DNA of 64,000 nucleotides from Bacteroidales bacterium (GTDB lineage: Bacteria > Bacteroidota > Bacteroidia > Bacteroidales > GCA-2748055), in NCBI GenBank assembly GCA_029210585.1, contig JARGFP010000005.1:1-64000 (forward strand), written 5' to 3'. The position numbers and the translations under genes were made by a program. Below, piece by piece: positions 1 to 64,000 of this stretch (position 1 is the first letter of the stretch; each line of letters begins with the position of its first letter). The notes under the pieces were generated by a model. The model searched no databases. It saw nothing but the letters and a program-made list of their open reading frames with translations, and was not told the origin of the DNA.

Positions 1-2004
1 AGTAGTACTGCCATGCAGGTAGTAACTGTCGGGGACACAGAAGTGCCAGTTATTGGCACCTGTGCAGCGGACAAGATACAGAGTGCGGATGTGAACTCTG
101 AGTCTACAGTACCTGATTTGACTACAGAGATTGTTGCAACGGATAACTGTACAGCGATCTTGACAGTAACCCAATCACCGGTGTCAGGAACAACGATCGG
201 GCTTGGCATTACCACGGTAACGATTACGGTGACGGATGCTGCAGGTAATGCGAGCACATGTACAGCGAATGTAAACGTTGTTGATGACAGTTCACCGATG
301 ATCACCACGTGTGCATCGGATAAGACACTGAGTGCGGATGCGGGTTGTGAAGCGGTGGTTCCGGATCTTACCGGAGAGATAGTAGCGACAGACAATGATG
401 CCGTAGCATCCATATCCCAAACACCCGCGGCCGGGACTTCGATCGGATTGGGCAACACTACAGTTGTATTCACAGTGGCAGATAATGCAGGGAACACTTC
501 CACATGCACTGCCAATGTGACGGTCATCGACGATGTTGGTCCGGTTATTACCAATTGTGCTTCAGATATTACAGTTGCATCAGATGATGAGTATTGCGGT
601 AATACAGTTGCCTGGACTCCTCCAGGCGCAACTGATAATTGTGAAGTAACAGTCACTTCCACACATGCGCCCGACGATTTCTTTGAAGTGGGAACGACCA
701 CAGTTACGTATACAGCGACCGATGCATCAGGAAACACATCAACTTGCAGTTTCGATGTGACTGTATCACCGGCTGATCCGCCCGAAATCAATGGTGAAAG
801 TACTGTTTGTACTCCTGCAACCACTACATATACAACCTCATCATTACCAGGGAAAACCTATGAATGGGATGTGACTGGCGGGACCATCCCGGGAGCAAAT
901 GGTGCTTCAGAAGTGAATGTTGATTGGACTGGAACAGGTACCGGGACTGTAAGTTTAGTGGTTACTTCAGCTTCCGGATGTAGCATCAGTAATTCGACGA
1001 GTATTGTTAAGAATGCTACGCCAAATACGGGTAACATAGAAACCATCACGAACCAGGGCCAGGGGCCTGTAGGTGGTGTTTGTGCAGGTGATACCGGCGT
1101 TACTTATATTGTCAGTGGCTGGGATGATTCCAACTTTGAATGGGCCTTAGATGGAGGAATGATTAAGCAAAATAATGGAAATTCAATTCTTGTCGACTGG
1201 GGAGATATTCCGGGAGAATATGAAATATCCGTTCAAGAGGTGTCTGTTCAAGGTTGTCCCGGGGAAATCAAGCAGGCTACAGTGCTCGTTTCTGTCCCGG
1301 AAATAAACCTTGGAGATGATGCCTTTATATGTGAGGGGGAAGTGTTTACGGTTGCACCAGACGGAGTTTTTGCCTCTTACCTTTGGCAGGATGGAAGCAC
1401 TTTGTCGTCATTCTCCACGAATGTTGATGGGTTGATCAGTTGCCTTGTGACTGATCAGAATGGATGTACCAATGCGGATGAAATCTATCTTGAAGTGTAT
1501 GATGTTCCGGTTGTGGAGATTGGTAATGACACCTCATTGTGCGGCAATGAATTCATCATACTGGATGCTGGAACAGATGGGGAAATCTACCGGTGGTCTA
1601 CTGGTGAGAATTCCAGGGAAATAACCGTTTACCAGGGGTACCAGGAAATTTGGGTGGAAGTGGAAAATGAATATACCTGTGTTAATTCTGATACACTTAT
1701 CATAGAGGATTGTGATATCAACGATTATTTCAGCGATATTCCAACAGCCATTACACCTTCAAATGGAGATGGTATAAATGACAACTGGAGAATTCAGAAA
1801 CTTGAAGGGTTCCCCGATGCTGTAGTTGATATTTATGACAGATGGGGCAGGTTGATCTGGAGGTCAGAACCTGGATATCCTGATCCCTGGGATGGAAGAG
1901 ATTTACGGGGAAAGTCGGTACCAATGGATTCCTACCATTATGTCATTCTATTGAATTTTATGAACCTTGACAGGGTTGTGGGGTCAGTGACTGTAATCAG
2001 ATAG
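1..2004 (+). CDS. HYR-repeat secreted protein with T9SS type B C-terminal domain (5' partial)
   Basis: The frame is open to the left edge, so the gene starts outside the window; about 667 residues are visible. Numbered from the Met at base 13, three HYR-type Ig-like repeats of about 80 residues each occupy roughly residues 10-90, 92-173 and 175-250, each with a DNC or TDN turn and a TDASGNTSTC-like end. Further Ig/PKD-like segments follow to about 560. The last 90 residues carry the CHU_C signature (TPSNGDGINDNW, then YDRWGRLIWRS and WDGR), which in Bacteroidota marks type B substrates of the type IX secretion system. The protein is therefore inferred to be exported and either surface-attached or released, with an adhesive or structural role. 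A PorP/SprF gene follows 43 bp downstream, the usual partner arrangement. The ligand cannot be predicted. Confidence 0.85.
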   Translation, partial: SSTAMQVVTVGDTEVPVIGTCAADKIQSADVNSESTVPDLTTEIVATDNCTAILTVTQSPVSGTTIGLGITTVTITVTDAAGNASTCTANVNVVDDSSPMITTCASDKTLSADAGCEAVVPDLTGEIVATDNDAVASISQTPAAGTSIGLGNTTVVFTVADNAGNTSTCTANVTVIDDVGPVITNCASDITVASDDEYCGNTVAWTPPGATDNCEVTVTSTHAPDDFFEVGTTTVTYTATDASGNTSTCSFDVTVSPADPPEINGESTVCTPATTTYTTSSLPGKTYEWDVTGGTIPGANGASEVNVDWTGTGTGTVSLVVTSASGCSISNSTSIVKNATPNTGNIETITNQGQGPVGGVCAGDTGVTYIVSGWDDSNFEWALDGGMIKQNNGNSILVDWGDIPGEYEISVQEVSVQGCPGEIKQATVLVSVPEINLGDDAFICEGEVFTVAPDGVFASYLWQDGSTLSSFSTNVDGLISCLVTDQNGCTNADEIYLEVYDVPVVEIGNDTSLCGNEFIILDAGTDGEIYRWSTGENSREITVYQGYQEIWVEVENEYTCVNSDTLIIEDCDINDYFSDIPTAITPSNGDGINDNWRIQKLEGFPDAVVDIYDRWGRLIWRSEPGYPDPWDGRDLRGKSVPMDSYHYVILLNFMNLDRVVGSVTVIR

Positions 2005-2047
2005 AAGTATGTAAATTAAACAAGAAGAACAGGGAACTGAATCAGCA

Positions 2048-3028
2048 ATGTGCTACAGATGGATCATATTGTTTATATGCCTGGTTTTTGCCGGTGTTAA
2101 TCAGGTGAAAGGTCAACAGGTTCCGTTATACAGCCAGTACATGCTGAATGGATTCCTGCTCAATCCTGCCATTGCCGGAGCGGAAGGGTATACTGCCGTC
2201 AATTTAACAGCCAGGGAGCAGTGGATCGGCTTCAGGGATGCACCGGGCACATATGCGCTTAGCTACCAGACACGCATTCTCAGGAATAGTTATATCTCCA
2301 AGTCTTCTTCTGTGCGAAAGAGGATGCGCTATAGTTCCAGGAGTGGTAAGGTAGGCCTGGGAGGGTATGTTTTTAATGACAGGAATGGAGCTGTGGAAAA
2401 AACAGGACTTAAAATGTCCTACGCCTATCATATTTTTTTCGGGAATTCACAACTATCAATGGGTCTTTCACTTACTGCCATGCAATTAAGACTGAATGAC
2501 GACAAAATCAGGCTTGAAGACGAGAATGATAACCTATGGATCAATGCACGTGGCACTGCGTTTATTCCGGATGCAGATGTTGGTGTATATTTTGACACGC
2601 CCGATTTTTATGTTGGTTTTTCCTCCGACCAACTGTTGGAATCAGTCATAAAACTTGGGGATACCGGATATGAACAATACAGGCAGGAGCGTAACTATTA
2701 TGTGATGGCAGGATATGATTTTCCTCTAAATAATAATGTGGTTCTTACTCCCTCGACCTTGCTTAAGCTCTCAGATAACGGAGCTTTCCAGGGAGATTTC
2801 AGCACCAAACTTTATTATGATCAAACCTATTGGGCCGGTTTGACATATCGAACGGGTAATGCGCTGATTGTAATGGCAGGATTAAGTATCGATAAGTTTA
2901 TTTTTGGATACGCATTTGATCTTTCATTTGGCAGTATTATGAAGCATAGTTTTGGTTCCCATGAGTTTATTTTTGCAACTAAATTCGGGGACAATGCCAG
3001 GAGATACCGGTGGTTGAACCGGTATTAG
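2048..3028 (+). CDS. PorP/SprF family type IX secretion system membrane protein
   Basis: 326 residues, beginning with a signal peptide (hydrophobic core ILFICLVFAG, cleavage near VKGQ). The mature start QQVPLYSQYMLNGFLLNPAIAGAEG is the hallmark of the PorP/SprF family, split here as QVPLYSQYMLNGF and LLNPAIAGAEG. The rest is beta-rich with alternating aromatic residues and ends in a phenylalanine-rich strand, as expected for an outer-membrane barrel. SprF-type members are known to be needed for export or attachment of the CHU_C protein encoded next to them. The gene lies 43 bp after such a protein, so the two are probably a secreted-protein/partner pair in one operon. Assignment to the core PorP component rather than a dedicated SprF-like paralogue is not possible from this window; the neighbour favours the paralogue. 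Confidence 0.88.
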   Translation: MCYRWIILFICLVFAGVNQVKGQQVPLYSQYMLNGFLLNPAIAGAEGYTAVNLTAREQWIGFRDAPGTYALSYQTRILRNSYISKSSSVRKRMRYSSRSGKVGLGGYVFNDRNGAVEKTGLKMSYAYHIFFGNSQLSMGLSLTAMQLRLNDDKIRLEDENDNLWINARGTAFIPDADVGVYFDTPDFYVGFSSDQLLESVIKLGDTGYEQYRQERNYYVMAGYDFPLNNNVVLTPSTLLKLSDNGAFQGDFSTKLYYDQTYWAGLTYRTGNALIVMAGLSIDKFIFGYAFDLSFGSIMKHSFGSHEFIFATKFGDNARRYRWLNRY

Positions 3029-3164
3029 ACGTTGTGGAGCATACGTTTTATACGATTCCTTATATGTAATCCCGATTCGTTCACCGATTAAACAGCACCG
3101 CTTACCGATTTTGTATTCTTCTTCTGAACAATAGCCGCTACATTTACACCAAAAGTAATTGATC

Positions 3165-3878
3165 ATGGAAAAGGAAAATAAGAAATTTGCCCGGAATTCA
3201 CGGGCGCACCTGTTACTGGGAATTATTCTCGTACTATTGGGTGTAGCAGTAATGGCCGAGATTTTCGATGCGGTTCCATGGCGGATGCGTGATATCATCT
3301 TTAGCTGGCAGATGATACTGATCGTGCTTGGTGTCATTTTCATTTCGGGAAGTGATAATAAGTCAACGGGTTACATTTTACTTGGTATTGGTGCTTTTTT
3401 TATCCTGCCGCGGTTTTTTGACGTGCCGCATTATTGGAGAAGCCTTTTCTGGCCTTCACTCCTGATCCTGGTAGGTCTTCTGATACTGTTCGGAAGGGCT
3501 CGTCGTCCGCGGATTTCCCGTGAACGACAAGAAGGGGATGACCTGCTGGATGATGTTGATATATTTGGCGGCTCGGAAAAAGTGCTGCATTCCCAGAATT
3601 TTAGAGGCGGTAAAATATCCAATATTTTCGGTGGCTCGAAATATGACATGCGGCAGGCAAAGCTTGCGGAGGGTACAAATATCCTTGAAGTTACCATGAT
3701 TTTCGGTGGATCGAAATTCATTGTTCCGGAAGACTGGGACGTGAAGATGGAAGTCACTTCCATTTTTGGGGGATTCTCAGACAAGCGATACCGGTCGATA
3801 GTTGTGCCGGATGCTAACAGGAAACTGATTATCAGGGGGGAAGCAATTTTCGGCGGGGGTGAGCTGACAAATATTTAA
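3165..3878 (+). CDS. LiaF-like membrane protein (DUF5668 plus LiaF C-terminal-like domain)
   Basis: 237 residues from ATG 3165; a TTG two codons earlier is possible but less likely. The N-terminal half has about four hydrophobic helices (roughly residues 15-34, 47-62, 69-82 and 95-110), matching the short membrane domain of DUF5668 proteins. After a charged linker (RARRPRISRERQEGDD) the C-terminal half is a beta-rich domain with five IFGG motifs near residues 133, 154, 179, 200 and 228, typical of the LiaF/YvqF 'cell wall-active antibiotics response' domain. In Firmicutes LiaF restrains the LiaS kinase during envelope stress. Here the gene ends 4 bp before a LytS-type kinase with a LytTR regulator beyond, so an analogous three-gene membrane-stress module is inferred. 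The stimulus is unknown. Confidence 0.8.
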   Translation: MEKENKKFARNSRAHLLLGIILVLLGVAVMAEIFDAVPWRMRDIIFSWQMILIVLGVIFISGSDNKSTGYILLGIGAFFILPRFFDVPHYWRSLFWPSLLILVGLLILFGRARRPRISRERQEGDDLLDDVDIFGGSEKVLHSQNFRGGKISNIFGGSKYDMRQAKLAEGTNILEVTMIFGGSKFIVPEDWDVKMEVTSIFGGFSDKRYRSIVVPDANRKLIIRGEAIFGGGELTNI

Positions 3879-3882
3879 TTTC

Positions 3883-4941
3883 ATGGCCCACCCGTTTACC
3901 AGTCAACGCCGGGCGCTGATCATCTACAGCATTTTCTGGTTGTTTGCAGCTGCCGGGAATGCCTTGATGTTGCGATTGAACAGGGCCTTTCCCATTTCAG
4001 TATCCATTTCTGAAGCAGTGTTGCAAAACTTCCTTTTTGCGCTACTTGGACTAATAGCTTGGTATCCAGCGCGATATATTCCTTTCAGGAGAGAGGCCTG
4101 GTTTTATTCTATCCTGGCGCACGTAATGGCAGGAATAGTTATTATAGCGCTCTGGCTCATTTTAACGGTTGGGATCCTCCGGGCATTGTTCGGATCGGAT
4201 GAAATCTATAACAGTTACCTTTCATCTTCGGTTTTCTGGCGCGGATTTATTGGTGTAATGGTCTACCTCATGATCGTGCTGATCTATTACCTGGTCTCCT
4301 ATGCCAGATCACTACGGGAGCGCGCACAGGCAGAGGAGAAGTTAAAAACACTGGTGAAGGAGTCTGAGTTGAATATGCTGAAAGCACAAATCAATCCACA
4401 TTTTTTATTCAATTCCCTGAATTCAATATCCTCGCTCATCATAAGTAACCCTGAGGAGGCCAGGGAGATGATCATACGGTTGTCAGATTTTCTGAGATAT
4501 TCGCTCAAGCACCGGGAAAACGAATTTGTTACACTGGAAGAGGAAATGGTCCGCATGAAAGACTACCTTTCTATTGAAAAGGTGCGTTTTGGCGAAAAAC
4601 TCAATTACAATCTCAATGCATCAGAGGAATGCAGACAGGTGCAGGTTCCCACCATGATCCTGCAACCATTGATCGAAAATGCGATCAAGCATGGTGTTTA
4701 CGAGAGTCTTGCACCTGTTTCCATCACGTTCAGCTGCGCGATAAGAAATGCGTATTTACAGCTGGAGCTGAAAAATGATTTTGATCCAAACCAACCCTCC
4801 AGGAGAGGGACAGGTGTGGGATTGCAGAATGTGTCGGAGAGGATCCGGCTGGCATATGATGGCCGGGCTTCACTGGCAAAAACTTCTGAACAAGGGGTTT
4901 TTAAAGTAACTTTGTATATTCCGGTTGAGAAAAATGCCTGA
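3883..4941 (+). CDS. LytS-family sensor histidine kinase
   Basis: 352 residues. Four predicted membrane helices lie in the first 140 residues (about 12-30, 45-60, 75-97 and 120-140) with very short loops, so sensing probably occurs within or at the membrane. A short coiled segment (residues 142-165) leads into the His_kinase domain, whose phospho-acceptor is H173 in the motif NPHFLFNSLN. The ATPase domain follows with the N-box LIENAIKHG and the G-box GTGVGLQNV. This is the LytS/YehU class that pairs with LytTR response regulators. It begins 4 bp after the LiaF-like gene and the LytTR regulator follows 131 bp later, so all three likely form one signalling unit. Confidence 0.9.
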   Translation: MAHPFTSQRRALIIYSIFWLFAAAGNALMLRLNRAFPISVSISEAVLQNFLFALLGLIAWYPARYIPFRREAWFYSILAHVMAGIVIIALWLILTVGILRALFGSDEIYNSYLSSSVFWRGFIGVMVYLMIVLIYYLVSYARSLRERAQAEEKLKTLVKESELNMLKAQINPHFLFNSLNSISSLIISNPEEAREMIIRLSDFLRYSLKHRENEFVTLEEEMVRMKDYLSIEKVRFGEKLNYNLNASEECRQVQVPTMILQPLIENAIKHGVYESLAPVSITFSCAIRNAYLQLELKNDFDPNQPSRRGTGVGLQNVSERIRLAYDGRASLAKTSEQGVFKVTLYIPVEKNA

Positions 4942-5072
4942 CAATGTACCGAACTTTTAAAAGATTATTCATGCACACAATTGTGAATATTTTCCTTCCG
5001 GCAATCGATGATCTTGAAAAATTGTCATGGTGAGAATCCTCCTGCCCAATGTAATTAAAAATTATTAGCGTC

Positions 5073-5825
5073 ATGAAAAAATTAACTGCAGTGATCATAG
5101 AGGATGAGAAGCCCGCGAGGGATTTGGTTGCCGGGTATCTTTCGGATCATGATTATATTGAATTAATCGGACAATACGATAATGGGTTTTCCGGGTTGAA
5201 AGTTATCAATGAGCTGCTTCCGGATGTGGTCTTCCTCGACGTTCAGATGCCGAAACTGACAGGTTTCGAAATGCTGGAACTGATGGATCATCAGCCGGAG
5301 ATTATTTTTACAACTGCCTATGACCAATATGCGATAAAGGCTTTTGAACAGAATGCAGTTGATTACCTGCTGAAGCCTTTCTCAAAGGAACGTTTCAGGG
5401 AAGCTTTACAGAAACTATCTGATCGTATGCCTGAGAGCGGCGGTCGAAATGAACAACTGGACAGGATCAGAAGGCATATTTCTGAAAATGACGAAATACT
5501 CCACCGGGTGGTCATTAAGAAATCCGGAAAGATTCATGTTGTCTCGACAGATAAGATCGAATACCTGGAAGCACAGGATGATTACGTGATGATCTATACA
5601 AAAGAAGAACGTTTTCTCAAGCAACAAACCATGAAGTTTTTCGAAAGACACCTTGATCCTGAAGTGTTTATCCGTGTGCACAGGTCATATATTGTGAATG
5701 TGCACTCCATTGACCTCATCGAGCCCTATGAAAAGACCAATTTTATACTGAGTCTTAAATCGGGAGGAAAAGTTCCCGTGAGCAGAAGCGGAATGCAGGT
5801 TTTAAAGGATAATCTCGACTTTTAA
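5073..5825 (+). CDS. LytTR-family response regulator
   Basis: 250 residues with two domains. Residues 3-120 are a CheY-like receiver with acidic pocket E10/D11, phospho-acceptor D56 (VVFLDVQMP) and conserved K101 (LLKPF). Residues 140-248 form a LytTR DNA-binding domain, recognisable from IEYLEAQDDYVMIY, FIRVHRSYIVN and the end VPVSRS. It is the natural partner of the LytS kinase encoded upstream. LytTR regulators usually bind paired direct repeats in promoters; I did not find a clear pair in this window, so its targets are unknown. The 131-bp gap after the kinase gene contains a 10-bp palindrome (4976-4985), but nothing shows that this is a regulatory site. Confidence 0.92.
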   Translation: MKKLTAVIIEDEKPARDLVAGYLSDHDYIELIGQYDNGFSGLKVINELLPDVVFLDVQMPKLTGFEMLELMDHQPEIIFTTAYDQYAIKAFEQNAVDYLLKPFSKERFREALQKLSDRMPESGGRNEQLDRIRRHISENDEILHRVVIKKSGKIHVVSTDKIEYLEAQDDYVMIYTKEERFLKQQTMKFFERHLDPEVFIRVHRSYIVNVHSIDLIEPYEKTNFILSLKSGGKVPVSRSGMQVLKDNLDF

Positions 5826-5923
5826 ATCCCGGACTCAGTGCAATAAATTCAGTTCAGCGCATTTCTTTAATATATTTTCATCTGGGACCCTGAATTCTCT
5901 ATCTTTAAAAAAAAACTGTTCAA

Positions 5924-6970
5924 ATGGCGCCAGGCAAAAAACTAATTCCTTTACTAATCCCGGCAACTCTTTTTTTAATACTGTTTTATTTACTGGTGCA
6001 GTTATCCAGGGGAATTGATACCGAGACTGGTTATTCAGGAAATCCAATAATTGACGGATGGTATGCAGATCCGGAAATAATCATTTTCGACTCCGCATAC
6101 TGGATATTTCCTACTTTTTCAGCTCCATTCAGCGAACAGGTTTTTATGGATGCATTCTCATCTCCTGATCTTGTCAGCTGGACAAAGCATGCACGTATTG
6201 TTGATACTGCGATTATTTCATGGGCAGATTCAGCAATGTGGGCACCGTGTTCTATTGAGAAGGAAGGTAAGTATTACCTGTTTTTTGCTGCGAATGATAT
6301 TCAGACTTCCGAAAGTAATTGGTTTGATCCGGAAAAACATGCTGGTATGAAAGGTGGTATCGGAATCGCAGTTGCAGAACAGCCCGGAGGACCCTATAAG
6401 GATCACCTAGGAGAACCATTGATAGGTGAGGTGATCAACGGGGCACAGCCCATTGATCAATTCGTCTTCCAGGACGCGGGCGCTTATTATATTGTTTATG
6501 GAGGCTGGGGTCGTTGTAACATGGGCATGCTGAATGAAGATTTTACCACGCTCCGGCCCTTTGATGACGGCGACCTGGTAAAAGAAATCACCCCTGAAGG
6601 TTATGTGGAGGGGCCTGTTATTTTTAAAAAGAAAGGCACCTGGTACATGATGTGGTCGGAGGGAGGATGGACCAATGCTTCCTACCGCGTAGCTTACGGC
6701 ATCGCTCATGAGGTAACCGGTCCGTACATACGGCAGGGAGTTGTGCTTGAAAAAGATACCACCATTGCTACCGGCGCAGGACATCATTCAATAGTAAAGA
6801 TACCAGGTACGGATGACTGGTACATCGCTTACCACAGGAGGCCCATACCAAATGAAGGCAGGGACCATCGCGTGACATGCATTGAGCGGTTATATTTCGA
6901 AGAAGCAGGCAATATTCTTCCGGTAAAAATGACGCGTGAAGGGGTGAAGCGACGAAACATCAGGCAATAA
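5924..6970 (+). CDS. GH43-like glycoside hydrolase (five-bladed propeller), membrane-anchored or secreted
   Basis: 348 residues. An N-terminal hydrophobic helix (residues 7-27) acts as signal anchor or signal peptide. The remainder shows the GH43 pattern: candidate catalytic base D49 in WYADPEI, pKa-modulating aspartate D178 in AQPIDQFVF and general acid E229 in YVEGPVIF, plus a late histidine near H287 where family members hold a metal. Family enzymes are mostly alpha-L-arabinofuranosidases, beta-xylosidases or arabinanases; the substrate cannot be chosen here, and some homologues with this layout act on galactans. No polysaccharide-utilisation genes (SusC/SusD) are nearby, so this is an isolated degradative gene. 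Length is normal for a single-domain GH43 enzyme. Confidence 0.8.
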   Translation: MAPGKKLIPLLIPATLFLILFYLLVQLSRGIDTETGYSGNPIIDGWYADPEIIIFDSAYWIFPTFSAPFSEQVFMDAFSSPDLVSWTKHARIVDTAIISWADSAMWAPCSIEKEGKYYLFFAANDIQTSESNWFDPEKHAGMKGGIGIAVAEQPGGPYKDHLGEPLIGEVINGAQPIDQFVFQDAGAYYIVYGGWGRCNMGMLNEDFTTLRPFDDGDLVKEITPEGYVEGPVIFKKKGTWYMMWSEGGWTNASYRVAYGIAHEVTGPYIRQGVVLEKDTTIATGAGHHSIVKIPGTDDWYIAYHRRPIPNEGRDHRVTCIERLYFEEAGNILPVKMTREGVKRRNIRQ

Positions 6971-6998
6971 TTTACACATACGCCTGAAAACGAATCGT

Positions 6999-7006
6999 TA
7001 TATTTG
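6999..7006 (+). promoter_or_regulatory. Bacteroidota -7 element TATATTTG upstream of the GroES-like gene
   Basis: TATATTTG fits the Bacteroidota primary-sigma -7 consensus TAnnTTTG and lies 16 bp before the ATG at 7023, which would give a very short leader. No convincing -33 TTTG element is visible. Confidence 0.55.
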
Positions 7007-7022
7007 CAAAAAACTATTATTA

Positions 7023-7403
7023 ATGAATCTCCAGATAGACGAAAAAGACCTGAAGAAATTCATTATGGTGGGTGATCGTGTTTTGATCAAGCCCAAGAGC
7101 CAGATGGAAAAGACCAAGTCAGGATTATACCTTCCACCGGGAGTGCAGGAGAAGGAGAAGATCAACAGCGGTTATGTGCTGAAGGTAGGGCCCGGGTATC
7201 CCATTCCCGCAATCAGTGAGGATGAACCATGGATGGAGATGAAGGACGACGTGAAGTATGTTCCTTTACAACCCAAAGAGGGTGATGTTGCTGTCTACCT
7301 GCAGAAAAGTGGTTATGAAATCGAATTCAACAAAGAAAAATACATCATTATACCGCATTCTGCAATCCTGCTCCTGATCAGGGATAACGAGCTTTTTAAA
7401 TAA
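7023..7403 (+). CDS. GroES-like co-chaperone family protein
   Basis: 126 residues. The first 50 residues match the GroES fold: GDRVLIKPKSQMEKTKSGLYLPPGVQEKE (read as GDRVLIKP, then KTKSGLYLPPG) followed by INSGYVLKVGPG, equivalent to the GroES mobile loop and core strands. The C-terminal half (EGDVAVYLQKSGYEIEF, then YIIIPHSAILLLIR) matches the closing GroES strands. It is about 30 residues longer than standard GroES (95-97) because of an insertion around residues 60-80 (EDEPWMEMKDDVKYVP). No groEL is adjacent, so this is probably the orphan GroES-like paralogue found in many Bacteroidota rather than the chaperonin cap itself. Its job is uncertain. Confidence 0.82.
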   Translation: MNLQIDEKDLKKFIMVGDRVLIKPKSQMEKTKSGLYLPPGVQEKEKINSGYVLKVGPGYPIPAISEDEPWMEMKDDVKYVPLQPKEGDVAVYLQKSGYEIEFNKEKYIIIPHSAILLLIRDNELFK

Positions 7404-7460
7404 TTCAGGCGTCTGAAAATCCTGTGCTTACGATCATACAGAATCTGATGCCAGCAGCAA

Positions 7461-7661
7461 TTATTTGAGTTCCTTATACCTGAAACAGTCTGCGAGGTGG
7501 TCATTGATCACGCCGATGCTTTGCAAGTGGGCATACATTATTGTCGTACCCAGGAATTCAAAGTGTTCCCGGTCATCATGCACCGGCACTACCCATTCAT
7601 TGTCATGGTATTCAATATACAGATCATTGCCCAGGCACCAGTCGCACCGTTTCTTTTCCAT
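7461..7661 (-). pseudogene. tag: Internally deleted remnant of DNA-3-methyladenine glycosylase I (tag)
   Basis: A 66-codon frame. Residues 1-36 match the N-terminus of Tag (CDWCLGNDLYIEYHDNEW, then VHDDREHFEF) and residues 37-66 match its C-terminus (LGTTIMYAHLQSIGVINDHL, then ADCFRY). Full Tag proteins are about 187 residues, so about 120 central residues, including the helix-hairpin-helix region and the pocket with the catalytic glutamate (E38 in E. coli), are missing in frame. The junction FEF/LGTT sits where both flanks of an intact gene would encode F-x-F-L, suggesting deletion between short direct repeats. The four zinc-snap ligands survive (C6, H19, H55, C59). The conserved NEWGVP reads NEWVVP. 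Glycosylase activity is not expected. It may be a pseudogene or, less likely, a retained zinc miniprotein. Confidence 0.8.
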
Positions 7662-7765
7662 ACAAACTCATTGTTCAGGTTATCAACACTGTTCCGGAGA
7701 ATGAATGCTGTTTGTGGGAAACGCTGAACGAAAGAAGGATTTATACGTAGGTTGCCTTCAGACAT

Positions 7766-8770
7766 TCAGGCTATCATCTCCCTGGTAACTTCATTTTTGC
7801 TGCTTTCCCCTTTCGAATATACAGAAATATTCTCCATTGTAGTGTGTGCAATTTCCGTAAGTGCTTCCTTTGTCAGGAATGCCTGGTGGGCTGTGATCAG
7901 GACGTTGGGGAAGGTGCTCAGCTGCATGATTTTTTCGTCGTCAATGATATGTTCAGACAGATCCCTGAAAAATAGTTTCTCTTCCTCTGCATATACGTCT
8001 ATGCCAAGATAACCCAAATGCTTGTTTCGCAGCGCTGCAATGACATCTTCGGTATTGATCAGTTTTCCGCGGCTGGTATTGATCAGCATGGCACCCTTTT
8101 TCATGATACCAAGTGTCTCTTTATTTACCAGTTGGTGTGTCTCTGGTGTGAGCGGGCAATGAAGAGATACGATGTCAGAAGTCCTGAAAACATCTTCAAT
8201 CGAAGCATATCTGACCCCCTTTTCACGAAGGGAGGAATCGGGATAAGGATCATATGCCAATACATTGCATCCGAACCCCATCATGATCCCGGCGAATACC
8301 TGACCAATCTTACCCGTGCCAACCACTCCAACCGTCTTCTTTTCCAGGTCGAACCCTACGAAACGCTCCAGTGAGAAATTGGCATCCCTTACACGGTTAT
8401 AGGCTTTGTGTGTTTTACGGCTCAGTGTAAGGATAAGTGCAACTGCATGTTCAGCAACTGCATGGGGAGAATATGCCGGCACACGCATGACACGAATACC
8501 CAGTTCGCTTGCTGTTTCAATGTCTACGTTGTTGAAGCCGGCACAGCGCAAGGCGATCATGCCGATCTTCAGCCCTGCGAGTGCATGCAATGTATCAGCA
8601 TTCAGCTTGTCGTTCACGAATGCACACACTGCATCAGCACCTGCGGCTAACCTGGCGGTCTTCCGGTTCAGTGGAACCTCGTAGTAATCCAGTTCATATC
8701 CATATGTTTTATTTTCATGGTCCAGGAATTCAATATCATATGATTTGGCGGAGTAAACTGCAATTTTCAT
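7766..8770 (-). CDS. ldhA: D-lactate dehydrogenase (2-hydroxyacid dehydrogenase family)
   Basis: 334 residues, the usual length of LdhA-type enzymes that reduce pyruvate to D-lactate with NADH. The substrate domain starts MKIAVYSAKSYD and includes LRCAGFNNVD. The Rossmann motif is VGVVGTGKIGQVFAGI (about residues 146-161), with the NAD-selecting acidic residue in LAYDPYP. The catalytic triad is visible as R in NTSRGKLINT, E in DVYAEEEKLFF and H in LITAHQAFLT; the EEEKLFFRD segment is typical of fermentative D-LDH. It is divergent from the hydrogenase operon across a 278-bp intergenic region, so two NADH-disposal routes (lactate and hydrogen) share a regulatory region. No -7 consensus is clear for this strand. 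Confidence 0.9.
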   Translation of the reverse strand: MKIAVYSAKSYDIEFLDHENKTYGYELDYYEVPLNRKTARLAAGADAVCAFVNDKLNADTLHALAGLKIGMIALRCAGFNNVDIETASELGIRVMRVPAYSPHAVAEHAVALILTLSRKTHKAYNRVRDANFSLERFVGFDLEKKTVGVVGTGKIGQVFAGIMMGFGCNVLAYDPYPDSSLREKGVRYASIEDVFRTSDIVSLHCPLTPETHQLVNKETLGIMKKGAMLINTSRGKLINTEDVIAALRNKHLGYLGIDVYAEEEKLFFRDLSEHIIDDEKIMQLSTFPNVLITAHQAFLTKEALTEIAHTTMENISVYSKGESSKNEVTREMIA

Positions 8771-8897
8771 GGTTGTTGTATTTGTAGTTTAACTGTAAAT
8801 GGCAGATATTGTTCGAATTGAATGACATCTTTTATTTAGATTTATTATATATTAATTACAATTCAACCTCCTGAGAATCACGGATTCATCTTTGTTA

Positions 8898-8945
8898 TAT
8901 ATTTGCATTCACAAACATCAAATTTTTTTGATCATTAAGTGTGAA
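8898..8945 (+). promoter_or_regulatory. Promoter element and nested inverted repeats ahead of the hydrogenase operon
   Basis: TATATTTG at 8898-8905 matches the Bacteroidota -7 consensus TAnnTTTG. Just downstream lie nested inverted repeats: outer arms TTCACA (8908-8913) and TGTGAA (8940-8945), inner arms ATCAAA (8917-8922) and TTTGAT (8927-8932) separated by four T. The sequence TTCACAA equals one half-site of the known NADH-sensing repressor Rex (TTGTGAA-N4-TTCACAA), but the halves are in the opposite order and farther apart than in a standard site. The implied transcript has a leader of about 140 nt before the ATG at 9049. The operator role is inferred only. Confidence 0.45.
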
Positions 8946-9048
8946 AAAAATAACAGTAAATTCTATACGCATTCAGGAGGATGGTTGGGTGTGGCAATAA
9001 TGTGTCATCAATTGTCGGAATGTCAAGGTTGATTAGCAGACGGATAGC

Positions 9049-9393
9049 ATGAAAATTCAGGAAATTGCAAATATAATTAATGGCCAGGTACTTACTTCCG
9101 GGTTGGATGCCGGCAGGGAAATCAGTCAGGCATTCTCTTCGGACCTGATGAGTGATGTGCTGACGCGTGACTATGAAGATACCGTATTGATCACCGGGCT
9201 GGCCAATTTGCAGGCGATCCGTACCGCGGAAATGTCGGACATCGGGCTGATTATTATCGCACGCGGCAAAGAGGTTGGTGAGGAGATGATCCGCCTGGCT
9301 GAATCAAGTGACATCGTTCTTATAAAAAGTGCGTATTCCCTGTTCAGGATTTCCGGACTGTTGTATGAAGCAGGGATCAAACCGATATTCTGA
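9049..9393 (+). CDS. DRTGG-domain protein, hydrogenase operon
   Basis: 114 residues, first gene of the hydrogenase operon. It matches the DRTGG-type domain (alpha/beta, found beside CBS domains in phosphotransacetylase and alone in [FeFe]-hydrogenase clusters): IQEIANIINGQVLTSG, the variable DLMSDVLTRDYEDTVLITG centre (cited as DLMSDVLTR and DTVLITG), LQAIRTAEMSDIGLIIIA, and the end ISGLLYEAGIKPIF. No catalytic residues are known for the family. Its TGA stop overlaps the ATG of the HATPase gene (TGATG), indicating translational coupling. A second DRTGG gene lies at 11285. Such proteins have been noted beside sensory hydrogenases in anaerobes; a nucleotide- or ligand-sensing role is inference. 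Confidence 0.75.
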   Translation: MKIQEIANIINGQVLTSGLDAGREISQAFSSDLMSDVLTRDYEDTVLITGLANLQAIRTAEMSDIGLIIIARGKEVGEEMIRLAESSDIVLIKSAYSLFRISGLLYEAGIKPIF

Positions 9394-9809
9394 TGCTGCA
9401 GACCTATAAAGTTACCGGGGGTGATTTTGTTAATGCAGGAAAGGCATCCAGCTCAGTGAAGGGCATTCTTAAACAACTGAATGTTCTTGCCGGGCTGATC
9501 AAGCGGGTGGTGGTGGCGTTGTATGAAGCAGAAGTGAATGTCGCTGCGCATGCATATTCCGGAAACATCCTGGTGGAGATTGAATCTGACCAGGTGCGCA
9601 TCAGGGTGACGGACAGCGGACCTGGAATTGAAGATATCCAGATGGCCATGAAGGAAGGATTCAGCACCGCATCGAAAGAGGTCAGGGAAATGGGGTTTGG
9701 TGCAGGGATGGGACTTGCAAATATTAAAAAGAACAGCGATACATTCAACATTACCAGTGTTCCGGGAGAGGGCACAACAGTGGAGATTATAAACAAACTG
9801 ACAGATTGA
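9393..9809 (+). CDS. RsbW-like ATP-binding protein (HATPase), putative anti-sigma/serine kinase type
   Basis: 138 residues forming a lone GHKL ATPase domain with no histidine phospho-acceptor. The N-box is EAEVNVAAHAYSGN, the G1 box DSGPGIEDI and the G2 box GAGMGLANIKKNSD, an arrangement typical of RsbW/SpoIIAB-like serine kinases and anti-sigma factors. The start overlaps the stop of the DRTGG gene by one base, and its stop overlaps the next gene's start by four bases. No STAS antagonist or PP2C phosphatase gene is in the operon, so a classical partner-switch is not complete here. A role in relaying a redox signal from the hydrogenase-like protein encoded next is inferred from the fixed gene order only. 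Confidence 0.82.
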   Translation: MLQTYKVTGGDFVNAGKASSSVKGILKQLNVLAGLIKRVVVALYEAEVNVAAHAYSGNILVEIESDQVRIRVTDSGPGIEDIQMAMKEGFSTASKEVREMGFGAGMGLANIKKNSDTFNITSVPGEGTTVEIINKLTD

Positions 9810-11164
9810 AACAGGAGGAAGGACATACGGTTTTTCATCATGCACTGAAGATAGTGCCTGAACTGTGTATTGGCTGCACCCATTGTATGAAAGCGTGCCC
9901 AACCCAGGCAATCAGGGTAAGGAACGGACTGGCAGAAATATTCGAGGAGCGTTGTGTGGACTGCGGAGAATGTTACAAAGCCTGCCCGGTATCGGCCATC
10001 ATCGTGGAACAGGACGACTTCGAAGATATTTTTAAATATACGACCAGGGTGGCACTGGTTCCATCCGTACTGATCGGTCAGTTCCCATCGCAGATCACGA
10101 CGGAGGAGATTTTTGGTTCTTTGAAAAAACTTGGATTCACGCACATCTTTGAGATTGACAGCGTGGTTGAAAAGGTGCAGGAAGGATACCATCGTTTCAG
10201 AGAGGCATTTGAGGGCTCAAAACCGCTCATCTCCACTTTCTGTCCCGCCATCGTTCGGCTGATACAGGTGCGGTTTCCATCCATGGTGGAAAACCTGATC
10301 AGGGTCAAGCCTCCCTCAGACATCGCCGCCCTGCATTTTAAGGAGGAACTGGTTGGAAAGGGGTATGCTGAAGATGAGATCGGGATGTTTTATGTGACCC
10401 CCTGCGCTGCAAAGATCGCGTCCATTAAAAGTCCGGTGGGCGAGGATCGTTCTGTGGTAAACGGAGTGATCAATATGGAGTTCCTCTATAACAAGATGTT
10501 GCATATTATCCTGAACAAAGAGGTGGAAGCGCAGGAGAGTGAGACGGTTAACCTGACTTCAAAAGGAATTCTATGGAGCCTCACCCGCGGAGAGTCCAGG
10601 CACCAATTGGGAAGATGCCTGGCGGTGGATGGGATTTCCAATGTAACACAGTTCCTTGAGCGCCTCGAAGAGGAAGAGGAGAGCAATATCGATTTCCTGG
10701 AACTGCGGGCATGTGATGAAAGCTGTGCAGGAGGGGTATTGATCAGCGGGAATCGTTTTCTTACCGTGGAGCGGCTGAATGGCAGGGCGAAAAAACTACC
10801 GGCAATAGTAAGTATTGATAATACGGGCACTTCCAGGGGATATAACCATAACGCGTATGACCTTCAGCCCATAGCACCCAGGTCGATGATGGTGCTTGAC
10901 CGGGACCGTTCGCTGGCACTGGAAAAGATGAAGAAGATCGATGAGCTGCTTAAGGTGTTGCCGGGTATCGACTGTGCAGCATGTGGATCCCCGACCTGTC
11001 GTTCCCTGGCAGAAGATATCGTTCAGGACAGGGCGGCACTTTCCTGGTGTGTATTCCTGCAAGAACTCTACCTGCGAAAGGGAAAAATCACTTTGGATGA
11101 GGCGGACCGGATCAATGCAACCATCTGGGGGAAGGACAGGGATTACAGGAGCCAGAGCAAATAG
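9806..11164 (+). CDS. [FeFe]-hydrogenase-like iron-sulfur protein, putative sensory (group D-like)
   Basis: 452 residues, starting at a TTG that overlaps the upstream stop (TTGA); no ATG is available in frame nearby. Two [4Fe-4S] ferredoxin motifs occur (C21/C24/C27/C31 and C50/C53/C56/C60). The H-cluster domain follows with modified signatures: STFCPAI (C146) for TSCCPGW, TPCAAKI (C200) for MPCxxKK, and ACDESCAGG (C303, C307) for MACPGGC. All four cluster cysteines remain, but the proton-relay cysteine is Phe145. The C-terminus has an RnfB/FeS-type cluster motif CAACGSPTC with a fourth cysteine 16 residues later (C390, C393, C398, C415). This layout fits the putatively sensory hydrogenase groups rather than a catalytic enzyme. 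Confidence 0.85.
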   Translation: MKQEEGHTVFHHALKIVPELCIGCTHCMKACPTQAIRVRNGLAEIFEERCVDCGECYKACPVSAIIVEQDDFEDIFKYTTRVALVPSVLIGQFPSQITTEEIFGSLKKLGFTHIFEIDSVVEKVQEGYHRFREAFEGSKPLISTFCPAIVRLIQVRFPSMVENLIRVKPPSDIAALHFKEELVGKGYAEDEIGMFYVTPCAAKIASIKSPVGEDRSVVNGVINMEFLYNKMLHIILNKEVEAQESETVNLTSKGILWSLTRGESRHQLGRCLAVDGISNVTQFLERLEEEEESNIDFLELRACDESCAGGVLISGNRFLTVERLNGRAKKLPAIVSIDNTGTSRGYNHNAYDLQPIAPRSMMVLDRDRSLALEKMKKIDELLKVLPGIDCAACGSPTCRSLAEDIVQDRAALSWCVFLQELYLRKGKITLDEADRINATIWGKDRDYRSQSK

Positions 11165-11284
11165 AAGAAGTAATTTAAGGAACCAGGAACGAAAAAACAT
11201 TCACCCGGGTACCAGTCAGCACAGGCAGGCAACCAGGATCAGTAGCAAGTTGAGACAAATAAATTTATTATACGAACCGGCAAC

Positions 11285-11644
11285 ATGATGACTGAAAAAA
11301 GTACATTCACAATAGAGGAACTCGTTGAAAAAGCGGGATTGCAGATTTATTGCGGTGCAGACAAGCTGAAAACAGGGGTTACCGGCGGTTATGCTTCCGA
11401 CCTGCTGAGCGATGTAATGGGAAATGCCAGGGAGGGCCAGGTATGGATCACATTACAATCACATCTGAATGTTGTTGCCATTGCCTCCCTGAAGGAGCTG
11501 TCAGCAGTGGTCCTGGTGAAGGATATCAGGCCAGATGAGGCTGTGCTGGTGAAAGCTGTTGAGGAAGGTCTCCCGCTGTTGGGATCGGCCTTGCCTGCTT
11601 TTGAAACTGCCGGGAAGATTTTTGAACTATTGAATAAAGAATGA
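11285..11644 (+). CDS. Second DRTGG-domain protein, hydrogenase operon
   Basis: 119 residues; begins with two adjacent ATG codons (11285 and 11288). The pattern parallels the protein at 9049: FTIEELVEKAGLQIYCG, VTGGYASDLLSDVMGNAREG (the DLLSDVM core matches DLMSDVL of the first), QVWITLQSHLNVVAIASLKE, and ALPAFETAGKIFELL. It is preceded by the only sizeable gap in the first half of the operon (120 bp), and its stop overlaps the PHP gene by four bases. DRTGG homologues recur in hydrogenase loci of anaerobes, but no biochemical activity is established. Duplication of this domain within one operon suggests that the two proteins work as a pair or sense different ligands. Confidence 0.75.
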   Translation: MMTEKSTFTIEELVEKAGLQIYCGADKLKTGVTGGYASDLLSDVMGNAREGQVWITLQSHLNVVAIASLKELSAVVLVKDIRPDEAVLVKAVEEGLPLLGSALPAFETAGKIFELLNKE

Positions 11645-12381
11645 CAATCTACCGTGCAGACCTGCATATTCATACCGTGCTTTCTCCATGCGGTGACCTG
11701 GAGATGAGCCCGCTAAACATTGTGCAGAAGGCGGCGCAGATTGGATTGGATATTATCGCCATTGCCGACCATAACCATACGGCACACAACCGTCTTGTAA
11801 GGCAGATCGGCGAGGAAAAAGGTATTTACGTGGTGTATGGTGTGGAAGTGAACACCCGCGAGGAGGTGCACTGCCTGGCGTTCTTTGATACGGATGATCA
11901 GTTACAGGCGTTCCAGGATTACCTGGAAAGGCAACTGCCAATAATGGGAAATGACGCATCATTGTTTGGTGAACAGGTGATCGTGGACCGTGAGGAGCGT
12001 ATCCTGGAAGAGATCACACATTCGCTTTACCCGGGATTGCGTCACGGGATCACAGAGGTGGCATCAACGGTGCATGGCTTTGGCGGATTGTTTGTGCCGG
12101 CCCATGTGGACAGGCAAATGAACGGGCTTTATAGTCAGTTGGGGTTTTTCCCACCAGAGCTGGAGACGGATGCATTGGAAATCTTCAGGAAAACCAGTCG
12201 TGCTGACGCATGGGAAAGTCATCCTGAACTAAAAAAATTCCAGTTATTGAAGAGTTCCGATGCGCATTTCATTGAGGATATTGGCAGATGCACGACCCGT
12301 CTGGAGATGCAGCAACGTTCTTTCAGTGAATTATCAAAAGCCCTGAAAGGGCAGGACGGCAGGAGGGTCCTCCCGGAATGA
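11641..12381 (+). CDS. PHP-domain phosphoesterase, hydrogenase operon
   Basis: 246 residues. The PHP (polymerase and histidinol phosphatase) metal motifs are present: ADLHIHTVLSPCGD near the N-terminus (HxH plus D), IAIADHNHTAHN (D-H-N-H), the glutamate in VYGVEVNT, FVPAHVDRQ in the middle and LLKSSDAHF near the C-terminus. These residues build a tri-metal site in TrpH/YciV-like phosphoesterases, which cleave short nucleotides or nucleotide 3',5'-bisphosphates. ATGA overlaps join it to the DRTGG gene before and the HATPase gene after. Its presence in hydrogenase operons is recurrent, but its substrate there is unknown. If a small nucleotide signal is used by the sensory cassette, this protein would be the candidate hydrolase; that is speculation. 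Confidence 0.8.
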   Translation: MTIYRADLHIHTVLSPCGDLEMSPLNIVQKAAQIGLDIIAIADHNHTAHNRLVRQIGEEKGIYVVYGVEVNTREEVHCLAFFDTDDQLQAFQDYLERQLPIMGNDASLFGEQVIVDREERILEEITHSLYPGLRHGITEVASTVHGFGGLFVPAHVDRQMNGLYSQLGFFPPELETDALEIFRKTSRADAWESHPELKKFQLLKSSDAHFIEDIGRCTTRLEMQQRSFSELSKALKGQDGRRVLPE

Positions 12382-12953
12382 AGGAGATTGCCCTGCATAT
12401 GCTCGATATCGCGGAGAACAGCCTGGATGCAGGAGCCACTAAAGTGGAACTGTTGCTGGAGCTGACAACCGGAGGGATGTTGGAATTCAGTATTTTGGAC
12501 AACGGCAAAGGGATGGATGATGAAACGTTGAAAATGACATCCGATCCGTTCTTTACTTCCCGTACCACGCGCAGGGTGGGAATGGGAATACCGCTCTTAC
12601 GGCAGCACGCAGAGCTTGCCGGCGGTGGACTGAAGACCCGTTCAGAAAAAGGAAAGGGAACAGAACTGAAGGCTGTATTTGTTGCCGGGCATCCGGATAT
12701 ACAACCACTTGGTGATATTGAAGGCTGCTGGATGATGCTTGCAGCAATGCATAACGATGTGAATATTGAACTGCGTTGCAGTACACCGAAAGGTGATTTT
12801 GAGATCAGTTCGGAACTGGCAAGGCAGGAGCTGGAAGTGGAGCATTTGAACGAATCCGCATTGAGGACAGAATTAAAAAGACTGATTCGAAATAACCTTG
12901 CAGCCATAGGGTTTACTGATGGAAAAATTGATAAGACAATACTTAATTCATAA
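12378..12953 (+). CDS. GHKL ATP-binding protein, hydrogenase operon
   Basis: 191 residues. The first 110 residues are a GHKL ATPase with N-box IAENSLDAGATKVEL, G1 box DNGKGMDDETLK and G2 box GMGIPLLRQHAELAGG, resembling sensor-kinase and MutL-like ATPases but lacking a dimerisation/phospho-acceptor domain. The last 80 residues are unassigned and partly alpha-helical and charged. The start overlaps the PHP stop by four bases (ATGA), and the HndB-like gene follows after 31 bp. It is the second HATPase in the operon and differs from the RsbW-like one at 9393. Similar stand-alone HATPases sit at this position in other HydABC loci, suggesting a conserved but undefined regulatory function. Confidence 0.8.
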   Translation: MKEIALHMLDIAENSLDAGATKVELLLELTTGGMLEFSILDNGKGMDDETLKMTSDPFFTSRTTRRVGMGIPLLRQHAELAGGGLKTRSEKGKGTELKAVFVAGHPDIQPLGDIEGCWMMLAAMHNDVNIELRCSTPKGDFEISSELARQELEVEHLNESALRTELKRLIRNNLAAIGFTDGKIDKTILNS

Positions 12954-12984
12954 TTTGTTGAGGATAACATAAAGTGTATATAAA

Positions 12985-13386
12985 ATGGAAAAAATCAGAT
13001 CGCTCGCTGACCTGAAAAAGATCAGGGATGAAAATAATAAGGGAGTTGAACTCCGGAAAAAAGGTGAGGATGCCGATAAGCTCGTACAGGTAAAAGTGGC
13101 CATGGCTACCTGTGGTATCGCTTCGGGTGCCAAGGAGACCATGGAGTTTCTGGCTGACTCGCTGGAGAAACGCGGTGTGGAAGCAGTAGTGACCCAGACA
13201 GGTTGCATGGGTTACTGCTATGCAGAGCCGACCATCGAGGTGACACTCCCCGGCCGGGATCCCATTGTATTCGGTAATGTGAATGTCAAAAAAGCCGATG
13301 AGATTATTGAGAAATATATCAAGGGAGGAGAGCTGGTGGACGGCATCATACCTGTCAATTATGAAACCATAGATTCAAAAGAATAA
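12985..13386 (+). CDS. HndB-like (2Fe-2S) ferredoxin-domain protein
   Basis: 133 residues. The C-terminal 95 residues form a thioredoxin-like [2Fe-2S] ferredoxin fold: VAMATCGIASGAKET (C43), then QTGCMGYCYAEPTIEV (C74, C78). Only three of the usual four ligand cysteines are seen, because the first motif has a single Cys where relatives with CxxxxC have two; this is also true of HndB-type subunits. The first 30 residues are a charged helical region (SLADLKKIRDENN). In the NADP-reducing hydrogenase of Desulfovibrio the equivalent subunit is HndB. It precedes hydB by 12 bp, so it is probably co-produced with HydABC as an electron-transfer or assembly partner. Confidence 0.85.
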   Translation: MEKIRSLADLKKIRDENNKGVELRKKGEDADKLVQVKVAMATCGIASGAKETMEFLADSLEKRGVEAVVTQTGCMGYCYAEPTIEVTLPGRDPIVFGNVNVKKADEIIEKYIKGGELVDGIIPVNYETIDSKE

Positions 13387-13398
13387 AACCCTATTATC

Positions 13399-15192
13399 AT
13401 GTCAAAATATAGTATGCATTTGCTTGTCTGCGGGGGAACGGGATGTAAAGCATCCGAAAGCGATATCCTTACAGAAAAGCTGAAAAAAGAGCTGGCCAAA
13501 CAAGGCCTTGAGGAGACGGTGCAGGTAATTATGACCGGCTGCTTCGGGTTCTGTGAGAAAGGCCCCATTGTGAAGGTGATGCCCGACAATACTTTCTACA
13601 CACAGGTAAAACCCTCCGATGCCGAGGAGATCGTCGAAGAGCATGTGATCAAAGGTCGACGAATCAACCGCCTGCTCTATAAAGATCCGAAAAGCAAGGA
13701 AGAGGTGGAAGATACCGGCAAGATGGGGTTCTACAAAAAACAACTCAGGATCGCTTTGCGCAATTGCGGTTTCATTGATCCGGAGAGCATCGATGAATAT
13801 ATTGCGCGTGATGGGTATATGGCACTTGGAAAAGTGCTGACTGAAATGACCCCGGAAGCGACCATCGCACTGATGAAGGATTCGGGATTGCGTGGAAGGG
13901 GAGGCGCAGGATTCCCTGCCGGACTGAAATGGGAACTTGCCCGCAACAATGCCTCTGAAAAAAAATACGTGGTATGTAACGCCGATGAAGGAGATCCGGG
14001 TGCATTCATGGACCGCTCCATCCTGGAAGGGGATCCGCATTCTGTCCTGGAATCCATGGCAATCATCGGGCATTGTATTGGTGCCGATGAAGGATATATA
14101 TATATCCGGGCGGAGTATCCCCTGGCAATTGCAAGATTGAAAACTGCATTGCAACAGGCGCGCGATTATGGATTATTGGGTGATAACATCCTTGGAACAG
14201 GGTTCAATTTCGATATCGGACTGAAATATGGAGCCGGTGCGTTTGTATGTGGTGAGGAGACTGCCCTGATCCACTCCATGGAAGGGGACAGGGGCGAACC
14301 TACCCTCAAACCACCGTTTCCGGCAGAAAAAGGTTACCTGGGAAAGCCCACCAACGTAAATAACGTGGAAACCCTGGCCAATGTGCCGCCCATTCTTTTA
14401 AAAGGTGCTGAATGGTTCAGTAGTATCGGAACTGAAAAATCCAAGGGAACCAAGGTCTTTGCGCTTGCCGGGCAGATCAATAATGTGGGGCTTATTGAAG
14501 TCCCGATGGGAACCACCCTGCGCGAAGTGATCTTTGAAATCGGCGGGGGAATAAAGGACGGGAAGAAATTCAAAGCAGTGCAAACAGGTGGTCCCTCCGG
14601 TGGCTGCCTTACTGAGAAGCATCTCGATACGCCGATCGATTATGAGAACCTGGTGGCAAACGGCTCCATGATGGGTTCCGGAGGAATGATCGTTATGGAT
14701 GAAGACGACTGCATGGTATCCATTGCGAAATACTATCTTGATTTCACGGTTGAGGAATCATGCGGTAAATGTGCGCCCTGCCGGATTGGCAACAAACGTT
14801 TGCATGAGCTGCTTGAGCGGATCTGTGAAGGCAAGGGTGAAGAGGCCGACCTCGACAGGCTCCGGAACCTCGGAGAGGTGATCAAGGATACTTCACTATG
14901 CGGACTGGGCCAGAGTTCTCCCAACCCGGTATTGTCTACGCTCGACAACTTTATGGATGAATACCAGTCACATGTGGTCGACAAAAAATGTACTGCAGGT
15001 GTCTGTAAAGACCTGCTGGAATACTTTATACTGGAGGATAATTGCGTCGGATGTACCGCCTGTGCACGCGCATGCCCGGTTGGTGCCATAACAGGAGAAC
15101 GAAAGGAATTGCATGTTGTGAACCCTGTAACCTGCATCAAGTGCGGCGCCTGTATGGAAAAATGCAAATTTGATGCTGTAATCTTGAGATAG
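13399..15192 (+). CDS. hydB: NuoF-like subunit of trimeric [FeFe] hydrogenase (NADH/FMN subunit)
   Basis: 597 residues. An N-terminal [2Fe-2S] thioredoxin-like domain (C11, C16, C48, C52) precedes the NuoF core, which holds FMN and NADH (GLRGRGGAGFPAGLKW at about 164-179; ADEGDPGAFMDR). The N3-type [4Fe-4S] ligands follow in ESCGKCAPCR and SLCGLG, and the C-terminus has two ferredoxin clusters (C549/C552/C555/C559 and C579/C582/C585/C589). This is the domain order of HydB/HndC in electron-confurcating hydrogenases, where it exchanges electrons between NADH, ferredoxin and HydA. It lies between the HndB-like gene (12 bp) and hydA (28 bp). A cytoplasmic heterotrimer with HydA and HydC is expected. 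Confidence 0.95.
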   Translation: MSKYSMHLLVCGGTGCKASESDILTEKLKKELAKQGLEETVQVIMTGCFGFCEKGPIVKVMPDNTFYTQVKPSDAEEIVEEHVIKGRRINRLLYKDPKSKEEVEDTGKMGFYKKQLRIALRNCGFIDPESIDEYIARDGYMALGKVLTEMTPEATIALMKDSGLRGRGGAGFPAGLKWELARNNASEKKYVVCNADEGDPGAFMDRSILEGDPHSVLESMAIIGHCIGADEGYIYIRAEYPLAIARLKTALQQARDYGLLGDNILGTGFNFDIGLKYGAGAFVCGEETALIHSMEGDRGEPTLKPPFPAEKGYLGKPTNVNNVETLANVPPILLKGAEWFSSIGTEKSKGTKVFALAGQINNVGLIEVPMGTTLREVIFEIGGGIKDGKKFKAVQTGGPSGGCLTEKHLDTPIDYENLVANGSMMGSGGMIVMDEDDCMVSIAKYYLDFTVEESCGKCAPCRIGNKRLHELLERICEGKGEEADLDRLRNLGEVIKDTSLCGLGQSSPNPVLSTLDNFMDEYQSHVVDKKCTAGVCKDLLEYFILEDNCVGCTACARACPVGAITGERKELHVVNPVTCIKCGACMEKCKFDAVILR

Positions 15193-15220
15193 TGCTATAT
15201 ACATAAAGAAATTCGAAAAA

Positions 15221-16996
15221 ATGGATCAAGTAAAACTTATAATAGACGGTAAAATGGTTGAAGTTCCGGCAGGGACAACTGTTTACAAAGCTGCAAAGGT
15301 GCTTGGAATCGATATCCCGGTGCTATGCTATATGGATCTGAAAGATCTGAATATAGAGAATAAACCGGGCGGTTGCAGGATATGTTCAGTAGAGATCGAG
15401 GGCAGAAGGAACCTGGCACCGTCCTGTTCAACAGACGTTGCTGACGGAATGGTAGTGAAAACCAACAGCATGCGTGTGATCAATGCACGCAGGACAGTGA
15501 TGGAACTGATTCTCAGTGATCACCCCAAGGACTGCCTCATTTGTGCGAAATCCGGCAACTGTGATCTGCAGGATATGGCGATCAAGCTGGGAATCAGGGA
15601 TATTCCCGGACAGGAGTACGCGGAGGTGTCCACCTACAGGCTGGATACCTCGCCCTCCATCATTCGCGAAATGGATAAGTGCATCATGTGCCGCAGGTGC
15701 GAGACCATGTGCAACGATTTTCAGACGGTTGGCGCATTGAATGCTGTTAACAGAGGGTTCCATGCGGTGGTGGCACCGGCATTTGAAATGAACCTGGAGC
15801 ATTCACCATGTACATACTGCGGACAATGTGTTGCAGTATGTCCTACCGGGGCACTCACTGAAGTGGACCATACACCCAAGGTGATCCAGGCCCTCAGCGA
15901 TCCGACGAAGACGGTGGTGGTGCAGACCGCTCCCGCCGTTCGGGCTGCACTGGGCGAAGAGTTCGGACTTGAACCAGGGACGCGCGTTACAGGCAAGATG
16001 GTGACAGCATTGAAAAATCTTGGATTCGATTATGTTTTCGATACCGATTTCGCTGCTGACCTGACCATCATGGAAGAGGGAACTGAATTGCTCGACCGCC
16101 TGACAAAGCACCTGAATGGAGACAAGGATGTACAGCTTCCCATCCTCACCAGTTGTTGTCCTGGCTGGGTGAACTTCTTTGAATACCACTTCTCAGAGAT
16201 GAAGGACATCCCTTCAACTGCACGTTCCCCACAACAGATGTTCGGCTCTATTGCAAAATCATATTTTGCAGAGCAAATCGGAGTTGACCGCAAAGAGATG
16301 GTGGTGGTATCCATCATGCCCTGCCTGGCAAAGAAATATGAATGCCAACGGGATGAATTCAAAGTGGATAGCAATCCTGATGTGGACTATTCCATCACCA
16401 CCCGTGAACTGGCCCATCTTATCAAGCAGGCGAACATGGACCTGGTCAATATGGAGGACAATGAATTTGATGCGCCGCTGGGTGAATCTACCGGTGCCGG
16501 TGTCATTTTCGGTGCAACAGGCGGCGTGATAGAGGCAGCTACACGTACGGCTTATGAACTGCATACCGGGAAAACCCTTGAATCCGTTGATTTCAAACAA
16601 CTGAGGGGACTGGAAGGGATTCGTTCCGCCAGTGTTGATTTTGACGGACTGGAGATCAAAATAGGTATCGCACACGGACTGGGCAATGCCAGGAAGCTCT
16701 TAGAAGATATCAAGGCAGGGAATTCGCAGTACCATGCCATCGAGATCATGGCCTGTCCCGGTGGATGCATCGGTGGCGGAGGACAGCCATTGCATCATGG
16801 AGATTCCAGTATCCTGAAGGCCCGGACAAAAGCGATTTATGCTGAAGATGAAGGCAAGGTCCTCAGAAAATCGCACGAGAATCCATATATCATTAAACTA
16901 TACGAAGAATTCCTTGGTAACCCAATGAGTGAAAAGGCACATCAATTGCTGCACACGCACTATTTCGAGCGTAAGAAGAAGGTATTTGAAGTATAA
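15221..16996 (+). CDS. hydA: NADH-dependent [FeFe] hydrogenase catalytic subunit
   Basis: 591 residues. In order: a [2Fe-2S] domain (C36, C52, C55, C69), the His-ligated [4Fe-4S] motif (H101, C105, C108, C114), two ferredoxin clusters (C154/C157/C160/C164 and C197/C200/C203/C207) and the H-cluster domain. The three signature motifs are intact: TSCCPGW (proton-relay C312, ligand C313), MPCLAKKYE (C368) and MACPGGCIGGGG (C512, C516). A small-subunit-like tail ends the protein. This is the catalytic subunit that makes or oxidises H2, working with HydB and HydC. The maturases HydE, HydF and HydG are not in the window and must be elsewhere. Contrast with the altered hydrogenase-like protein at 9806 in the same operon. 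Confidence 0.96.
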   Translation: MDQVKLIIDGKMVEVPAGTTVYKAAKVLGIDIPVLCYMDLKDLNIENKPGGCRICSVEIEGRRNLAPSCSTDVADGMVVKTNSMRVINARRTVMELILSDHPKDCLICAKSGNCDLQDMAIKLGIRDIPGQEYAEVSTYRLDTSPSIIREMDKCIMCRRCETMCNDFQTVGALNAVNRGFHAVVAPAFEMNLEHSPCTYCGQCVAVCPTGALTEVDHTPKVIQALSDPTKTVVVQTAPAVRAALGEEFGLEPGTRVTGKMVTALKNLGFDYVFDTDFAADLTIMEEGTELLDRLTKHLNGDKDVQLPILTSCCPGWVNFFEYHFSEMKDIPSTARSPQQMFGSIAKSYFAEQIGVDRKEMVVVSIMPCLAKKYECQRDEFKVDSNPDVDYSITTRELAHLIKQANMDLVNMEDNEFDAPLGESTGAGVIFGATGGVIEAATRTAYELHTGKTLESVDFKQLRGLEGIRSASVDFDGLEIKIGIAHGLGNARKLLEDIKAGNSQYHAIEIMACPGGCIGGGGQPLHHGDSSILKARTKAIYAEDEGKVLRKSHENPYIIKLYEEFLGNPMSEKAHQLLHTHYFERKKKVFEV

Positions 16997-17019
16997 GAAA
17001 AAACATTAATAGCAGAATC

Positions 17020-17505
17020 ATGTCAAGCGTAAAAGTAGAATTAAGGAAAGATCAGATCGAAAAAATCCACAGCTTCTGTGATGCATTCAACAATGCGCAT
17101 GGAGAACTGATCAATGTACTGCATAAAACCCAGAGTGAATTCGGATACCTGCCTGCGGAAGTGCAGGAAGTGATTGCTGACAGAATGGGGTTGCCTGTTG
17201 CAAAGGTTTTCGGGGTAGTGACTTTTTACTCATTTTTCACCATGATCCCAAAGGGAGAGTTCCCAATTTCAATATGCACAGGTACTGCATGCTATGTTCG
17301 TGGTGCAGAGAATGTACTGGCTGAATTCAAGAAGCAGCTGAACATTGAAGTGGGAGAAACCTCTGCTGATGGTAAATTCTCATTAAGCTGCCTGCGCTGT
17401 GTGGGTGCATGTGGTCTGGCACCGGTAGTTCTTGTTGGTGACAAGACCTATGGCAGGGTAGCTCCGGATGATGTTAAGGAAATTATCTCTGAATATGGTT
17501 CATAG
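17020..17505 (+). CDS. hydC: NuoE-like subunit of trimeric [FeFe] hydrogenase
   Basis: 161 residues, the standard NuoE/HydC size. An N-terminal helical bundle (LINVLHKTQSEFGYLPAEVQ) leads to a thioredoxin-like [2Fe-2S] domain with ligands C86 and C91 (CTGTACYVRG) and C127 and C131 (CVGACGLAPVV). It passes electrons alongside HydB in the trimer. It is the last gene of the operon, 23 bp after hydA, and a hairpin terminator follows at 17533. In many bacteria hydC precedes hydB; here the order is hydB, hydA, hydC. Confidence 0.94.
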   Translation: MSSVKVELRKDQIEKIHSFCDAFNNAHGELINVLHKTQSEFGYLPAEVQEVIADRMGLPVAKVFGVVTFYSFFTMIPKGEFPISICTGTACYVRGAENVLAEFKKQLNIEVGETSADGKFSLSCLRCVGACGLAPVVLVGDKTYGRVAPDDVKEIISEYGS

Positions 17506-17532
17506 ATAAGTTTAGGTTAAATAGGTTAGTAT

Positions 17533-17563
17533 AAAAAGCCGCGGGATGTCTCGCGGTTTTTTT
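17533..17563 (+). terminator. Rho-independent terminator of the hydrogenase operon
   Basis: Stem AAGCCGCG / CGCGGTTT (one G-T pair) around an 8-nt loop, followed by a T run; 28 bp after the hydC stop. Confidence 0.85.
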
Positions 17564-17683
17564 CTCAATGCGTGTTCTGGAAATTTTATTTATGTTTACA
17601 GAATGTTACTGAACTGTATTGGCAGTCCATAATTGGTGTCAATTAGAAATCCCGTATTTTATTGAAGTGCATAATAATTGTCC

Positions 17684-18574
17684 ATGAAACAACAGACCTC
17701 AGGATACCTTTTTGCTCTTGGTGCTGCGCTGGCGCTTTCTTCGTCTTTTATTTTCAGCAAATCAGCACTTAACCAGGTATCCATGATTCAATTCGGCGCA
17801 GTCTGGTTTACGCTGGGAATTTTTTGGAACAGTGTATGGTATTTGGGGAGACGGAAATATACCAATATTAGGGTTAATACACGTCAGAAGCTAATTGTGG
17901 CTTTTCTGATCGCAATCCTGGAGGGTGTTGCCACAGGACTTTTTTACCTGGCCATTCGTGCCATGGAAAACCCTGCCGTCGTTTCTTTTATCGGAAATAT
18001 CGGGCCGGTTTTTGTAACGATCATGGGAATTACCCTACTCAGGGAGCGATTCAGGGGAGCCCAGGCGGCCGGAATCCTTGTCACCATTGCAGGCGTCTTT
18101 GCACTTAATTTCCGTGAAGGGGCCTTCAGGGGGTTTACTGATCCCGGGGCAATGTACGTAATAACCGCCTCCTTCTTTTTTTCACTTGCAACAATTACGG
18201 GCCGGAGGTTCAAGGAATACCTGGTGCCGGAAATGATGTCGCTCATCAGGACCATTCTTTTGGCGGTTGTATTTATTGTATTGCTATTGGGATCTGGTCA
18301 GCAACTTCATTTTCAGGATGTTGTATGGCGCGATCTGGCACTCGGGTCATTGTTTGAGACGTTGCTTACCATCGTTTTTGCCTACCAGGCATTAATAAGA
18401 ATTGAAGCAACTTCCACATCGCTCATAATAAGTTCAAAAGCTGTGTGGACCCTCATACTGGCATGGATTTTTCTCGAGGTGTTTCCTTCCGGGATCCAAT
18501 TGGTCGGCGGGTTTATGACCCTGTTGGGTATTTACCTGATCACCTGGAGACCCCGGAATCGAATTCGAGAATGA
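17684..18574 (+). CDS. EamA/DMT-family transporter
   Basis: 296 residues from ATG 17684; a TTG two codons earlier is possible. About ten hydrophobic helices arranged as two five-helix EamA repeats, with the typical repeat starts (GYLFALGAALALSSSFIFSK and DPGAMYVITASFFFSLATI) and the conserved segment VVSFIGNIGPVFVTIMG. The family exports or imports small metabolites such as amino acids and nucleosides; the substrate cannot be predicted. It follows the hydrogenase terminator and is probably transcribed alone. Its 3' end overlaps the convergent TPR gene by 35 bp, so the two transcripts must overlap. Confidence 0.88.
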   Translation: MKQQTSGYLFALGAALALSSSFIFSKSALNQVSMIQFGAVWFTLGIFWNSVWYLGRRKYTNIRVNTRQKLIVAFLIAILEGVATGLFYLAIRAMENPAVVSFIGNIGPVFVTIMGITLLRERFRGAQAAGILVTIAGVFALNFREGAFRGFTDPGAMYVITASFFFSLATITGRRFKEYLVPEMMSLIRTILLAVVFIVLLLGSGQQLHFQDVVWRDLALGSLFETLLTIVFAYQALIRIEATSTSLIISSKAVWTLILAWIFLEVFPSGIQLVGGFMTLLGIYLITWRPRNRIRE

Positions 18575-19655
18575 AAGAAAAAACGGAATATTGTCTCGAT
18601 TGCCTGTGGTACCGACGTGCCTCCCCGGTATTTCCCTGTTTTTCAGCTATTCTTGATAATCCCGCATAGGAAATTGCAGCATATAAATCTGCTATAGGGC
18701 CAAATGTTTCCGCTTTTGATATCGCCCGGAGGTAGTATTGTTCGGCAGCCTTGAGATCTTTCAGTTGGTTCTCGTAAAGAAACCCCTGTGTCATCAGGTA
18801 GATGAGTCTGTGGAATTCACTTTTATGATAATCGATCTGTTCATTCAGGACTGAAGCAATCGTGTATTTTGAATTATACAGCAAGAGGATAAGATATTGC
18901 CCGGTATAATAGATGTTTTTTGGGAAATTGTTATAAAGCAGGGCCGCATAATCCAAGGCTTTTTCTATCTCTTTTTCATAATTGAGATATACCAGCGAAA
19001 GGAAAAGGATCGATTCGTATTTGATATACGTGGTGTTTTCTGCTGCATACTTTAACTCTTTTAATCCACGTTTTTTATTCCCATCGCGGAAAAACACAGT
19101 TATGGGCTTATAGGCAGGGTGTAATTCTACATATGCTTCGATGTAGTAATTGTATAATCCCGAGCTGAAGTAAAATTCATTGAACTTTTCTTTCAGATCA
19201 ATTCCCGCGAGCGTTTGCCGGTAAATATTATTAATGTCAAATAAGACCCTGGCAGTTTTCCCGTTATCAGCCCAGAACATGGCTTTAAAAGCCCTGGCAT
19301 GGAGATCAAAGAATATTCCTTCCAGGTGATCCGGGTCTTTTTCGAGAATATTACCTGCGCGTTCGATCGATTGGTCCATCAGAGATTCGAATAGCTCTGT
19401 GTTCGGATCATCCGGAAGCAAGGGAAATTCTTTCCAGTAGATGATCAGTGCTTTCAGGAAATAGGGAGCAGGATGACGGGGCATTTTTTCCTGAAGGATG
19501 GCCTGCATTTCAAGGGCCTCTTCGAAAGCGTACCCGTAGGTGGCATAGAGACATTTTTGCACCCTTTCCTGTATTTCCGGATCATCCAGGATATTCTGCT
19601 GTGCGACAGCAGGTATTGTGAGCAGGAAGAATATGCCAGTCAAAATACCTTTCAT
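18540..19655 (-). CDS. Exported TPR-type protein of unknown function
   Basis: 371 residues with an N-terminal signal peptide (ILTGIFFLLTIPAVAQQ). The mature part is almost entirely alpha-helical with degenerate tetratricopeptide pairs (YATYGYAFEEALEMQ; KALDYAALLYNNFP; AAEQYYLRAISKAETFG; AGLSRIAEKQGNTGEARRY). I do not recognise a named family. The helical repeats suggest a periplasmic scaffold. It is monocistronic as far as can be seen: the upstream neighbour on the same strand is the fasciclin gene, separated by a strong terminator, and its 3' end overlaps the EamA gene by 35 bp. Confidence 0.7.
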   Translation of the reverse strand: MKGILTGIFFLLTIPAVAQQNILDDPEIQERVQKCLYATYGYAFEEALEMQAILQEKMPRHPAPYFLKALIIYWKEFPLLPDDPNTELFESLMDQSIERAGNILEKDPDHLEGIFFDLHARAFKAMFWADNGKTARVLFDINNIYRQTLAGIDLKEKFNEFYFSSGLYNYYIEAYVELHPAYKPITVFFRDGNKKRGLKELKYAAENTTYIKYESILFLSLVYLNYEKEIEKALDYAALLYNNFPKNIYYTGQYLILLLYNSKYTIASVLNEQIDYHKSEFHRLIYLMTQGFLYENQLKDLKAAEQYYLRAISKAETFGPIADLYAAISYAGLSRIAEKQGNTGEARRYHRQSRQYSVFSFILEFDSGVSR

Positions 19656-19751
19656 CTTTATTGTTTAATGCACTTCTGCTTTTGTAAAACTAAAACTATT
19701 CATGTTCAATAATGTTGGGATTCTCATTTGCAAAGATGCTATAACAGAATG

Positions 19752-19788
19752 AAAATAAAAAGGCTGCACACTAAATGTGTGCAGCCTT
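19752..19788 (-). terminator. Rho-independent terminator after the fasciclin gene
   Basis: Perfect 10-bp stem GGCTGCACAC / GTGTGCAGCC with a 5-nt loop; on the minus strand it is followed by a T-rich run. It lies 25 bp after the fasciclin stop. Confidence 0.88.
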
Positions 19789-19812
19789 TGATGTGAGAAC
19801 ATGAAAGCGTGC

Positions 19813-21047
19813 TTACCTCACAACCTTCACTTTATCCACAAACGCACTGTTTCCAGAATTCACAATGATTATATAGATTCCGTTCTCCATTGATTCGGTT
19901 CCCATAACATAGTCATGGCCACCTGTCGGAAGTACGCCAAGATACCTTTCGGTAACTTTTTGTCCAACTATATCATATACTTCAATGGAAACTTCAGAAG
20001 AATTGCTCATTTCAAACCTGAAATTGATAAGGTCTGAAGCAGGATTTGGATAGACAACAGCATTGCTGAAAATCGAAATCTCTTCTTTAATATTTGTCGC
20101 TTCAGGCTGAATGACCGCGTCGATCACGTGTACCACGCCATTGGGAGCTTCATAGTCAGCGAATACAACTTTGGCATCGTTGATAAATACATCTCCATTG
20201 GAGATGGTAACCGTGATATCGGAACCTTCCAGTGTGGTGAATGTGTCACCATCGGAGAGGCTTGATGACAAAGCGGTTGCACCTACTACCTGGTACTTAA
20301 GGATCTCAGCAAGCTGTCCTGTGGGATCTGCGAGCAGTGCATCGATGGTCGCCTGACCGAGTGCAGCAAAGGCATCATCGGTGGGAGCGAACAATGTGAA
20401 TGTGCCGTCAGCTGAGAGCGCACCTGCGAGTTCAGCGGCAATAACAGCAGCCTCGAGTGTCTCGTGCCGCGGGCTGTTGACCACGATGTCGACAATAGAG
20501 GTGGGCTGTGTGATCACCGCGTCGATAAAATGTATAACACCTGTATAGGTCCTGATGTCGGTTTTAATAATCTTGGCCTGGTTGATAAATGCTTTCCCTT
20601 CATAAAGTGAAATAAAAGCATCAGTTCCTTCACTCATTTCCAGGATCTGTCCGTCGGAGAGATCCTTAGCGTAAATTTCCCCTGAGGCAAAGTGGTACCT
20701 CAGGATTTTGATAAGTTCTTTCGGATTCTGGAAGAGGTATTTCAGTTTCTCCTCACCCAATGCTTGAATGCATCATTGGTGGGAGCGAAAAAGGTATAAT
20801 ATCCTCCCTTCGATTCATTGAAATCAAAATCTGTTTTATCAAAGGCGGTTTTTAACAAAGAATATTCCGGTTCATTGAGAAAATCAAACTCAGAATCTGT
20901 CTGAGCAAGGAGAACATTACCTGAGAGGAATACCATGACCAATGCCATGAGAAGGAAACGGATACTAAAAAGATCTATTTGTGCATTGCGAGGTAAAATT
21001 TTAGGTTTCAGAAATTTTGTTTTTGGATTGTACATAACTAAACACAC
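19813..21047 (-). pseudogene. Two-fasciclin-domain secreted protein with T9SS type A tail, frameshifted
   Basis: Two reading frames make one protein. The first (21047 to 20742) has a signal anchor (FLLMALVMVFLSGNVLLAQ) and the start of a fasciclin domain up to YYTFFAPTNDAFK, then runs out of frame to a stop. The second (20760 to 19813) resumes with LGEEKLKYLFQNPKELIKIL, finishing domain 1 (ending GVIHFIDAVI). Domain 2 is complete (TLFAPTDDAFAALG to GVVHVIDAVI). The tail (YPNPASDLINFRF, then YDIVGQKVTE) is a T9SS type A sorting domain. Expected codons AAG-GCA-TTG read AAGCATTG near 20765, a one-base loss. Without correction the product is a useless 101-residue piece. A sequencing error or a true recent mutation are both possible. 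Fasciclin proteins are usually adhesive surface proteins. Confidence 0.82.
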
Positions 21048-21221
21048 AAAACGAGATAATGTTTAATAAAAAATAAAAATAAATAAACAAAAAGATCCTG
21101 TACCACAGTAAAAAAATAGAATTCTTTTCTTAATGTTTTATGTTTTTTAACAAATTGAATTCGGAGTTCAATTGCTGAAGTCACTATTTTTTTTGCACTT
21201 TTGTACTATATTCAGCAGGAA

Positions 21222-21803
21222 ATGATACAAATAGAAGATAAAATTGTCAGTACGGAACTTTTTGATAATTATTTTGTATGTCATCTTGAGAAATGCAAGG
21301 GACTGTGTTGCGTATACGGGGATGCAGGTGCACCGCTGGAAGAGCATGAAACCAGGATATTCGAAGAAAATATCGATAAGATTAAGCCATTTCTTCGTCC
21401 GGGTGGCATTGAGGCGATTGAGGAGAAAGGAGCCTGGGAATTTGACGGGGATGGTGACAGGGTGACGCCTTTAATGGGTGATGATGACTGTGCCTATTCA
21501 ATTATTGACAACGGGATCGCGCGGTGTGGCATAGAAAACGCATTTAATTCTGATGCAATTGATTTCAGGAAACCCATTTCGTGCCATCTTTATCCAATAA
21601 GGATCAGCAAGATAGGGAATAATATCGCATTGAATTATCATCGTTGGGATGTATGTAAACCTGCCTTGAAACTGGGCAGACAATATGACCTTCCTGTATT
21701 CAGATTTCTGAAAGACGCCTTGACCAGGGTATTTGGAACGGAGTTTTATGATGAGCTTGAGCGTGTCTATGAAGCCTGGAAGAACAAGGAAGAAATCAAA
21801 TAG
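21222..21803 (+). CDS. DUF3109 family cysteine-rich protein
   Basis: 193 residues from ATG 21222; an in-frame TTG at 21201 is less likely. Matches the DUF3109 family: DNYFVCHLEKCKGLCCVYGD (cysteine cluster), GAPLEEHE, DDDCAYSII, ARCGIENAF, PISCHLYPIRI and WDVCKPA. The number and pattern of conserved cysteines suggest metal or iron-sulfur binding, as in the related YkgJ-type zinc/iron-chelating domain, but no function is established. It stands 111 bp upstream of the M20 dipeptidase gene on the same strand. Confidence 0.85.
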   Translation: MIQIEDKIVSTELFDNYFVCHLEKCKGLCCVYGDAGAPLEEHETRIFEENIDKIKPFLRPGGIEAIEEKGAWEFDGDGDRVTPLMGDDDCAYSIIDNGIARCGIENAFNSDAIDFRKPISCHLYPIRISKIGNNIALNYHRWDVCKPALKLGRQYDLPVFRFLKDALTRVFGTEFYDELERVYEAWKNKEEIK

Positions 21804-21914
21804 TACAGGAACAGTGGAGATGATTTCGTGGCCATTGATTCATCCTGGCGGTTTGACGTATGTTGCACTTTTATATAACTGTTATTGAAAGCAAAACACC
21901 AAAAGCAAAAATAA

Positions 21915-23282
21915 ATGGAACAAGTAAAAACCTACATTGATCAAAACAAGGAACGTTTCCTGGAAGAACTTTTTGAACTGATCCGGATTCCTTCCGTCAG
22001 CTCAAGCCAAATCCACAAGCCTGATATGCTTAAAACGGCAAAAGCTGTAAAAGAGGCGTTGATCAATGCCGGTGCTGACAAGGCGGAAATTCATGAAACC
22101 GCTGGTCACCCGGTCGTTTATGGTGAAAAGGTCATTGATGCCTCGAAGCCTACAATACTGGTATACGGGCACTACGATGTCCAGCCTGCTGAACCATTGG
22201 AACTTTGGAAATCTCCCCCGTTTGAACCAGAAATCCGGGAAGGAAAAATCTATGCAAGAGGTGCAGATGATGACAAGGGGCAGTTGTTCATGCATGTGAA
22301 GGCTTTCGAATTCTTGGTAAGCAGCGGTAAGCTTCCCTGCAATGTTAAATTCATGATTGAAGGTGAAGAAGAAATTGGTTCCCCAAGCCTCAAACAATTC
22401 TGTAAGGAAAACAAGGAACTGCTCAAATCAGATGTGATCCTTATCTCTGATACTACTATGATTTCCATGGACATTCCTTCCATCACCACCGGATTGCGCG
22501 GACTGAGTTACCTCCAGGTAGAAGTAACGGGTCCGAACAGGGACCTGCATTCAGGATTGTATGGAGGTGCAGTTGCCAACCCGGTGAATGTACTTTCCAA
22601 AATGATTGCGCAGCTGACCGATGAAAATAATCATATTACCATTCCCGGATTTTATGATGATGTGATCGAAGCATCTGACGAGGAAAGGAAAGAGATGGCC
22701 AAGGCGCCATTTGACCTGGAAGCTTATGAGGATGCCCTTGATATCGAAACTGTACAGGGTGAAAAGGGCTATTCCACTATTGAACGGACCGGTATCAGGC
22801 CAAGCCTTGATGTATGCGGAATCTGGGGTGGTTTTACCGGGGAAGGCGCCAAAACTGTGCTGCCTTCCAAAGCATATGCAAAGATATCCATGCGACTTGT
22901 TCCCAACCAGGATTCCCACAAAGTGGATCAGTTGTTTGAAGCATATTTCAAATCCATTGCACCAGCAAGTGTGAAAGTAGAGGTAAAGAGTCTTCATGGA
23001 GGTCAGGGTTATGTTGCTCCTATCGATACAGCAGCATACCAGGCCGCAAGTAAGGCCGTGGAGGCAACCTTTGGAACAAAGCCTGTGCCTTTCAGGAGCG
23101 GAGGGAGCATCCCCATTGTTGCCGACTTTGAAGAGGTATTGGGCGTGAAATCTATTCTGCTCGGTTTCGGACTTGAATCAGACGCCATTCATTCCCCGAA
23201 TGAAAACTATCCACTCGAGAATTTTTACAAGGGGATTGAAACGATTCCCTATTTCTACAAATATTTTTCCGAGATGCCCTGA
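21915..23282 (+). CDS. M20-family dipeptidase / metallopeptidase
   Basis: 455 residues. M20 zinc-peptidase motifs are clear: YGHYDVQPAEP (first metal histidine and catalytic Asp), GADDDKGQLFMH (bridging Asp), EGEEEIGSPSL (catalytic Glu and metal ligand), GPNRDLHSGLYGG (dimerisation-domain histidine) and FRSGGSIPIV. The C-terminal metal histidine is in ESDAIHSPNEN. Length and motif spacing match the cytosolic non-specific dipeptidase/CNDP-like group, which cleaves dipeptides and contains a lid domain. Cytoplasmic, with no signal peptide. A strong terminator follows 27 bp after the stop. Confidence 0.92.
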   Translation: MEQVKTYIDQNKERFLEELFELIRIPSVSSSQIHKPDMLKTAKAVKEALINAGADKAEIHETAGHPVVYGEKVIDASKPTILVYGHYDVQPAEPLELWKSPPFEPEIREGKIYARGADDDKGQLFMHVKAFEFLVSSGKLPCNVKFMIEGEEEIGSPSLKQFCKENKELLKSDVILISDTTMISMDIPSITTGLRGLSYLQVEVTGPNRDLHSGLYGGAVANPVNVLSKMIAQLTDENNHITIPGFYDDVIEASDEERKEMAKAPFDLEAYEDALDIETVQGEKGYSTIERTGIRPSLDVCGIWGGFTGEGAKTVLPSKAYAKISMRLVPNQDSHKVDQLFEAYFKSIAPASVKVEVKSLHGGQGYVAPIDTAAYQAASKAVEATFGTKPVPFRSGGSIPIVADFEEVLGVKSILLGFGLESDAIHSPNENYPLENFYKGIETIPYFYKYFSEMP

Positions 23283-23309
23283 TCTCTTTTATCATATAAC
23301 AAACAGAGA

Positions 23310-23338
23310 GGCTGTTACCGGGTGGTAACAGCCTTTTT
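23310..23338 (+). terminator. Rho-independent terminator after the dipeptidase gene
   Basis: Perfect 10-bp stem GGCTGTTACC / GGTAACAGCC with a 4-nt loop and five T. Confidence 0.9.
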
Positions 23339-23780
23339 GCTTTTCAGTAATGACCAGTTTTGTGGAATTCACACAACCAGTTCACGGGTAACGATTCGAA
23401 ATGTTCAAACAGGATTTGAAATATGCTGTCAGGAAGCCTGTTCTTTTTGCCCTGTCATTTTTTACTACACCATTCGATTATTTTGATATAAATTTAATTT
23501 ATACATTAATAATATAGGGGGTATGCAAAATATTATACAAATATATAAACAGGAAATAAAGTTACGTATATTAAATATAAAACATAAAAAAAGTTTAAAC
23601 TGTAAGTTATAGGAGGCATAAAAATTTAAAATATTTTATTGTATAATATTTAAATATCAACATATAATATATACAATTGCACCATAAAATAATAAATAAA
23701 TACAATAACCCCTATAAAAAAGGGGGTATAAGATTAAAAAAGAATAAAAACAGCAAAATTTCTAATAAACAAGCAATCTT
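23339..23780 (+). promoter_or_regulatory. Long AT-rich leader region of glutamine synthetase with G-rich motifs
   Basis: Intergenic stretch of about 440 bp with no convincing gene; the last 320 bp are extremely AT-rich. Against this background stand three short G-rich blocks: AGGGGGTAT at 23516, ATAGGAGGCATA near 23608 and the inverted repeat ACCCC (23708-23712) with GGGGGT (23722-23727), which lies 53 bp before the start codon. The last is repeated before the next glutamine synthetase gene. No TAnnTTTG element is evident, so the promoter may be unusual or activator-dependent. Confidence 0.5.
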
Positions 23781-24704
23781 ATGAAATCAAAATTAGAGTA
23801 CATCTGGCTGGACGGTTACAAGCCCACCCAGATGATGAGAAGTAAAACACTTGTCGTTGAAGGTTTCAGCGGGAAGGTAGAGGATGCACCCCTGTGGTCA
23901 TTTGACGGATCTTCCACGATGCAGGCTTCCGGCAACAGTTCAGACTGCGTATTAAAACCAGTTTTTGTTTGTCATGATCCCCAGAGAAAAAACGGTTACC
24001 TGGTGATGGCCGAGGTTATGAATGCTGACGGGACACCTCATGCTTCAAATGGCAGGGCAACCATTGACGATGATGATGATGATTTCTGGTTTGGATTTGA
24101 GCAGGAATATGTATTATGGGACCTGGATCACCATACGCCACTGGGATTTCCGGCACCGGGTTACTATCCTCCTCCCCAGGGTCCTTTTTATTGCTCGGTT
24201 GGTGCAGAATTTAATATTGGGCGCAATATCGTTGAAGAGCACCTTGATGCCTGTATTGAAGCCGGATTGAATATTGAAGGAATCAATGCAGAGGTAATGA
24301 AGGGGCAATGGGAATACCAGATTTTTGCAAAAGGTGCAAAAGCATCAGGTGACCAGGTCTGGGTAGCCAGGTACCTTGCAGAGCGTGTTGGAGAAAAATA
24401 TGGAGTACGTATCAACATCCATCCAAAACCTGTAAAAGGAGACTGGAATGGTTCCGGTATGCATGCGAATTTTTCAAACGGAGCGATGCGTGAGCAGGGT
24501 GGTGAAAAGCTGTTCACTTCCATCTGTGAAGAATTTGGGAAGTATATCGAGGAACACATCGATGTATATGGCACTGATAACGAGGAGCGTCTGACTGGTC
24601 TGCACGAAACCCAATCCATTGATAAATTCTCATATGGTGTGTCTGACCGTGGGGCATCCATCAGGATTCCCATAAGCACTATTGAGGCTGGTTGGAAAGG
24701 GTGA
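23781..24704 (+). CDS. Type II (eukaryotic-type) glutamine synthetase, ended early by an in-frame TGA
   Basis: 307 codons, then TGA. The beta-grasp start KLEYIWLDGYKPTQ, substrate loop WSFDGSSTMQ, FGFEQEYVLWD, GQWEYQIFAKGAK, HPKPVKGDWNGSGMHANFSN and GVSDRGASIRIPI identify GSII, which makes glutamine from glutamate, ammonia and ATP. Family members in Bacteroidota are about 337 residues. At 24702 the codon expected to be TGG (Trp, as in GWKGWLEDRRP) is TGA. The same frame continues for 29 codons encoding the conserved tail. The truncated product lacks the EDRRP segment, which in vertebrate GS holds active-site Glu and Arg residues, so it should be inactive unless the stop is read through or the base is a sequence error. 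Confidence 0.85.
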   Translation: MKSKLEYIWLDGYKPTQMMRSKTLVVEGFSGKVEDAPLWSFDGSSTMQASGNSSDCVLKPVFVCHDPQRKNGYLVMAEVMNADGTPHASNGRATIDDDDDDFWFGFEQEYVLWDLDHHTPLGFPAPGYYPPPQGPFYCSVGAEFNIGRNIVEEHLDACIEAGLNIEGINAEVMKGQWEYQIFAKGAKASGDQVWVARYLAERVGEKYGVRINIHPKPVKGDWNGSGMHANFSNGAMREQGGEKLFTSICEEFGKYIEEHIDVYGTDNEERLTGLHETQSIDKFSYGVSDRGASIRIPISTIEAGWKG

Positions 24705-24794
24705 CTGGAAGACCGGAGGCCGGCTTCAAATGCAGATCCCTACAAGGTAGCATCGGTTATTGTTAAATCAGTAAAAAAGGCTGAGTTAATCTGA
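24702..24794 (+). pseudogene. C-terminal coding remainder of type II glutamine synthetase beyond the in-frame TGA
   Basis: In the same frame as the glutamine synthetase, codons 24705-24791 encode LEDRRPASNADPYKVASVIV followed by KSVKKAELI and a normal TGA at 24792. This is the conserved GSII C-terminus, with no further damage. The first stop is followed by CTG (TGA-CTG), similar to known leaky UGA-CUx contexts. The rho-independent terminator sits 26 bp after the second stop, as expected for a gene ending at 24794. Confidence 0.8.
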
Positions 24795-24820
24795 TCAACC
24801 GAAATTTGTTCTATATTTTC

Positions 24821-24855
24821 AGGGGTGCTTGTATTGGCAGGCACCCCTTATTTTG
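24821..24855 (+). terminator. Rho-independent terminator after type II glutamine synthetase
   Basis: 8-bp stem AGGGGTGC / GCACCCCT with a 12-nt loop, followed by the T-rich tail TATTTTGTT. Confidence 0.75.
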
Positions 24856-24861
24856 TTCTCA

Positions 24862-24881
24862 ACCCTTAAAAAAAAGGGGGT
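24862..24881 (+). promoter_or_regulatory. ACCC...GGGGGT inverted-repeat motif upstream of GSIII
   Basis: ACCC (24862-24865), a TT and eight A, then GGGGGT (24876-24881), 57 bp before the GSIII start. A near-identical arrangement lies 53 bp before the type II glutamine synthetase start (23708-23727). This is a candidate shared operator for nitrogen control; the binding protein is unknown. Confidence 0.45.
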
Positions 24882-24938
24882 CTTCTTTTTAAAATGATGT
24901 TTTAGCTGTAACTTGCGCCAAATTTTAAAAGTGATATT

Positions 24939-27125
24939 ATGGCAATCATCCGTTTTTCAGCCCTTGAAACAGTCAATCACAGGAAGCCTGTGGAAGTGGT
25001 TCCCCCTGCAAAAAGTATTACAGATTATTTTGGAAAAAATGTATTTGATGATGTGAAAATGCAGAATTATCTCTCGCGGGATGCATATGATCATGTGAAA
25101 AGAGCGATCTCGCGTGGAACCCCGATTGACAGGAAAATGGCCGATACGGTAGCTATCGGGATGAAAGCCTGGGCAGTGGAACTGGGTGCTACACATTATA
25201 CGCATTGGTTCCAGCCATTAACAGGTGGAACAGCAGAAAAGCATGATTCGTTTCTGGAATATACTGATAACGGAAGTGTAGTGGAATCTTTCTCAGGAAA
25301 AGCGCTTGCACAGCAGGAACCAGATGCATCATCATTTCCAAGCGGCGGACTGCGCAATACATTTGAAGCAAGGGGATATACCGCATGGGATCCTTCTTCT
25401 CCGGCGTTTGTAATTGGAGACACCCTCAGTATTCCAACGATTTTTATTTCCTACACGGGTGAGGCGCTGGATCATAAAACTCCGTTGCTCAGGGCTTTGA
25501 ATGCCATCGATAGGGCCGCCACCGAGGTATGCCAGTATTTCGACAAAAACGTGGGGAGTGTCAGGGCCAACCTGGGCTGGGAGCAGGAGTTCTTCCTTGT
25601 CGACGAAGCACTTTATTACGCCAGGCCCGATCTTGCACTTACCGGCAGGACGCTGATGGGACATGCATCGGCCAAGGACCAGCAGTTGGATGACCATTAT
25701 TTCGGGTCCATCCCGGAGCGCGTGAGTGCATTCATGAAAGAGCTTGAATTCGAGTCTCTTAAGCTGGGGATCCCCATCAAAACCAGGCACAATGAGGTTG
25801 CGCCCAACCAGTACGAGGTGGCACCTATTTTCAGTGAATGCAACCTTGCAGTGGACCAGAATGTGCTGACCATGGAGCTGATGAAGCGTATTTCCCGGCA
25901 CCATGGATTCAGGGTGCTTTTCCACGAAAAACCTTTTAAGGACATTAATGGTTCCGGTAAGCACAACAACTGGTCACTTTCCACAGATACCGGAGTGATA
26001 TTGCATTCACCCGGAAAGAATCCGAAATCGAACCTGCAGTTCCTCACCTTTATTGTGAATACGATTAAGGCGGTATATGATCACCAGGACTTATTGCGTG
26101 CAAGTATCCTGACTGCCACCAACCAGCACAGGCTGGGAGCCAACGAGGCACCACCGGCAATCCTGTCGTGTTTCCTTGGTGCCGAAGTGTCGAAAATGCT
26201 TGACCAGATTGAGGAACAGGTGACCAACAGGAAAATGACACCAGATGAAAAAACAGAACTGAAACTCGATATCGGTAAGATTCCTGAAATTTTGCTTGAC
26301 AATACGGACCGCAACCGGACATCTCCATTTGCTTTCACAGGTAACCGTTTCGAATTCAGGGCGGTTGGAGGAAGCGCCAACAGTGCCACTCCCATGGCAG
26401 TATTGAATGCTGCCGTGGCTGCACAGCTTACTGAATTCAGTAAATCGGTTGAGAAACTGATCGCCAAGGGGGTGAAGAAGGATGAGGCTATCTTCCAGGT
26501 ATTGCGGGAATTGATTATTGCCTCAAAACCGATCCGGTTTGAGGGTGACAATTACAGTGAGGACTGGGTAAGGGAGGCGAAAAAGCGCGGATTAACCAAC
26601 ATCACTGATATCCCTGAAGCAATCTCTGCTTTCCTCAGCGAATCTGCCAAGAAACTATTTAAATCAATCGGCGTCCTGGGGGAGCATGAACTGGAAGCAC
26701 GTGTTGAAGTGATGTACGAGAATTACATCATGAAAATACAGATTGAGGCAAGGGTACTCGGTGACCTGGCCATCAATCACATTGTGCCCACTGCAGTTAA
26801 ATACCAGAATGTACTCATGGAGAATGTCACCATGCTCAAAGAGCTGTATGGTGATGAGTATGGCCAGCTTTCCGGTAAGAGGGTGGAGCTGATCAGGGAA
26901 ATTTCAGACAGGGTGACGCAAATTAAAAACCTTGTAAATGAGATGGTGGAGGCACGAAAAGCGGCCAACAAGATCACCCCTGCCGAGAAACGGGCCAAAG
27001 CATATTCCGCAAATGTATTCTCTTATCTTGAAAAGATCAGGTACCACATTGATAAACTGGAGCTCATCGTGGATGACGAAATGTGGCCCCTTCCCAAATA
27101 CAGGGAGCTTTTATTCAGTAACTGA
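24939..27125 (+). CDS. glnN: Type III glutamine synthetase
   Basis: 728 residues, the usual GSIII size and roughly twice that of GSII. GSIII-specific segments are present: LGATHYTHWFQPLTGGTAEK (N-terminal), NLGWEQEFFLVDE, KTRHNEVAPNQYEVAPIF, HEKPFKDINGSGKHNNWSLS and FTGNRFEFRAVGGS. The first four build the ATP, metal and glutamate sites of the dodecameric enzyme. The C-terminal 150 residues are the helical GSIII domain. The gene is separated from the interrupted type II gene by a terminator, so it has its own promoter, but the two share an upstream motif. It could supply glutamine if the type II enzyme is defective. Confidence 0.96.
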   Translation: MAIIRFSALETVNHRKPVEVVPPAKSITDYFGKNVFDDVKMQNYLSRDAYDHVKRAISRGTPIDRKMADTVAIGMKAWAVELGATHYTHWFQPLTGGTAEKHDSFLEYTDNGSVVESFSGKALAQQEPDASSFPSGGLRNTFEARGYTAWDPSSPAFVIGDTLSIPTIFISYTGEALDHKTPLLRALNAIDRAATEVCQYFDKNVGSVRANLGWEQEFFLVDEALYYARPDLALTGRTLMGHASAKDQQLDDHYFGSIPERVSAFMKELEFESLKLGIPIKTRHNEVAPNQYEVAPIFSECNLAVDQNVLTMELMKRISRHHGFRVLFHEKPFKDINGSGKHNNWSLSTDTGVILHSPGKNPKSNLQFLTFIVNTIKAVYDHQDLLRASILTATNQHRLGANEAPPAILSCFLGAEVSKMLDQIEEQVTNRKMTPDEKTELKLDIGKIPEILLDNTDRNRTSPFAFTGNRFEFRAVGGSANSATPMAVLNAAVAAQLTEFSKSVEKLIAKGVKKDEAIFQVLRELIIASKPIRFEGDNYSEDWVREAKKRGLTNITDIPEAISAFLSESAKKLFKSIGVLGEHELEARVEVMYENYIMKIQIEARVLGDLAINHIVPTAVKYQNVLMENVTMLKELYGDEYGQLSGKRVELIREISDRVTQIKNLVNEMVEARKAANKITPAEKRAKAYSANVFSYLEKIRYHIDKLELIVDDEMWPLPKYRELLFSN

Positions 27126-27374
27126 TCCTTTTCCTGCTGATCGCTTTTTACGAGCAAAAGGAAATAATTGCCTGCAAAAAGGTTTCGGAGGGCTCATCAC
27201 CTCTGCTCGTTAAGCCCTGAAAGCAGGTCATCTTGTGCAAAACCAGGGCTTGTCATCATCTCTTGGCCGTAAATTATTCACCATGAATACACGAACCGGT
27301 GGATATGTTCGTTTTATTATATGCGAAAAAGCAGTAATTTTAGGGTTTATAGAATATCTGTAATCAATGACTGA

Positions 27375-29345
27375 ATGATGCATAAGGGAATAATTTTATT
27401 GGTATTTCTTGGATTGATCGCTGCTGTGCAGCCGGTTGAAGGCCAGCGTAAGGAACGCGACACCAGGGCCAACGCGGCATATGAAGCTGGAGAGTATTAT
27501 AAAGCCATCGATCTGTTCAAAAGAGCCTACAGCAAAGTCTCTGACAGGGAGCGCCAGGCTGAGATCGTATTCAAGATTGCCGAATGTTACCGAATAACCG
27601 GCGAGCCGAGGCAGGCCGCACTGTGGTACAGGAAAGCATTACAGCTGGATTACCAGGATCCGGAACTGTACCTGAGATACGGACAGTCCCTCATGCGATA
27701 TGAAAGATTTGAAGAGGCAGAAGAACAATTCAGGATATATAAAGACCTGGTTCCAGACGATCCACGGGGCGACTGGGGAATAGAATCTGCGCGTGTTACC
27801 CAGGAATGGATGAGTGACCTTACCGGTTATATCGTTGAAAACATGCGGTATTTCAATTCTTTTAAACGCGACTGGAGTCCTGCCTACGCCAATGAAGATT
27901 ACATGGAGGTGATGTTCACATCCACACGGGATGATTCGGAGGGCAAAGCCATACACGGAGCCACAGGGGAAAGTTTTGCGGATATCTATTCCTCTACCAT
28001 GGACCGTAAGGGAAAATGGAGCGTCCCGGTCCCTGTTGAACCGCTGAATTCGGAGTTTGAGGATGGAGCGGTAAGTTTTACCAGTGACTTTTCAACACTT
28101 TATATGACCCGATGTAAAATGGGCAAGAACGAACAGGTTGCCTGCCAGATATACACTTCTTCAAGGTCTGGCGCCCAGTGGAGCGATCCGGCACCACTCG
28201 ATATCATTGGCGACAGTATTACTTCGGCCCACCCGGCAATATCGCCTGACGGACAAACACTTTATTTTGTTTCAGATATGCCCGGCGGAATCGGGGGAAA
28301 TGATATTTGGGTAGTGACAAAAGAAGGCGGGTCCTGGGGAGATCCGAAAAACCTGGGGGAAGAGATCAATACGCCGGGAAATGAGTTGTTCCCTTTCGTA
28401 CATGACGATGGAACGCTCTATTTCAGTTCCGGCAGCAGGATTGGTATGGGAGGACTGGATATTTACAAAGCAAGGAAAGACGAACTTGGAAACTGGATCG
28501 TGGAAAACATGCGGCCCCCCATCAATTCTGTTGAAGATGATTTCGGTATCGTATTTGAAGCAGGTTCAGAGCGGGGTTTCTTCAGTTCGAGCCGCAAAGG
28601 ACGAGGCAATGACGAAATCTTTTCTTTTGTGCTGCCGCCCCTTGAATTTGCTGTGAACGGAACGGTGCGTGATGACAAGGACAACAGCATATTAAGCGGA
28701 GCAAAGGTGACTGCCGTAGGTAGTGATGGTATCACAATCGAATCTACAACAGGGGAGGACGGAACTTTCAGGTTTATGCTGAAACCTGCTACGGATTATG
28801 TGTTTATCGCAGGTAAAGAAGGATACCTGAGAGGTAAAGCCCGTGAATCAACAAAGGGACTGGAGCAAAGCAAGGAATTTGATGTGACTGTCTACCTTTC
28901 ATCCACCGAAAGGGTAATTGAGCTGCCCAATATATTTTACGATTTTGCAAAGTGGGATTTGCGGCCCGAGTCGATGGTTTCACTTGATAATCTCGTGGAA
29001 ACTTTGAATGATAACCCGAACGTGACCATTGAGCTGATGTCACATACGGATTCAAGGGGTGCACCGGCAGACAATATTGAATTGTCACAGAAACGTGCAC
29101 AATCTGTAGTTGATTACCTCATTTCCAAAGGTATTGCAGCGGACAGGCTGATGGCAAGGGGATACGGTGAATCACAACCAAAAGTTGTGGATGAAAAGAT
29201 CCTTGAATCCTATGACTTCCTGGAAATCGGGGATGTGCTCACGGAAAGTTTTATCAACCAATTGCCGGTCGAACAGCAGGAGCAAGCGCACCAGATCAAC
29301 AGGAGAACAGAATTCAGGGTACTTTCCACAGATTACATACCTTAA
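27375..29345 (+). CDS. PorE-like OmpA family protein (TPR, PD40 propeller, CRD, OmpA)
   Basis: 656 residues. After a signal peptide (ILLVFLGLIAAVQPVEGQ) come TPR units (about 30-140), a six-bladed PD40/WD40-like propeller (about 165-425, with repeats such as AHPAISPDGQTLYFVSD and ELFPFVHDDGTLYFSS), a carboxypeptidase-regulatory-like domain (about 430-520) and an OmpA peptidoglycan-binding domain (LPNIFYDFAKWDLRPES; SHTDSRGAPADNIELSQKRA). This exact domain order is that of PorE, a T9SS-associated periplasmic protein of Porphyromonas gingivalis that binds peptidoglycan; many Bacteroidota carry several paralogues paired with PorP/SprF. None is adjacent here, so it may be the core copy or a stand-alone one. 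Confidence 0.85.
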   Translation: MMHKGIILLVFLGLIAAVQPVEGQRKERDTRANAAYEAGEYYKAIDLFKRAYSKVSDRERQAEIVFKIAECYRITGEPRQAALWYRKALQLDYQDPELYLRYGQSLMRYERFEEAEEQFRIYKDLVPDDPRGDWGIESARVTQEWMSDLTGYIVENMRYFNSFKRDWSPAYANEDYMEVMFTSTRDDSEGKAIHGATGESFADIYSSTMDRKGKWSVPVPVEPLNSEFEDGAVSFTSDFSTLYMTRCKMGKNEQVACQIYTSSRSGAQWSDPAPLDIIGDSITSAHPAISPDGQTLYFVSDMPGGIGGNDIWVVTKEGGSWGDPKNLGEEINTPGNELFPFVHDDGTLYFSSGSRIGMGGLDIYKARKDELGNWIVENMRPPINSVEDDFGIVFEAGSERGFFSSSRKGRGNDEIFSFVLPPLEFAVNGTVRDDKDNSILSGAKVTAVGSDGITIESTTGEDGTFRFMLKPATDYVFIAGKEGYLRGKARESTKGLEQSKEFDVTVYLSSTERVIELPNIFYDFAKWDLRPESMVSLDNLVETLNDNPNVTIELMSHTDSRGAPADNIELSQKRAQSVVDYLISKGIAADRLMARGYGESQPKVVDEKILESYDFLEIGDVLTESFINQLPVEQQEQAHQINRRTEFRVLSTDYIP

Positions 29346-29504
29346 AGCCAGGGTTTTCGGAACCTGTTTGCATACTTGCTGAAGGATATTTCCATGGTCT
29401 TCCCGGCGATTTGCTGCAGGACTTCAGAATTTGTACAGACCTTGTATGAGTACCGTAATGTAGTTATCTATCCTGACAATACGCCCGTTCAGCAATAATT
29501 TTTG

Positions 29505-29512
29505 TACTTTTG
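29505..29512 (+). promoter_or_regulatory. Bacteroidota -7 element TACTTTTG upstream of purM
   Basis: TACTTTTG matches TAnnTTTG and lies 21 bp before the chosen ATG at 29534, supporting that start over the TTG at 29510, which overlaps the element itself. Confidence 0.6.
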
Positions 29513-29533
29513 CAAACAATCATTAAAACAGGT

Positions 29534-30700
29534 ATGGGAGCTTCTTCCAGGTATATGGCACGTGGTGTATCCTCTTCAAAAGAAGAGGTGCATAATGCAT
29601 TGAAAGATGTTGATAAAGGATTGTTTTTCAATGCTTTTTGCAAGGTTATCCCAGATTTTTTGTCCAATGATCCCGATTATTGCGTGGTGATGCATGCAGA
29701 TGGCGCGGGAACCAAATCATCACTCGCTTACCTGTACTGGAAAGAAACCGGGGACCTGTCGGTGTGGAAAGGAATCGCCCAGGATGCCATTGTAATGAAC
29801 CTGGATGACCTCCTGTGTGTGGGCATCACAGAAAATATCGTGCTGAGTTCCACCATTGGCCGCAACAAACTGAAGGTGCCCGGGGAGGTGATCTCAGCCA
29901 TCATCAGCGGAACAGAAGAGGTGCTGGCCTCCCTGCGGGACCTTGGGATCTCCGTCTGGTCAAGTGGCGGTGAGACAGCTGACGTAGGTGACCTGGTGCG
30001 AACCATTATCGTGGATTCCACTGTTACAGCCAGGACAAGGCGGTCAGACATCATCGAGAACAAGATACGTCCGGGTGATGTAATCGTTGGCTTGTCATCC
30101 AGCGGGCAGGCCACCTATGAGGAGGAATACAACGGTGGCATGGGAAGTAATGGTCTTACCTCGGCACGACATGATGTATTTGCGCATTACCTGGCAGTGA
30201 AGTACCCCGAGGGCTTTGACCCGGAGCTTCCCACTGATCTGGTCTATAGCGGATCTTACAAGCTTACAGATCAAATCGGGTCACTGGGAGTGGATGCCGG
30301 AAAACTGGTGCTTTCCCCAACGAGAACCTATGCGCCTGTGGTTGCCTCTGTACTGGCTTCGCATCGCGAAGCCATACACGGATTGATACATTGCTCCGGG
30401 GGTGCCCAGACCAAGGTGTTGCATTTTGCAGGACAGGTGCACATTGTCAAGGACAACCTTTTTGAAATACCCCCGTTGTTTGGCATTATCCATCAGGAAT
30501 CAGCGACAGACTGGAGGGAGATGTACCAGGTGTTCAATATGGGCCATCGCTTTGAGATCTATACAGACCCGGATACGGCAAAGGATATTATTAACATCTC
30601 AGAAGGATTTAACATAGATGCGAAGATCGTAGGATATGTGGAGGATTCAGATAGTAAAAAATTAACGATCAAGACAGCCCAGGGAGAGTTTGAATATTAA
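29534..30700 (+). CDS. purM: AIR synthase (phosphoribosylformylglycinamidine cyclo-ligase) family protein
   Basis: 388 residues from ATG 29534. The start was chosen because the TTG at 29510 falls inside the promoter element. The N-terminal ATP-binding half has [47 protein letters not shown] and [15 protein letters not shown]; the C-terminal half has [13 protein letters not shown] and [14 protein letters not shown]. These are PurM-superfamily features. The Bacteroidota version differs from E. coli PurM at the N-terminus (RGVSASKE type) but is generally regarded as the purine-pathway cyclo-ligase converting FGAM to AIR. It forms a tight run with prfA and pyrF (gaps of 11-29 and 13 bp), linking purine, pyrimidine and translation genes. 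Confidence 0.82.
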
Positions 30701-30711
30701 CCTCGATTGTA

Positions 30712-31800
30712 ATGAACGAAAATATGATAATGAATAAACTGGAAGGAGTAGCTTCCAGGTTCGAGGAGGTGGGAAGACTGATCACACAGCCCGAGATCAT
30801 CTCGGACATGAAACGATATGTGAAGCTGAACAAAGAATACAGTCATCTTGAACCAGTGGTCGAGGCTTACAGGAATTACAAGAACCTTCTCAGTAACATT
30901 GAGAGTGCCCGGGAGATTATTGGTGAAGAATCAGACAGCGAGATGCGGGAGATGGCAAAGGAAGAACTTGAAGTATTGAATGAACAGCGGATCCCTCTTG
31001 AAGAAAAGATCAGATTTCTCCTGGTACCCAATGATCCGGAGGATGACAAAGATGCAATTGTTGAGATTCGTGCCGGAACCGGGGGTGATGAGGCCAGTAT
31101 ATTTGCCGGGGATCTCTACAGGATGTATCTGAAATATGCCGAAACGCGCAAATGGAAAGTGTCCACCACGAGTTTTACAGAGGGGACTGTGGGTGGCTAC
31201 AAGGAAATCATTATGGCCATATCCGGAGATGGCGTATATGGGATCATGAAATACGAATCAGGTGTGCACCGTGTGCAGCGGGTGCCCCAGACAGAAACCC
31301 AGGGCAGGGTGCATACTTCCGCTGCCACAGTTGCCGTGCTTCCCGAGGCAGAGGATTTCGAGGTGGAGGTAAAGCAGGAAGATATCCGTAAAGATACCTA
31401 TTGTTCTTCTGGCCCGGGCGGGCAGTCGGTGAACACGACCTATTCAGCCATCAGGCTCACACACATCCCCACCGGAATCGTGGTCACCTGCCAGGATGAG
31501 AAATCACAAATTAAGAACCTGGACAAGGCAATGAAGGAACTTCGGTCGAGGCTCTATAACCTGGAGTACCAAAAACGCATGGATGAAATCGCAGGCAAGA
31601 GAAAGACCATGGTCTCATCGGGTGACCGGTCGGCCAAGATCAGAACCTATAATTATCCCCAGGGACGGGTAACGGATCACCGCATCAATCTTACCCTGTA
31701 TAACCTGTCATCGATCATGGACGGGGATATCTACGAGATCACTGAGAAGCTCCAGATGGCCGAGAATGCTGAAAAGCTCAAGGAGAGCGGTATGGAGTAA
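30712..31800 (+). CDS. prfA: Peptide chain release factor 1
   Basis: 362 residues from ATG 30712; ATG 30730 ([14 protein letters not shown]) is also plausible and closer to the usual RF1 start. The GGQ motif that triggers peptide release is in [18 protein letters not shown]. The codon-recognition domain shows the type-1 pattern, and the RF1 tail ([18 protein letters not shown]) is clear. Length is typical (about 355-360). RF1 reads UAA and UAG. The gene therefore does not itself decode the TGA that interrupts the glutamine synthetase gene; that is the task of RF2, not in this window. The next gene, pyrF, starts 13 bp downstream. Confidence 0.95.
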
Positions 31801-31813
31801 AATACCTGACACT

Positions 31814-32644
31814 ATGACTGCATCCGAAATATTCAATAATATCAAAAAGAAGACCAGTTTTTTGTGTATTGGTCTCGATACGGATTTCAACAAGATCCCC
31901 AGGATGCTGCTGGAGAAGGAGTACCCGATCTTTGAATTCAATAAGCGCATCATTGATGCTACGGAGGACCTGGTGGTTGCCTATAAGCCCAACCTGGCAT
32001 TTTATGAGACCATGGGTGCAGCGGGATGGATGAGTCTGGAAATGACCGTAAACTACATCAGGAAGTATTTTCCGGAGATTTTTATTATTGCCGATGCTAA
32101 AAGAGGTGATATTGGCAACACATCAGGCATGTATGCCAATGCTTTTTTCCGGAACCTCGATTTTGATGCAGTGACGCTTTCTCCCTATATGGGCCGGGAC
32201 AGCATTCAACCCTACCTGGATTTCAGGAACAAATGGAGCATTATCCTCGGGCTCACTTCCAATGCCGGTTCACAGGATTTTCAACAGATCAGGACAGCCG
32301 ATGACCAGTTGCTTTTTGAGAAGGTAATCAGTACAGCAAAGGAGTGGGGGAACACTGACAATACCATGTTTGTTGTTGGTGCAACGAAAGCAGACCAGTT
32401 ACAGCAGATCCGCAGGATTATTCCCGAACATTTCCTGCTGGTTCCGGGTATCGGTGCCCAGGGCGGGAACCTGGAGGAGGTTTTTCAATCCGGATTCAAC
32501 AGTCAGTGCGGATTGCTGGTGAACATAAGCAGGTCCATTATTTACGCCGATGTTACCAATCGTTTCGAGATATCTGCACGTCAGAAGGCAATTGAAATCC
32601 GCGACCAGATGGAAGAGTTGCTGACCAGGGCTGCGTTGATCTGA
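31814..32644 (+). CDS. pyrF: Orotidine 5'-phosphate decarboxylase
   Basis: 276 residues from ATG 31814; upstream in-frame non-ATG starts overlap prfA and are unlikely. Catalyses the last step of UMP synthesis. The catalytic Lys-Asp network is in FIIADAKRGDIGNT, the substrate loop in CIGLDTDFNKIP, and the phosphate-binding end in LLVPGIGAQGGN followed by LVNISRSIIYA. Length and motif order fit the type 2 PyrF subfamily found in Bacteroidota, actinobacteria and mycobacteria. It is the last gene of the purM-prfA-pyrF run and converges on sucC, with a 38-bp gap and no obvious terminator between them. Confidence 0.94.
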   Translation: MTASEIFNNIKKKTSFLCIGLDTDFNKIPRMLLEKEYPIFEFNKRIIDATEDLVVAYKPNLAFYETMGAAGWMSLEMTVNYIRKYFPEIFIIADAKRGDIGNTSGMYANAFFRNLDFDAVTLSPYMGRDSIQPYLDFRNKWSIILGLTSNAGSQDFQQIRTADDQLLFEKVISTAKEWGNTDNTMFVVGATKADQLQQIRRIIPEHFLLVPGIGAQGGNLEEVFQSGFNSQCGLLVNISRSIIYADVTNRFEISARQKAIEIRDQMEELLTRAALI

Positions 32645-32682
32645 TCCGGATTTTACCAAAGTGCTCTCATGCAGGCTCCTGG

Positions 32683-33870
32683 TCAAACCAGTTCCTTCAC
32701 CTTGTTTGCTGCTTCCTGGAGGCTGATGGCAGAATGAACGGCCAATCCGGATGCATCGATGAGTACTTTTGCTTCTTCTGCATTGGTACCCTGCAGCCTT
32801 ACGATCACGGGAACCGGGATGTTCCCGATGGACCTGTAGGCATCAACGACTCCCTGTGCAACGCGGTCACACCTTACGATCCCCCCGAAGATATTGATCA
32901 GGATTGCTTTGACATGTTCGTCCTTCAGGATGATCCTGAATCCGGCCTCTACGGTTTCTGCATTGGCAGTACCGCCCACATCCAGGAAATTGGCGGGTTG
33001 ACCACCCGATAGTTTGATAATGTCCATGGTGGCCATGGCCAGTCCTGCCCCGTTCACCATGCATCCTACGTTACCGTCGAGTTTGATGAAATTCAGGTTG
33101 AATTTTCCTGCCTCCACTTCGGTGGGATCCTCTTCGTGGATATCCCTCATAGCTGAATATTCGGGATGTCGGTACAATGCATTATCGTCGATATTCACCT
33201 TGGCATCAGCGGCCATAATGAGGTTGTCGGAAGTCTTGAAGAGCGGATTGATTTCGAACAGCGAAGCATCTGATCCTTCGTAGGCATTGTAGAGGCTGGT
33301 TACAAATTTCACCATCTGTTTGAATGCATCCCCACTTACACCAAGGTTGAAAGCCACCTTCCTGGCCTGGAAGGGCTGGATTCCGACGGCAGGATCGATC
33401 TCTTCCCTGAAGATCAGGAGCGGGGTCTTCGCTGCCACGGACTCGATATCCATTCCGCCCTCGGTGGAATACATAATGATATTGCGCCCGCTTCCCCGGT
33501 TGAGTAAGACACTCATATAAAATTCCTCCGGTTCGGATTCACCAGGGTAATAGATGCCCTGTTCGATCAGGATTTTGCGGACCAGTTTTCCTTCCGGTCC
33601 GGTCTGATGCGTAACCAGGGTCATGCCAAGGATCGCTTCGGCATGTTCCCTTACTTCACCGGGGCTTTTTGCAATCTTGACTCCACCTCCTTTTCCACGA
33701 CCACCGGCATGGATCTGTGCTTTCACGGCAAAGGTGTCTGCCCCGGTGGCTTCATGTATCTTTTGGGCTGCGGCGACAGCTTCTTCAGGGGTTTCAGCTA
33801 CAAAACCCAATGGCACACTTACTCCAAATTGTTTTAATATCTCTTTTCCCTGGTATTCGTGGATGTTCAT
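32683..33870 (-). CDS. sucC: Succinyl-CoA ligase (ADP-forming) beta subunit
   Basis: 395 residues. The N-terminal ATP-grasp domain starts MNIHEYQGKEILKQFGVSVP and has the glycine-rich loop HAGGRGKGGGVKIA; the metal-binding region is in LFEINPLFKT (SucC usually INPL). The C-terminal CoA-ligase-like domain has NFLDVGGTAN and INIFGGIVRCDRVA. The enzyme interconverts succinyl-CoA and succinate with ATP, serving the citric-acid cycle or, in a fermenter, the propionate/succinate route. The partner sucD is not adjacent, so it must lie elsewhere. A good -7 element lies 27 bp upstream. Confidence 0.95.
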   Translation of the reverse strand: MNIHEYQGKEILKQFGVSVPLGFVAETPEEAVAAAQKIHEATGADTFAVKAQIHAGGRGKGGGVKIAKSPGEVREHAEAILGMTLVTHQTGPEGKLVRKILIEQGIYYPGESEPEEFYMSVLLNRGSGRNIIMYSTEGGMDIESVAAKTPLLIFREEIDPAVGIQPFQARKVAFNLGVSGDAFKQMVKFVTSLYNAYEGSDASLFEINPLFKTSDNLIMAADAKVNIDDNALYRHPEYSAMRDIHEEDPTEVEAGKFNLNFIKLDGNVGCMVNGAGLAMATMDIIKLSGGQPANFLDVGGTANAETVEAGFRIILKDEHVKAILINIFGGIVRCDRVAQGVVDAYRSIGNIPVPVIVRLQGTNAEEAKVLIDASGLAVHSAISLQEAANKVKELV

Positions 33871-33896
33871 ATTCTTGTGATTATCATTCTTTCTAA

Positions 33897-33904
33897 CAAA
33901 ATTA
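33897..33904 (-). promoter_or_regulatory. Bacteroidota -7 element TAATTTTG upstream of sucC
   Basis: On the minus strand TAATTTTG fits TAnnTTTG and ends 26 bp before the sucC ATG. Confidence 0.5.
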
Positions 33905-33962
33905 TTGTTTTTTTCCCGGGATAGTGCGATTTATATTCAGTATTTTCGTAAAAAGCAGCGTT

Positions 33963-34502
33963 ATGAGAAAGCTTCTGAATGAAGAACTCCACCGGATGGA
34001 GGTGGAGGCATTCAAAACGGCAGCAAAGATTCCGGTGGTTATAGTACTCGATAATGTAAGAAGCATGAACAATACCGGCTCGGTATTCCGGACATCCGAT
34101 GCTTTCCGGGTTGAATCGGTCTTTTTATGCGGGATCACTGCTGTACCTCCCCACAAGGAAATTCATAAGACTGCCCTTGGTGCGACAGAATCGGTGGACT
34201 GGCAATATTTTCTGCACACCGGGGATGCTTTGGTCCAGCTGAGAAAAAACGGATATACGGTCTGTTCCATTGAACAGGCAGAACAAAGTATCATGCTGGA
34301 TTCATTTCCCGTGGAAGAGGGAGGGAAGTATGCCCTGGTCTTCGGACATGAAATACGTGGTGTGGAACAGGCCATTGTTGATATGAGTGATTACTGCATA
34401 GAGATTCCGCAATACGGAACCAAGCATTCGTTGAATGTCTCTGTTTCTGCCGGTATCGTCATCTGGGAGTTTTTCAGAAAACTGTCAGCGACCATAGGTT
34501 GA
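33963..34502 (+). CDS. TrmH/SpoU-family RNA methyltransferase
   Basis: 179 residues from ATG 33963; a GTG at 33924 would add an N-terminal stretch in a region better explained as promoter. The SPOUT trefoil-knot motifs are in order: LDNVRSMNNTGSVFRTSDAF (motif 1 with the catalytic Arg), YALVFGHEIRGVEQ (motif 2) and IEIPQYGTKHSLNVSVSAGI (motif 3, SAM-binding knot). The size is that of the catalytic domain alone, as in TrmH and TrmL. It transfers a methyl group to the 2'-hydroxyl of a nucleotide in tRNA or rRNA; which RNA is not deducible. It is divergent from sucC across a 92-bp gap. Confidence 0.9.
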   Translation: MRKLLNEELHRMEVEAFKTAAKIPVVIVLDNVRSMNNTGSVFRTSDAFRVESVFLCGITAVPPHKEIHKTALGATESVDWQYFLHTGDALVQLRKNGYTVCSIEQAEQSIMLDSFPVEEGGKYALVFGHEIRGVEQAIVDMSDYCIEIPQYGTKHSLNVSVSAGIVIWEFFRKLSATIG

Positions 34503-34519
34503 GCCGGTACAAGAAAGCA

Positions 34520-34554
34520 AAAAAAAGAGGCTGCCTTTTCGTGCAGCCTCTTTT
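34520..34554. terminator. Bidirectional rho-independent terminator
   Basis: Stem GAGGCTGC / GCAGCCTC with an 8-nt loop; a T run follows on the plus strand and an A run precedes it, so it works for both the methyltransferase gene and the convergent lipoprotein gene. Confidence 0.85.
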
Positions 34555-34577
34555 CGAATTATTTAATTTTCAAATTC

Positions 34578-36287
34578 TTAGTCAACGATTGACTTGAATT
34601 CAGCATTTTCAAACAAGTCGGCAAATTCGAGGTCTTTCTTGGCCCGCTCCTTCAGTGATGCATCTTTTGCAACTGCCACCTTCAGGTTTTCGAGCGCAAC
34701 GTCATCTTTGTCCTGTGATGCAGCGATTACAGCTACAAGATAGTACTGCTGTGCAGTTTCCTCTGTAAGGTTGACAGCTGACCTGTAACCATTCTGGTCG
34801 TCACCATTCAGGTACTGTGCGAGTGCCTTGTTGTAGGATGGCTCATTGCCAAAGTAATTCAGCGCTTTGCCATATTCACCTTCAATAATGTTAATGATAC
34901 CGAGGTTATAACTTACCTGGTCGCCTGCACCCAGCGCAGAGGTAAAGAGTTCATTGGCTTTTTCAACATCATTTTTAACCAGTGCAACGGCACCCAGGTT
35001 GTTGTTGACGATGTCGTGGTCTTTCATCTCTTTTGCAGCGAGGAATGATGTTTCAGCTGCATTGATGTTACCGAGCTCGAACTGTGTCCATCCGTAGTTG
35101 TTGTGTGCGCGCAGACACTTGGGATGCATGGCGATGGTTTTCTTATAGATATCAGCCTTTGTTTCCATGTCCTCATAGAGGGTAGCTGTATAGAGCAATT
35201 CTTCGAGGTTCAGTTTTTCAGGGTTATTGTTCCAGTGTTCTTTCAGCTCTTCATCGCTCCAGCCACTCTTCTCCACAGCAACGATGAATTTAGATCTTCT
35301 CAGTTCAGGAAGAATTTTCTCCTTGATCTCTTCGAAAGCGGCTGTGATGTTCTTGATTTCCTGCTCGCGCACCTGGGGATCTGAATGCATGCTCAGAACA
35401 CGCAGGATCATTTCCTTGTCCTGGATGTCAGAAGCCTGCATCAGTTCTTTGAAACCTTCCCAGTCCTCAGGAGTGGTAAGCATGGAGAACAGTTCATCAG
35501 CAACGCTGATATCAGCCTTCCTGATTTCACTTTCCAGGTACTTGTCGGCAGACATTTTGCGTTTTTCCGAAAGCTTGTCATTGAAGTCATAAGGTCCGTC
35601 GGGAGAGGCATAGGCCGAAATTTTCAGGTTTTTCAGTTCGATCCTGTCATTTTCATTTGCTTTTTTCAGGAATTCTGTCATTCCTGCAACATCTTCTTTG
35701 CTCGTTTCTGACCTGCGGACATCCGCCCTGTTGATCACATAATGGATATCGGACATATATTCCTCTGGAACGATCCGCTGGAATTTGTCACTGAACGCGA
35801 TCAATTTGGGATTAACATCCACGAGGTTGGGGGTTGCAATAATACCATCCGCCAATTTAACATCGTCGAACTGAACTGTTTTTCCTTTTGCTTCACCTGA
35901 GATTCTTACAACCAGTTCAGAACGCATCATTTCATCTGCATAATCAAATGAATCCGATACTTTTTCTTTTCCACCAGTGTCGTAGCTGATCACCTTGTTG
36001 TTTTCAGTGACGTCTTCGCCCTGAACGACGATCGGATCAAGCTCGGTTTCTCCTCCTGCATACTTGACAACGGGAGTCAAGGTAAGAATGGCTTTTTTGT
36101 TGAAGTACTTTGCCGGATAGGTTACCTCAACGGCAACGTCTACCTCACCACCGTGCATTTCAAGTACCTCGGGGGTTACCTTGTAAGCCACCTGGTCGGC
36201 CTCCTTAACCATTTTGTTAAGGCCGCCACAACTGCTGAGAACAGCTGCTGCAAGAATAATAAGAGCGGAGTTTTTAATTTTTTTCAT
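34578..36287 (-). CDS. Lipoprotein with OmpA-like segment and TPR repeats
   Basis: 569 residues. A lipobox (LSSC, Cys20) shows a lipid-anchored exported protein. Residues 30-165 are beta-rich with no family I recognise (PEVLEMHGGEVDVAVEVTYP). Around 200-260 a degenerate OmpA-like segment appears (LKNLKISAYASPDGP, DKLSEKRKMSADKYLE). The second half, from about 385, is TPR-like (AHNNYGWTQFELGNINAAE; YNLGIINIIEGEYGKALNYF). The layout of beta domain, peptidoglycan-binding-like region and TPR suggests an outer-membrane-attached scaffold linked to the cell wall. It is transcribed alone from a clear -7 element and ends at a bidirectional terminator. No specific function can be given. Confidence 0.78.
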   Translation of the reverse strand: MKKIKNSALIILAAAVLSSCGGLNKMVKEADQVAYKVTPEVLEMHGGEVDVAVEVTYPAKYFNKKAILTLTPVVKYAGGETELDPIVVQGEDVTENNKVISYDTGGKEKVSDSFDYADEMMRSELVVRISGEAKGKTVQFDDVKLADGIIATPNLVDVNPKLIAFSDKFQRIVPEEYMSDIHYVINRADVRRSETSKEDVAGMTEFLKKANENDRIELKNLKISAYASPDGPYDFNDKLSEKRKMSADKYLESEIRKADISVADELFSMLTTPEDWEGFKELMQASDIQDKEMILRVLSMHSDPQVREQEIKNITAAFEEIKEKILPELRRSKFIVAVEKSGWSDEELKEHWNNNPEKLNLEELLYTATLYEDMETKADIYKKTIAMHPKCLRAHNNYGWTQFELGNINAAETSFLAAKEMKDHDIVNNNLGAVALVKNDVEKANELFTSALGAGDQVSYNLGIINIIEGEYGKALNYFGNEPSYNKALAQYLNGDDQNGYRSAVNLTEETAQQYYLVAVIAASQDKDDVALENLKVAVAKDASLKERAKKDLEFADLFENAEFKSIVD

Positions 36288-36344
36288 AGCGATCTGGTTA
36301 TTTGTTTTTGTTTAAAATTGTTTTCGCAATCGTTCTCTCAACTA

Positions 36345-36352
36345 CAAATTTA
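36345..36352 (-). promoter_or_regulatory. Bacteroidota -7 element TAAATTTG upstream of the TPR lipoprotein gene
   Basis: TAAATTTG on the minus strand matches TAnnTTTG; it lies 57 bp before the ATG at 36287. Confidence 0.5.
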
Positions 36353-36400
36353 CTAATGTTTTTGATAAAATTAAAATAAATACGTATTTACAGTCGAATT

Positions 36401-37036
36401 CTATAGTATTATTCTGTTCATGCCAGGCTTATGATCCCGTTCAAAAATAGCACTTTTCACTTTTTGATAATCGTCATTGTTGTTCACAAAATCAATCATA
36501 TTGATATCCAGTATGAGAAAGGTCATTTCAGGATGTGACCTGATATAATCGAAATAGCTTTGTTGGATCTCTTCGAGATATGCTGCGGTGATATCCGATT
36601 CATAGTTTCTACCCCGTGCCCTGATATTTTCAAGTAACCGTTCTGTAGTCACATGCAAGTAGACATAAATATCGGGTTTTGTCAGTTGTTGCTGGATAAT
36701 CGAAAAAAGTCTTTTATAGAGGGAGAATTCATCATCTTTCAGTGTTTTTCTGCTGAAAATCAGTGATTTGACAAAATAATAGTCACTGATTGTTTTCGAT
36801 TGGAAGAGGTCTCTCGGGTTGATTTCGTTCTTTAGTTGTGCGTACCTGTCGGCGAGGAAGGTGAGTTCCAAAGGGAAGGCGTACCTGTCGGGTTCCTTGT
36901 AAAATTTAGGAAGGAAGGGGTTTTCAGCGAACTGTTCGAGGATGAGTTTCGCATTGGACTCTTCCGCCAGCCTTGTTGCCAGGGATGTTTTCCCGGCACC
37001 GATATTTCCCTCTATGACCAGGTAATTGAAATTCAC
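36401..37036 (-). CDS. Deoxynucleoside kinase
   Basis: 211 residues, starting at a GTG (no in-frame ATG is available). The P-loop is IEGNIGAGKTSLATRLAE (residues 8-25), followed by the substrate-lid elements PFLPKFYKEPDRYAFPLE, DRYAQL and the arginine-rich LID ENIRARGRNYE. It phosphorylates deoxynucleosides such as deoxyadenosine or deoxycytidine with ATP for nucleotide salvage; the preferred base cannot be read off. Size and motif spacing fit the dCK/dGK-type family of Bacteroidota and Firmicutes. It appears monocistronic, between the TPR lipoprotein and pnp, all on the minus strand. Confidence 0.88.
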   Translation of the reverse strand: MNFNYLVIEGNIGAGKTSLATRLAEESNAKLILEQFAENPFLPKFYKEPDRYAFPLELTFLADRYAQLKNEINPRDLFQSKTISDYYFVKSLIFSRKTLKDDEFSLYKRLFSIIQQQLTKPDIYVYLHVTTERLLENIRARGRNYESDITAAYLEEIQQSYFDYIRSHPEMTFLILDINMIDFVNNNDDYQKVKSAIFERDHKPGMNRIIL

Positions 37037-37256
37037 GTGAGCGATTAAAATTGTGCGTAAAAATAAACAACTTGTCTCAACAATTCAGGTCCGGACAAGC
37101 ATAAAAAAAATAATTTTTGGTGACCTGGAATCTGGAATGAAATCCATCATGAAATAAAGGATGGAATATTCACCGGTTCACTACACCGAGGATAAGAATC
37201 ACCGCGCAGAGGCTTCTCTTTTTAAGGTAAAATATTTCGGGCAGCGCTGGTATCCA

Positions 37257-37294
37257 GAAAAAAGCCGCTTCAAATCTTGTTTGAAACGGCTTTT
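37257..37294 (-). terminator. Rho-independent terminator after pnp
   Basis: Long stem AGCCG-C-TTCAAA / TTTGAA-A-CGGCT with one C-A mismatch and a 5-nt loop; the minus strand continues into a run of seven T. It begins 19 bp after the pnp stop. Confidence 0.85.
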
Positions 37295-37312
37295 ATGCAA
37301 TGGGTTGAAAAC

Positions 37313-39592
37313 TTAATCTCTCCTGTTGTCGTTATGGTCCCTGCGGTCGCGGTTATCCCTGCGGTCGCGGTTGTCACGACGGTCGCGGTTATCGCGCCTG
37401 TCCCTGTTGTCCCTGTTCTGGCTGCTACCGCGTTCCCTTCTTTCGGGTTCTGTGTAGCCTTCAGGTTTGGGAAGCAGTGCACGCCTGGAAAGCTTGAGCT
37501 TTCCTGAGCCGGGCTCAACACCGATCAATTTGACCTGGATCTTATCGCCTTCTTTTAGTACCTCCTCGACTTTCTCCAGTCGGCGCCATTCGATCTCAGA
37601 GATATGGAGCAGTCCGTCTTTTCCCGGAAGAATCTCAACGAAAGCACCGTAAGGCTGAATGCTTTTTACCACGCCGTCGTATAATGTGTCCACTTCCGGT
37701 ACGGCAATAATGCCCTTGATCCTGGCCATGGCGGCATCAATGGAATTCTTATTGGAGGCAAACACATCCACCAGACCCTTGTTTCCTTCTTCTTCGATGG
37801 TAATGGTGGTTCCGGTAGTTGCCTGGATTTCCTGGATCACTTTTCCACCAGGGCCGATGATGGCACCGATGAATTCCTTGTCAATTTCCAGTCGCTCGAT
37901 GCGTGGTGCATGCGGTTTCAGTTCGGGATTGGGTTCAGCAAGGGTTTCTGCCATTACATCCAAAATATGCAGCCTGCCTGTTTTTGCCTGTTCAAGTGCT
38001 TTTGCAAGCACGTCGTAGGAAAGGCCTTCCACCTTGATGTCCATTTGTGTGGCGGTGATCCCATCCCTGGTTCCTGTAACCTTGAAGTCCATATCGCCCA
38101 GGTGGTCTTCATCACCGAGTATATCGGATAGTACGGCAAACCTGTCACCGTCTTTTTCTGTAATCAGTCCCATGGCAATGCCCGAAACCGGCTTACTGAT
38201 CTGGATACCGGCATCCATCATTGCCAGTGTGCCTGCACATACGGTGGCCATGGAAGAGGATCCGTTGGATTCGAGGATATCGGATACAATTCTGAGTGCA
38301 TAAGGAAGATCTGCAGGATCAGGCACCATGCGCTTGAGGGCGCGGTGTGCCAGGTTGCCGTGGCCAACTTCCCTGCGGCTGGTGCCTCGCATGGGCCTGG
38401 CATCTCCTGTGGAGAAGGGCGGGAAGTTGTAGTGCAGGGTAAATTTCTCTGATCCCTGGTTCAGTACTTCGTCGATCTGTTTTTCATCGAGCTTGGTTCC
38501 TAGCGTCACGGTGGTCAGCGACTGGGTCTCACCCCTGGTAAACAGTGCAGATCCGTGTGCGCCGGGGAGGTAATCCACTTCGCACCAGATATCCCTGATT
38601 TCGTCTGTTTTCCTTCCATCGAGCCTCTCGCCCTTGTCCAGGATGAGGTTGCGCACCACCTCTTTTTCCAAGTCGTGGTAGTATTTGTCGATGAGCTTGG
38701 TATTGACATCTTCTTCGCCTTTTTCTTCGATCTGCTTTTCGATAAATGCTTCTTTCACCTTTGCAAAAGCTTCGGTACGTGCATGTTTATCGTTGTTGGA
38801 AGAAGCGGCGACCTTTTCGCAACCTGCTTTCAGTTCTTTCCAGATAAGCTCCTTCAGTTCCGCGTCATTTTCTTCATGACTGTATTCGCGTTTTTCTGCT
38901 TTTCCACATTCTTGTTCAAGCTCCTTCTGTGCGGTACACATCGGTTTTATGGCTTCATGTGCCAGCTTGATCGCTTCGAGCATTTCCTCTTCGGAAACTT
39001 CTTTCATTTCACCTTCCACCATAAGAATATTATCGTAGGTGGCACCAACCATGATGTCGATATCGGCTTCTTTCAATTCGGAAAAGGTGGGGTTCACTTT
39101 GAATTCTCCATTGATCCTGGCAACGCGGGCTTCTGCGATCGGGCCGTGGAACGGGATGTCTGATACGGCCAGTGCGGCAGATGCAGCAAGTCCCGCCATT
39201 GCATCGGGCATGGTCTCACCATCGGCGGAGATCAGCGATACATTAACAAATGTGTCGGCATGGAAATCTTCCGGGAAAAGCGGCCTCAGCGCCCTGTCGA
39301 CCAAACGTGAAATCAGGACTTCGTGATCGCTGGGGCGTGCTTCCCTTTTCAGGAAACCTCCGGGGAAACGTCCGTGTGATGCGTATTTTTCCCTGTACTC
39401 AACTGACAGCGGCATGAAATCTACATCTTCCTTCGCTTGTTTGGCGGCAACAACCGTTGCCAGCAACATGGTGGAACCCATGCTTACAACAACCGATCCG
39501 TCGGCTTGTTTGGCCAGTTTGCCGGTTTCTATTTTTATCTCCCTTCCATCTCCCAAGTCGATGGATCTGGTAATTGGTGTTGGTTTTGACAT
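37313..39592 (-). CDS. pnp: Polyribonucleotide nucleotidyltransferase (PNPase)
   Basis: 759 residues. Two RNase PH domains ([20 protein letters not shown] start; [20 protein letters not shown], and [13 protein letters not shown] in the second), a helical linker, then a KH domain ([17 protein letters not shown]), an S1 domain ([27 protein letters not shown]) and a low-complexity tail. The enzyme degrades RNA 3' to 5' by phosphorolysis and is cytoplasmic. The last 35 residues are mostly a six-residue repeat RDNRDR encoded by an 18-bp DNA repeat, unlike the short tail of E. coli PNPase. The gene follows rpsO by 81 bp with a terminator hairpin between them, the conserved rpsO-pnp order. Confidence 0.97.
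37341..37412 (-). repeat. 18-bp tandem repeats encoding the RDNRDR tail of PNPase
   Basis: Four consecutive 18-bp units (37341, 37359, 37377, 37395); the first three differ from each other at only a few positions and the fourth is more diverged. Each encodes one Arg/Asp/Asn hexapeptide near the C-terminus. Confidence 0.8.
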
Positions 39593-39622
39593 AATTTAAA
39601 TCTTATAAAAAAACTTACATAT

Positions 39623-39654
39623 AAAAAGAAAGGCAATTTCAAATTGCCTTTCCC
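39623..39654 (-). terminator. Hairpin terminator/attenuator between rpsO and pnp
   Basis: Stem GAAAGGCAATTT / AAATTGCCTTTC on either side of a single base (the effective loop is larger), with a T-rich tail on the minus strand. It lies 20 bp after the rpsO stop and ahead of pnp, so it ends or dampens read-through. Confidence 0.75.
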
Positions 39655-39673
39655 TGACGATAAAAAAATATTC

Positions 39674-39943
39674 TTACTTCCTGATTTTAAGGTTTTTAAT
39701 GACTTCCCTGTAGCGCTCAATATCTTTTGCCTTGAGGTAATCGAGCAGACTTCTGCGTTTACCGACAAGGCGGAGCAATGCACGCTGGGTACTGTGGTCT
39801 TTTTTGTTGATCTTCAGGTGTTCTGTGAGGTGGTTGATCCTGTAGGTGAACAAGGCAATCTGACCTTCTGCGGAACCGGTGTTGGTTTCTGATTTTCCGT
39901 ACTTCTTGAAAATCTCCTGTTTCTTTTCAGCCGTTAAATACAT
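39674..39943 (-). CDS. rpsO: 30S ribosomal protein S15
   Basis: 89 residues, the standard S15 length. The family motif is intact: GSAEGQIALFTYRINHLTEH and KDHSTQRALLRLVGKRRSLL, then DYLKAKDIERYREVI. S15 is a primary 16S rRNA-binding protein needed for assembly of the small-subunit platform. A good promoter lies about 66 bp upstream; the leader between promoter and start could hold the S15 autoregulatory RNA seen in other bacteria, but I cannot identify its structure by eye. pnp follows. Confidence 0.97.
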   Translation of the reverse strand: MYLTAEKKQEIFKKYGKSETNTGSAEGQIALFTYRINHLTEHLKINKKDHSTQRALLRLVGKRRSLLDYLKAKDIERYREVIKNLKIRK

Positions 39944-40008
39944 TCTTTTCTAATCCTTTATTTTCTGTTTCTAATTTCTCCTGGTATCTGTTTCTGATTT
40001 TAGAGATG

Positions 40009-40016
40009 CAAAGGTA
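40009..40016 (-). promoter_or_regulatory. rpsO promoter, -7 element TACCTTTG
   Basis: TACCTTTG on the minus strand matches TAnnTTTG; a TTG lies 19 bp further upstream, a spacing compatible with the -33 element. Confidence 0.6.
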
Positions 40017-40126
40017 TTGTTTTTTTTCAAAATTGCAATATTCAATTTAATTTTATTGGCTCTGATTTACAGCAGTTTCGTCTGTTTTTTCTGATGTTCT
40101 TGATCATCCACTCTTGCACAACCGGT

Positions 40127-41152
40127 TTACGTCGCCTCTGTGGAGATCAGTTTTTTGAGTCTTTCGATCTGCCTGCGCGTACCAAGGACAAAGAGCCTGT
40201 CGGAGCTTTGCAGTTCGGTTTCCGGGAGGGGGTTGATGCGGTAGGACATATCGGCAAGTTTCATCCCTATAATATTGGCGCCCGACTCATTCCGCAAGTC
40301 GAGTTCGCGAATGGATTTGCCAGCATGACACTCGGCAATATTCTCACAGGAGATTTCTTCCAGTATCACATTTTCAGTGCTTTGAAGCAGCATGAAATCC
40401 ACAAATTCAACGATATCGGGTTGCGCCACCAGTTTGGCCATTCGCTGACCACCAATTTTATCCGGCATGATCACATTGCTTGCTCCTGCACGTTTCAGCT
40501 TTACATCGGCATGATCCATGGATGCGCGGCTGATGATGGTCAGGTTGGGATTTGTCTCTTTGGCTGTAAGTACTACGAAGAGATTGTCTGCATCTATCGG
40601 AAGGGTACTGATAAGTGCCCTGGCATAAGGCAGACGGCATTGTGTCAGTATTTCCTCTTCCACGGCATCCCCTTCAACGTAAAGCATATCCGATGTGTTC
40701 CTGAGTACCTGGATGATGTCAGGGTCTTTTTCGACGACCAGTAGCGGAACGCGGTGTTCGAGGAGTTCAGTCGCGGCCTGCTTACCATTCCTTCCATATC
40801 CGCAGATCACCACGTGGTCGGTGAGACGGTCAATTTTTCTTTTCACTCTGGTATCTTTTATTGTGTTTCTGTACACCCCTTCTACAATATATCGGGTGAG
40901 GGTTGTAACGGCATAGGCGAAAATTCCGAAAGAGAATATAATCAGGAATGAGGTGAAGATCATTCCTTTGGGACTTAATTCATGCACTTCTTTGAACCCT
41001 ACGGTGGCGATCGTGATGATGGTCTGGTAGAAAGCTTCCAGCATTGTAAAACCAAGAATGCGGTAGCCGACAAGTCCCACAATGATCACCACCATTAGCA
41101 TCAGGATTGCTGCGAAAATTGAATTCAGGTTTTTATTTCGTGGTCTTGCCAT
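40127..41152 (-). CDS. Ion channel with TrkA-N/RCK regulatory domains
   Basis: 341 residues from the ATG at 41152; ATG 41164 is an alternative, and both overlap the end of the upstream gene. Two membrane helices (about residues 11-30 and 70-92) flank a pore loop with filter-like TIATVGFKEV, so it is a 2TM channel of the Kch/MthK type. The usual K+ filter is TVGYGD or TVGFGD; here the last two positions are Lys-Glu. The cytoplasmic part has a Rossmann TrkA-N/RCK domain (HVVICGYGRNGKQAATELLE) and a TrkA-C domain near the end (MSYRINPLPETELQSSDRLF). Potassium or other cation conductance gated by NAD(H) or other ligands is plausible. Overlap with the DUF2851 gene indicates coupling. Confidence 0.82.
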   Translation of the reverse strand: MARPRNKNLNSIFAAILMLMVVIIVGLVGYRILGFTMLEAFYQTIITIATVGFKEVHELSPKGMIFTSFLIIFSFGIFAYAVTTLTRYIVEGVYRNTIKDTRVKRKIDRLTDHVVICGYGRNGKQAATELLEHRVPLLVVEKDPDIIQVLRNTSDMLYVEGDAVEEEILTQCRLPYARALISTLPIDADNLFVVLTAKETNPNLTIISRASMDHADVKLKRAGASNVIMPDKIGGQRMAKLVAQPDIVEFVDFMLLQSTENVILEEISCENIAECHAGKSIRELDLRNESGANIIGMKLADMSYRINPLPETELQSSDRLFVLGTRRQIERLKKLISTEAT

Positions 41153-42425
41153 CCAGTATTGCATTGTTGCCAAACTGGCATTCCAGGCAGCGTTTCTCCC
41201 GGCAATAATTTTTATAAAGGAACAGCAGGGCCTGACTGTCAAATGCGTTTGTGCAATCCAGTCCAAATTTACTCCATTTTTTTAGAATTGCATTATGTTC
41301 GGGAGGCAACTCCTCAAGAAGGTGAATGGCATAATCACAACAGGCCTGGTTGCCATTGGTTTTGCCAAAGAAGAACATATAGGGTGCAATTCCATTGATA
41401 ATAAGTGCATGAATGAATTGCCTGCCCAGGTATTTTGGCTTGTTCCCGGAAACTTTCCCGAACATGAAATGGTTGTTCCAGTAATCCCCTGCCCTGATCC
41501 GGAAGCGTTTTTGAAGTTCCTGTAACGACGGGCGGGATTCCACCAACTGGTGTGGAGGGTACAGTTCCCTGATAACTGATGACAGCTGTGCGATGCGGAG
41601 GGAAGGGAACGAGGAAGGGCGCATCCGCATGAATTTCCAGGCATGAGCCGGGACCGACTGATCGCCGAGTTTTGCGGTAAAACGGTTGTATTCAAGGTGC
41701 AATCCTTCCACGTATTTATCCTCGGGAAGGGCGGTGTGCAGCATCCCTGATTTGCCGAAAAGAAGGGCTTCGAGGGCAAACAGGTTGTCCTTGTTCCGAA
41801 GCATTACGGGGTAGGGCACCAGCAGGGCCAGCATTTCAAACGGGGTGGTGTTCACCGGCAGTCCGAAGGACCTGAAAAGGACGGTCGAAAGCATGGCATC
41901 CCAGTGGCCATTCACCGCCTCCAGGGAATGTTGCATCCTGGTGGCTCTTTCCCGGAGCTTTTCAACCATTAGTGACGAGGTCCATTGTGCCACATACAGC
42001 GGTGCGATTTCCGGGAGAAGATGCTGGCAGGCAATCCAGTTATCGCTGTTCATCATGGCTGTATACCTGTCCCACATCAGGGTCGGAAACCTCAGCATGG
42101 CAGTTGGAACCACCTGGCCATCCGGACGCCTGATCTCGCAATCGTTGAAGCATACCACGTGCAGGATCACCGAATCATAGGCCCGGTCGGCTGAATGACC
42201 GTGCCTGATCCAGTCCGATGCGTTGATATGCAGTTCGACGTTGCCTGCCCAGAGTGTGTCATCAATCCCGACCTTTGCATTGAAAAAATCGGGACCCGCG
42301 TCGAGGTTATGCTGACCGGGATCCAACACCCGGATATTCCTTCCGGAAGCCGCTGTCAGCACAACGCCTGTCAGTTGCTGGTTTTTCCACAGGAAATGCA
42401 AAAATTCTTCGTTGATCTTTCTCAT
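41133..42425 (-). CDS. DUF2851 family protein
   Basis: 430 residues with no signal peptide. It matches the DUF2851 family common in Bacteroidota: the start KINEEFLHFLWKNQQLTG, LDPGQHNLDAGPDFFNAKVG, WAGNVELHINASDWIRHGH and YDSVILHVVCFND. The G-x-D-F-x-A-x-V and E-x-H-x-x-x-x-D-W pattern resembles the metal-binding core of restriction-endonuclease-like nucleases (D, E, H residues). This is inference; no activity is established for the family. A C-terminal CxxCxFGNNAI motif (CLECQFG) may bind metal. It is translationally coupled with the channel gene downstream. Confidence 0.85.
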   Translation of the reverse strand: MRKINEEFLHFLWKNQQLTGVVLTAASGRNIRVLDPGQHNLDAGPDFFNAKVGIDDTLWAGNVELHINASDWIRHGHSADRAYDSVILHVVCFNDCEIRRPDGQVVPTAMLRFPTLMWDRYTAMMNSDNWIACQHLLPEIAPLYVAQWTSSLMVEKLRERATRMQHSLEAVNGHWDAMLSTVLFRSFGLPVNTTPFEMLALLVPYPVMLRNKDNLFALEALLFGKSGMLHTALPEDKYVEGLHLEYNRFTAKLGDQSVPAHAWKFMRMRPSSFPSLRIAQLSSVIRELYPPHQLVESRPSLQELQKRFRIRAGDYWNNHFMFGKVSGNKPKYLGRQFIHALIINGIAPYMFFFGKTNGNQACCDYAIHLLEELPPEHNAILKKWSKFGLDCTNAFDSQALLFLYKNYCREKRCLECQFGNNAILDGKTTK

Positions 42426-42766
42426 ACCACTGTAATAAAGTTCGGGGTGTTACTTGTGGTGCATGAAAGCTGATCCCCGTGCACCGATCCCCCCGGCTTT
42501 TTCTGGTTGATGTGTTGCAGGTGACAAATCTCGTGTGTGTATACAGGAAAAATGACACAACAAATAAATGGTGCCTGCCTGCAAAAAGAAATATATATTT
42601 ATAGATATATTTTAATATAGCCATAAACAGGTAAATAAATATATATATAAACACGCGAACGCATACATGGTGAACGCATACATGGTGAACTTTTACGTGT
42701 TGAACGCTTGAATATTGAGATTTTGCATGTTGAGATTTTGTATCTTTAGGACTCAAATTTTTAATC
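42426..42766. other. Intergenic region with an AT-rich stretch and the phosphatase promoter area
   Basis: 341 bp between two divergent genes. The centre (about 42585-42655) is extremely AT-rich with TATATA runs. The right 90 bp is a tandem repeat described separately. No gene is seen; a minus-strand open frame here is only a product of the repeat. Confidence 0.6.
42657..42746 (+). repeat. Six-copy 15-bp tandem repeat directly upstream of the acid phosphatase gene
   Basis: Exact period of 15 bp: GAACGCATACATGGT twice in identical form, then GAACTTTTACGTGTT, GAACGCTTGAATATT, GAGATTTTGCATGTT and GAGATTTTGTATCTT. The last unit contributes TATCTTTA (42741-42748), one base from the -7 consensus TAnnTTTG, and the unit before it supplies a TTTG. 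The start codon is 20 bp after the array. Confidence 0.85.
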
Positions 42767-43564
42767 ATGGAAATAAAAAGACTTGTATTGGTTTTGTTTT
42801 TGCCGGTAGTATTGGTGGCCGCCTGTACCGTACCCGGCAGACAGGATTTGACGGGTGCAGGAGCAGATGAATTAACCGGTGTCCAGGCGCTGCTGTGGTA
42901 CCAGCAGGCTGCGGAGACAGAAGCCCTTTACCTGCAGGGCTTCAACCTTGCTGCCGACCGGTCAAGGGAATATGTGGCCTCAGAAGGACGCCTGCCACCG
43001 GCGGTAATACTCGATATTGATGAGACGGTGCTGGACAACAGTCCATTCAATGTAGATATGGTGCGCAAGGGCTATTCCTATTCAGAAGAAAAATGGGCAG
43101 ATTGGTGCGAGATGCGTGAAGCACTGCCACTTTCCGGGGCACTTGAATTTACGAAGCTGGCCGATAGCCTGGGCATCACGGTTTTTTATGTTTCCAACCG
43201 GGATGAAGGACTGATGGAAGCGACGCTTGATAACCTGCAGGAGTTTGGATTTCCAAATGCTGATGAAGAACACGTGTTGCTGAAAAGCACGACTTCCTCC
43301 AAAGATGTCCGCCGGACGATCATTCGCGAAAAGTACGAAGTCATCCTGTTGCTGGGTGATAACCTGGGAGATTTTGATGGTGTCTTTGACAGCAGGACAG
43401 AACATTTTGGTAAAGTGCAGGTGCACGAGCACAAGGACCTGTTCGGCAGAAAATTTATTGTCTTTCCCAATCCGATCTATGGAAGCTGGGTGAAAGGATC
43501 TTTTCCAGGGGGAATGCCCGGGGAAAAACAGGTGCTGGACCAGTTACGTGGTTATGGTCATTGA
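42767..43564 (+). CDS. 5'-nucleotidase, lipoprotein e(P4) family (class C acid phosphatase)
   Basis: 265 residues. Lipobox at Cys20 (LVAAC) predicts a lipid-anchored periplasmic or surface protein. The HAD-type catalytic motif is ILDIDETVLDNS (class C signature, nucleophile Asp), with VFYVSNRDE and LLLGDNLGDFDGVF as the later HAD motifs. In Haemophilus the e(P4) protein dephosphorylates NMN and nucleotides for NAD and nucleoside uptake. The equivalent job, or general phosphomonoester scavenging, is likely here. The gene is preceded by a 90-bp tandem repeat overlapping the putative promoter, which could alter expression. Its 3' end overlaps arcA by 7 bp. Confidence 0.9.
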   Translation: MEIKRLVLVLFLPVVLVAACTVPGRQDLTGAGADELTGVQALLWYQQAAETEALYLQGFNLAADRSREYVASEGRLPPAVILDIDETVLDNSPFNVDMVRKGYSYSEEKWADWCEMREALPLSGALEFTKLADSLGITVFYVSNRDEGLMEATLDNLQEFGFPNADEEHVLLKSTTSSKDVRRTIIREKYEVILLLGDNLGDFDGVFDSRTEHFGKVQVHEHKDLFGRKFIVFPNPIYGSWVKGSFPGGMPGEKQVLDQLRGYGH

Positions 43565-44808
43565 GCCCTTGAACGCCTGAATGGCATGGTCATGCACCTG
43601 GCACCACCGCCACCTCTTGAAAGTTCGCTGCCATCGATGGTAAGTACATATTTTTCGTAATCAGCAAGGTTGAATTTACCGGTCAGCATGTCCCTGGCAC
43701 GCAGTATTTCAAAGCCATTCTGACTGAGGTTTTCCAGCGTATTGAGATTCCTGTTGTAGCCGATCACCTTGCCCGGACCAACTGCAAAGAAGTTGGCACC
43801 ACTGTGCCATTGCTCGCGCTCCTGGATGGTGGAATCAGAAGTCCCGCCGCAATAGGTGGGCCTCAGATCCATGCCCAGTTTCTTTAATACAGCGGGGATA
43901 TTTTCCACTGTCCGGATCGATTTCACCTTCCCGTTGTCCAGTTCAATGTGAACGGTTTCATACTTATTGGGCTGAAGGATCAGCGGTTCATAGACCATGC
44001 ATATGTCGTGGTCCAGCAGGGTGAAGGCCATGTCCAGGTGGATGAATGACTCCGGTTTTTCCGGAAGTTCCTGGACGATAATGTGGTAGGGTTTTTTCTC
44101 CTGCCTGACCTGGTTCATGATGAAATCGACTCCCTGCGTACTGGTTCTTCCCCCGATCCCGATGAGCAGGATATCTTCGCGGGCCACAAGCAGGTCCCCA
44201 CCTTCAATGTTGATCCGGTTGCCTGAGATATCAAAGTCATCTGCCACGATGGTCTGGGACCTGAGTTTCGGATGGTAATTGAAGATTGCTTCCATGATCA
44301 GTGCCTCGCGTTCGCGCACCTTGTTGGCCATTTTGCCAATCAGCACCTTGTCGTGGAACGCGATACTTGCGTCCCGGGTGAAAAAGAAATTGTGCAGTGG
44401 ACGCAGTGCAAAATTCTCATCGGACAGAAAATTGGTCAGGGTCTTTTTTTTAAGCGGAACACCCTGTACCAGCAGCCTGCTGAGCTCTCCCGGTTCCTGG
44501 TCGAGCAGGAAATCCACCAGCTCCGGCCTGCGCTCATTGTAGCATGTTTTTTTGATGATCTTTTCCTTCACCTCGTTGGAGCGCAAAATATCACGCAGCA
44601 GGTCGGTCACACGGAAGGTTTCAGTCAGTTGCTGCAATGCATATTCCAGCTGGTTGTATTCCTTCCTGGCCACGGCGAGATTCAGTATGTCGCTGTATAA
44701 GGCCCTTTCGGCGTTTTTAGGAGTCATGTTCTCCACCTCCGGACCGGGCGGGTGGAGGATGACGCCTTCCAGCGGATCGACTTCGGAATACAAACTGACT
44801 TTGGGCAT
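43558..44808 (-). CDS. arcA: Arginine deiminase
   Basis: 416 residues, normal for ADI. Motifs: EVDPLEGVILHPPGPE (start), FTRDASIAFHDKVLIG (substrate Arg and Asp), IEGGDLLVAREDILLIG (Glu and Asp of the active site), FIHLDMAFTLLDHD (catalytic His) and the end LSRGGGGARCMTMP with nucleophilic Cys. The enzyme hydrolyses arginine to citrulline and ammonia, the first step of the ATP-yielding deiminase pathway. No ornithine carbamoyltransferase, carbamate kinase or arginine/ornithine antiporter gene is adjacent, so the rest of the pathway is elsewhere or absent. A fitting -7 element lies 24 bp upstream. Confidence 0.95.
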   Translation of the reverse strand: MPKVSLYSEVDPLEGVILHPPGPEVENMTPKNAERALYSDILNLAVARKEYNQLEYALQQLTETFRVTDLLRDILRSNEVKEKIIKKTCYNERRPELVDFLLDQEPGELSRLLVQGVPLKKKTLTNFLSDENFALRPLHNFFFTRDASIAFHDKVLIGKMANKVREREALIMEAIFNYHPKLRSQTIVADDFDISGNRINIEGGDLLVAREDILLIGIGGRTSTQGVDFIMNQVRQEKKPYHIIVQELPEKPESFIHLDMAFTLLDHDICMVYEPLILQPNKYETVHIELDNGKVKSIRTVENIPAVLKKLGMDLRPTYCGGTSDSTIQEREQWHSGANFFAVGPGKVIGYNRNLNTLENLSQNGFEILRARDMLTGKFNLADYEKYVLTIDGSELSRGGGGARCMTMPFRRSRAQ

Positions 44809-44832
44809 ACTCGTTTAAAATAATTGGGTATG

Positions 44833-44840
44833 CAAAGATA
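44833..44840 (-). promoter_or_regulatory. Bacteroidota -7 element TATCTTTG upstream of arcA
   Basis: TATCTTTG on the minus strand matches TAnnTTTG, ending 24 bp before the arcA ATG. Confidence 0.5.
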
Positions 44841-44861
44841 TGGTTTTAAAACTTATAATTA

Positions 44862-45053
44862 TTAACCGGAAAACCCGGCAGACTTGTGGGAGCCGTCACA
44901 AAAGGGTTTGTCTGCACTTTTGCCACAGCGGCAAAGAAATATAGGACTTTGCCGGGTGATGATCTCGCCAGCAGAGTCGAACAGTTCGAAATCTCCTGAT
45001 ATCTGCAATGGACCGTTCTTAAATACTTTGAATTCAGCCTTTTTTTCTTCCAT
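44862..45053 (-). CDS. CDGSH iron-sulfur domain protein
   Basis: 63 residues, a single CDGSH domain. The [2Fe-2S] motif is FLCRCGKSADKPFCDGSHK, that is C-x-C, then C-D-G-x-H with the histidine ligand. The N-terminal strands (FKVFKNGPLQISGDFELFD) are the usual prelude. CDGSH proteins bind a labile, redox- and pH-sensitive cluster and are thought to take part in electron or cluster transfer. It starts 1 bp after the end of the larger CDGSH gene, so the two are certainly co-transcribed and probably co-translated. Confidence 0.92.
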   Translation of the reverse strand: MEEKKAEFKVFKNGPLQISGDFELFDSAGEIITRQSPIFLCRCGKSADKPFCDGSHKSAGFSG

Positions 45054-45054
45054 C

Positions 45055-45549
45055 TCAGTCGTCTTTTTCTATGAATCCGATCTTACGATGCGTTCCATCA
45101 CAATAGGGCATGCTCTTTGACCCGCCGCACCTGCAAAAGGAGGTCATCAGCATCGATCTCAGCGTATTCCCGTCTGCACCAATCACTTTGAAATCACCTT
45201 CCACTACGATGGGACCATTTTTCATCAGGTTGACTTTCACGGGTCGCTGGTTGTCTTCTTCCTGCAATGTTTTTGGCGTCACTTCGTCACCCCTGACCTG
45301 GTTCATCTGGAGTTCTTTCTGATCCATCTCCCTGTTGTACTTCCACTCCAGTGCCTGGGTGGGACATTTGTTCACCACCTCAATAATCCGGCGTGTCGGG
45401 GCTCCTTCCATATTCACCCAAGGCCTTCTGCCAGGATTGAATACTTCAATCAATTCCCTGAAGCAGGTCGTTGCATGGATACACTTTGACGGTTTCCAGA
45501 ATACGGTGATCTCTTCGTTGGTATATTGTCTGTCCCTGGGATCTTCCAT
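45055..45549 (-). CDS. Fer4_19-type plus CDGSH iron-sulfur protein
   Basis: 164 residues with two parts. The first 75 match the divergent [4Fe-4S] mono-cluster domain (Fer4_19): KCIHATTCFRELIEVFNPGR, RRPWVNMEGA and VVNKCPTQALEW. The second half is a CDGSH [2Fe-2S] domain (SFCRCGGSKSMPYCDGTHRK). The fusion brings two different redox centres into one small cytoplasmic protein, and the following gene adds a second CDGSH domain. Function is unknown; detoxification or redox sensing has been proposed for such fusions but is not shown here. Confidence 0.9.
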   Translation of the reverse strand: MEDPRDRQYTNEEITVFWKPSKCIHATTCFRELIEVFNPGRRPWVNMEGAPTRRIIEVVNKCPTQALEWKYNREMDQKELQMNQVRGDEVTPKTLQEEDNQRPVKVNLMKNGPIVVEGDFKVIGADGNTLRSMLMTSFCRCGGSKSMPYCDGTHRKIGFIEKDD

Positions 45550-45730
45550 AATTTTTCTTATTGCTCACGAGTAAGAACAATGCATTTCTACGAATGTTCA
45601 ATGGTCTGATCATGCAATTTAAGGATTAATTAACACTGCCCGGTAAAATTAAGAAATCGCTAACATTGGTCTAACCTTTAACTAAGGTTGGGTTTGTTTC
45701 TTTGTTCCTGTATTAATGTATTGGAGTTAC

Positions 45731-46102
45731 ATGAAATCATTATTTAGTATATTTCTGTTTTTGGCATTGTCCAATTCCCTGCACGCACAGCAGGAAAAAA
45801 TCACAGGAACAGTTGTGGATCATCAAACAGGCGAACCGCTTGCAGGGGTTACTGTAAAACATATTTCCAGCGGACTGGAGGTGCTTACAGATTTTGATGG
45901 TAATTTTACATTTTCATCTGCAAATCCGGGTATCAACAGGATTGCCGTTCAATTTGTTTCCTACCAGGAAGTTCTGTTGAACAGGGTGCAGGTGCTTGAG
46001 GAACAGCAAACAGAGCTAACGATTAAAATGCGGAAAGCCGTTGGTAAAGCCGCCAGCGGAAACTATATGGCTGCCAGGCCAGGTAATGATCCCCGATCAT
46101 AA
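45731..46102 (+). CDS. Small exported protein with carboxypeptidase-regulatory-like domain
   Basis: 123 residues from ATG 45731 (MKSLFSIFLFLALSNSLHAQ signal peptide); an in-frame ATG 15 bp upstream would add five residues. Residues 25-110 form a carboxypeptidase D regulatory-like (CarbR) beta-sandwich: ITGTVVDHQTGEPLAGVTVK and TDFDGNFTF. Such domains usually form the N-terminus of TonB receptors; here the domain is nearly the whole protein. It is convergent with a TonB receptor that has a domain of the same type at its own N-terminus. It could be a truncated paralogue or an accessory surface protein. Confidence 0.75.
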   Translation: MKSLFSIFLFLALSNSLHAQQEKITGTVVDHQTGEPLAGVTVKHISSGLEVLTDFDGNFTFSSANPGINRIAVQFVSYQEVLLNRVQVLEEQQTELTIKMRKAVGKAASGNYMAARPGNDPRS

Positions 46103-46216
46103 GATCACAAAAGATTAAAATGGATAACTCATTGGTTTCTTTATAGATTTTGTGCATTCATTTCACTGTTGATTTTACCAGTTTACTATTGCCCCTCATG
46201 CAGGTTCCAGCGTTTT

Positions 46217-46258
46217 ACAAAAAGAACAGGAGAAAAACACGCTGGTTTTCCTCCTGTC
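46217..46258 (-). terminator. Rho-independent terminator after the TonB receptor gene
   Basis: On the minus strand ACAGGAG pairs with CTCCTGT, with additional A-T pairs inside, followed by TTCTTTTTGT. It lies about 37 bp after the receptor stop. Confidence 0.65.
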
Positions 46259-46294
46259 AGTGAAATCTCAATGATCCTGAAACTCAACCTAAAC

Positions 46295-49192
46295 TTAGAA
46301 TTTGTAGCCATAGCCAATGCTGAATGACCTTCCGGGTACCATTCGTTCAAACAGCTGGTCGGATGCTTTGTATGACTGGTAGAATATCTCATTATCGTCA
46401 TTCAGTATATTGGATATCTTGAAGTCGATCGATGATTGTTGCTGTTTGCCGAATTTCTTATTGAAAGAAACATTCAGGCTGTGGAAAGGATCATTGTAAA
46501 TGTCGGGAAACAATCCTCCTCCAACGATATAGAGCGTTGGGCCCTTCACATTATAGAAAATGCCTGCATCAAGTCCGAGGTCATAGTTTGAATATGTAAA
46601 TGATGTATTGATCACATAAGGAGACTGACCTGCCATCTGGCGTGTCCGGGTAAGTGTTTCTCCGGTTTTCAGGTATGATTCCCTTGAATTATATTCCATA
46701 TCCGTCATGCTGATCTGTGATTCAACCACCGTGATGTTGCTGCTGAAATTGAAATCTCTCAGGAAAGAGGCCAGGAAACCGAGATTTTTCCGTATTTCGA
46801 ATTCCACACCCACCAGTCTTCCGTCGCCTACATTCCTGGGTTGGTATTCTGTGCTGGTCTGCTGCTCAGGGATTCTTACCAGTTCAATCGGATCATCAAA
46901 GGTTTTCATGAATCCGCTGACAGAGAACATCTGTCCCCGCTCCATAAAGTATTCCCATCTCAGGTCCAGGTTGTCAATTCTGGTTTCGGTCAGGTTGCCA
47001 TTCCATCCGCTGTAGGTAAACAATGTCCCGTTAAATATCCGGTTGGTGATGGGATCGATGATCTGGGCAAATGACAGCTCCTTGAAGGAAGGTCTTGCGA
47101 TGGTCCTGGAATAGGCGGCACGTAGGTTTTGTGCATCCGTGAGTGAGAGGATCAGGTTGATACTCGGGAAAAGATCAAGTGATTCAAGCACCTTTGCATT
47201 GTCGAGATTTTGTCCGTTAGTGACATCGCCGGTGGCATAAGTAATGTCCCTTCCGGTATGTCTCTGGACATAGTATTCGGCCCTCAGGCCAAGTATTGTT
47301 TTCAGACCGGTAAAAAGTTCCAGTTCGTTGGATACGTATGCTGCAGTATTGGACACGTTCGAAGTATAGGCGTTTGGATTGGGATTGCTGTTTCCCGACT
47401 GATAGTAAATCTTTCCGTTAGGGAAAATGTTTTCAGGAACCAGTACCTGGGAAGGATCATCACTGGTCCAGTCCGGCTGCTGTCCGAAAAACTGAACATC
47501 GAAGTACAGGATTTCATAACTCCGGTATTTATAGGTCTGGCTGGCTCCAAAGCTAATTTTTCCATCTTTGTCATTCAGGACGTATCCCCTGGAAAGGTCT
47601 GCACGTGCCGGAACATTCCACTCGCTGAGGTTTCGCCAGATTCTGGAAGGGTTGCCACCTGCACCAGCATTGAAAGTTGGTCCGTCGTATTCAAGGGTGA
47701 ATGCGGTTTTCCGGATATCAGGGTCTTTGGATCGCGAAAGCGTAGGCGCTATACGCCAGTCAAGGTCCCAGCCAGACGAACCAAATTTCCGGCTTCCATT
47801 CAGGAACATATTGGTAATGGACCGCTGGTTGTATTCAAGATTGTGTGAAGTCGCCTGGTATCCTGATTGTCCGGCCGCAGCCCCGTCGTTTTCCACGTTG
47901 AATATGCCAGCTGTACTTTCACCATTCTGAAGATGCATCACAGTGAGCCTGATCTTGGAATAATTGGTTTTATAGGCCAGTCCTCCCAGCAATCCAACCA
48001 GGAAGTTCTTTTCCCCGAGTTCGCCTTCTGAGATGGTTGCATATCTCATTTCATACCTGTCAGGGTCAATGTACCTCTGGTACTCTCCAAAAACCACGTG
48101 ATCATAGTACTTGAATTCTGATTTATAGGAGAGAGAAAATATATATCCCAGTTTGCGGTTGTTTTCCGGGCCACCGTTCTCATTGTTCAGATCAATCTGG
48201 TTACCCAGTGAAATGCTTGCGCTGAAATCCAGCGGGCTCTGTTTCCGTGTGGCATTTAAGGTCGGATTGAATGATTTGATAAAGCTGTTCACTTCATCCG
48301 GACTGTTCCCGCTTATGGGTGTTGGAATATTTGAATAGCCGGCACCTGCAGGTAGCGCACGGACTCCCCCGTCAAATCCCAGGAAATCTGTTCCGCTGCC
48401 CTGGTAGGTCAGGTATTCAGCATTGAAGTGCATATCGGGATTGTAGGTGGTTCCCACTGAAATGTTACGAATCTTCCTGTCGGGAAAATCCTTCAGCTCG
48501 ATATTCAGCAACCCTCCCGTAAAGTCTGCGGGCATATTTGCCGTGAAATTTTTACTGACCAGGATATTGGCGATCAGGTTACTGGGAAAAATGTCCATTT
48601 GCAGGGTATTTCGATCGGGATCAAGTCCGGGGATGTCCATGCCATTCAGCGTCGTTTTTGCATATCGGTCGCCAAGACCCCTGACATATACATATTTACC
48701 ATCCTCAATAGAGACGCCGGTCACCCTTTTTGCTGCCTCCACTGCGGTCCCGTCACCTGTGAGTCTGATCAGTGATTCTGAGATTCCGTCGAGTATTGCC
48801 GGTGCTTTTCTTTTAATGCTTACGAGTGCGGTTTCCGTAGTCCTGACCTGTTCCGCCGTGATAACGACCTCTTCCAGCTCCTGTTTGCTGATGTGCATTT
48901 TGAGGTTGTCGATTACGGTTACTTCACCCGGTACAACCTCAAGACCGCTTAGAGTTACGGTTTGATAGGAGATGTACGAGACATGCAAATTGTATGTTCC
49001 CGCAGCTAATTTGAGTGAAAATTTCCCATCAATATCGGTGATGGTTCCGGAAGTTGTACCAACTGCAAAAACGGTAACACCGACGAGTGTTTCGCCGGTT
49101 TCACCATCTGTGATCATTCCCCTGACCTGGCCCTCCTGTGCCATAGAACCCAGGCTGATCATTATAAGCATCGAAATTATTACGTATCTCAC
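46295..49192 (-). CDS. TonB-dependent outer-membrane receptor with CarbR plug extension
   Basis: About 965 residues when started at the GTG at 49192, which gives a signal peptide (MRYVIISMLIMISLGSMAQ). The open frame extends to an ATG at 49261, but that stretch encodes no signal peptide and contains a strong hairpin, so the GTG is preferred. A CarbR domain (VRGMITDGETGETLVGVTVF) is followed by the plug (AAKRVTGVSIEDGKYVYVRG, with LGDRYAKTTLNG) and a 22-strand-type barrel ending in FSIGYGYKF. Energy for uptake comes from TonB/ExbBD, not in this window. It is downstream of a beta-helix lipoprotein gene, apparently in one operon. No SusD partner is present, so the cargo is probably not a glycan. 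Confidence 0.9.
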   Translation of the reverse strand: MRYVIISMLIMISLGSMAQEGQVRGMITDGETGETLVGVTVFAVGTTSGTITDIDGKFSLKLAAGTYNLHVSYISYQTVTLSGLEVVPGEVTVIDNLKMHISKQELEEVVITAEQVRTTETALVSIKRKAPAILDGISESLIRLTGDGTAVEAAKRVTGVSIEDGKYVYVRGLGDRYAKTTLNGMDIPGLDPDRNTLQMDIFPSNLIANILVSKNFTANMPADFTGGLLNIELKDFPDRKIRNISVGTTYNPDMHFNAEYLTYQGSGTDFLGFDGGVRALPAGAGYSNIPTPISGNSPDEVNSFIKSFNPTLNATRKQSPLDFSASISLGNQIDLNNENGGPENNRKLGYIFSLSYKSEFKYYDHVVFGEYQRYIDPDRYEMRYATISEGELGEKNFLVGLLGGLAYKTNYSKIRLTVMHLQNGESTAGIFNVENDGAAAGQSGYQATSHNLEYNQRSITNMFLNGSRKFGSSGWDLDWRIAPTLSRSKDPDIRKTAFTLEYDGPTFNAGAGGNPSRIWRNLSEWNVPARADLSRGYVLNDKDGKISFGASQTYKYRSYEILYFDVQFFGQQPDWTSDDPSQVLVPENIFPNGKIYYQSGNSNPNPNAYTSNVSNTAAYVSNELELFTGLKTILGLRAEYYVQRHTGRDITYATGDVTNGQNLDNAKVLESLDLFPSINLILSLTDAQNLRAAYSRTIARPSFKELSFAQIIDPITNRIFNGTLFTYSGWNGNLTETRIDNLDLRWEYFMERGQMFSVSGFMKTFDDPIELVRIPEQQTSTEYQPRNVGDGRLVGVEFEIRKNLGFLASFLRDFNFSSNITVVESQISMTDMEYNSRESYLKTGETLTRTRQMAGQSPYVINTSFTYSNYDLGLDAGIFYNVKGPTLYIVGGGLFPDIYNDPFHSLNVSFNKKFGKQQQSSIDFKISNILNDDNEIFYQSYKASDQLFERMVPGRSFSIGYGYKF

Positions 49193-49217
49193 TTTTTTGG
49201 TTGTTTTAACGAACAAC

Positions 49218-49248
49218 AGACTTGCCGGATGATTCACCCGGCAAGTCT
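49218..49248 (-). other. Strong hairpin between the beta-helix lipoprotein and TonB receptor genes
   Basis: Perfect 11-bp stem AGACTTGCCGG / CCGGCAAGTCT with a 9-nt loop. On the minus strand it is followed by a moderately T-rich tract. It may act as a partial terminator or mRNA stabiliser that sets the ratio of the two proteins. Confidence 0.65.
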
Positions 49249-49281
49249 GCATATACAGCACATGTTTTATTGTTCAACTGG

Positions 49282-50496
49282 TTACTGAAGTTTGCCTGCT
49301 TGTGCGGCCCATGTCCAGCCCAAACCGGCTGCTGTTGCAACAGGTGATCCGCCTGCAGTGATCTCTGCGGGAACATCGCCATTCACATGGTTGGAAAGAC
49401 TGTCTGCCGGAACATCAATGGTAATGCCGGTAAAGGAGACGCCTGCAGCGGTAACCCTGTTCACTTTCTGTCCGTCAATGACTCCGATGAAGTAAATGTT
49501 TTCCAATGCAACAATAGAATTGTCGTCGACATTGATCAGGTCTTTCGTGGACCTTACCAGTTCATTTTCTTCATCAAATTCAGAAGTGATAACTGTACCA
49601 TTTTTAATAGTGTGTCCGGCTTCGTATGATCCTTCAGGACCATCAAGCTCAAATGCATGTCCGGCAGGGGTGATAACAAAGAAGTTATCGAGGGTTCCGG
49701 CCCATGACTGGTCGGTATCGATGCCGTCATCGCCAACATTCCAAACCACTACATTCTTTACATTGACTGTTCCGCCAAACCACTCGATTCCATCATCCTG
49801 GTTCGCAACGACCTCAATATTCTCGATGGTTGTTCCTGAACCAACCCCACCAAGTGAAAGACCATTGATCTCGTTTCCGGAGCCAATATTTGCACCACCG
49901 TGACGGATAGAGATATATTTCAGAATACCTGAATTATCTGTGTCAAGTGAACCACCGTAAAGGCCATTCGGATCGGAAGTAGGAATTCCTTCAATCTGAA
50001 TCTCTGAAATATCCTCATCATTGTCGTTGGATGCTGAAATCTTTGCTTTTCCAAGGACGATTACACCGCCCCACAGTCCGTTGATATCGGGATCAAGGTT
50101 TGGACTTGTAAAATTACCGGCTTCCAGGTCCTCCGGCTCGATTTCATCGGCAACTGAGGTGAAGATGATCGGCAGATCGGCAGTTCCCACTGCATTGATG
50201 GTTGCACCCCTTGCAACAAGAAGAGCGGTTGCATTGACATTTGTTCCCGCCTGTCCTTTTACTATAACACCGGGCTCAATAGTGAGGGTTACGCCATCCA
50301 CAACAGCGATGCGCCCGCCCAATACATATACATTTCCTGTTTCCCAGGTAGTATTCTCTGTGATATTTTCATTAACGAGAATTCCGGTTATCACCTGTTC
50401 TTCTCCATTGTTGCCTTCGTTTCCATCACAGGAAGTAAACAATGACACTGAAGTTGCAGCCACTGCTGCGATTAAAAATAGAGATACTTTTTTCAT
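49282..50496 (-). CDS. Surface lipoprotein with right-handed beta-helix, TonB-receptor partner
   Basis: 404 residues. Lipobox at Cys23 (SLFTSC) followed by an acidic stretch (DGNEGNNGEEQ), as in Bacteroidota surface-export lipoprotein signals. The body is a repetitive beta-helix (VYVLGGRIAVVDGVTLTIEP, GLWGGVIVLGKA, GILKYISIRHGGA, IEWFGGTVNVKNVVVWN). This family is often found encoded next to TonB receptors and is sometimes labelled 'multidrug transporter' in databases without support. I infer a surface-exposed ligand-binding partner of the receptor encoded 89 bp downstream. The ligand is unknown. Confidence 0.82.
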   Translation of the reverse strand: MKKVSLFLIAAVAATSVSLFTSCDGNEGNNGEEQVITGILVNENITENTTWETGNVYVLGGRIAVVDGVTLTIEPGVIVKGQAGTNVNATALLVARGATINAVGTADLPIIFTSVADEIEPEDLEAGNFTSPNLDPDINGLWGGVIVLGKAKISASNDNDEDISEIQIEGIPTSDPNGLYGGSLDTDNSGILKYISIRHGGANIGSGNEINGLSLGGVGSGTTIENIEVVANQDDGIEWFGGTVNVKNVVVWNVGDDGIDTDQSWAGTLDNFFVITPAGHAFELDGPEGSYEAGHTIKNGTVITSEFDEENELVRSTKDLINVDDNSIVALENIYFIGVIDGQKVNRVTAAGVSFTGITIDVPADSLSNHVNGDVPAEITAGGSPVATAAGLGWTWAAQAGKLQ

Positions 50497-50915
50497 CTTT
50501 CTAATTTGTTATTTATTTGTATGTTCGATTCGTTTCATCAGACAATACAAATAAAGACCAATCAGGTAATGATTGAATTACCTCACTATTAGCGGTTATT
50601 TAAATTTCCGTTAAAAGGGAGCCGGGTTGTATTAATTACATGTTAAGAAAGCGCCGGGCTGTCAGCTTGTTTTGTGCCAGTATCACAATGGATGTAAGGG
50701 TTTCATTCTAATTTAACATGGTTTCGTGTTAAATTAGATTGAATGCTGTCACCGCATATTTATTGTTTTCCATGCAAGAACAAGTGGTTTTTTGCCAGTG
50801 ATGCTGGTTATAAAAATGCAGGGGTAAAGGGTAAGGAAGGTAATGTTATACAGGGGGAGGTATTTTGCAGATGTGCAGCCAGGATCCGGCTAAAAATAAC
50901 CTGGTTTCATTACAA
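50497..50915. other. Intergenic region upstream of the beta-helix lipoprotein gene
   Basis: 419 bp without a gene. It should contain the promoter of the lipoprotein/TonB operon but shows no exact TAnnTTTG element. The one conspicuous feature is the 12-bp inverted repeat at 50707-50738, listed separately. Confidence 0.55.
50707..50738. repeat. 12-bp perfect inverted repeat, AT-rich
   Basis: TCTAATTTAACA and TGTTAAATTAGA, separated by the 8-nt spacer TGGTTTCG; further pairing (CATT / AATG) continues beyond a small bulge. There is no T run, so it is not a terminator. It could be an operator for a dimeric regulator of the lipoprotein/TonB operon, or a mobile-element remnant. Confidence 0.7.
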
Positions 50916-51524
50916 TTAGATGTATCCGTATTCGATGGCCATGAGGATATCCTCGATGACCTTGTCCTCGCCTTCCGGATCGTATTGCATTTTGAGATTG
51001 TTGCCAAAGATACGTGCGATACCCTGCCAGAAGAATGCGGTGAACCCGCCGCGGATATCCTTGATCACTTCGTACGAGGTGTGCCCGATTTCCCGGTCGA
51101 TGAGTTTTACCAGGATGATCCCCTGCGTGATGGTCAGCTTCTTAAGTTCACCTTCAAATTCCTGCATGATCTTTTTTTCGGCTTCATTCATGTAGGCTTT
51201 CTGCTCTTTCCTGGATTTTATTTTCGACAGTTCTTTGTCAAGGTCCCTGAGCTTTTCGTTGGCGATCCTTGCATAGGGGTAGGCCTTTTTTACATTGTGG
51301 ATCATTCGCCTGTATCGCCTGGATTTCAGGTAATTGTATTTACTTACATCATAAATATTCAGTTCAGGAATATGCATTACCGGCAGGGTATCGCTGCGAT
51401 AGACGAGCGGGGGCAGGGGAGCGGTGGGCTTACGTGCCGGGTTTTCCTGCGCGTATGCGCCGAATGGTCCGGTGCATGCGATCACGGCTGCAAGTAACAC
51501 TATACCAACGCTTCTCTTCATCAT
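50916..51524 (-). CDS. DUF4294 family exported protein
   Basis: 202 residues from ATG 51524; ATG 51521 is equivalent, and the frame upstream is not coding-like. A signal peptide (KRSVGIVLLAAVIACTGPFGAYA) precedes a short proline-rich stretch. The family core is YDVSKYNYLKSRRYRRMIHNVKKAYPYARIA (split: KYNYLKSRRYRRMI and VKKAYPYARIA), followed by a long charged helix (LRDLDKELSKIKSRKEQKA) and TITQGIILVKLIDREIGHTS. It is known only as a conserved Bacteroidota protein of the cell envelope. It is transcribed away from the lipoprotein gene region on the same strand, with no clear operon partner. Confidence 0.85.
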   Translation of the reverse strand: MMKRSVGIVLLAAVIACTGPFGAYAQENPARKPTAPLPPLVYRSDTLPVMHIPELNIYDVSKYNYLKSRRYRRMIHNVKKAYPYARIANEKLRDLDKELSKIKSRKEQKAYMNEAEKKIMQEFEGELKKLTITQGIILVKLIDREIGHTSYEVIKDIRGGFTAFFWQGIARIFGNNLKMQYDPEGEDKVIEDILMAIEYGYI

Positions 51525-51699
51525 AGGATCAAACGTACAAATATCGGGCCTTATTTTATGCATCAACGGTAAATGACGCAAAGTTCTTGAAGTACAAATC
51601 ATTCCCAAGTTCTGCAACGGTAACAGACGGCATTGCAGATGCCTGGTGCAGTTGGCTCATTCAGAAGAAATGACACCGGGAACCGGGGCAATATTCGGT

Positions 51700-52353
51700 T
51701 CATTTCATGTGGTCCAGCATTGCTTTGACGATATTCTCTGCTCCCTCGCCTATTTGTTCGATGGATGCATCCAGCATATAACAAGGCGTGGTGAACAGGT
51801 TGTAGCGTGTATCGGTCACGACTTCGCCGTGTGTTGTTGCCACATGTGTTGCACCTGCCTGTTCGATGGCCGCCGCCGTACCGGCATCTGATCCGATCGT
51901 CAGTTCTGCACCTTCAAGGGTTTTTGCGATCAGCACCGGTGAGATGCATAATGCACCCAGCGGTTTCCCTGTGTCAACCATCTCCCTGATGGCACGTGCA
52001 ACTTCAGGCAATACAGTGCTTTCTGAACCCTTGAATGCCCAGTCGGATAGGTTTTTGGCAGCTCCAAACCCACCCGGGAACAACAATCCGTCGAAATCAC
52101 TGGCTGAAAAATCGGTAAGGGGGCGAATGCTGCCCCTGGCGATTCTTGCAGATTCGATGAGGACATTTCTTTTTTCCTGCATCTCTTCACCGGTGATGTG
52201 GTTGATCACGTGGTGCTGGTCGATGTCGGGTGCGAACATTTCGTACGTGGCGCCATTTTTGGCGATCGCATACATACTGAGTGTTGCTTCGTGGATTTCT
52301 GCGCCATCAAAAACGCCGCAGCCGGAAAGTACTATTGCAAACTTTTTCATCAT
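51700..52353 (-). CDS. elbB: ElbB/GATase1-like protein (glyoxalase III-type)
   Basis: 217 residues beginning MMKKFAIVLSGCGVFDGAEI (two adjacent ATGs). The DJ-1/GATase1 fold is evident: VFDGAEIHEATLS, then the elbow GKPLGALCISPVLIA with the candidate nucleophilic cysteine and YNLFTTPCYMLDASIEQ near the end. E. coli ElbB is a glyoxalase-type enzyme acting on small aldehydes and was earlier linked to isoprenoid synthesis. Length matches the family exactly. It stands alone between DUF4294 and the divergent thpR gene. Confidence 0.92.
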   Translation of the reverse strand: MMKKFAIVLSGCGVFDGAEIHEATLSMYAIAKNGATYEMFAPDIDQHHVINHITGEEMQEKRNVLIESARIARGSIRPLTDFSASDFDGLLFPGGFGAAKNLSDWAFKGSESTVLPEVARAIREMVDTGKPLGALCISPVLIAKTLEGAELTIGSDAGTAAAIEQAGATHVATTHGEVVTDTRYNLFTTPCYMLDASIEQIGEGAENIVKAMLDHMK

Positions 52354-52428
52354 TTTTAATTCTTATTGGTGTATTTCTTATTTAAAGTATTATCGCTTAA
52401 CCGGTTATAATTTATATTTTTACTGTTG

Positions 52429-52459
52429 TGATGCGTTACATCATCGCGCAATATCTTTG
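52429..52459 (+). promoter_or_regulatory. thpR promoter with inverted repeat between the elements
   Basis: TATCTTTG (52452-52459) matches the -7 consensus TAnnTTTG; a TTG lies 23 bp upstream. Between them is TGATG-CGTTA-CATCA (52429-52443), an inverted repeat placed where a repressor could bind. Confidence 0.45.
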
Positions 52460-52541
52460 TTCTCTGAAATAATACATTGCCGATGATGTGGGTTTCACTT
52501 GATATGTCTGCGTTCAGGTGCACCAATTTATTGAATTTTCC

Positions 52542-53114
52542 ATGGAAAGTAAAGCATTATACAGAACTTTTATTGCCATTCCCGTGGAGGTGCCGCAGGT
52601 GTTGAAAGAGACGCTGGCGGATCTTGAAAAGAAATTTGCGGGTGAGCGGATCCGGTGGATCGACCCGGGACAGATGCATATTACACTGCGCTTTATGGGT
52701 GATCTGCCGGAAGGAGCTGTCAGTGCCATAGGCTTACGGTTTCAGTCGGCTTACAGTGCATTTACGCCTGCCGTTTTCAGGCTCCGTGGATTGAGAACGT
52801 TCAGTCACAGGTCGGCGTTGAAGGTGCTGTGGGCTGGAGTCGGGGAAGAAGGAGTGTTTTATGATCTGCATGCGGCGACAGTAGGGTTATTGGATGGTAT
52901 TGTCCCTGTGGATGACAACAGCGGGTTCAGGCCACACCTGACCGTTGCAAGGATGAAGCAGCTCCGGGAACCAGTTAGGCTAAGGAATGAAATTGCGCGT
53001 TTCCGCAACAAGGACTTTGGCACGAGTGCACTTAAGAGGGTGGTATTCTACAGGAGTGTACTGCGACCTTCGGGAGCAGTCTATGAAGTATTGCGCACTG
53101 CTGAACTGGAATAA
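52542..53114 (+). CDS. thpR: RNA 2',3'-cyclic phosphodiesterase (2H family)
   Basis: 190 residues from ATG 52542; a GTG at 52518 is less likely. The two HxT motifs that define the 2H phosphoesterase superfamily are present: MHITLRFMGDL (H-I-T) and RPHLTVARMK (H-L-T). The start YRTFIAIPVEVPQVLKE is typical of ThpR/LigT. The enzyme hydrolyses 2',3'-cyclic phosphate ends of RNA to 2'-phosphates. Cytoplasmic; length is standard. It is monocistronic and faces the convergent carboxylase operon. Confidence 0.92.
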   Translation: MESKALYRTFIAIPVEVPQVLKETLADLEKKFAGERIRWIDPGQMHITLRFMGDLPEGAVSAIGLRFQSAYSAFTPAVFRLRGLRTFSHRSALKVLWAGVGEEGVFYDLHAATVGLLDGIVPVDDNSGFRPHLTVARMKQLREPVRLRNEIARFRNKDFGTSALKRVVFYRSVLRPSGAVYEVLRTAELE

Positions 53115-53186
53115 TCACAGGTGGCAGGCGGCTGGCATTGTACAGGAGCGGTTATTTTTCCGCCACTTTGCACAGCGAACAGTTTT

Positions 53187-53732
53187 TCAGTGCTTTTCGA
53201 TCTCGATGAGCAGGTCATCTTTCATCACAGAGTCGTTCTGGCGAATGGCGATTTTCCTGATCACACCATCCACGTGGCTGGAGATTTCATTCTGCATTTT
53301 CATTGCTTCAAGGATCAGTATCGGTTCTCCGGCTTTCACATCAGCGCCTTCCTCCACAAGTACTTCCACGATTTTGCCGGGCATGGGAGCATCGATGGTT
53401 ACCGAGGAGCTGGTACCTGCCTGTGATTCGAGGAATTTTTTCCGTTTCAGCGAAAACGGGGTTTCTATTGTAAAAGAGTGCCATACGCCATTGAGCATGA
53501 CCGTATACCTGTTCTGGTTTTTTTCAATGATCTCCAGCGGGTATTTTTTATTTTTCCAGAGCACGTAGGAAAATCCATTGGGATCCTCGTAGAGTTTGAT
53601 CTGAAGGGTTTCACCCATATATTTGACCTTCCGGTCGAGGGGATTGGTAAAAACATATTCCTTTTCTGTTGAGCTGAGTGCGATCATCCGGCTCTTTCTT
53701 GTGTTTTTCGCTCCCTTGTTTTTTTCTGCCAT
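53187..53732 (-). CDS. Biotin carboxyl carrier subunit of acyl-CoA carboxylase
   Basis: 181 residues from ATG 53732 (MAEKNKGAK); the open frame further upstream overlaps accC. The N-terminal 100 residues are the BCCP-associated domain of propionyl/acetyl-CoA carboxylases (TFTIETPFSLKRKKF region), and the C-terminus is a biotinyl domain (APMPGKIVEVLVEEGADVKA) with the biotinylated lysine in EAMKMQN. It carries CO2 between the biotin carboxylase and carboxyltransferase subunits. It is the last gene of the operon pccB-accC-bccP, 10 bp after accC. Confidence 0.92.
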   Translation of the reverse strand: MAEKNKGAKNTRKSRMIALSSTEKEYVFTNPLDRKVKYMGETLQIKLYEDPNGFSYVLWKNKKYPLEIIEKNQNRYTVMLNGVWHSFTIETPFSLKRKKFLESQAGTSSSVTIDAPMPGKIVEVLVEEGADVKAGEPILILEAMKMQNEISSHVDGVIRKIAIRQNDSVMKDDLLIEIEKH

Positions 53733-53742
53733 AACGCTCCTG

Positions 53743-55242
53743 TTATCGTAGACGTTTATTAAGTAGCCAGGGGGTAATATTCTTTCCCTTATCCACATTC
53801 AGTTTTTTTCCTTCTGCTTCTTCGAGGTCCCTTGCAAAATCATATATTGCGAAGAAAGCGGCGAGCATTTCCTCTTCGGGTTCGGAATGATAATGGATCT
53901 TCAGTTCTGAACTCAGGAAAGAGGTGTTAAAGTATCCTTTCCTAAAATTCCTGTTCTGCAATACCGCCCTGCAGAAGGAAAGGGTGGTCTTTGTTCCCTT
54001 GATCCAGAATTTGCGGATGGCGTTGCTGGATTCCTGCAGTGCTTTTTCCCGGTCTTCCCCGTACACGATCAGTTTGGCGATCATGGAATCGTAATAGGGG
54101 GTGATCACTGATCCGTCGTGCACACCCGTATCCACCCGTACATTTTTACTCTCCGGCCAGGAAATTTTTTCGATGGTACCCAGGCTTGGGGAGAATCCTG
54201 ACTGAACATCCTCGGCATTGATCCTGAACTCGATGGCATGTCCCTTCAGCCTGATGTCCTTTTGTGCAAACAGCAGTTTCTCTCCCTGGGCGACCCTGAT
54301 CATCTGCTCGATCAGGTCGATCCCGGTCACCATTTCAGTAACGGGATGTTCCACCTGTATCCTGGTGTTCATCTCCATAAAATAAAACTTCCTGTCGGCA
54401 TCCAGCAGGAATTCCACGGTTCCGGCGGAGAAATAGCCTACACCCTTGGCGATATCGACAGCTGCATTCCCCATCTCTTCCCGCAGTTCGGGGTCGAGCG
54501 CCGGGGAAGGGGATTCCTCTATTAATTTCTGGTGTTTGCGCTGGATGGAGCATTCCCGCTCACCCAGGTGCACGATGTTACCGTGTTTGTCGGCCAGGAT
54601 CTGAAATTCGATGTGCCTGGGTTCTGCCACGTATTTTTCGATAAACATGGCCGGATCATTGAAGGCCTTTGCCGATTCATTGGATGCGAGGTTGTACATC
54701 CGCTCCACTTCTTCTTCATTTTCTGCAACCCGCATTCCACGTCCGCCTCCACCTGCTGCTGCCTTCAGGATCACCGGGTACCCAATGGCGTTTGCGAACC
54801 GCCTGGCATAATCTGCATTCAACAGTGTGCCCTTGCTTCCGCGCAGCAGGGGTACATTGTTTTTACGTGCGATATCCTTGGCCACAGTCTTGTTTCCCAT
54901 GTTGTAGATAACCCCGGACGAAGGGCCGATGAAATTGATGTTTTCCTCTTCGCATCTGCGGGCAAAAATGGGATTTTCAGCGAGGAAACCGTAGCCGGGA
55001 TGCACGGCATCGATGTTGTTTTCCCTGACCGCGTGAATAATTCTTTCAATATCGAGGAATTCCGGCGTGTCACTCAGGCTTTCAGAGAAATCGATAATAT
55101 CATCGGCTTCATCCAGGTACCAGGCACTGGGTTCTTTGGCTGTTTTAATCGCATAGGTCCGTATTCCCATCCTGCGAGCCGTCCGCATAATACGGATGGC
55201 AATTTCACCCCGGTTGGCGATAAGTATGCTTTTGATCTTCAT
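53743..55242 (-). CDS. accC: Biotin carboxylase subunit of acyl-CoA carboxylase
   Basis: 499 residues. ATP-grasp motifs: ILIANRGEIAIRIMRTAR, HPGYGFLAENP, KAAAGGGGRGMRVAE (glycine-rich loop), HIEFQILADKHGN, and EMNTRIQVEHPVTE (metal and active-site Arg, Glu and His). It adds CO2 to biotin on the carrier with ATP. About 450 residues are standard; the extra 45 at the C-terminus are a helical extension (LEEAEGKKLNVDKGKNITPW) seen in subunits paired with PccB-type carboxyltransferases. Flanked by 9- and 10-bp gaps, it is tightly co-transcribed with the other carboxylase subunits. Confidence 0.95.
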   Translation of the reverse strand: MKIKSILIANRGEIAIRIMRTARRMGIRTYAIKTAKEPSAWYLDEADDIIDFSESLSDTPEFLDIERIIHAVRENNIDAVHPGYGFLAENPIFARRCEEENINFIGPSSGVIYNMGNKTVAKDIARKNNVPLLRGSKGTLLNADYARRFANAIGYPVILKAAAGGGGRGMRVAENEEEVERMYNLASNESAKAFNDPAMFIEKYVAEPRHIEFQILADKHGNIVHLGERECSIQRKHQKLIEESPSPALDPELREEMGNAAVDIAKGVGYFSAGTVEFLLDADRKFYFMEMNTRIQVEHPVTEMVTGIDLIEQMIRVAQGEKLLFAQKDIRLKGHAIEFRINAEDVQSGFSPSLGTIEKISWPESKNVRVDTGVHDGSVITPYYDSMIAKLIVYGEDREKALQESSNAIRKFWIKGTKTTLSFCRAVLQNRNFRKGYFNTSFLSSELKIHYHSEPEEEMLAAFFAIYDFARDLEEAEGKKLNVDKGKNITPWLLNKRLR

Positions 55243-55251
55243 AACAAACGT

Positions 55252-56811
55252 TTACAGTGGTATATTGCCGTGTTTGCGCGTGGGATTGGTAACGTATTTA
55301 TTCTCGAGTGCGAGGAATGCAGATTTCAATTTTTTTCTTGTGAAGGAAGGATCGATCACTTCGTCGATGAACCCTTTTTCGTCTGCGACATACGGATTGG
55401 CAATCTCATCCCTGTATTTCACAGCAAGTTCTTTTTTGAGCCTGGCTGGATCTTCAGATGCTGCCAGTTCCTTCCTGTACAGGATGGCAACGGCACCTTC
55501 CGGTCCCATCACGGCGATTTCTGCCGTAGGCCATGCGAAGTTGAAATCTCCTCCAAGGTTTTTACTGTTCATCACGCAATATGCTCCGCCGTAAGATTTT
55601 CTGAGGATAACAGTAATCCTGGGTACGGTGGCATCTGCATAGGCATAGAGCAGTTTGGCACCGTGCCTGATGATGCCACTGTGTTCCTGGTCGATTCCCG
55701 GGAGGAAGCCTGGCACATCTTCCAGTGTAAGCAGCGGAATGTTGAAGGAATCACAGAACCGTATAAAGCGTGCTCCCTTGGTGGAGCTGTCGATATCGAG
55801 TGTGCCTGCGAGAACCTTGGGCTGGTTGGCGATGATGCCGATCACTTTCCCATCCAGTCTTCCGAAACCAACCACCAGGTTTTGTGCAAATCGTTCACTG
55901 ATCTCATAGAAAGAGCGCTTATCGACGATGAGGTTGATCACATCCTTCACATCATAGGGTTTGTTTGCATCGTCCGGTACGATATCCCGCAGCTTCTCTT
56001 CCACATCCCTGGTTTCATCATCATCCGGTTCAGTCTCCGGACAATTTTCCAGGTTGTTGGAAGGCAGGTAGGAGATCAGCCTTCTGACACCCATCAATGT
56101 ATTCTCTTCGTCCTCGAAGATCATCTGAGCCACGCCGCTTTTCTTGGCATGCACCTCTGCGCCCCCGAGGTCATCGAAGGTAACATCTTCATTGAGCACT
56201 TCCTTGACCACATTCGGGCCGGTTACAAACATGTAACTGGTTTTATTGGTCATGAAAACATAATCGGTAATCGATGGCGAATACACGGCTCCTCCGGCCG
56301 CCGGTCCCAGGATCACAGAAATCTGGGGTATCACGCCGGAGGCCTGGACGTTCCTGTAGAAGATTCCGGCATAGCCCGCCAGGCTTGCAACGCCTTCCTG
56401 GATACGGGCTCCTCCTGAATCGATGAGTCCGATGATCGGGGCCCCCATCTTGAGCGCCATGTCCTGGAGTTTCATGATTTTGGCGGCATGGATTGACCCG
56501 AGGGATCCTCCCATGATATTGAAATCCTGGGCGTAGGCAAATACCAGTCGGCCGTGCACCTGTCCGTGCCCTATGATTACACCATCGCCGAAGGATCCCT
56601 TGATCTTTCCGAAATCTCCTTCCGATTTGGCAGATGACACGTAGGCATCCACTTCTTCGAAAGTGTTTTCATCAAACAAGATTGCTATACGTTCCCGCGC
56701 GGTGAGTTTTCCTTTGGCATGCTGTTTTTTCTTAGATTCTGCGTCGTATTGTGACTCGAAAATCTGCTGCCTTTCAAGGAATTTTTTGAAATTTCTTCCG
56801 TTTACATCCAT
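55252..56811 (-). CDS. Acyl-CoA carboxylase carboxyltransferase (beta) subunit, PccB type
   Basis: 519 residues. Carboxyltransferase features: GKLTARERIAILFDENTFEE (start), GRLVFAYAQDFNIMGGSLGS (oxyanion hole), DSGGARIQEGVASLAGYAGI, GPAAGGAVYSPSITDYVFM, and GAKLLYAYADATVPRITVIL with KSYGGAYCVMNSK. Acyl-CoA substrates may be propionyl-, acetyl- or methylmalonyl-CoA. PccB and decarboxylase (MmdA) sequences are close, and with accC and a carrier but no membrane decarboxylase subunit in the operon, a carboxylase (propionyl- or acetyl-CoA) is favoured. First gene of the operon; a good -7 element lies 73 bp upstream. Confidence 0.92.
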   Translation of the reverse strand: MDVNGRNFKKFLERQQIFESQYDAESKKKQHAKGKLTARERIAILFDENTFEEVDAYVSSAKSEGDFGKIKGSFGDGVIIGHGQVHGRLVFAYAQDFNIMGGSLGSIHAAKIMKLQDMALKMGAPIIGLIDSGGARIQEGVASLAGYAGIFYRNVQASGVIPQISVILGPAAGGAVYSPSITDYVFMTNKTSYMFVTGPNVVKEVLNEDVTFDDLGGAEVHAKKSGVAQMIFEDEENTLMGVRRLISYLPSNNLENCPETEPDDDETRDVEEKLRDIVPDDANKPYDVKDVINLIVDKRSFYEISERFAQNLVVGFGRLDGKVIGIIANQPKVLAGTLDIDSSTKGARFIRFCDSFNIPLLTLEDVPGFLPGIDQEHSGIIRHGAKLLYAYADATVPRITVILRKSYGGAYCVMNSKNLGGDFNFAWPTAEIAVMGPEGAVAILYRKELAASEDPARLKKELAVKYRDEIANPYVADEKGFIDEVIDPSFTRKKLKSAFLALENKYVTNPTRKHGNIPL

Positions 56812-56884
56812 GAAAATGTCGTATCAGTCATATTTCAGACAATTCAGTCTTCCAATTGTTTGCTGACTTGTCAAATTCTGTACG

Positions 56885-56892
56885 CAAAACTA
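56885..56892 (-). promoter_or_regulatory. Bacteroidota -7 element TAGTTTTG upstream of the carboxylase operon
   Basis: TAGTTTTG on the minus strand matches TAnnTTTG, 73 bp before the start codon of the carboxyltransferase gene. Confidence 0.5.
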
Positions 56893-57027
56893 TAAATAAA
56901 TTCCAATTTTCGAACGGTTAACGATATTTAGTTGTGATTGCTGATTTAAGAATCAGAATTACAGGCATATGCAATTCGGATTTATAGTAAAATAATTCGA
57001 ATAGTATTCGGGAGGGATGTGTCGCGC

Positions 57028-57063
57028 AAAAAAAAGAGGCTGTTCCATTTGGAACAGCCTCTT
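57028..57063 (-). terminator. Rho-independent terminator of the cytochrome operon
   Basis: 13-bp stem AAGAGGCTGTTCC / GGAACAGCCTCTT with a 4-nt loop; the minus strand continues with about eight T. It starts 18 bp after the cytochrome c stop. Confidence 0.92.
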
Positions 57064-57080
57064 CAGAATTGGTATTCGAT

Positions 57081-57497
57081 CTATTTCTTGAAAGTGCGCA
57101 TATAGCTTACGATGGCCCAGATATCCTCATCGGGGATTTTGTTCTCATAGCCTGGCATTTCACCTCTTCCCTTCAGGGTTTTGTAGAAGTGTTCGCCATC
57201 GGTCTGGTTCTGGTAATAATCACCTGAAAAGTCGCCGGAGAAAGTTTTCAGTCCCCTGGCTTTCGGTCCGTCACCCAGTCCTTCTCTTCCGTGACAGGAG
57301 GCGCAATGCCTTTTGTAAAGCATGGCGCCCATTTTCAGCGCGTCTGCATCCCCTTTTACGGGATTTTCCATGTTTTTGTATTCGTCAGGTACCGGCCATG
57401 GTTCGGGCTGGTCCTGGGGCATATTCATTGCCGAAAACGTTGTAAAAAAGATGGCTACCAATGCCATTGCTGAAAGGTTTCTTAATAGTTTTTTCAT
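57081..57497 (-). CDS. Monoheme cytochrome c
   Basis: 138 residues. A signal peptide (NLSAMALVAIFFTTFSA) precedes a class I cytochrome c domain with the heme motif CASCHGREGLGDGP and a later methionine candidate ligand in GRGEMPGYENKIPDED. The end IWAIVSYMRTF is the typical terminal helix. It acts in the periplasm as a small electron carrier. Last gene of the five-gene cytochrome operon, 67 bp after the cytochrome b gene, with a strong terminator behind it. Confidence 0.92.
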   Translation of the reverse strand: MKKLLRNLSAMALVAIFFTTFSAMNMPQDQPEPWPVPDEYKNMENPVKGDADALKMGAMLYKRHCASCHGREGLGDGPKARGLKTFSGDFSGDYYQNQTDGEHFYKTLKGRGEMPGYENKIPDEDIWAIVSYMRTFKK

Positions 57498-57564
57498 GAC
57501 TGTGAAATTTATGTGTTAATGAATTAATATACAAAAAGCTTACCAAAAATTATTTTTATCTTTT

Positions 57565-58200
57565 TCAGGAAACCTCTTCGGTTTCTTCGACCCACCCGTA
57601 ACCGTTGATAATGCTCTTGAAATTGGCTGAACGGGTATGGCCGATGGTACTCACATAGATATGGATAACGAGGAACAACGAGATGAAAAATCCCATGGCC
57701 ACGTGCACAAGCACGGTAATCAGTACACCACCCAGCCCAAACATTGCTTTAATAATTGATTCAGGGAACAACAGTCCCCAGCCTGAAATGATTACCAAAG
57801 GTACTCCAATGTACATGATGATCACATAGAACAGTTTCTGCAGGGGATTGAATTTTCTTTCCTCGGTAATCGGATAAGGTTTCTTTTTGCCCTTGAACAT
57901 GTCAATTGCATAATAGCGGCTCTGTTTCAGAAGCCGCTCACCCAGTCCCTTGAGTGGCATTTTATAATATTTCCGGTTTCCGGTGGTAATATTGCCTATG
58001 AAGAAAATCAGGTAGCTGAAGCTCAGTATGATGCCAGAGATATTATGCATCTGCACAGCAAGTGAAAACTCAATCAGCCTGCTGTCCGGGTCTACGTAAT
58101 ACATGCTGATACCGGTAGCAATCAGCAGCAGGATGAGGAGGGCATTCAGTCCGTGCCAGATCCTGATGATCAGTGGATAATGATATGATAATTTGGCCAT
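57565..58200 (-). CDS. Cytochrome b/b6-like membrane protein (four-helix, di-heme type)
   Basis: 211 residues with four transmembrane helices (about 12-34, 55-72, 122-145 and 158-180). Heme-ligand histidines are placed as in FdhI/HyaC-type cytochromes: H16 (helix 1), H52 (helix 2), H166 and H180 (helix 4), so two b hemes are expected across the membrane. Such subunits exchange electrons between menaquinol and periplasmic redox proteins. It follows the heptaheme gene by 3 bp, so the two proteins are likely a complex. Start ATG 58200 (MAKLSYHYPLIIRIWHGLN). Confidence 0.9.
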   Translation of the reverse strand: MAKLSYHYPLIIRIWHGLNALLILLLIATGISMYYVDPDSRLIEFSLAVQMHNISGIILSFSYLIFFIGNITTGNRKYYKMPLKGLGERLLKQSRYYAIDMFKGKKKPYPITEERKFNPLQKLFYVIIMYIGVPLVIISGWGLLFPESIIKAMFGLGGVLITVLVHVAMGFFISLFLVIHIYVSTIGHTRSANFKSIINGYGWVEETEEVS

Positions 58201-58203
58201 TTC

Positions 58204-59187
58204 CTATTTTTTAAAAATGATACGTGCGATGATGTGGATGGAAATTCCGCCAAGAGTCAGGAGGAATAACACGATAGTCAGGGTCACCAGGGTTGGGTTC
58301 CGGTTGGCTCCTATGACATATGCTTCATTCAGAATCACCCCATTAATAAAACCATACTTCTTCCGGCTTTCTTTGGCCTCGTGCTTGTAGAGGGAGGCCA
58401 TCAGGATCGAGTTTTTCGAGTGGCATTCAGCACATTTCTTAACAGCCTTTTCAATCGGCTGAACATGATGTGCAACGAGGGTGCTGTCAGAAATTGCGGT
58501 GTGGCATTCGATACATCGTACACTGCCGAAATGCGCTGCCTGGTGAGGCAGCCAGTCATGCGTATCAAGTATACTGATCTCTTCCCTGTCGGTCAGTAAC
58601 TCAAACCTGCTGAAGTCAGAATGACATGAAAGACAGATGTCGTTATTGTATGCAATGGCCTCTTTGATTGTTGACTCTTCATCCCTGACCGTCAGCTGGT
58701 ATGTATGCGGATCATGACAATTCCAGCAGGAAAAATTATCCACATTGGTTGCATGGACACTTTCCATGTATTCCATTTCGATATTCTCGAACTGGTACTG
58801 GGCATAATTTTCATCGTAGCCATGACAGTCGATACATTGGTAGGGTTCTTCCAGCCTCGCTTCAAGGGGATGGGGAAATTCCTCATATTCATATGCATGA
58901 CAATCCAGACAGGCAAAGCTCTTGTGCACCATGTCATAGTACTCGTCGCGAAGCACCATCTTATCAGGGCACATTGATTCTGTAATTTCCCTGCCGAAGA
59001 ATTCATCCACCAAAACATACTTGGTTTCCGCATGGCATTTGAAACATGCCTCGTTTTCGTCGACAAAATCATTGGCTTCGCGGTATTTTTCCAGGTCGGC
59101 AGAAAGGCTCGCAGAGTCGGGTTGCGCAGCGATGTGCAACGAAGAAGCCAGGAAGAAAGTAAGCAGGAATGAGATGATTATTTTCAC
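58204..59187 (-). CDS. Membrane-anchored heptaheme c-type cytochrome
   Basis: 327 residues. A signal peptide (ISFLLTFFLASSLHIAA) is followed by seven CxxCH heme motifs in order: CFKCH, CLDCH, CIDCH, CWNCH, CLSCH, CIECH and CAECH. A C-terminal membrane helix (TLVTLTIVLFLLTLGGISI) with a positively charged end tethers the protein to the inner membrane facing the periplasm. The heme spacing resembles cytochrome c3/NrfA-like and NapC-like multiheme proteins without matching one exactly. Its position next to a quinone-type cytochrome b suggests it takes electrons from the quinol pool. The terminal electron acceptor is unknown. Confidence 0.9.
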   Translation of the reverse strand: MKIIISFLLTFFLASSLHIAAQPDSASLSADLEKYREANDFVDENEACFKCHAETKYVLVDEFFGREITESMCPDKMVLRDEYYDMVHKSFACLDCHAYEYEEFPHPLEARLEEPYQCIDCHGYDENYAQYQFENIEMEYMESVHATNVDNFSCWNCHDPHTYQLTVRDEESTIKEAIAYNNDICLSCHSDFSRFELLTDREEISILDTHDWLPHQAAHFGSVRCIECHTAISDSTLVAHHVQPIEKAVKKCAECHSKNSILMASLYKHEAKESRKKYGFINGVILNEAYVIGANRNPTLVTLTIVLFLLTLGGISIHIIARIIFKK

Positions 59188-59319
59188 TTGTTTATTTTTT
59201 CTGTTTATTGGTCAGATGCAGCCGGCCATGACTGTTTCTCAACATTACCCAACACCAGAAGAGCGTCGTCACAGATGTTGGTCAATGGTGCTGTCATGGT
59301 CCGGATCATCACAGTTGAG

Positions 59320-60156
59320 TCAGAACTTGATTGAAATGTTGAAACCAAACTGGTAGTCCATATCGAACGGATTGTTGGCATTGTAGACTACATTATAGTT
59401 TTTCACCAGGGCATTGTAGTTTGCAGCGAACACCCTGAATGAATGGGTGCTGGTACCAATCTCCACGCCCAGTGCCAGGTTGGGGTACACATCTGCATCT
59501 TCCGGCTGGGTAATTGGCTGTTCGTATTCCAGGATAATGGAATGGAACCCGAGTACCATGGCACGAAGACCTGCATTGACTGATAAGTTAAAGTTGTTGT
59601 ATCCCTCTTCCACTGCGTTCATCCAGATAATGGTAGGCGCCAGTTGTGCGGCAAACTTCATTCCGAATTTCCGTGATACGATCGCCTGGTTCATATACGA
59701 CATGCGGTGGATGGCCTTGTAGCCTTCACCAAAAGCTTCAACATTGCGTGCATCCACGACCATATTCCCTGAATAGCTCACGGAAACGGGAATTCTTCCT
59801 GATTGTGTCTGGGTGAGGATGCTGTATTTCCATTCCAGGTCCTGCAGTTTATAACTTCTTGTTGTACCGAAACCGACCATCAGCTTGTCTGTGATTCCAT
59901 AGGAAAGAGCCATCCTGGTATTTGCTGTACCATAGATTCCAAACAGGTCACTTATTGAGGAGATTTGCGAGAACCTGTGCTGAATTTCCAGGCTTAGTGC
60001 TCCCTTATAGGGGTTCACCGTTGTCTGGTTATCAATAAGAAGTGTTGTTTCAAAAGGAGGCCTGATGGGCTTGTCTTCCTCATCCTGTGCCAGAATGGGT
60101 GCTGCACATAATACTATCGCAAAAAGGGAGACGATCAATAAAATTCTTCTGTTCAT
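59320..60156 (-). CDS. DUF5777 family outer-membrane beta-barrel protein
   Basis: 278 residues. A signal peptide (ILLIVSLFAIVLCAAPILAQ) is followed by an acidic linker and then alternating hydrophobic/aromatic strands ending in the classic barrel C-terminus (FDMDYQFGFNISIKF). The family start TTLLIDNQTTVNPYKGALSL and SLEIQHRFSQI are typical of DUF5777 proteins, found only in Bacteroidota beside c-type cytochromes. A barrel of this size gives about 12-14 strands. It is encoded between a lipoprotein cytochrome and the heptaheme cytochrome (gaps of 21 and 132 bp). A role in passing electrons or substrates through the outer membrane is inferred. Confidence 0.85.
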   Translation of the reverse strand: MNRRILLIVSLFAIVLCAAPILAQDEEDKPIRPPFETTLLIDNQTTVNPYKGALSLEIQHRFSQISSISDLFGIYGTANTRMALSYGITDKLMVGFGTTRSYKLQDLEWKYSILTQTQSGRIPVSVSYSGNMVVDARNVEAFGEGYKAIHRMSYMNQAIVSRKFGMKFAAQLAPTIIWMNAVEEGYNNFNLSVNAGLRAMVLGFHSIILEYEQPITQPEDADVYPNLALGVEIGTSTHSFRVFAANYNALVKNYNVVYNANNPFDMDYQFGFNISIKF

Positions 60157-60177
60157 GACTGATTTGATTTAGTTGGG

Positions 60178-60558
60178 TTAATCGTTTGGTGCACCGGCCT
60201 GGATCCAATCGAGGATCATTTCTTCATCTGCCGCTGTGGTATATGAGGAATGCGATCCCTCCTGAAGTTTGGTATAGAGCAGGCTGGATGCAGGATTATC
60301 AGTATCTATATATCCATTGTTGGTCAGCGAACCATACGATGCGCCTTCTGAGAGGTTGGGAGCCCGGCTTCCACTGTGGCAAGGCACACATTTTTTAGTA
60401 AAAACAGGTTGAATAGAGGCGCTGAAGCTTTCATAACCCTCTTCCGGAAATTCGATCGTGTGTGTATCACAGGAGGATACACCCATTATCAATGCCGCCG
60501 AGAAAATCATTGGGACGATTTTCCCCCATGTTTTGGAACCAAAAAATTTCTTTTTCAT
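60178..60558 (-). CDS. Lipoprotein c-type cytochrome (PSD1-like CxxCH domain)
   Basis: 126 residues from ATG 60558 (MKKKFFGSK); the frame upstream of it lacks a signal. Lipobox at Cys30 (VSSC) makes it a lipid-anchored protein, probably on the outer membrane. One heme motif is present (CVPCHSGSRAPNL), then SLLYTKLQEGSH and MILDWIQAGAPND, the pattern of Planctomycete/Bacteroidota cytochrome-like domains. First gene of the operon, ahead of the DUF5777 barrel; a possible partner in a trans-outer-membrane electron route. Confidence 0.88.
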   Translation of the reverse strand: MKKKFFGSKTWGKIVPMIFSAALIMGVSSCDTHTIEFPEEGYESFSASIQPVFTKKCVPCHSGSRAPNLSEGASYGSLTNNGYIDTDNPASSLLYTKLQEGSHSSYTTAADEEMILDWIQAGAPND

Positions 60559-60566
60559 AACAGTAT

Positions 60567-60574
60567 CAAAATTA
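60567..60574 (-). promoter_or_regulatory. Candidate -7 element TAATTTTG just upstream of the cytochrome operon
   Basis: TAATTTTG on the minus strand matches TAnnTTTG but ends only 8 bp before the ATG at 60558, which would imply a leaderless transcript; it may be coincidental. Confidence 0.35.
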
Positions 60575-60623
60575 TTTAAATATCCAGATGTTCTGTTCTT
60601 TTCAGAATTGATATACACTACTT

Positions 60624-60650
60624 AAAAAACTGACCTGAATCAGTTTTTTT
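60624..60650. promoter_or_regulatory. Palindromic site upstream of the cytochrome operon
   Basis: AAAAAACTGA-CCTGAA-TCAGTTTTTT is a perfect 10-bp inverted repeat with a 6-nt spacer. It resembles a terminator on the plus strand, but no plus-strand gene precedes it, so it may instead be an operator about 66 bp before the first cytochrome gene. Confidence 0.45.
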
Positions 60651-60897
60651 TCCTATCATGATCACTTTTCAATCCTAAAATTATAAACACGTGCAAGAAA
60701 GGAAATTTGTTTGATATGTGAAATGCTTAACAAAGGTTTTTGCGTGTTTTAGAATGGTTTTAAATTGCGCTGAACTAGGGAGTTTGGGGAATATTATGCA
60801 GTGTATTTACCGTTGGGTTTGATTTTTTTTCGCATTGCATGCGAGAAGCAGGTAGTTCATCACATTAACCGGTACATAATCATAAAACAAAACCATT

Positions 60898-61248
60898 ATG
60901 AAGTACGGTATTAACAAAGCTACCCTGGTGGGTAATGTTGGCGAAGTGCCAAAGATCAGTGAAAAGAACGGGGAAGTAATCCTGGCTACTTTCCCGTTTG
61001 CCACCTCCGAGACCTATAGGGACAAGGAGGGCGAGGAAGTCACTTCCACGCAGTGGCACCGGGTGAAGGTCTGGAACAAGAAAGCTTCTGTAATCAAGGA
61101 GTTCGTGAAGAAGGGCGACTCCCTGTATATTGAAGGTAAAATTGTGAACAACAATTGGGACGACAAGGAAGGGAACAAGCACTACAACACCGAGATTGAG
61201 TGTGATAATTTCCTGTTCCTCAGGTCGAAGAAGCCGGAGGAGAAATAG
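60898..61248 (+). CDS. ssb: Single-stranded DNA-binding protein (short type)
   Basis: 116 residues forming one OB-fold: the start KYGINKATLVGNVGEVPKIS, FPFATSETYRDKEGEEVTSTQWHRVKVWNK, KGDSLYIEGKIVNN and YNTEIECDNFLFLRSK (each cited in part). It binds single-stranded DNA in replication and repair. Canonical SSBs are 150-180 residues and end in an acidic tail DDDIPF that recruits partners. This one ends in SKKPEEK, lacking that tail, so it is probably an accessory paralogue rather than the essential copy. A strong terminator follows. Confidence 0.9.
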   Translation: MKYGINKATLVGNVGEVPKISEKNGEVILATFPFATSETYRDKEGEEVTSTQWHRVKVWNKKASVIKEFVKKGDSLYIEGKIVNNNWDDKEGNKHYNTEIECDNFLFLRSKKPEEK

Positions 61249-61298
61249 CATGACGTGAAAGTCAGGAGTTGGGTTCTTTTTTTGTTTTTCGTTCGAAT

Positions 61299-61337
61299 GG
61301 CAGGGCAGTAATAGCATTTATTGCCCTGCCCATTTTT
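61299..61337 (+). terminator. Rho-independent terminator after ssb
   Basis: Stem GGCAGGGCA / TTGCCCTGCC (extended by A-T and G-T pairs) followed by ATTTTT. Confidence 0.85.
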
Positions 61338-61457
61338 CCTGGTGTTTGAATCAATACGGGAGCACTGCTGCTATATGCAGGTACCAGGGCTATTTTACCT
61401 GGCGTTTACATCATTACCGGTAGACAGATGCTATGTGCAGATGTCCGGGCTATTTTC
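61338..61457. repeat. Two tandem imperfect 60-bp repeats between ssb and gcvP
   Basis: Units 61338-61397 and 61398-61457 start CCTGGTGTTT / CCTGGCGTTT, share TGCTATATGCAG / TGCTATGTGCAG and end GGGCTATTTT in both. By direct alignment about 44 of 60 positions agree. They are non-coding and lie beyond the ssb terminator. Confidence 0.7.
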
Positions 61458-61469
61458 ATCTTTCCCCGG

Positions 61470-64000
61470 TCAGTCTTCCGGCTGATCAAAATAGGAGCTG
61501 ATGGGATCACAGGTGCACACAAGGTTTCTGTCGCCATACACATCGTTGATTCGTCCTACGTATGGCCAGAACTTGTTCCTGCCCACCCACTCCAGTGGAA
61601 ATGCTGCCCGCTGCCTGGTGTAGGGGTGTGTCCAGCCTTCCGAAACAACATGTTCCTGTGTATGCGGTGCGTTTTTCAGGGCATTGTCGGTTTTGTTCTG
61701 TTTTCCTTCCCGGATGGCACGGATATCACTGGCGATATCGATCATTGCATCGGCAAAGCGGTCCAGTTCGGCTTTTGACTCGCTCTCGGCAGGCTCCACC
61801 ATGAGGGTTCCATGAACCGGGAAGGAGAGCGTGGGGGCATGAAAGCCATAGTCCATGAGCCTTTTGGCGATGTCTGTCTCAGTAATCTCTGTGTCGGCTT
61901 TGAAACCTCGGCAGTCGATGATCATCTCATGTGCCACGAAGCCATTTTTCCCTTTGTAGAGGATTTTGTAGTGGTCCTTCAGCTTTACAGCAAGGTAATT
62001 GGCATTCAGTATGGCTATCCTGGTGGAATCGGTGAGTCCTTCCTTTCCCAGCATCTTGATATAGGCGTGTGAAATGGGTAATATTCCAGCACTTCCGAAT
62101 GGAGCGGCGGCAACAGCATTGATCCCTTTAACGCCACCTGTCTGGATAATCGGGTGGGTGGGCAGGAACTCAACCAAATGTTTGGCCACACCGATGGGAC
62201 CAACGCCCGGGCCTCCGCCTCCGTGGGGAATCGCGAAGGTCTTGTGAAGGTTGAGGTGGCAGACATCCGCGCCTATTATCGCAGGATTTGTCAGGCCCAC
62301 CTGTGCATTCATATTGGCCCCGTCCATGTATACCTGTCCCCCGTTCTCGTGAACGATATCGATGATTTCCATGATGTTTTCCTCGAACACCCCGTGGGTG
62401 GAGGGATACGTGATCATGATGGCTGCCAGGTGGTCTTTTTCTGCCTCAGCCATTTCGCGCAAAGCACCTGTGTCAATATTGCCCATCTCATCACAGGGCA
62501 CTACTTTCACAGTCATGCCTGCCATTACCCCGCTGGCCGGATTGGTACCATGGGCGGAAGCAGGGATGAGGACGATGTTCCGGTGTCCTTCACCACGGTT
62601 TTCGTGGTAGGCCCTGATCACCATCATTCCCGTGTATTCTCCTGTGGCGCCTGAATTGGGCTGCAACGATACAGCCTCAAAACCAGTGATTCGTTCCAGG
62701 TCATGACTCAGTTCGTTCATCAGCTGGTAGTAACCTTCCACCTGGTCCATGGGTACGAACGGGTGAATGTTGGCAAATTCGCTGAAGCTGACAGGGATCA
62801 ATTGGGTAGCTGCATTCAGTTTCATGGTACAAGAGCCAAGGGAGATCATGGACTGGGTGAGGGAGATGTCCCTTCGCTCCAGCATACGCATGTACCGCAT
62901 CAGGTCCGTTTCTGAACGGTATTTGTGGAACACTTCCTGTTCGAGGATCGTGTCGGTTCTGAAAAGTTGTACCGGAATAATGGATTTTCTATCCAGCATG
63001 CTGGTGTGATGAAAAGGTTTCCTGATGGCGACGGCAAATATGCCCAGTATGTCGTTCAGCGTTTCTTCCCTCACTGTTTCATCCGTGGAGAGGAGGACGG
63101 TTTTTTCATCCGGGTAAAAAAAGTTGATTCCCTCCTTCACGGCAATCTTCCTGATGTCGGTTGCGGTTATTCCTTCAGGTAAATTCACCTTCAGCGTGTC
63201 GAAGTAGCATTCATTTTCCTGGCTGTACCCGAGCGATGTAAGTTTTTTATCAAGATATACAGCCCCGGTATGGATATCTTCGGCAATGGCACGGAGTCCG
63301 TCCGGACCGTGGTAGACTGCAAACATTCCAGCCATGTTGGCCAGAAGCGCCTGTGCAGTGCAGATGTTCGATGTGGCCCGTTCCCGTTTGATGTGCTGTT
63401 CGCGGGTCTGCAATGCCATCCGCAGTGCGGGGTTTTCATGAATATCGACAGAAACCCCGATGATCCTCCCGGGCAGTTGTCGCTTGAATGCTTCTGTTGT
63501 GGCAAAATAGGCGGCATGCGGACCGCCGTAGAACATCGGTATTCCCAGCCGCTGTGTTGACCCAAAGACAACATCTGCCCCCCAGCTACCGGGAGGGGTT
63601 AGCAGGATCAGGGCCATGATGTCTGCTGCAACGCCCACAAAAATGCCTTTTTCCCTGGCGGTTGTTGCAAATGTGCTGAAATCAAAAAGCTTGCCGTCGG
63701 CTGCCGGGTATTGCACCATGCATCCGAAGGTGTTGTCCGAAAAGGTGGTTGTACGGAAATCACCGGTTGCGATTTCGATACCCAGTGGGACTGCCTTGGA
63801 CCTGAGCAGGTCCATGGTCTGGGGAAAAATGTTCCGGTCAATAAAAAATTCGTTCTTATTTGCCTTCACATCGGCTCTCGACCGCGAGTTGTACATCATG
63901 ATCATTGCTTCGGAAGCAGCGGAGGCTTCATCCAGAAGTGATGCATTGGCAAGTTCCATTCCGGTAAGTTCGGTGATCACGGTCTGGAAATTCAGCAGCG
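61470..64000 (-). CDS. gcvP: Glycine dehydrogenase (aminomethyl-transferring), P-protein (5' partial)
   Basis: About 843 C-terminal residues are visible; the frame is open past the right edge (LLNFQTVITELTGMELANAS), so the start is outside. Full-length P-proteins are about 950-960 residues. PLP-dependent features include the active-site lysine in VCHLNLHKTFAIPHGGGGPG, the segment PASAHGTNPASGVMAG, and LTQSMISLGSCTMKLNA. The enzyme decarboxylates glycine and passes the aminomethyl group to the lipoyl H-protein in the glycine-cleavage system. It contains both tandem halves in one chain rather than the split two-subunit form of many anaerobes. No gcvT or gcvH is adjacent in this window. Confidence 0.96.
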   Translation of the reverse strand, partial: LLNFQTVITELTGMELANASLLDEASAASEAMIMMYNSRSRADVKANKNEFFIDRNIFPQTMDLLRSKAVPLGIEIATGDFRTTTFSDNTFGCMVQYPAADGKLFDFSTFATTAREKGIFVGVAADIMALILLTPPGSWGADVVFGSTQRLGIPMFYGGPHAAYFATTEAFKRQLPGRIIGVSVDIHENPALRMALQTREQHIKRERATSNICTAQALLANMAGMFAVYHGPDGLRAIAEDIHTGAVYLDKKLTSLGYSQENECYFDTLKVNLPEGITATDIRKIAVKEGINFFYPDEKTVLLSTDETVREETLNDILGIFAVAIRKPFHHTSMLDRKSIIPVQLFRTDTILEQEVFHKYRSETDLMRYMRMLERRDISLTQSMISLGSCTMKLNAATQLIPVSFSEFANIHPFVPMDQVEGYYQLMNELSHDLERITGFEAVSLQPNSGATGEYTGMMVIRAYHENRGEGHRNIVLIPASAHGTNPASGVMAGMTVKVVPCDEMGNIDTGALREMAEAEKDHLAAIMITYPSTHGVFEENIMEIIDIVHENGGQVYMDGANMNAQVGLTNPAIIGADVCHLNLHKTFAIPHGGGGPGVGPIGVAKHLVEFLPTHPIIQTGGVKGINAVAAAPFGSAGILPISHAYIKMLGKEGLTDSTRIAILNANYLAVKLKDHYKILYKGKNGFVAHEMIIDCRGFKADTEITETDIAKRLMDYGFHAPTLSFPVHGTLMVEPAESESKAELDRFADAMIDIASDIRAIREGKQNKTDNALKNAPHTQEHVVSEGWTHPYTRQRAAFPLEWVGRNKFWPYVGRINDVYGDRNLVCTCDPISSYFDQPED

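Follow-up and report, generated by a model that had tools for sequence, protein, structure and literature searches.

A premature in-frame TGA in an otherwise undamaged type II glutamine synthetase gene of a Bacteroidales bacterium: probably a very young nonsense allele

Introduction

Young pseudogenes, UGA read-through and glutamine synthetases (GS) of known structure are the closest described counterparts of the locus presented here. In the youngest Salmonella pseudogenes (PMC2916853), one inactivating change is found in an otherwise undamaged and apparently dispensable gene. Read-through of UGA is known in E. coli, where near-cognate tRNAs for Trp or Cys are held responsible (PMC5373646). 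In the case of human GS, PMC4737493 describes R340, within the EDRRP-type loop, as contacting both the reaction intermediate and the gamma-phosphate of ATP, and links the R341C substitution to congenital glutamine deficiency.

The window, i.e., the whole stretch of DNA that was analyzed, covers the initial 64 kb of contig 72, which measures 223,433 bases and belongs to a draft Bacteroidales genome (4.61 Mb, 116 contigs). The window contains a type II glutamine synthetase gene (GSII) interrupted by a TGA. The comparison with the systems above leads to the following points: (i) with respect to the young nonsense pseudogenes described in PMC2916853, the window GSII presents no difference in kind, and its putative inactivating change is unique to the window among close relatives, as in a recent pseudogene; (ii) the locus shares with UGA read-through by a near-cognate tRNA-Trp (PMC5373646 and PMC13092985) a UGA with an open frame behind it but, in contrast to the systems described there, it shows no sign of a weakened RF2, no altered or four-pair-stem tRNA-Trp and a stop that is not conserved in relatives; (iii) the window GSII, when read through, matches type II glutamine synthetases with solved structures, 4bax chain A being the closest, but the gene as it stands ends before EDRRP.

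The interrupted gene and its tail

The features of the gene and of the stretch behind it are as follows.

23781–24704, plus strand: GSII open reading frame (ORF) of 307 codons, closed by the premature TGA
24702–24704, plus strand: premature TGA, codon 308, followed by CTG, in the reading frame of the GSII ORF
24705–24794, plus strand: conserved C-terminal tail of 29 codons with EDRRP, closed by a TGA stop
24821–24848, plus strand: terminator-like hairpin between GSII and the next gene (consensus match only), 26 bases beyond the second TGA

After the premature TGA the same frame remains open for 29 codons, LEDRRPASNADPYKVASVIVKSVKKAELI, and the second TGA is found at 24792–24794. The original prediction had described an in-frame TGA in GSII, an intact 29-codon tail closed by a normal stop, a terminator 26 bp past that stop and the loss of EDRRP. 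All of this is recovered in the frame opening at 23781, the terminator as a terminator-like hairpin matching the consensus, and EDRRP does lie behind the TGA.

The match to the family profile, which spans its whole length, identifies the gene as a putative type II glutamine synthetase (GSII/GlnII). The truncated ORF covers positions 1–297 of the 333 positions of the NCBIfam GlnII model (E 5.2e-110); when the stop is read through, the match to NCBIfam NF041605 extends over positions 1–328 of 333 (E 7.8e-121). The corresponding scores are 368 bits (truncated) and 403 bits (read through), for a curated cut-off of 500 bits. Three intact relatives score 407, 403 and 390 bits, i.e., likewise below that value, and the cut-off seems ill-suited to this branch of the family. 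Sixteen solved glutamine synthetase sequences match the read-through GSII, with E values from 6e-98 to 6e-83. The lowest is that of 4bax chain A, over residues 3–329.

The residues E, D, R and R of EDRRP are invariant in 121/121 references, and P is found in 115. Residues 339–341 of human GS would correspond to D311–R313 of the window GSII, on the basis of the motif. The EDRRP loop would be absent from the translated product of the interrupted gene, the active site of which would be incomplete. Translation would end at residue 307 and would yield a protein devoid of both the C-terminal segment and the active-site loop EDRRP; such a truncated GSII should be inactive. Traces of full-length GSII could stem from background misreading of UGA.

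The residue replaced at codon 308

A conserved Trp had been proposed at the site of the stop. This is not borne out. Among 123 homologues (the window and one duplicate being left out), codon 308 corresponds to Trp 59 times, Arg 47 times and Tyr 17 times. These homologues are a non-random sample: a set of 10, then 29 of the 70 other phylum-sample matches, the best 80 of one scan and 5 order-wide sequences, less the duplicate (L063, identical with contig L006); any further overlap of the two collections was left in place. The GWKGWLEDRRP reading given for homologues does exist as the Trp consensus of the family, but it is absent from the lineage of the window, where Arg is found. The four nearest relatives, 82–93% identical, all have Arg at this position, in the motif WKGRLEDRRP. 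Their codons are the following.

G003 (93% identical): AGA
G002 (89% identical): CGG
L064 (82% identical): AGA
G156 (82% identical): AGA

Since Arg occupies codon 308 in these four relatives, the premature stop most likely arose from an Arg codon, which is the simplest history for the aligned codons. With a probable Arg codon, instead of a conserved Trp, at the site before the change, the chief argument for a reading of UGA as Trp is gone. More generally, a family-wide consensus (here Trp) can mislead where the near relatives carry another residue (here Arg).

A stop at codon 308 is found in one of the 124 aligned sequences (123 homologues plus the window), i.e., in the window only. There is no internal stop in the GSII of G003, G002 and G156. 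Two of the 71 phylum-sample rows (G251 and G360) list one TAA, and their alignments show no stop. Stops occur elsewhere in the GSII of L118 (position 335) and L074 (inside an insertion); neither corresponds to codon 308.

Genetic code and read-through

TGA ends 74 of the 188 ORFs chosen on the 223-kb contig, in agreement with the earlier statement that TGA is a normal stop here and that a genome-wide UGA = Trp code is unsupported. In favor of such a code there is nothing beyond the single codon of GSII. Against it stand the stop usage, a complete RF2 gene with an autoregulatory TGA, and the presence of Arg instead of Trp at codon 308 in near relatives. The hypothesis is rejected on stop usage and RF2, and we give it practically no chance of being correct.

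The RF2 gene is complete and its catalytic loop reads RSGGAGGQ, the form associated with normal activity. The prfB gene (L207, reverse strand near 2510) has a +1 frameshift site, AGGAGG followed by CTT TGA C, which we take to be the classic RF2 autoregulatory pattern. The presence of its own UGA-C in this site shows RF2 at work.

Functional read-through would mean that UGA-C is decoded by a near-cognate tRNA-Trp often enough to be of use, leading to an active GSII with Trp at codon 308. This is consistent with the undamaged tail behind the stop, with Trp as the commonest residue of the column, with UGA-C being also the stop of the prfB frameshift site and with the E. coli precedent. The following observations run against it. 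No relative was found with a stop at codon 308, hence no conserved signal, and RF2 is intact. The RNA 3' of the stop folds about like shuffled sequences (z −1.1; folding is equally good or better in 25 of 200 shuffles), and C follows 13 of the 74 TGA stops of the contig. The tRNA-Trp is ordinary, with a CCA anticodon and a full five-pair anticodon stem. It is identical over 74/74 bases to the tRNA-Trp of G001 and G003 (G002 and G156 give no full-length match), and it has G24, A9 and C27:G43, in what we take to be the usual numbering. We consider functional read-through very improbable. The option of a programmed event, raised in the original prediction, found no evidence in its favor.

The read-through forms of tRNA-Trp described in PMC13092985 include none that matches that of the window genome. 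ARAGORN names 35 tRNA genes (150 of the 177 candidates having been scored), none of them with a TCA anticodon, and a suppressor tRNA is rejected on this count. A 36th match to Rfam (29.4 bits, contig 61) was not called a tRNA.

Background read-through could insert Trp, a residue that the family accepts at codon 308. A more speculative proposal, to which we attach scant weight, is that the TGA is tolerated: UGA-C read as Trp would give a small, perhaps regulated, dose of GSII, the stop acting as a dial on a spare enzyme. Were read-through true, a metabolic enzyme of Bacteroidales would be made via a leaky UGA, which would be surprising.

The extension of coding score past the stop was also ranked for the 188 ORFs. 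The ranking is noisy and the GSII tail comes 14th. The high-scoring extensions look like following genes in the same frame. Just above the GSII tail is a TGA-ended ORF (54532–56418) that is antisense to ORFs of 499 and 519 codons.

Selection and absence of decay

GSII differs from that of the sister species G003 by 164 synonymous and 30 nonsynonymous changes, the synonymous sites being saturated. When the changes are assigned to branches (codon 308 excluded), the window branch has 15 nonsynonymous and 69 synonymous changes and the G003 branch 11 and 56, respectively (Fisher p = 1.0). For the type III gene next door (GSIII), the synonymous and nonsynonymous counts are 145 and 52 on the window branch and 138 and 58 on the other branch. 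Behind the stop, codons 309–336 comprise 12 identical, 15 synonymous and 1 nonsynonymous codons in comparison with G003.

Simulated relaxation of selection along the final 5% of the branch adds about 17 (neutral distance 0.5) or about 33 (neutral distance 1.0) nonsynonymous changes, for 15 observed overall. This timing is an order of magnitude only, since both neutral distances had to be assumed on account of the saturation of synonymous sites. At columns conserved at 90% or more, the single departure proper to the window GSII is A189S (column 99% Ala); relatives depart from such columns once (G003 and G002, each) or three times (G156).

GSII is without decay and, judging from these substitution patterns, appears to have been kept under strong selection until very recently. 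The absence of an excess of nonsynonymous change implies that the stop is either very young, or not present in cells (sequence error), or harmless. The view that the clean tail reflects a recent or non-damaging change thus fits both the substitution counts and the lack of decay.

Sequence error or mutation

A base error would look identical to a nonsense mutation. The rival explanation is a single-base error of the sequence or of its consensus, or a minority variant taken into the consensus, the living population having an intact GSII. The remainder of GSII, undamaged and under selection, is as expected from it. Moreover the assembly has draft status, with 116 contigs, and the same-genus relative G002 is a MAG.

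The contig was surveyed for other breaks with the translations of 144 ORFs (100 codons or more) taken from stretches of G003, G001 and G002; 135 matched and only the 125 matches with at least 50% identity were judged. Six rows of the scan contain stops: (i) two are GSII itself; (ii) in three (102372, 58206 and 39598) the stop falls among the six codons that open the alignment and is taken as upstream of the true start; (iii) the last one (9406 and 9379) concerns an ORF that runs antisense to another, at 9393–9809. Four rows cover less than 85% of the query: in three the match is short at the N-terminus, by 29, 27 and 73 residues, and the remaining one corresponds to a fasciclin-domain gene, located 4 kb upstream of the GSII stop.

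19816–21047, minus strand: split gene of a secreted fasciclin-domain protein, with a frameshift around 20745–20763

The fasciclin domain is spread over one ORF and the next frame, whereas the G003 homologue (L181:7223-9235) is a single ORF of 670 codons, in which the domain pair is duplicated. A laxer scan of contig 72 for split genes revealed no break beyond the fasciclin gene.

The two breaks, 4 kb apart, are compatible with the onset of decay in the strain as well as with locally poorer sequence. Because of the second one, a sequence error stays a serious rival and its odds are raised. Nevertheless, GSII and the fasciclin gene are the only ones broken in their true frame among the 125 proteins (76 merged blocks, 79,416 bases), i.e., the contig is not error-rich, and the genome has a completeness of 99.13% and a contamination of 0.38%. 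An error is on the whole a tentative explanation, possible but not the one we would choose.

Outside the window, contig 72 has at 118814–118914 an ORF of 33 codons followed by a stop, with no continuation seen. It is likely a gene remnant; by its motif it presumably resembles the start of a family 2 glycosyltransferase.

Accessory nature of GSII

The neighborhood of GSII comprises the following genes.

21915–23282, plus strand: upstream ORF of 455 codons, marker of the conserved neighborhood
24939–27125, plus strand: intact type III glutamine synthetase (GSIII), 728 codons, no internal stop (Pfam GSIII_N, E 4.7e-77)

GSIII, which had been noted as lying next door, is intact, and it is stop-free in the eight genomes tested (8/8). 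The own genome (G000) has a third GS ORF on contig 42, of 520 codons, with both Pfam GS domains and no internal stop; for a part of 348 residues, the closest NCBIfam model is type I GlnA, with a score below the cut-off.

The order GSII–GSIII is preserved in G003 and G002. On the contrary, G001 (same genus, 98% complete) has no GSII and the 455-codon upstream gene directly precedes GSIII. In this stretch of G001 there is no GSII match at E 1e-15 and none is seen in the gap between the flanking genes. Comparison of L184 (about 8239–8590, G001) with 23283–24938 of the window reveals no visible GSII remnant, i.e., an empty or cleanly deleted site. With the own genome included each time, GSII is found in 4 of 28 genomes at the level of the family, in 13 of 393 at that of the order and in 71 of 395 in the phylum sample. 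GSII is an accessory gene with a patchy distribution.

We favor, with moderate confidence and from comparative sequence data, a very young nonsense allele of a dispensable accessory GSII. The gene would have been long under strong selection before a nonsense change occurred at codon 308 (Arg in close relatives). The cell could spare GSII, with an intact GSIII adjoining it behind the terminator-like hairpin and a third GS gene elsewhere; these other genes presumably make up for its loss. The change itself is presumably real in cells. Some observations weigh on the other side: the absence of further damage is equally expected from an error or from tolerated read-through, the fasciclin frameshift fits decay but also poorer sequence, and A189S departs from an almost invariant column. 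Of the three options originally listed, nonsense mutation (favored) and error (serious rival) stand, and read-through is left without support beyond background level. A fresh nonsense change in an accessory enzyme matters mainly for annotation: the gene is best called an interrupted GSII, not a recoded one.

Other observations concern the distribution of GSII. In another genome of the order (G696, contig 45), two adjoining GSII genes (L218 and L222) are 76% and 67% identical to the window GSII. GSII sequences 70–72% identical are found in contigs labelled Granulosicoccaceae, SAR202, Euryarchaeota, Nomurabacteria and Poribacteria (L066, L068, L074, L087 and L097), reflecting either wide gene transfer or mis-binned contigs.
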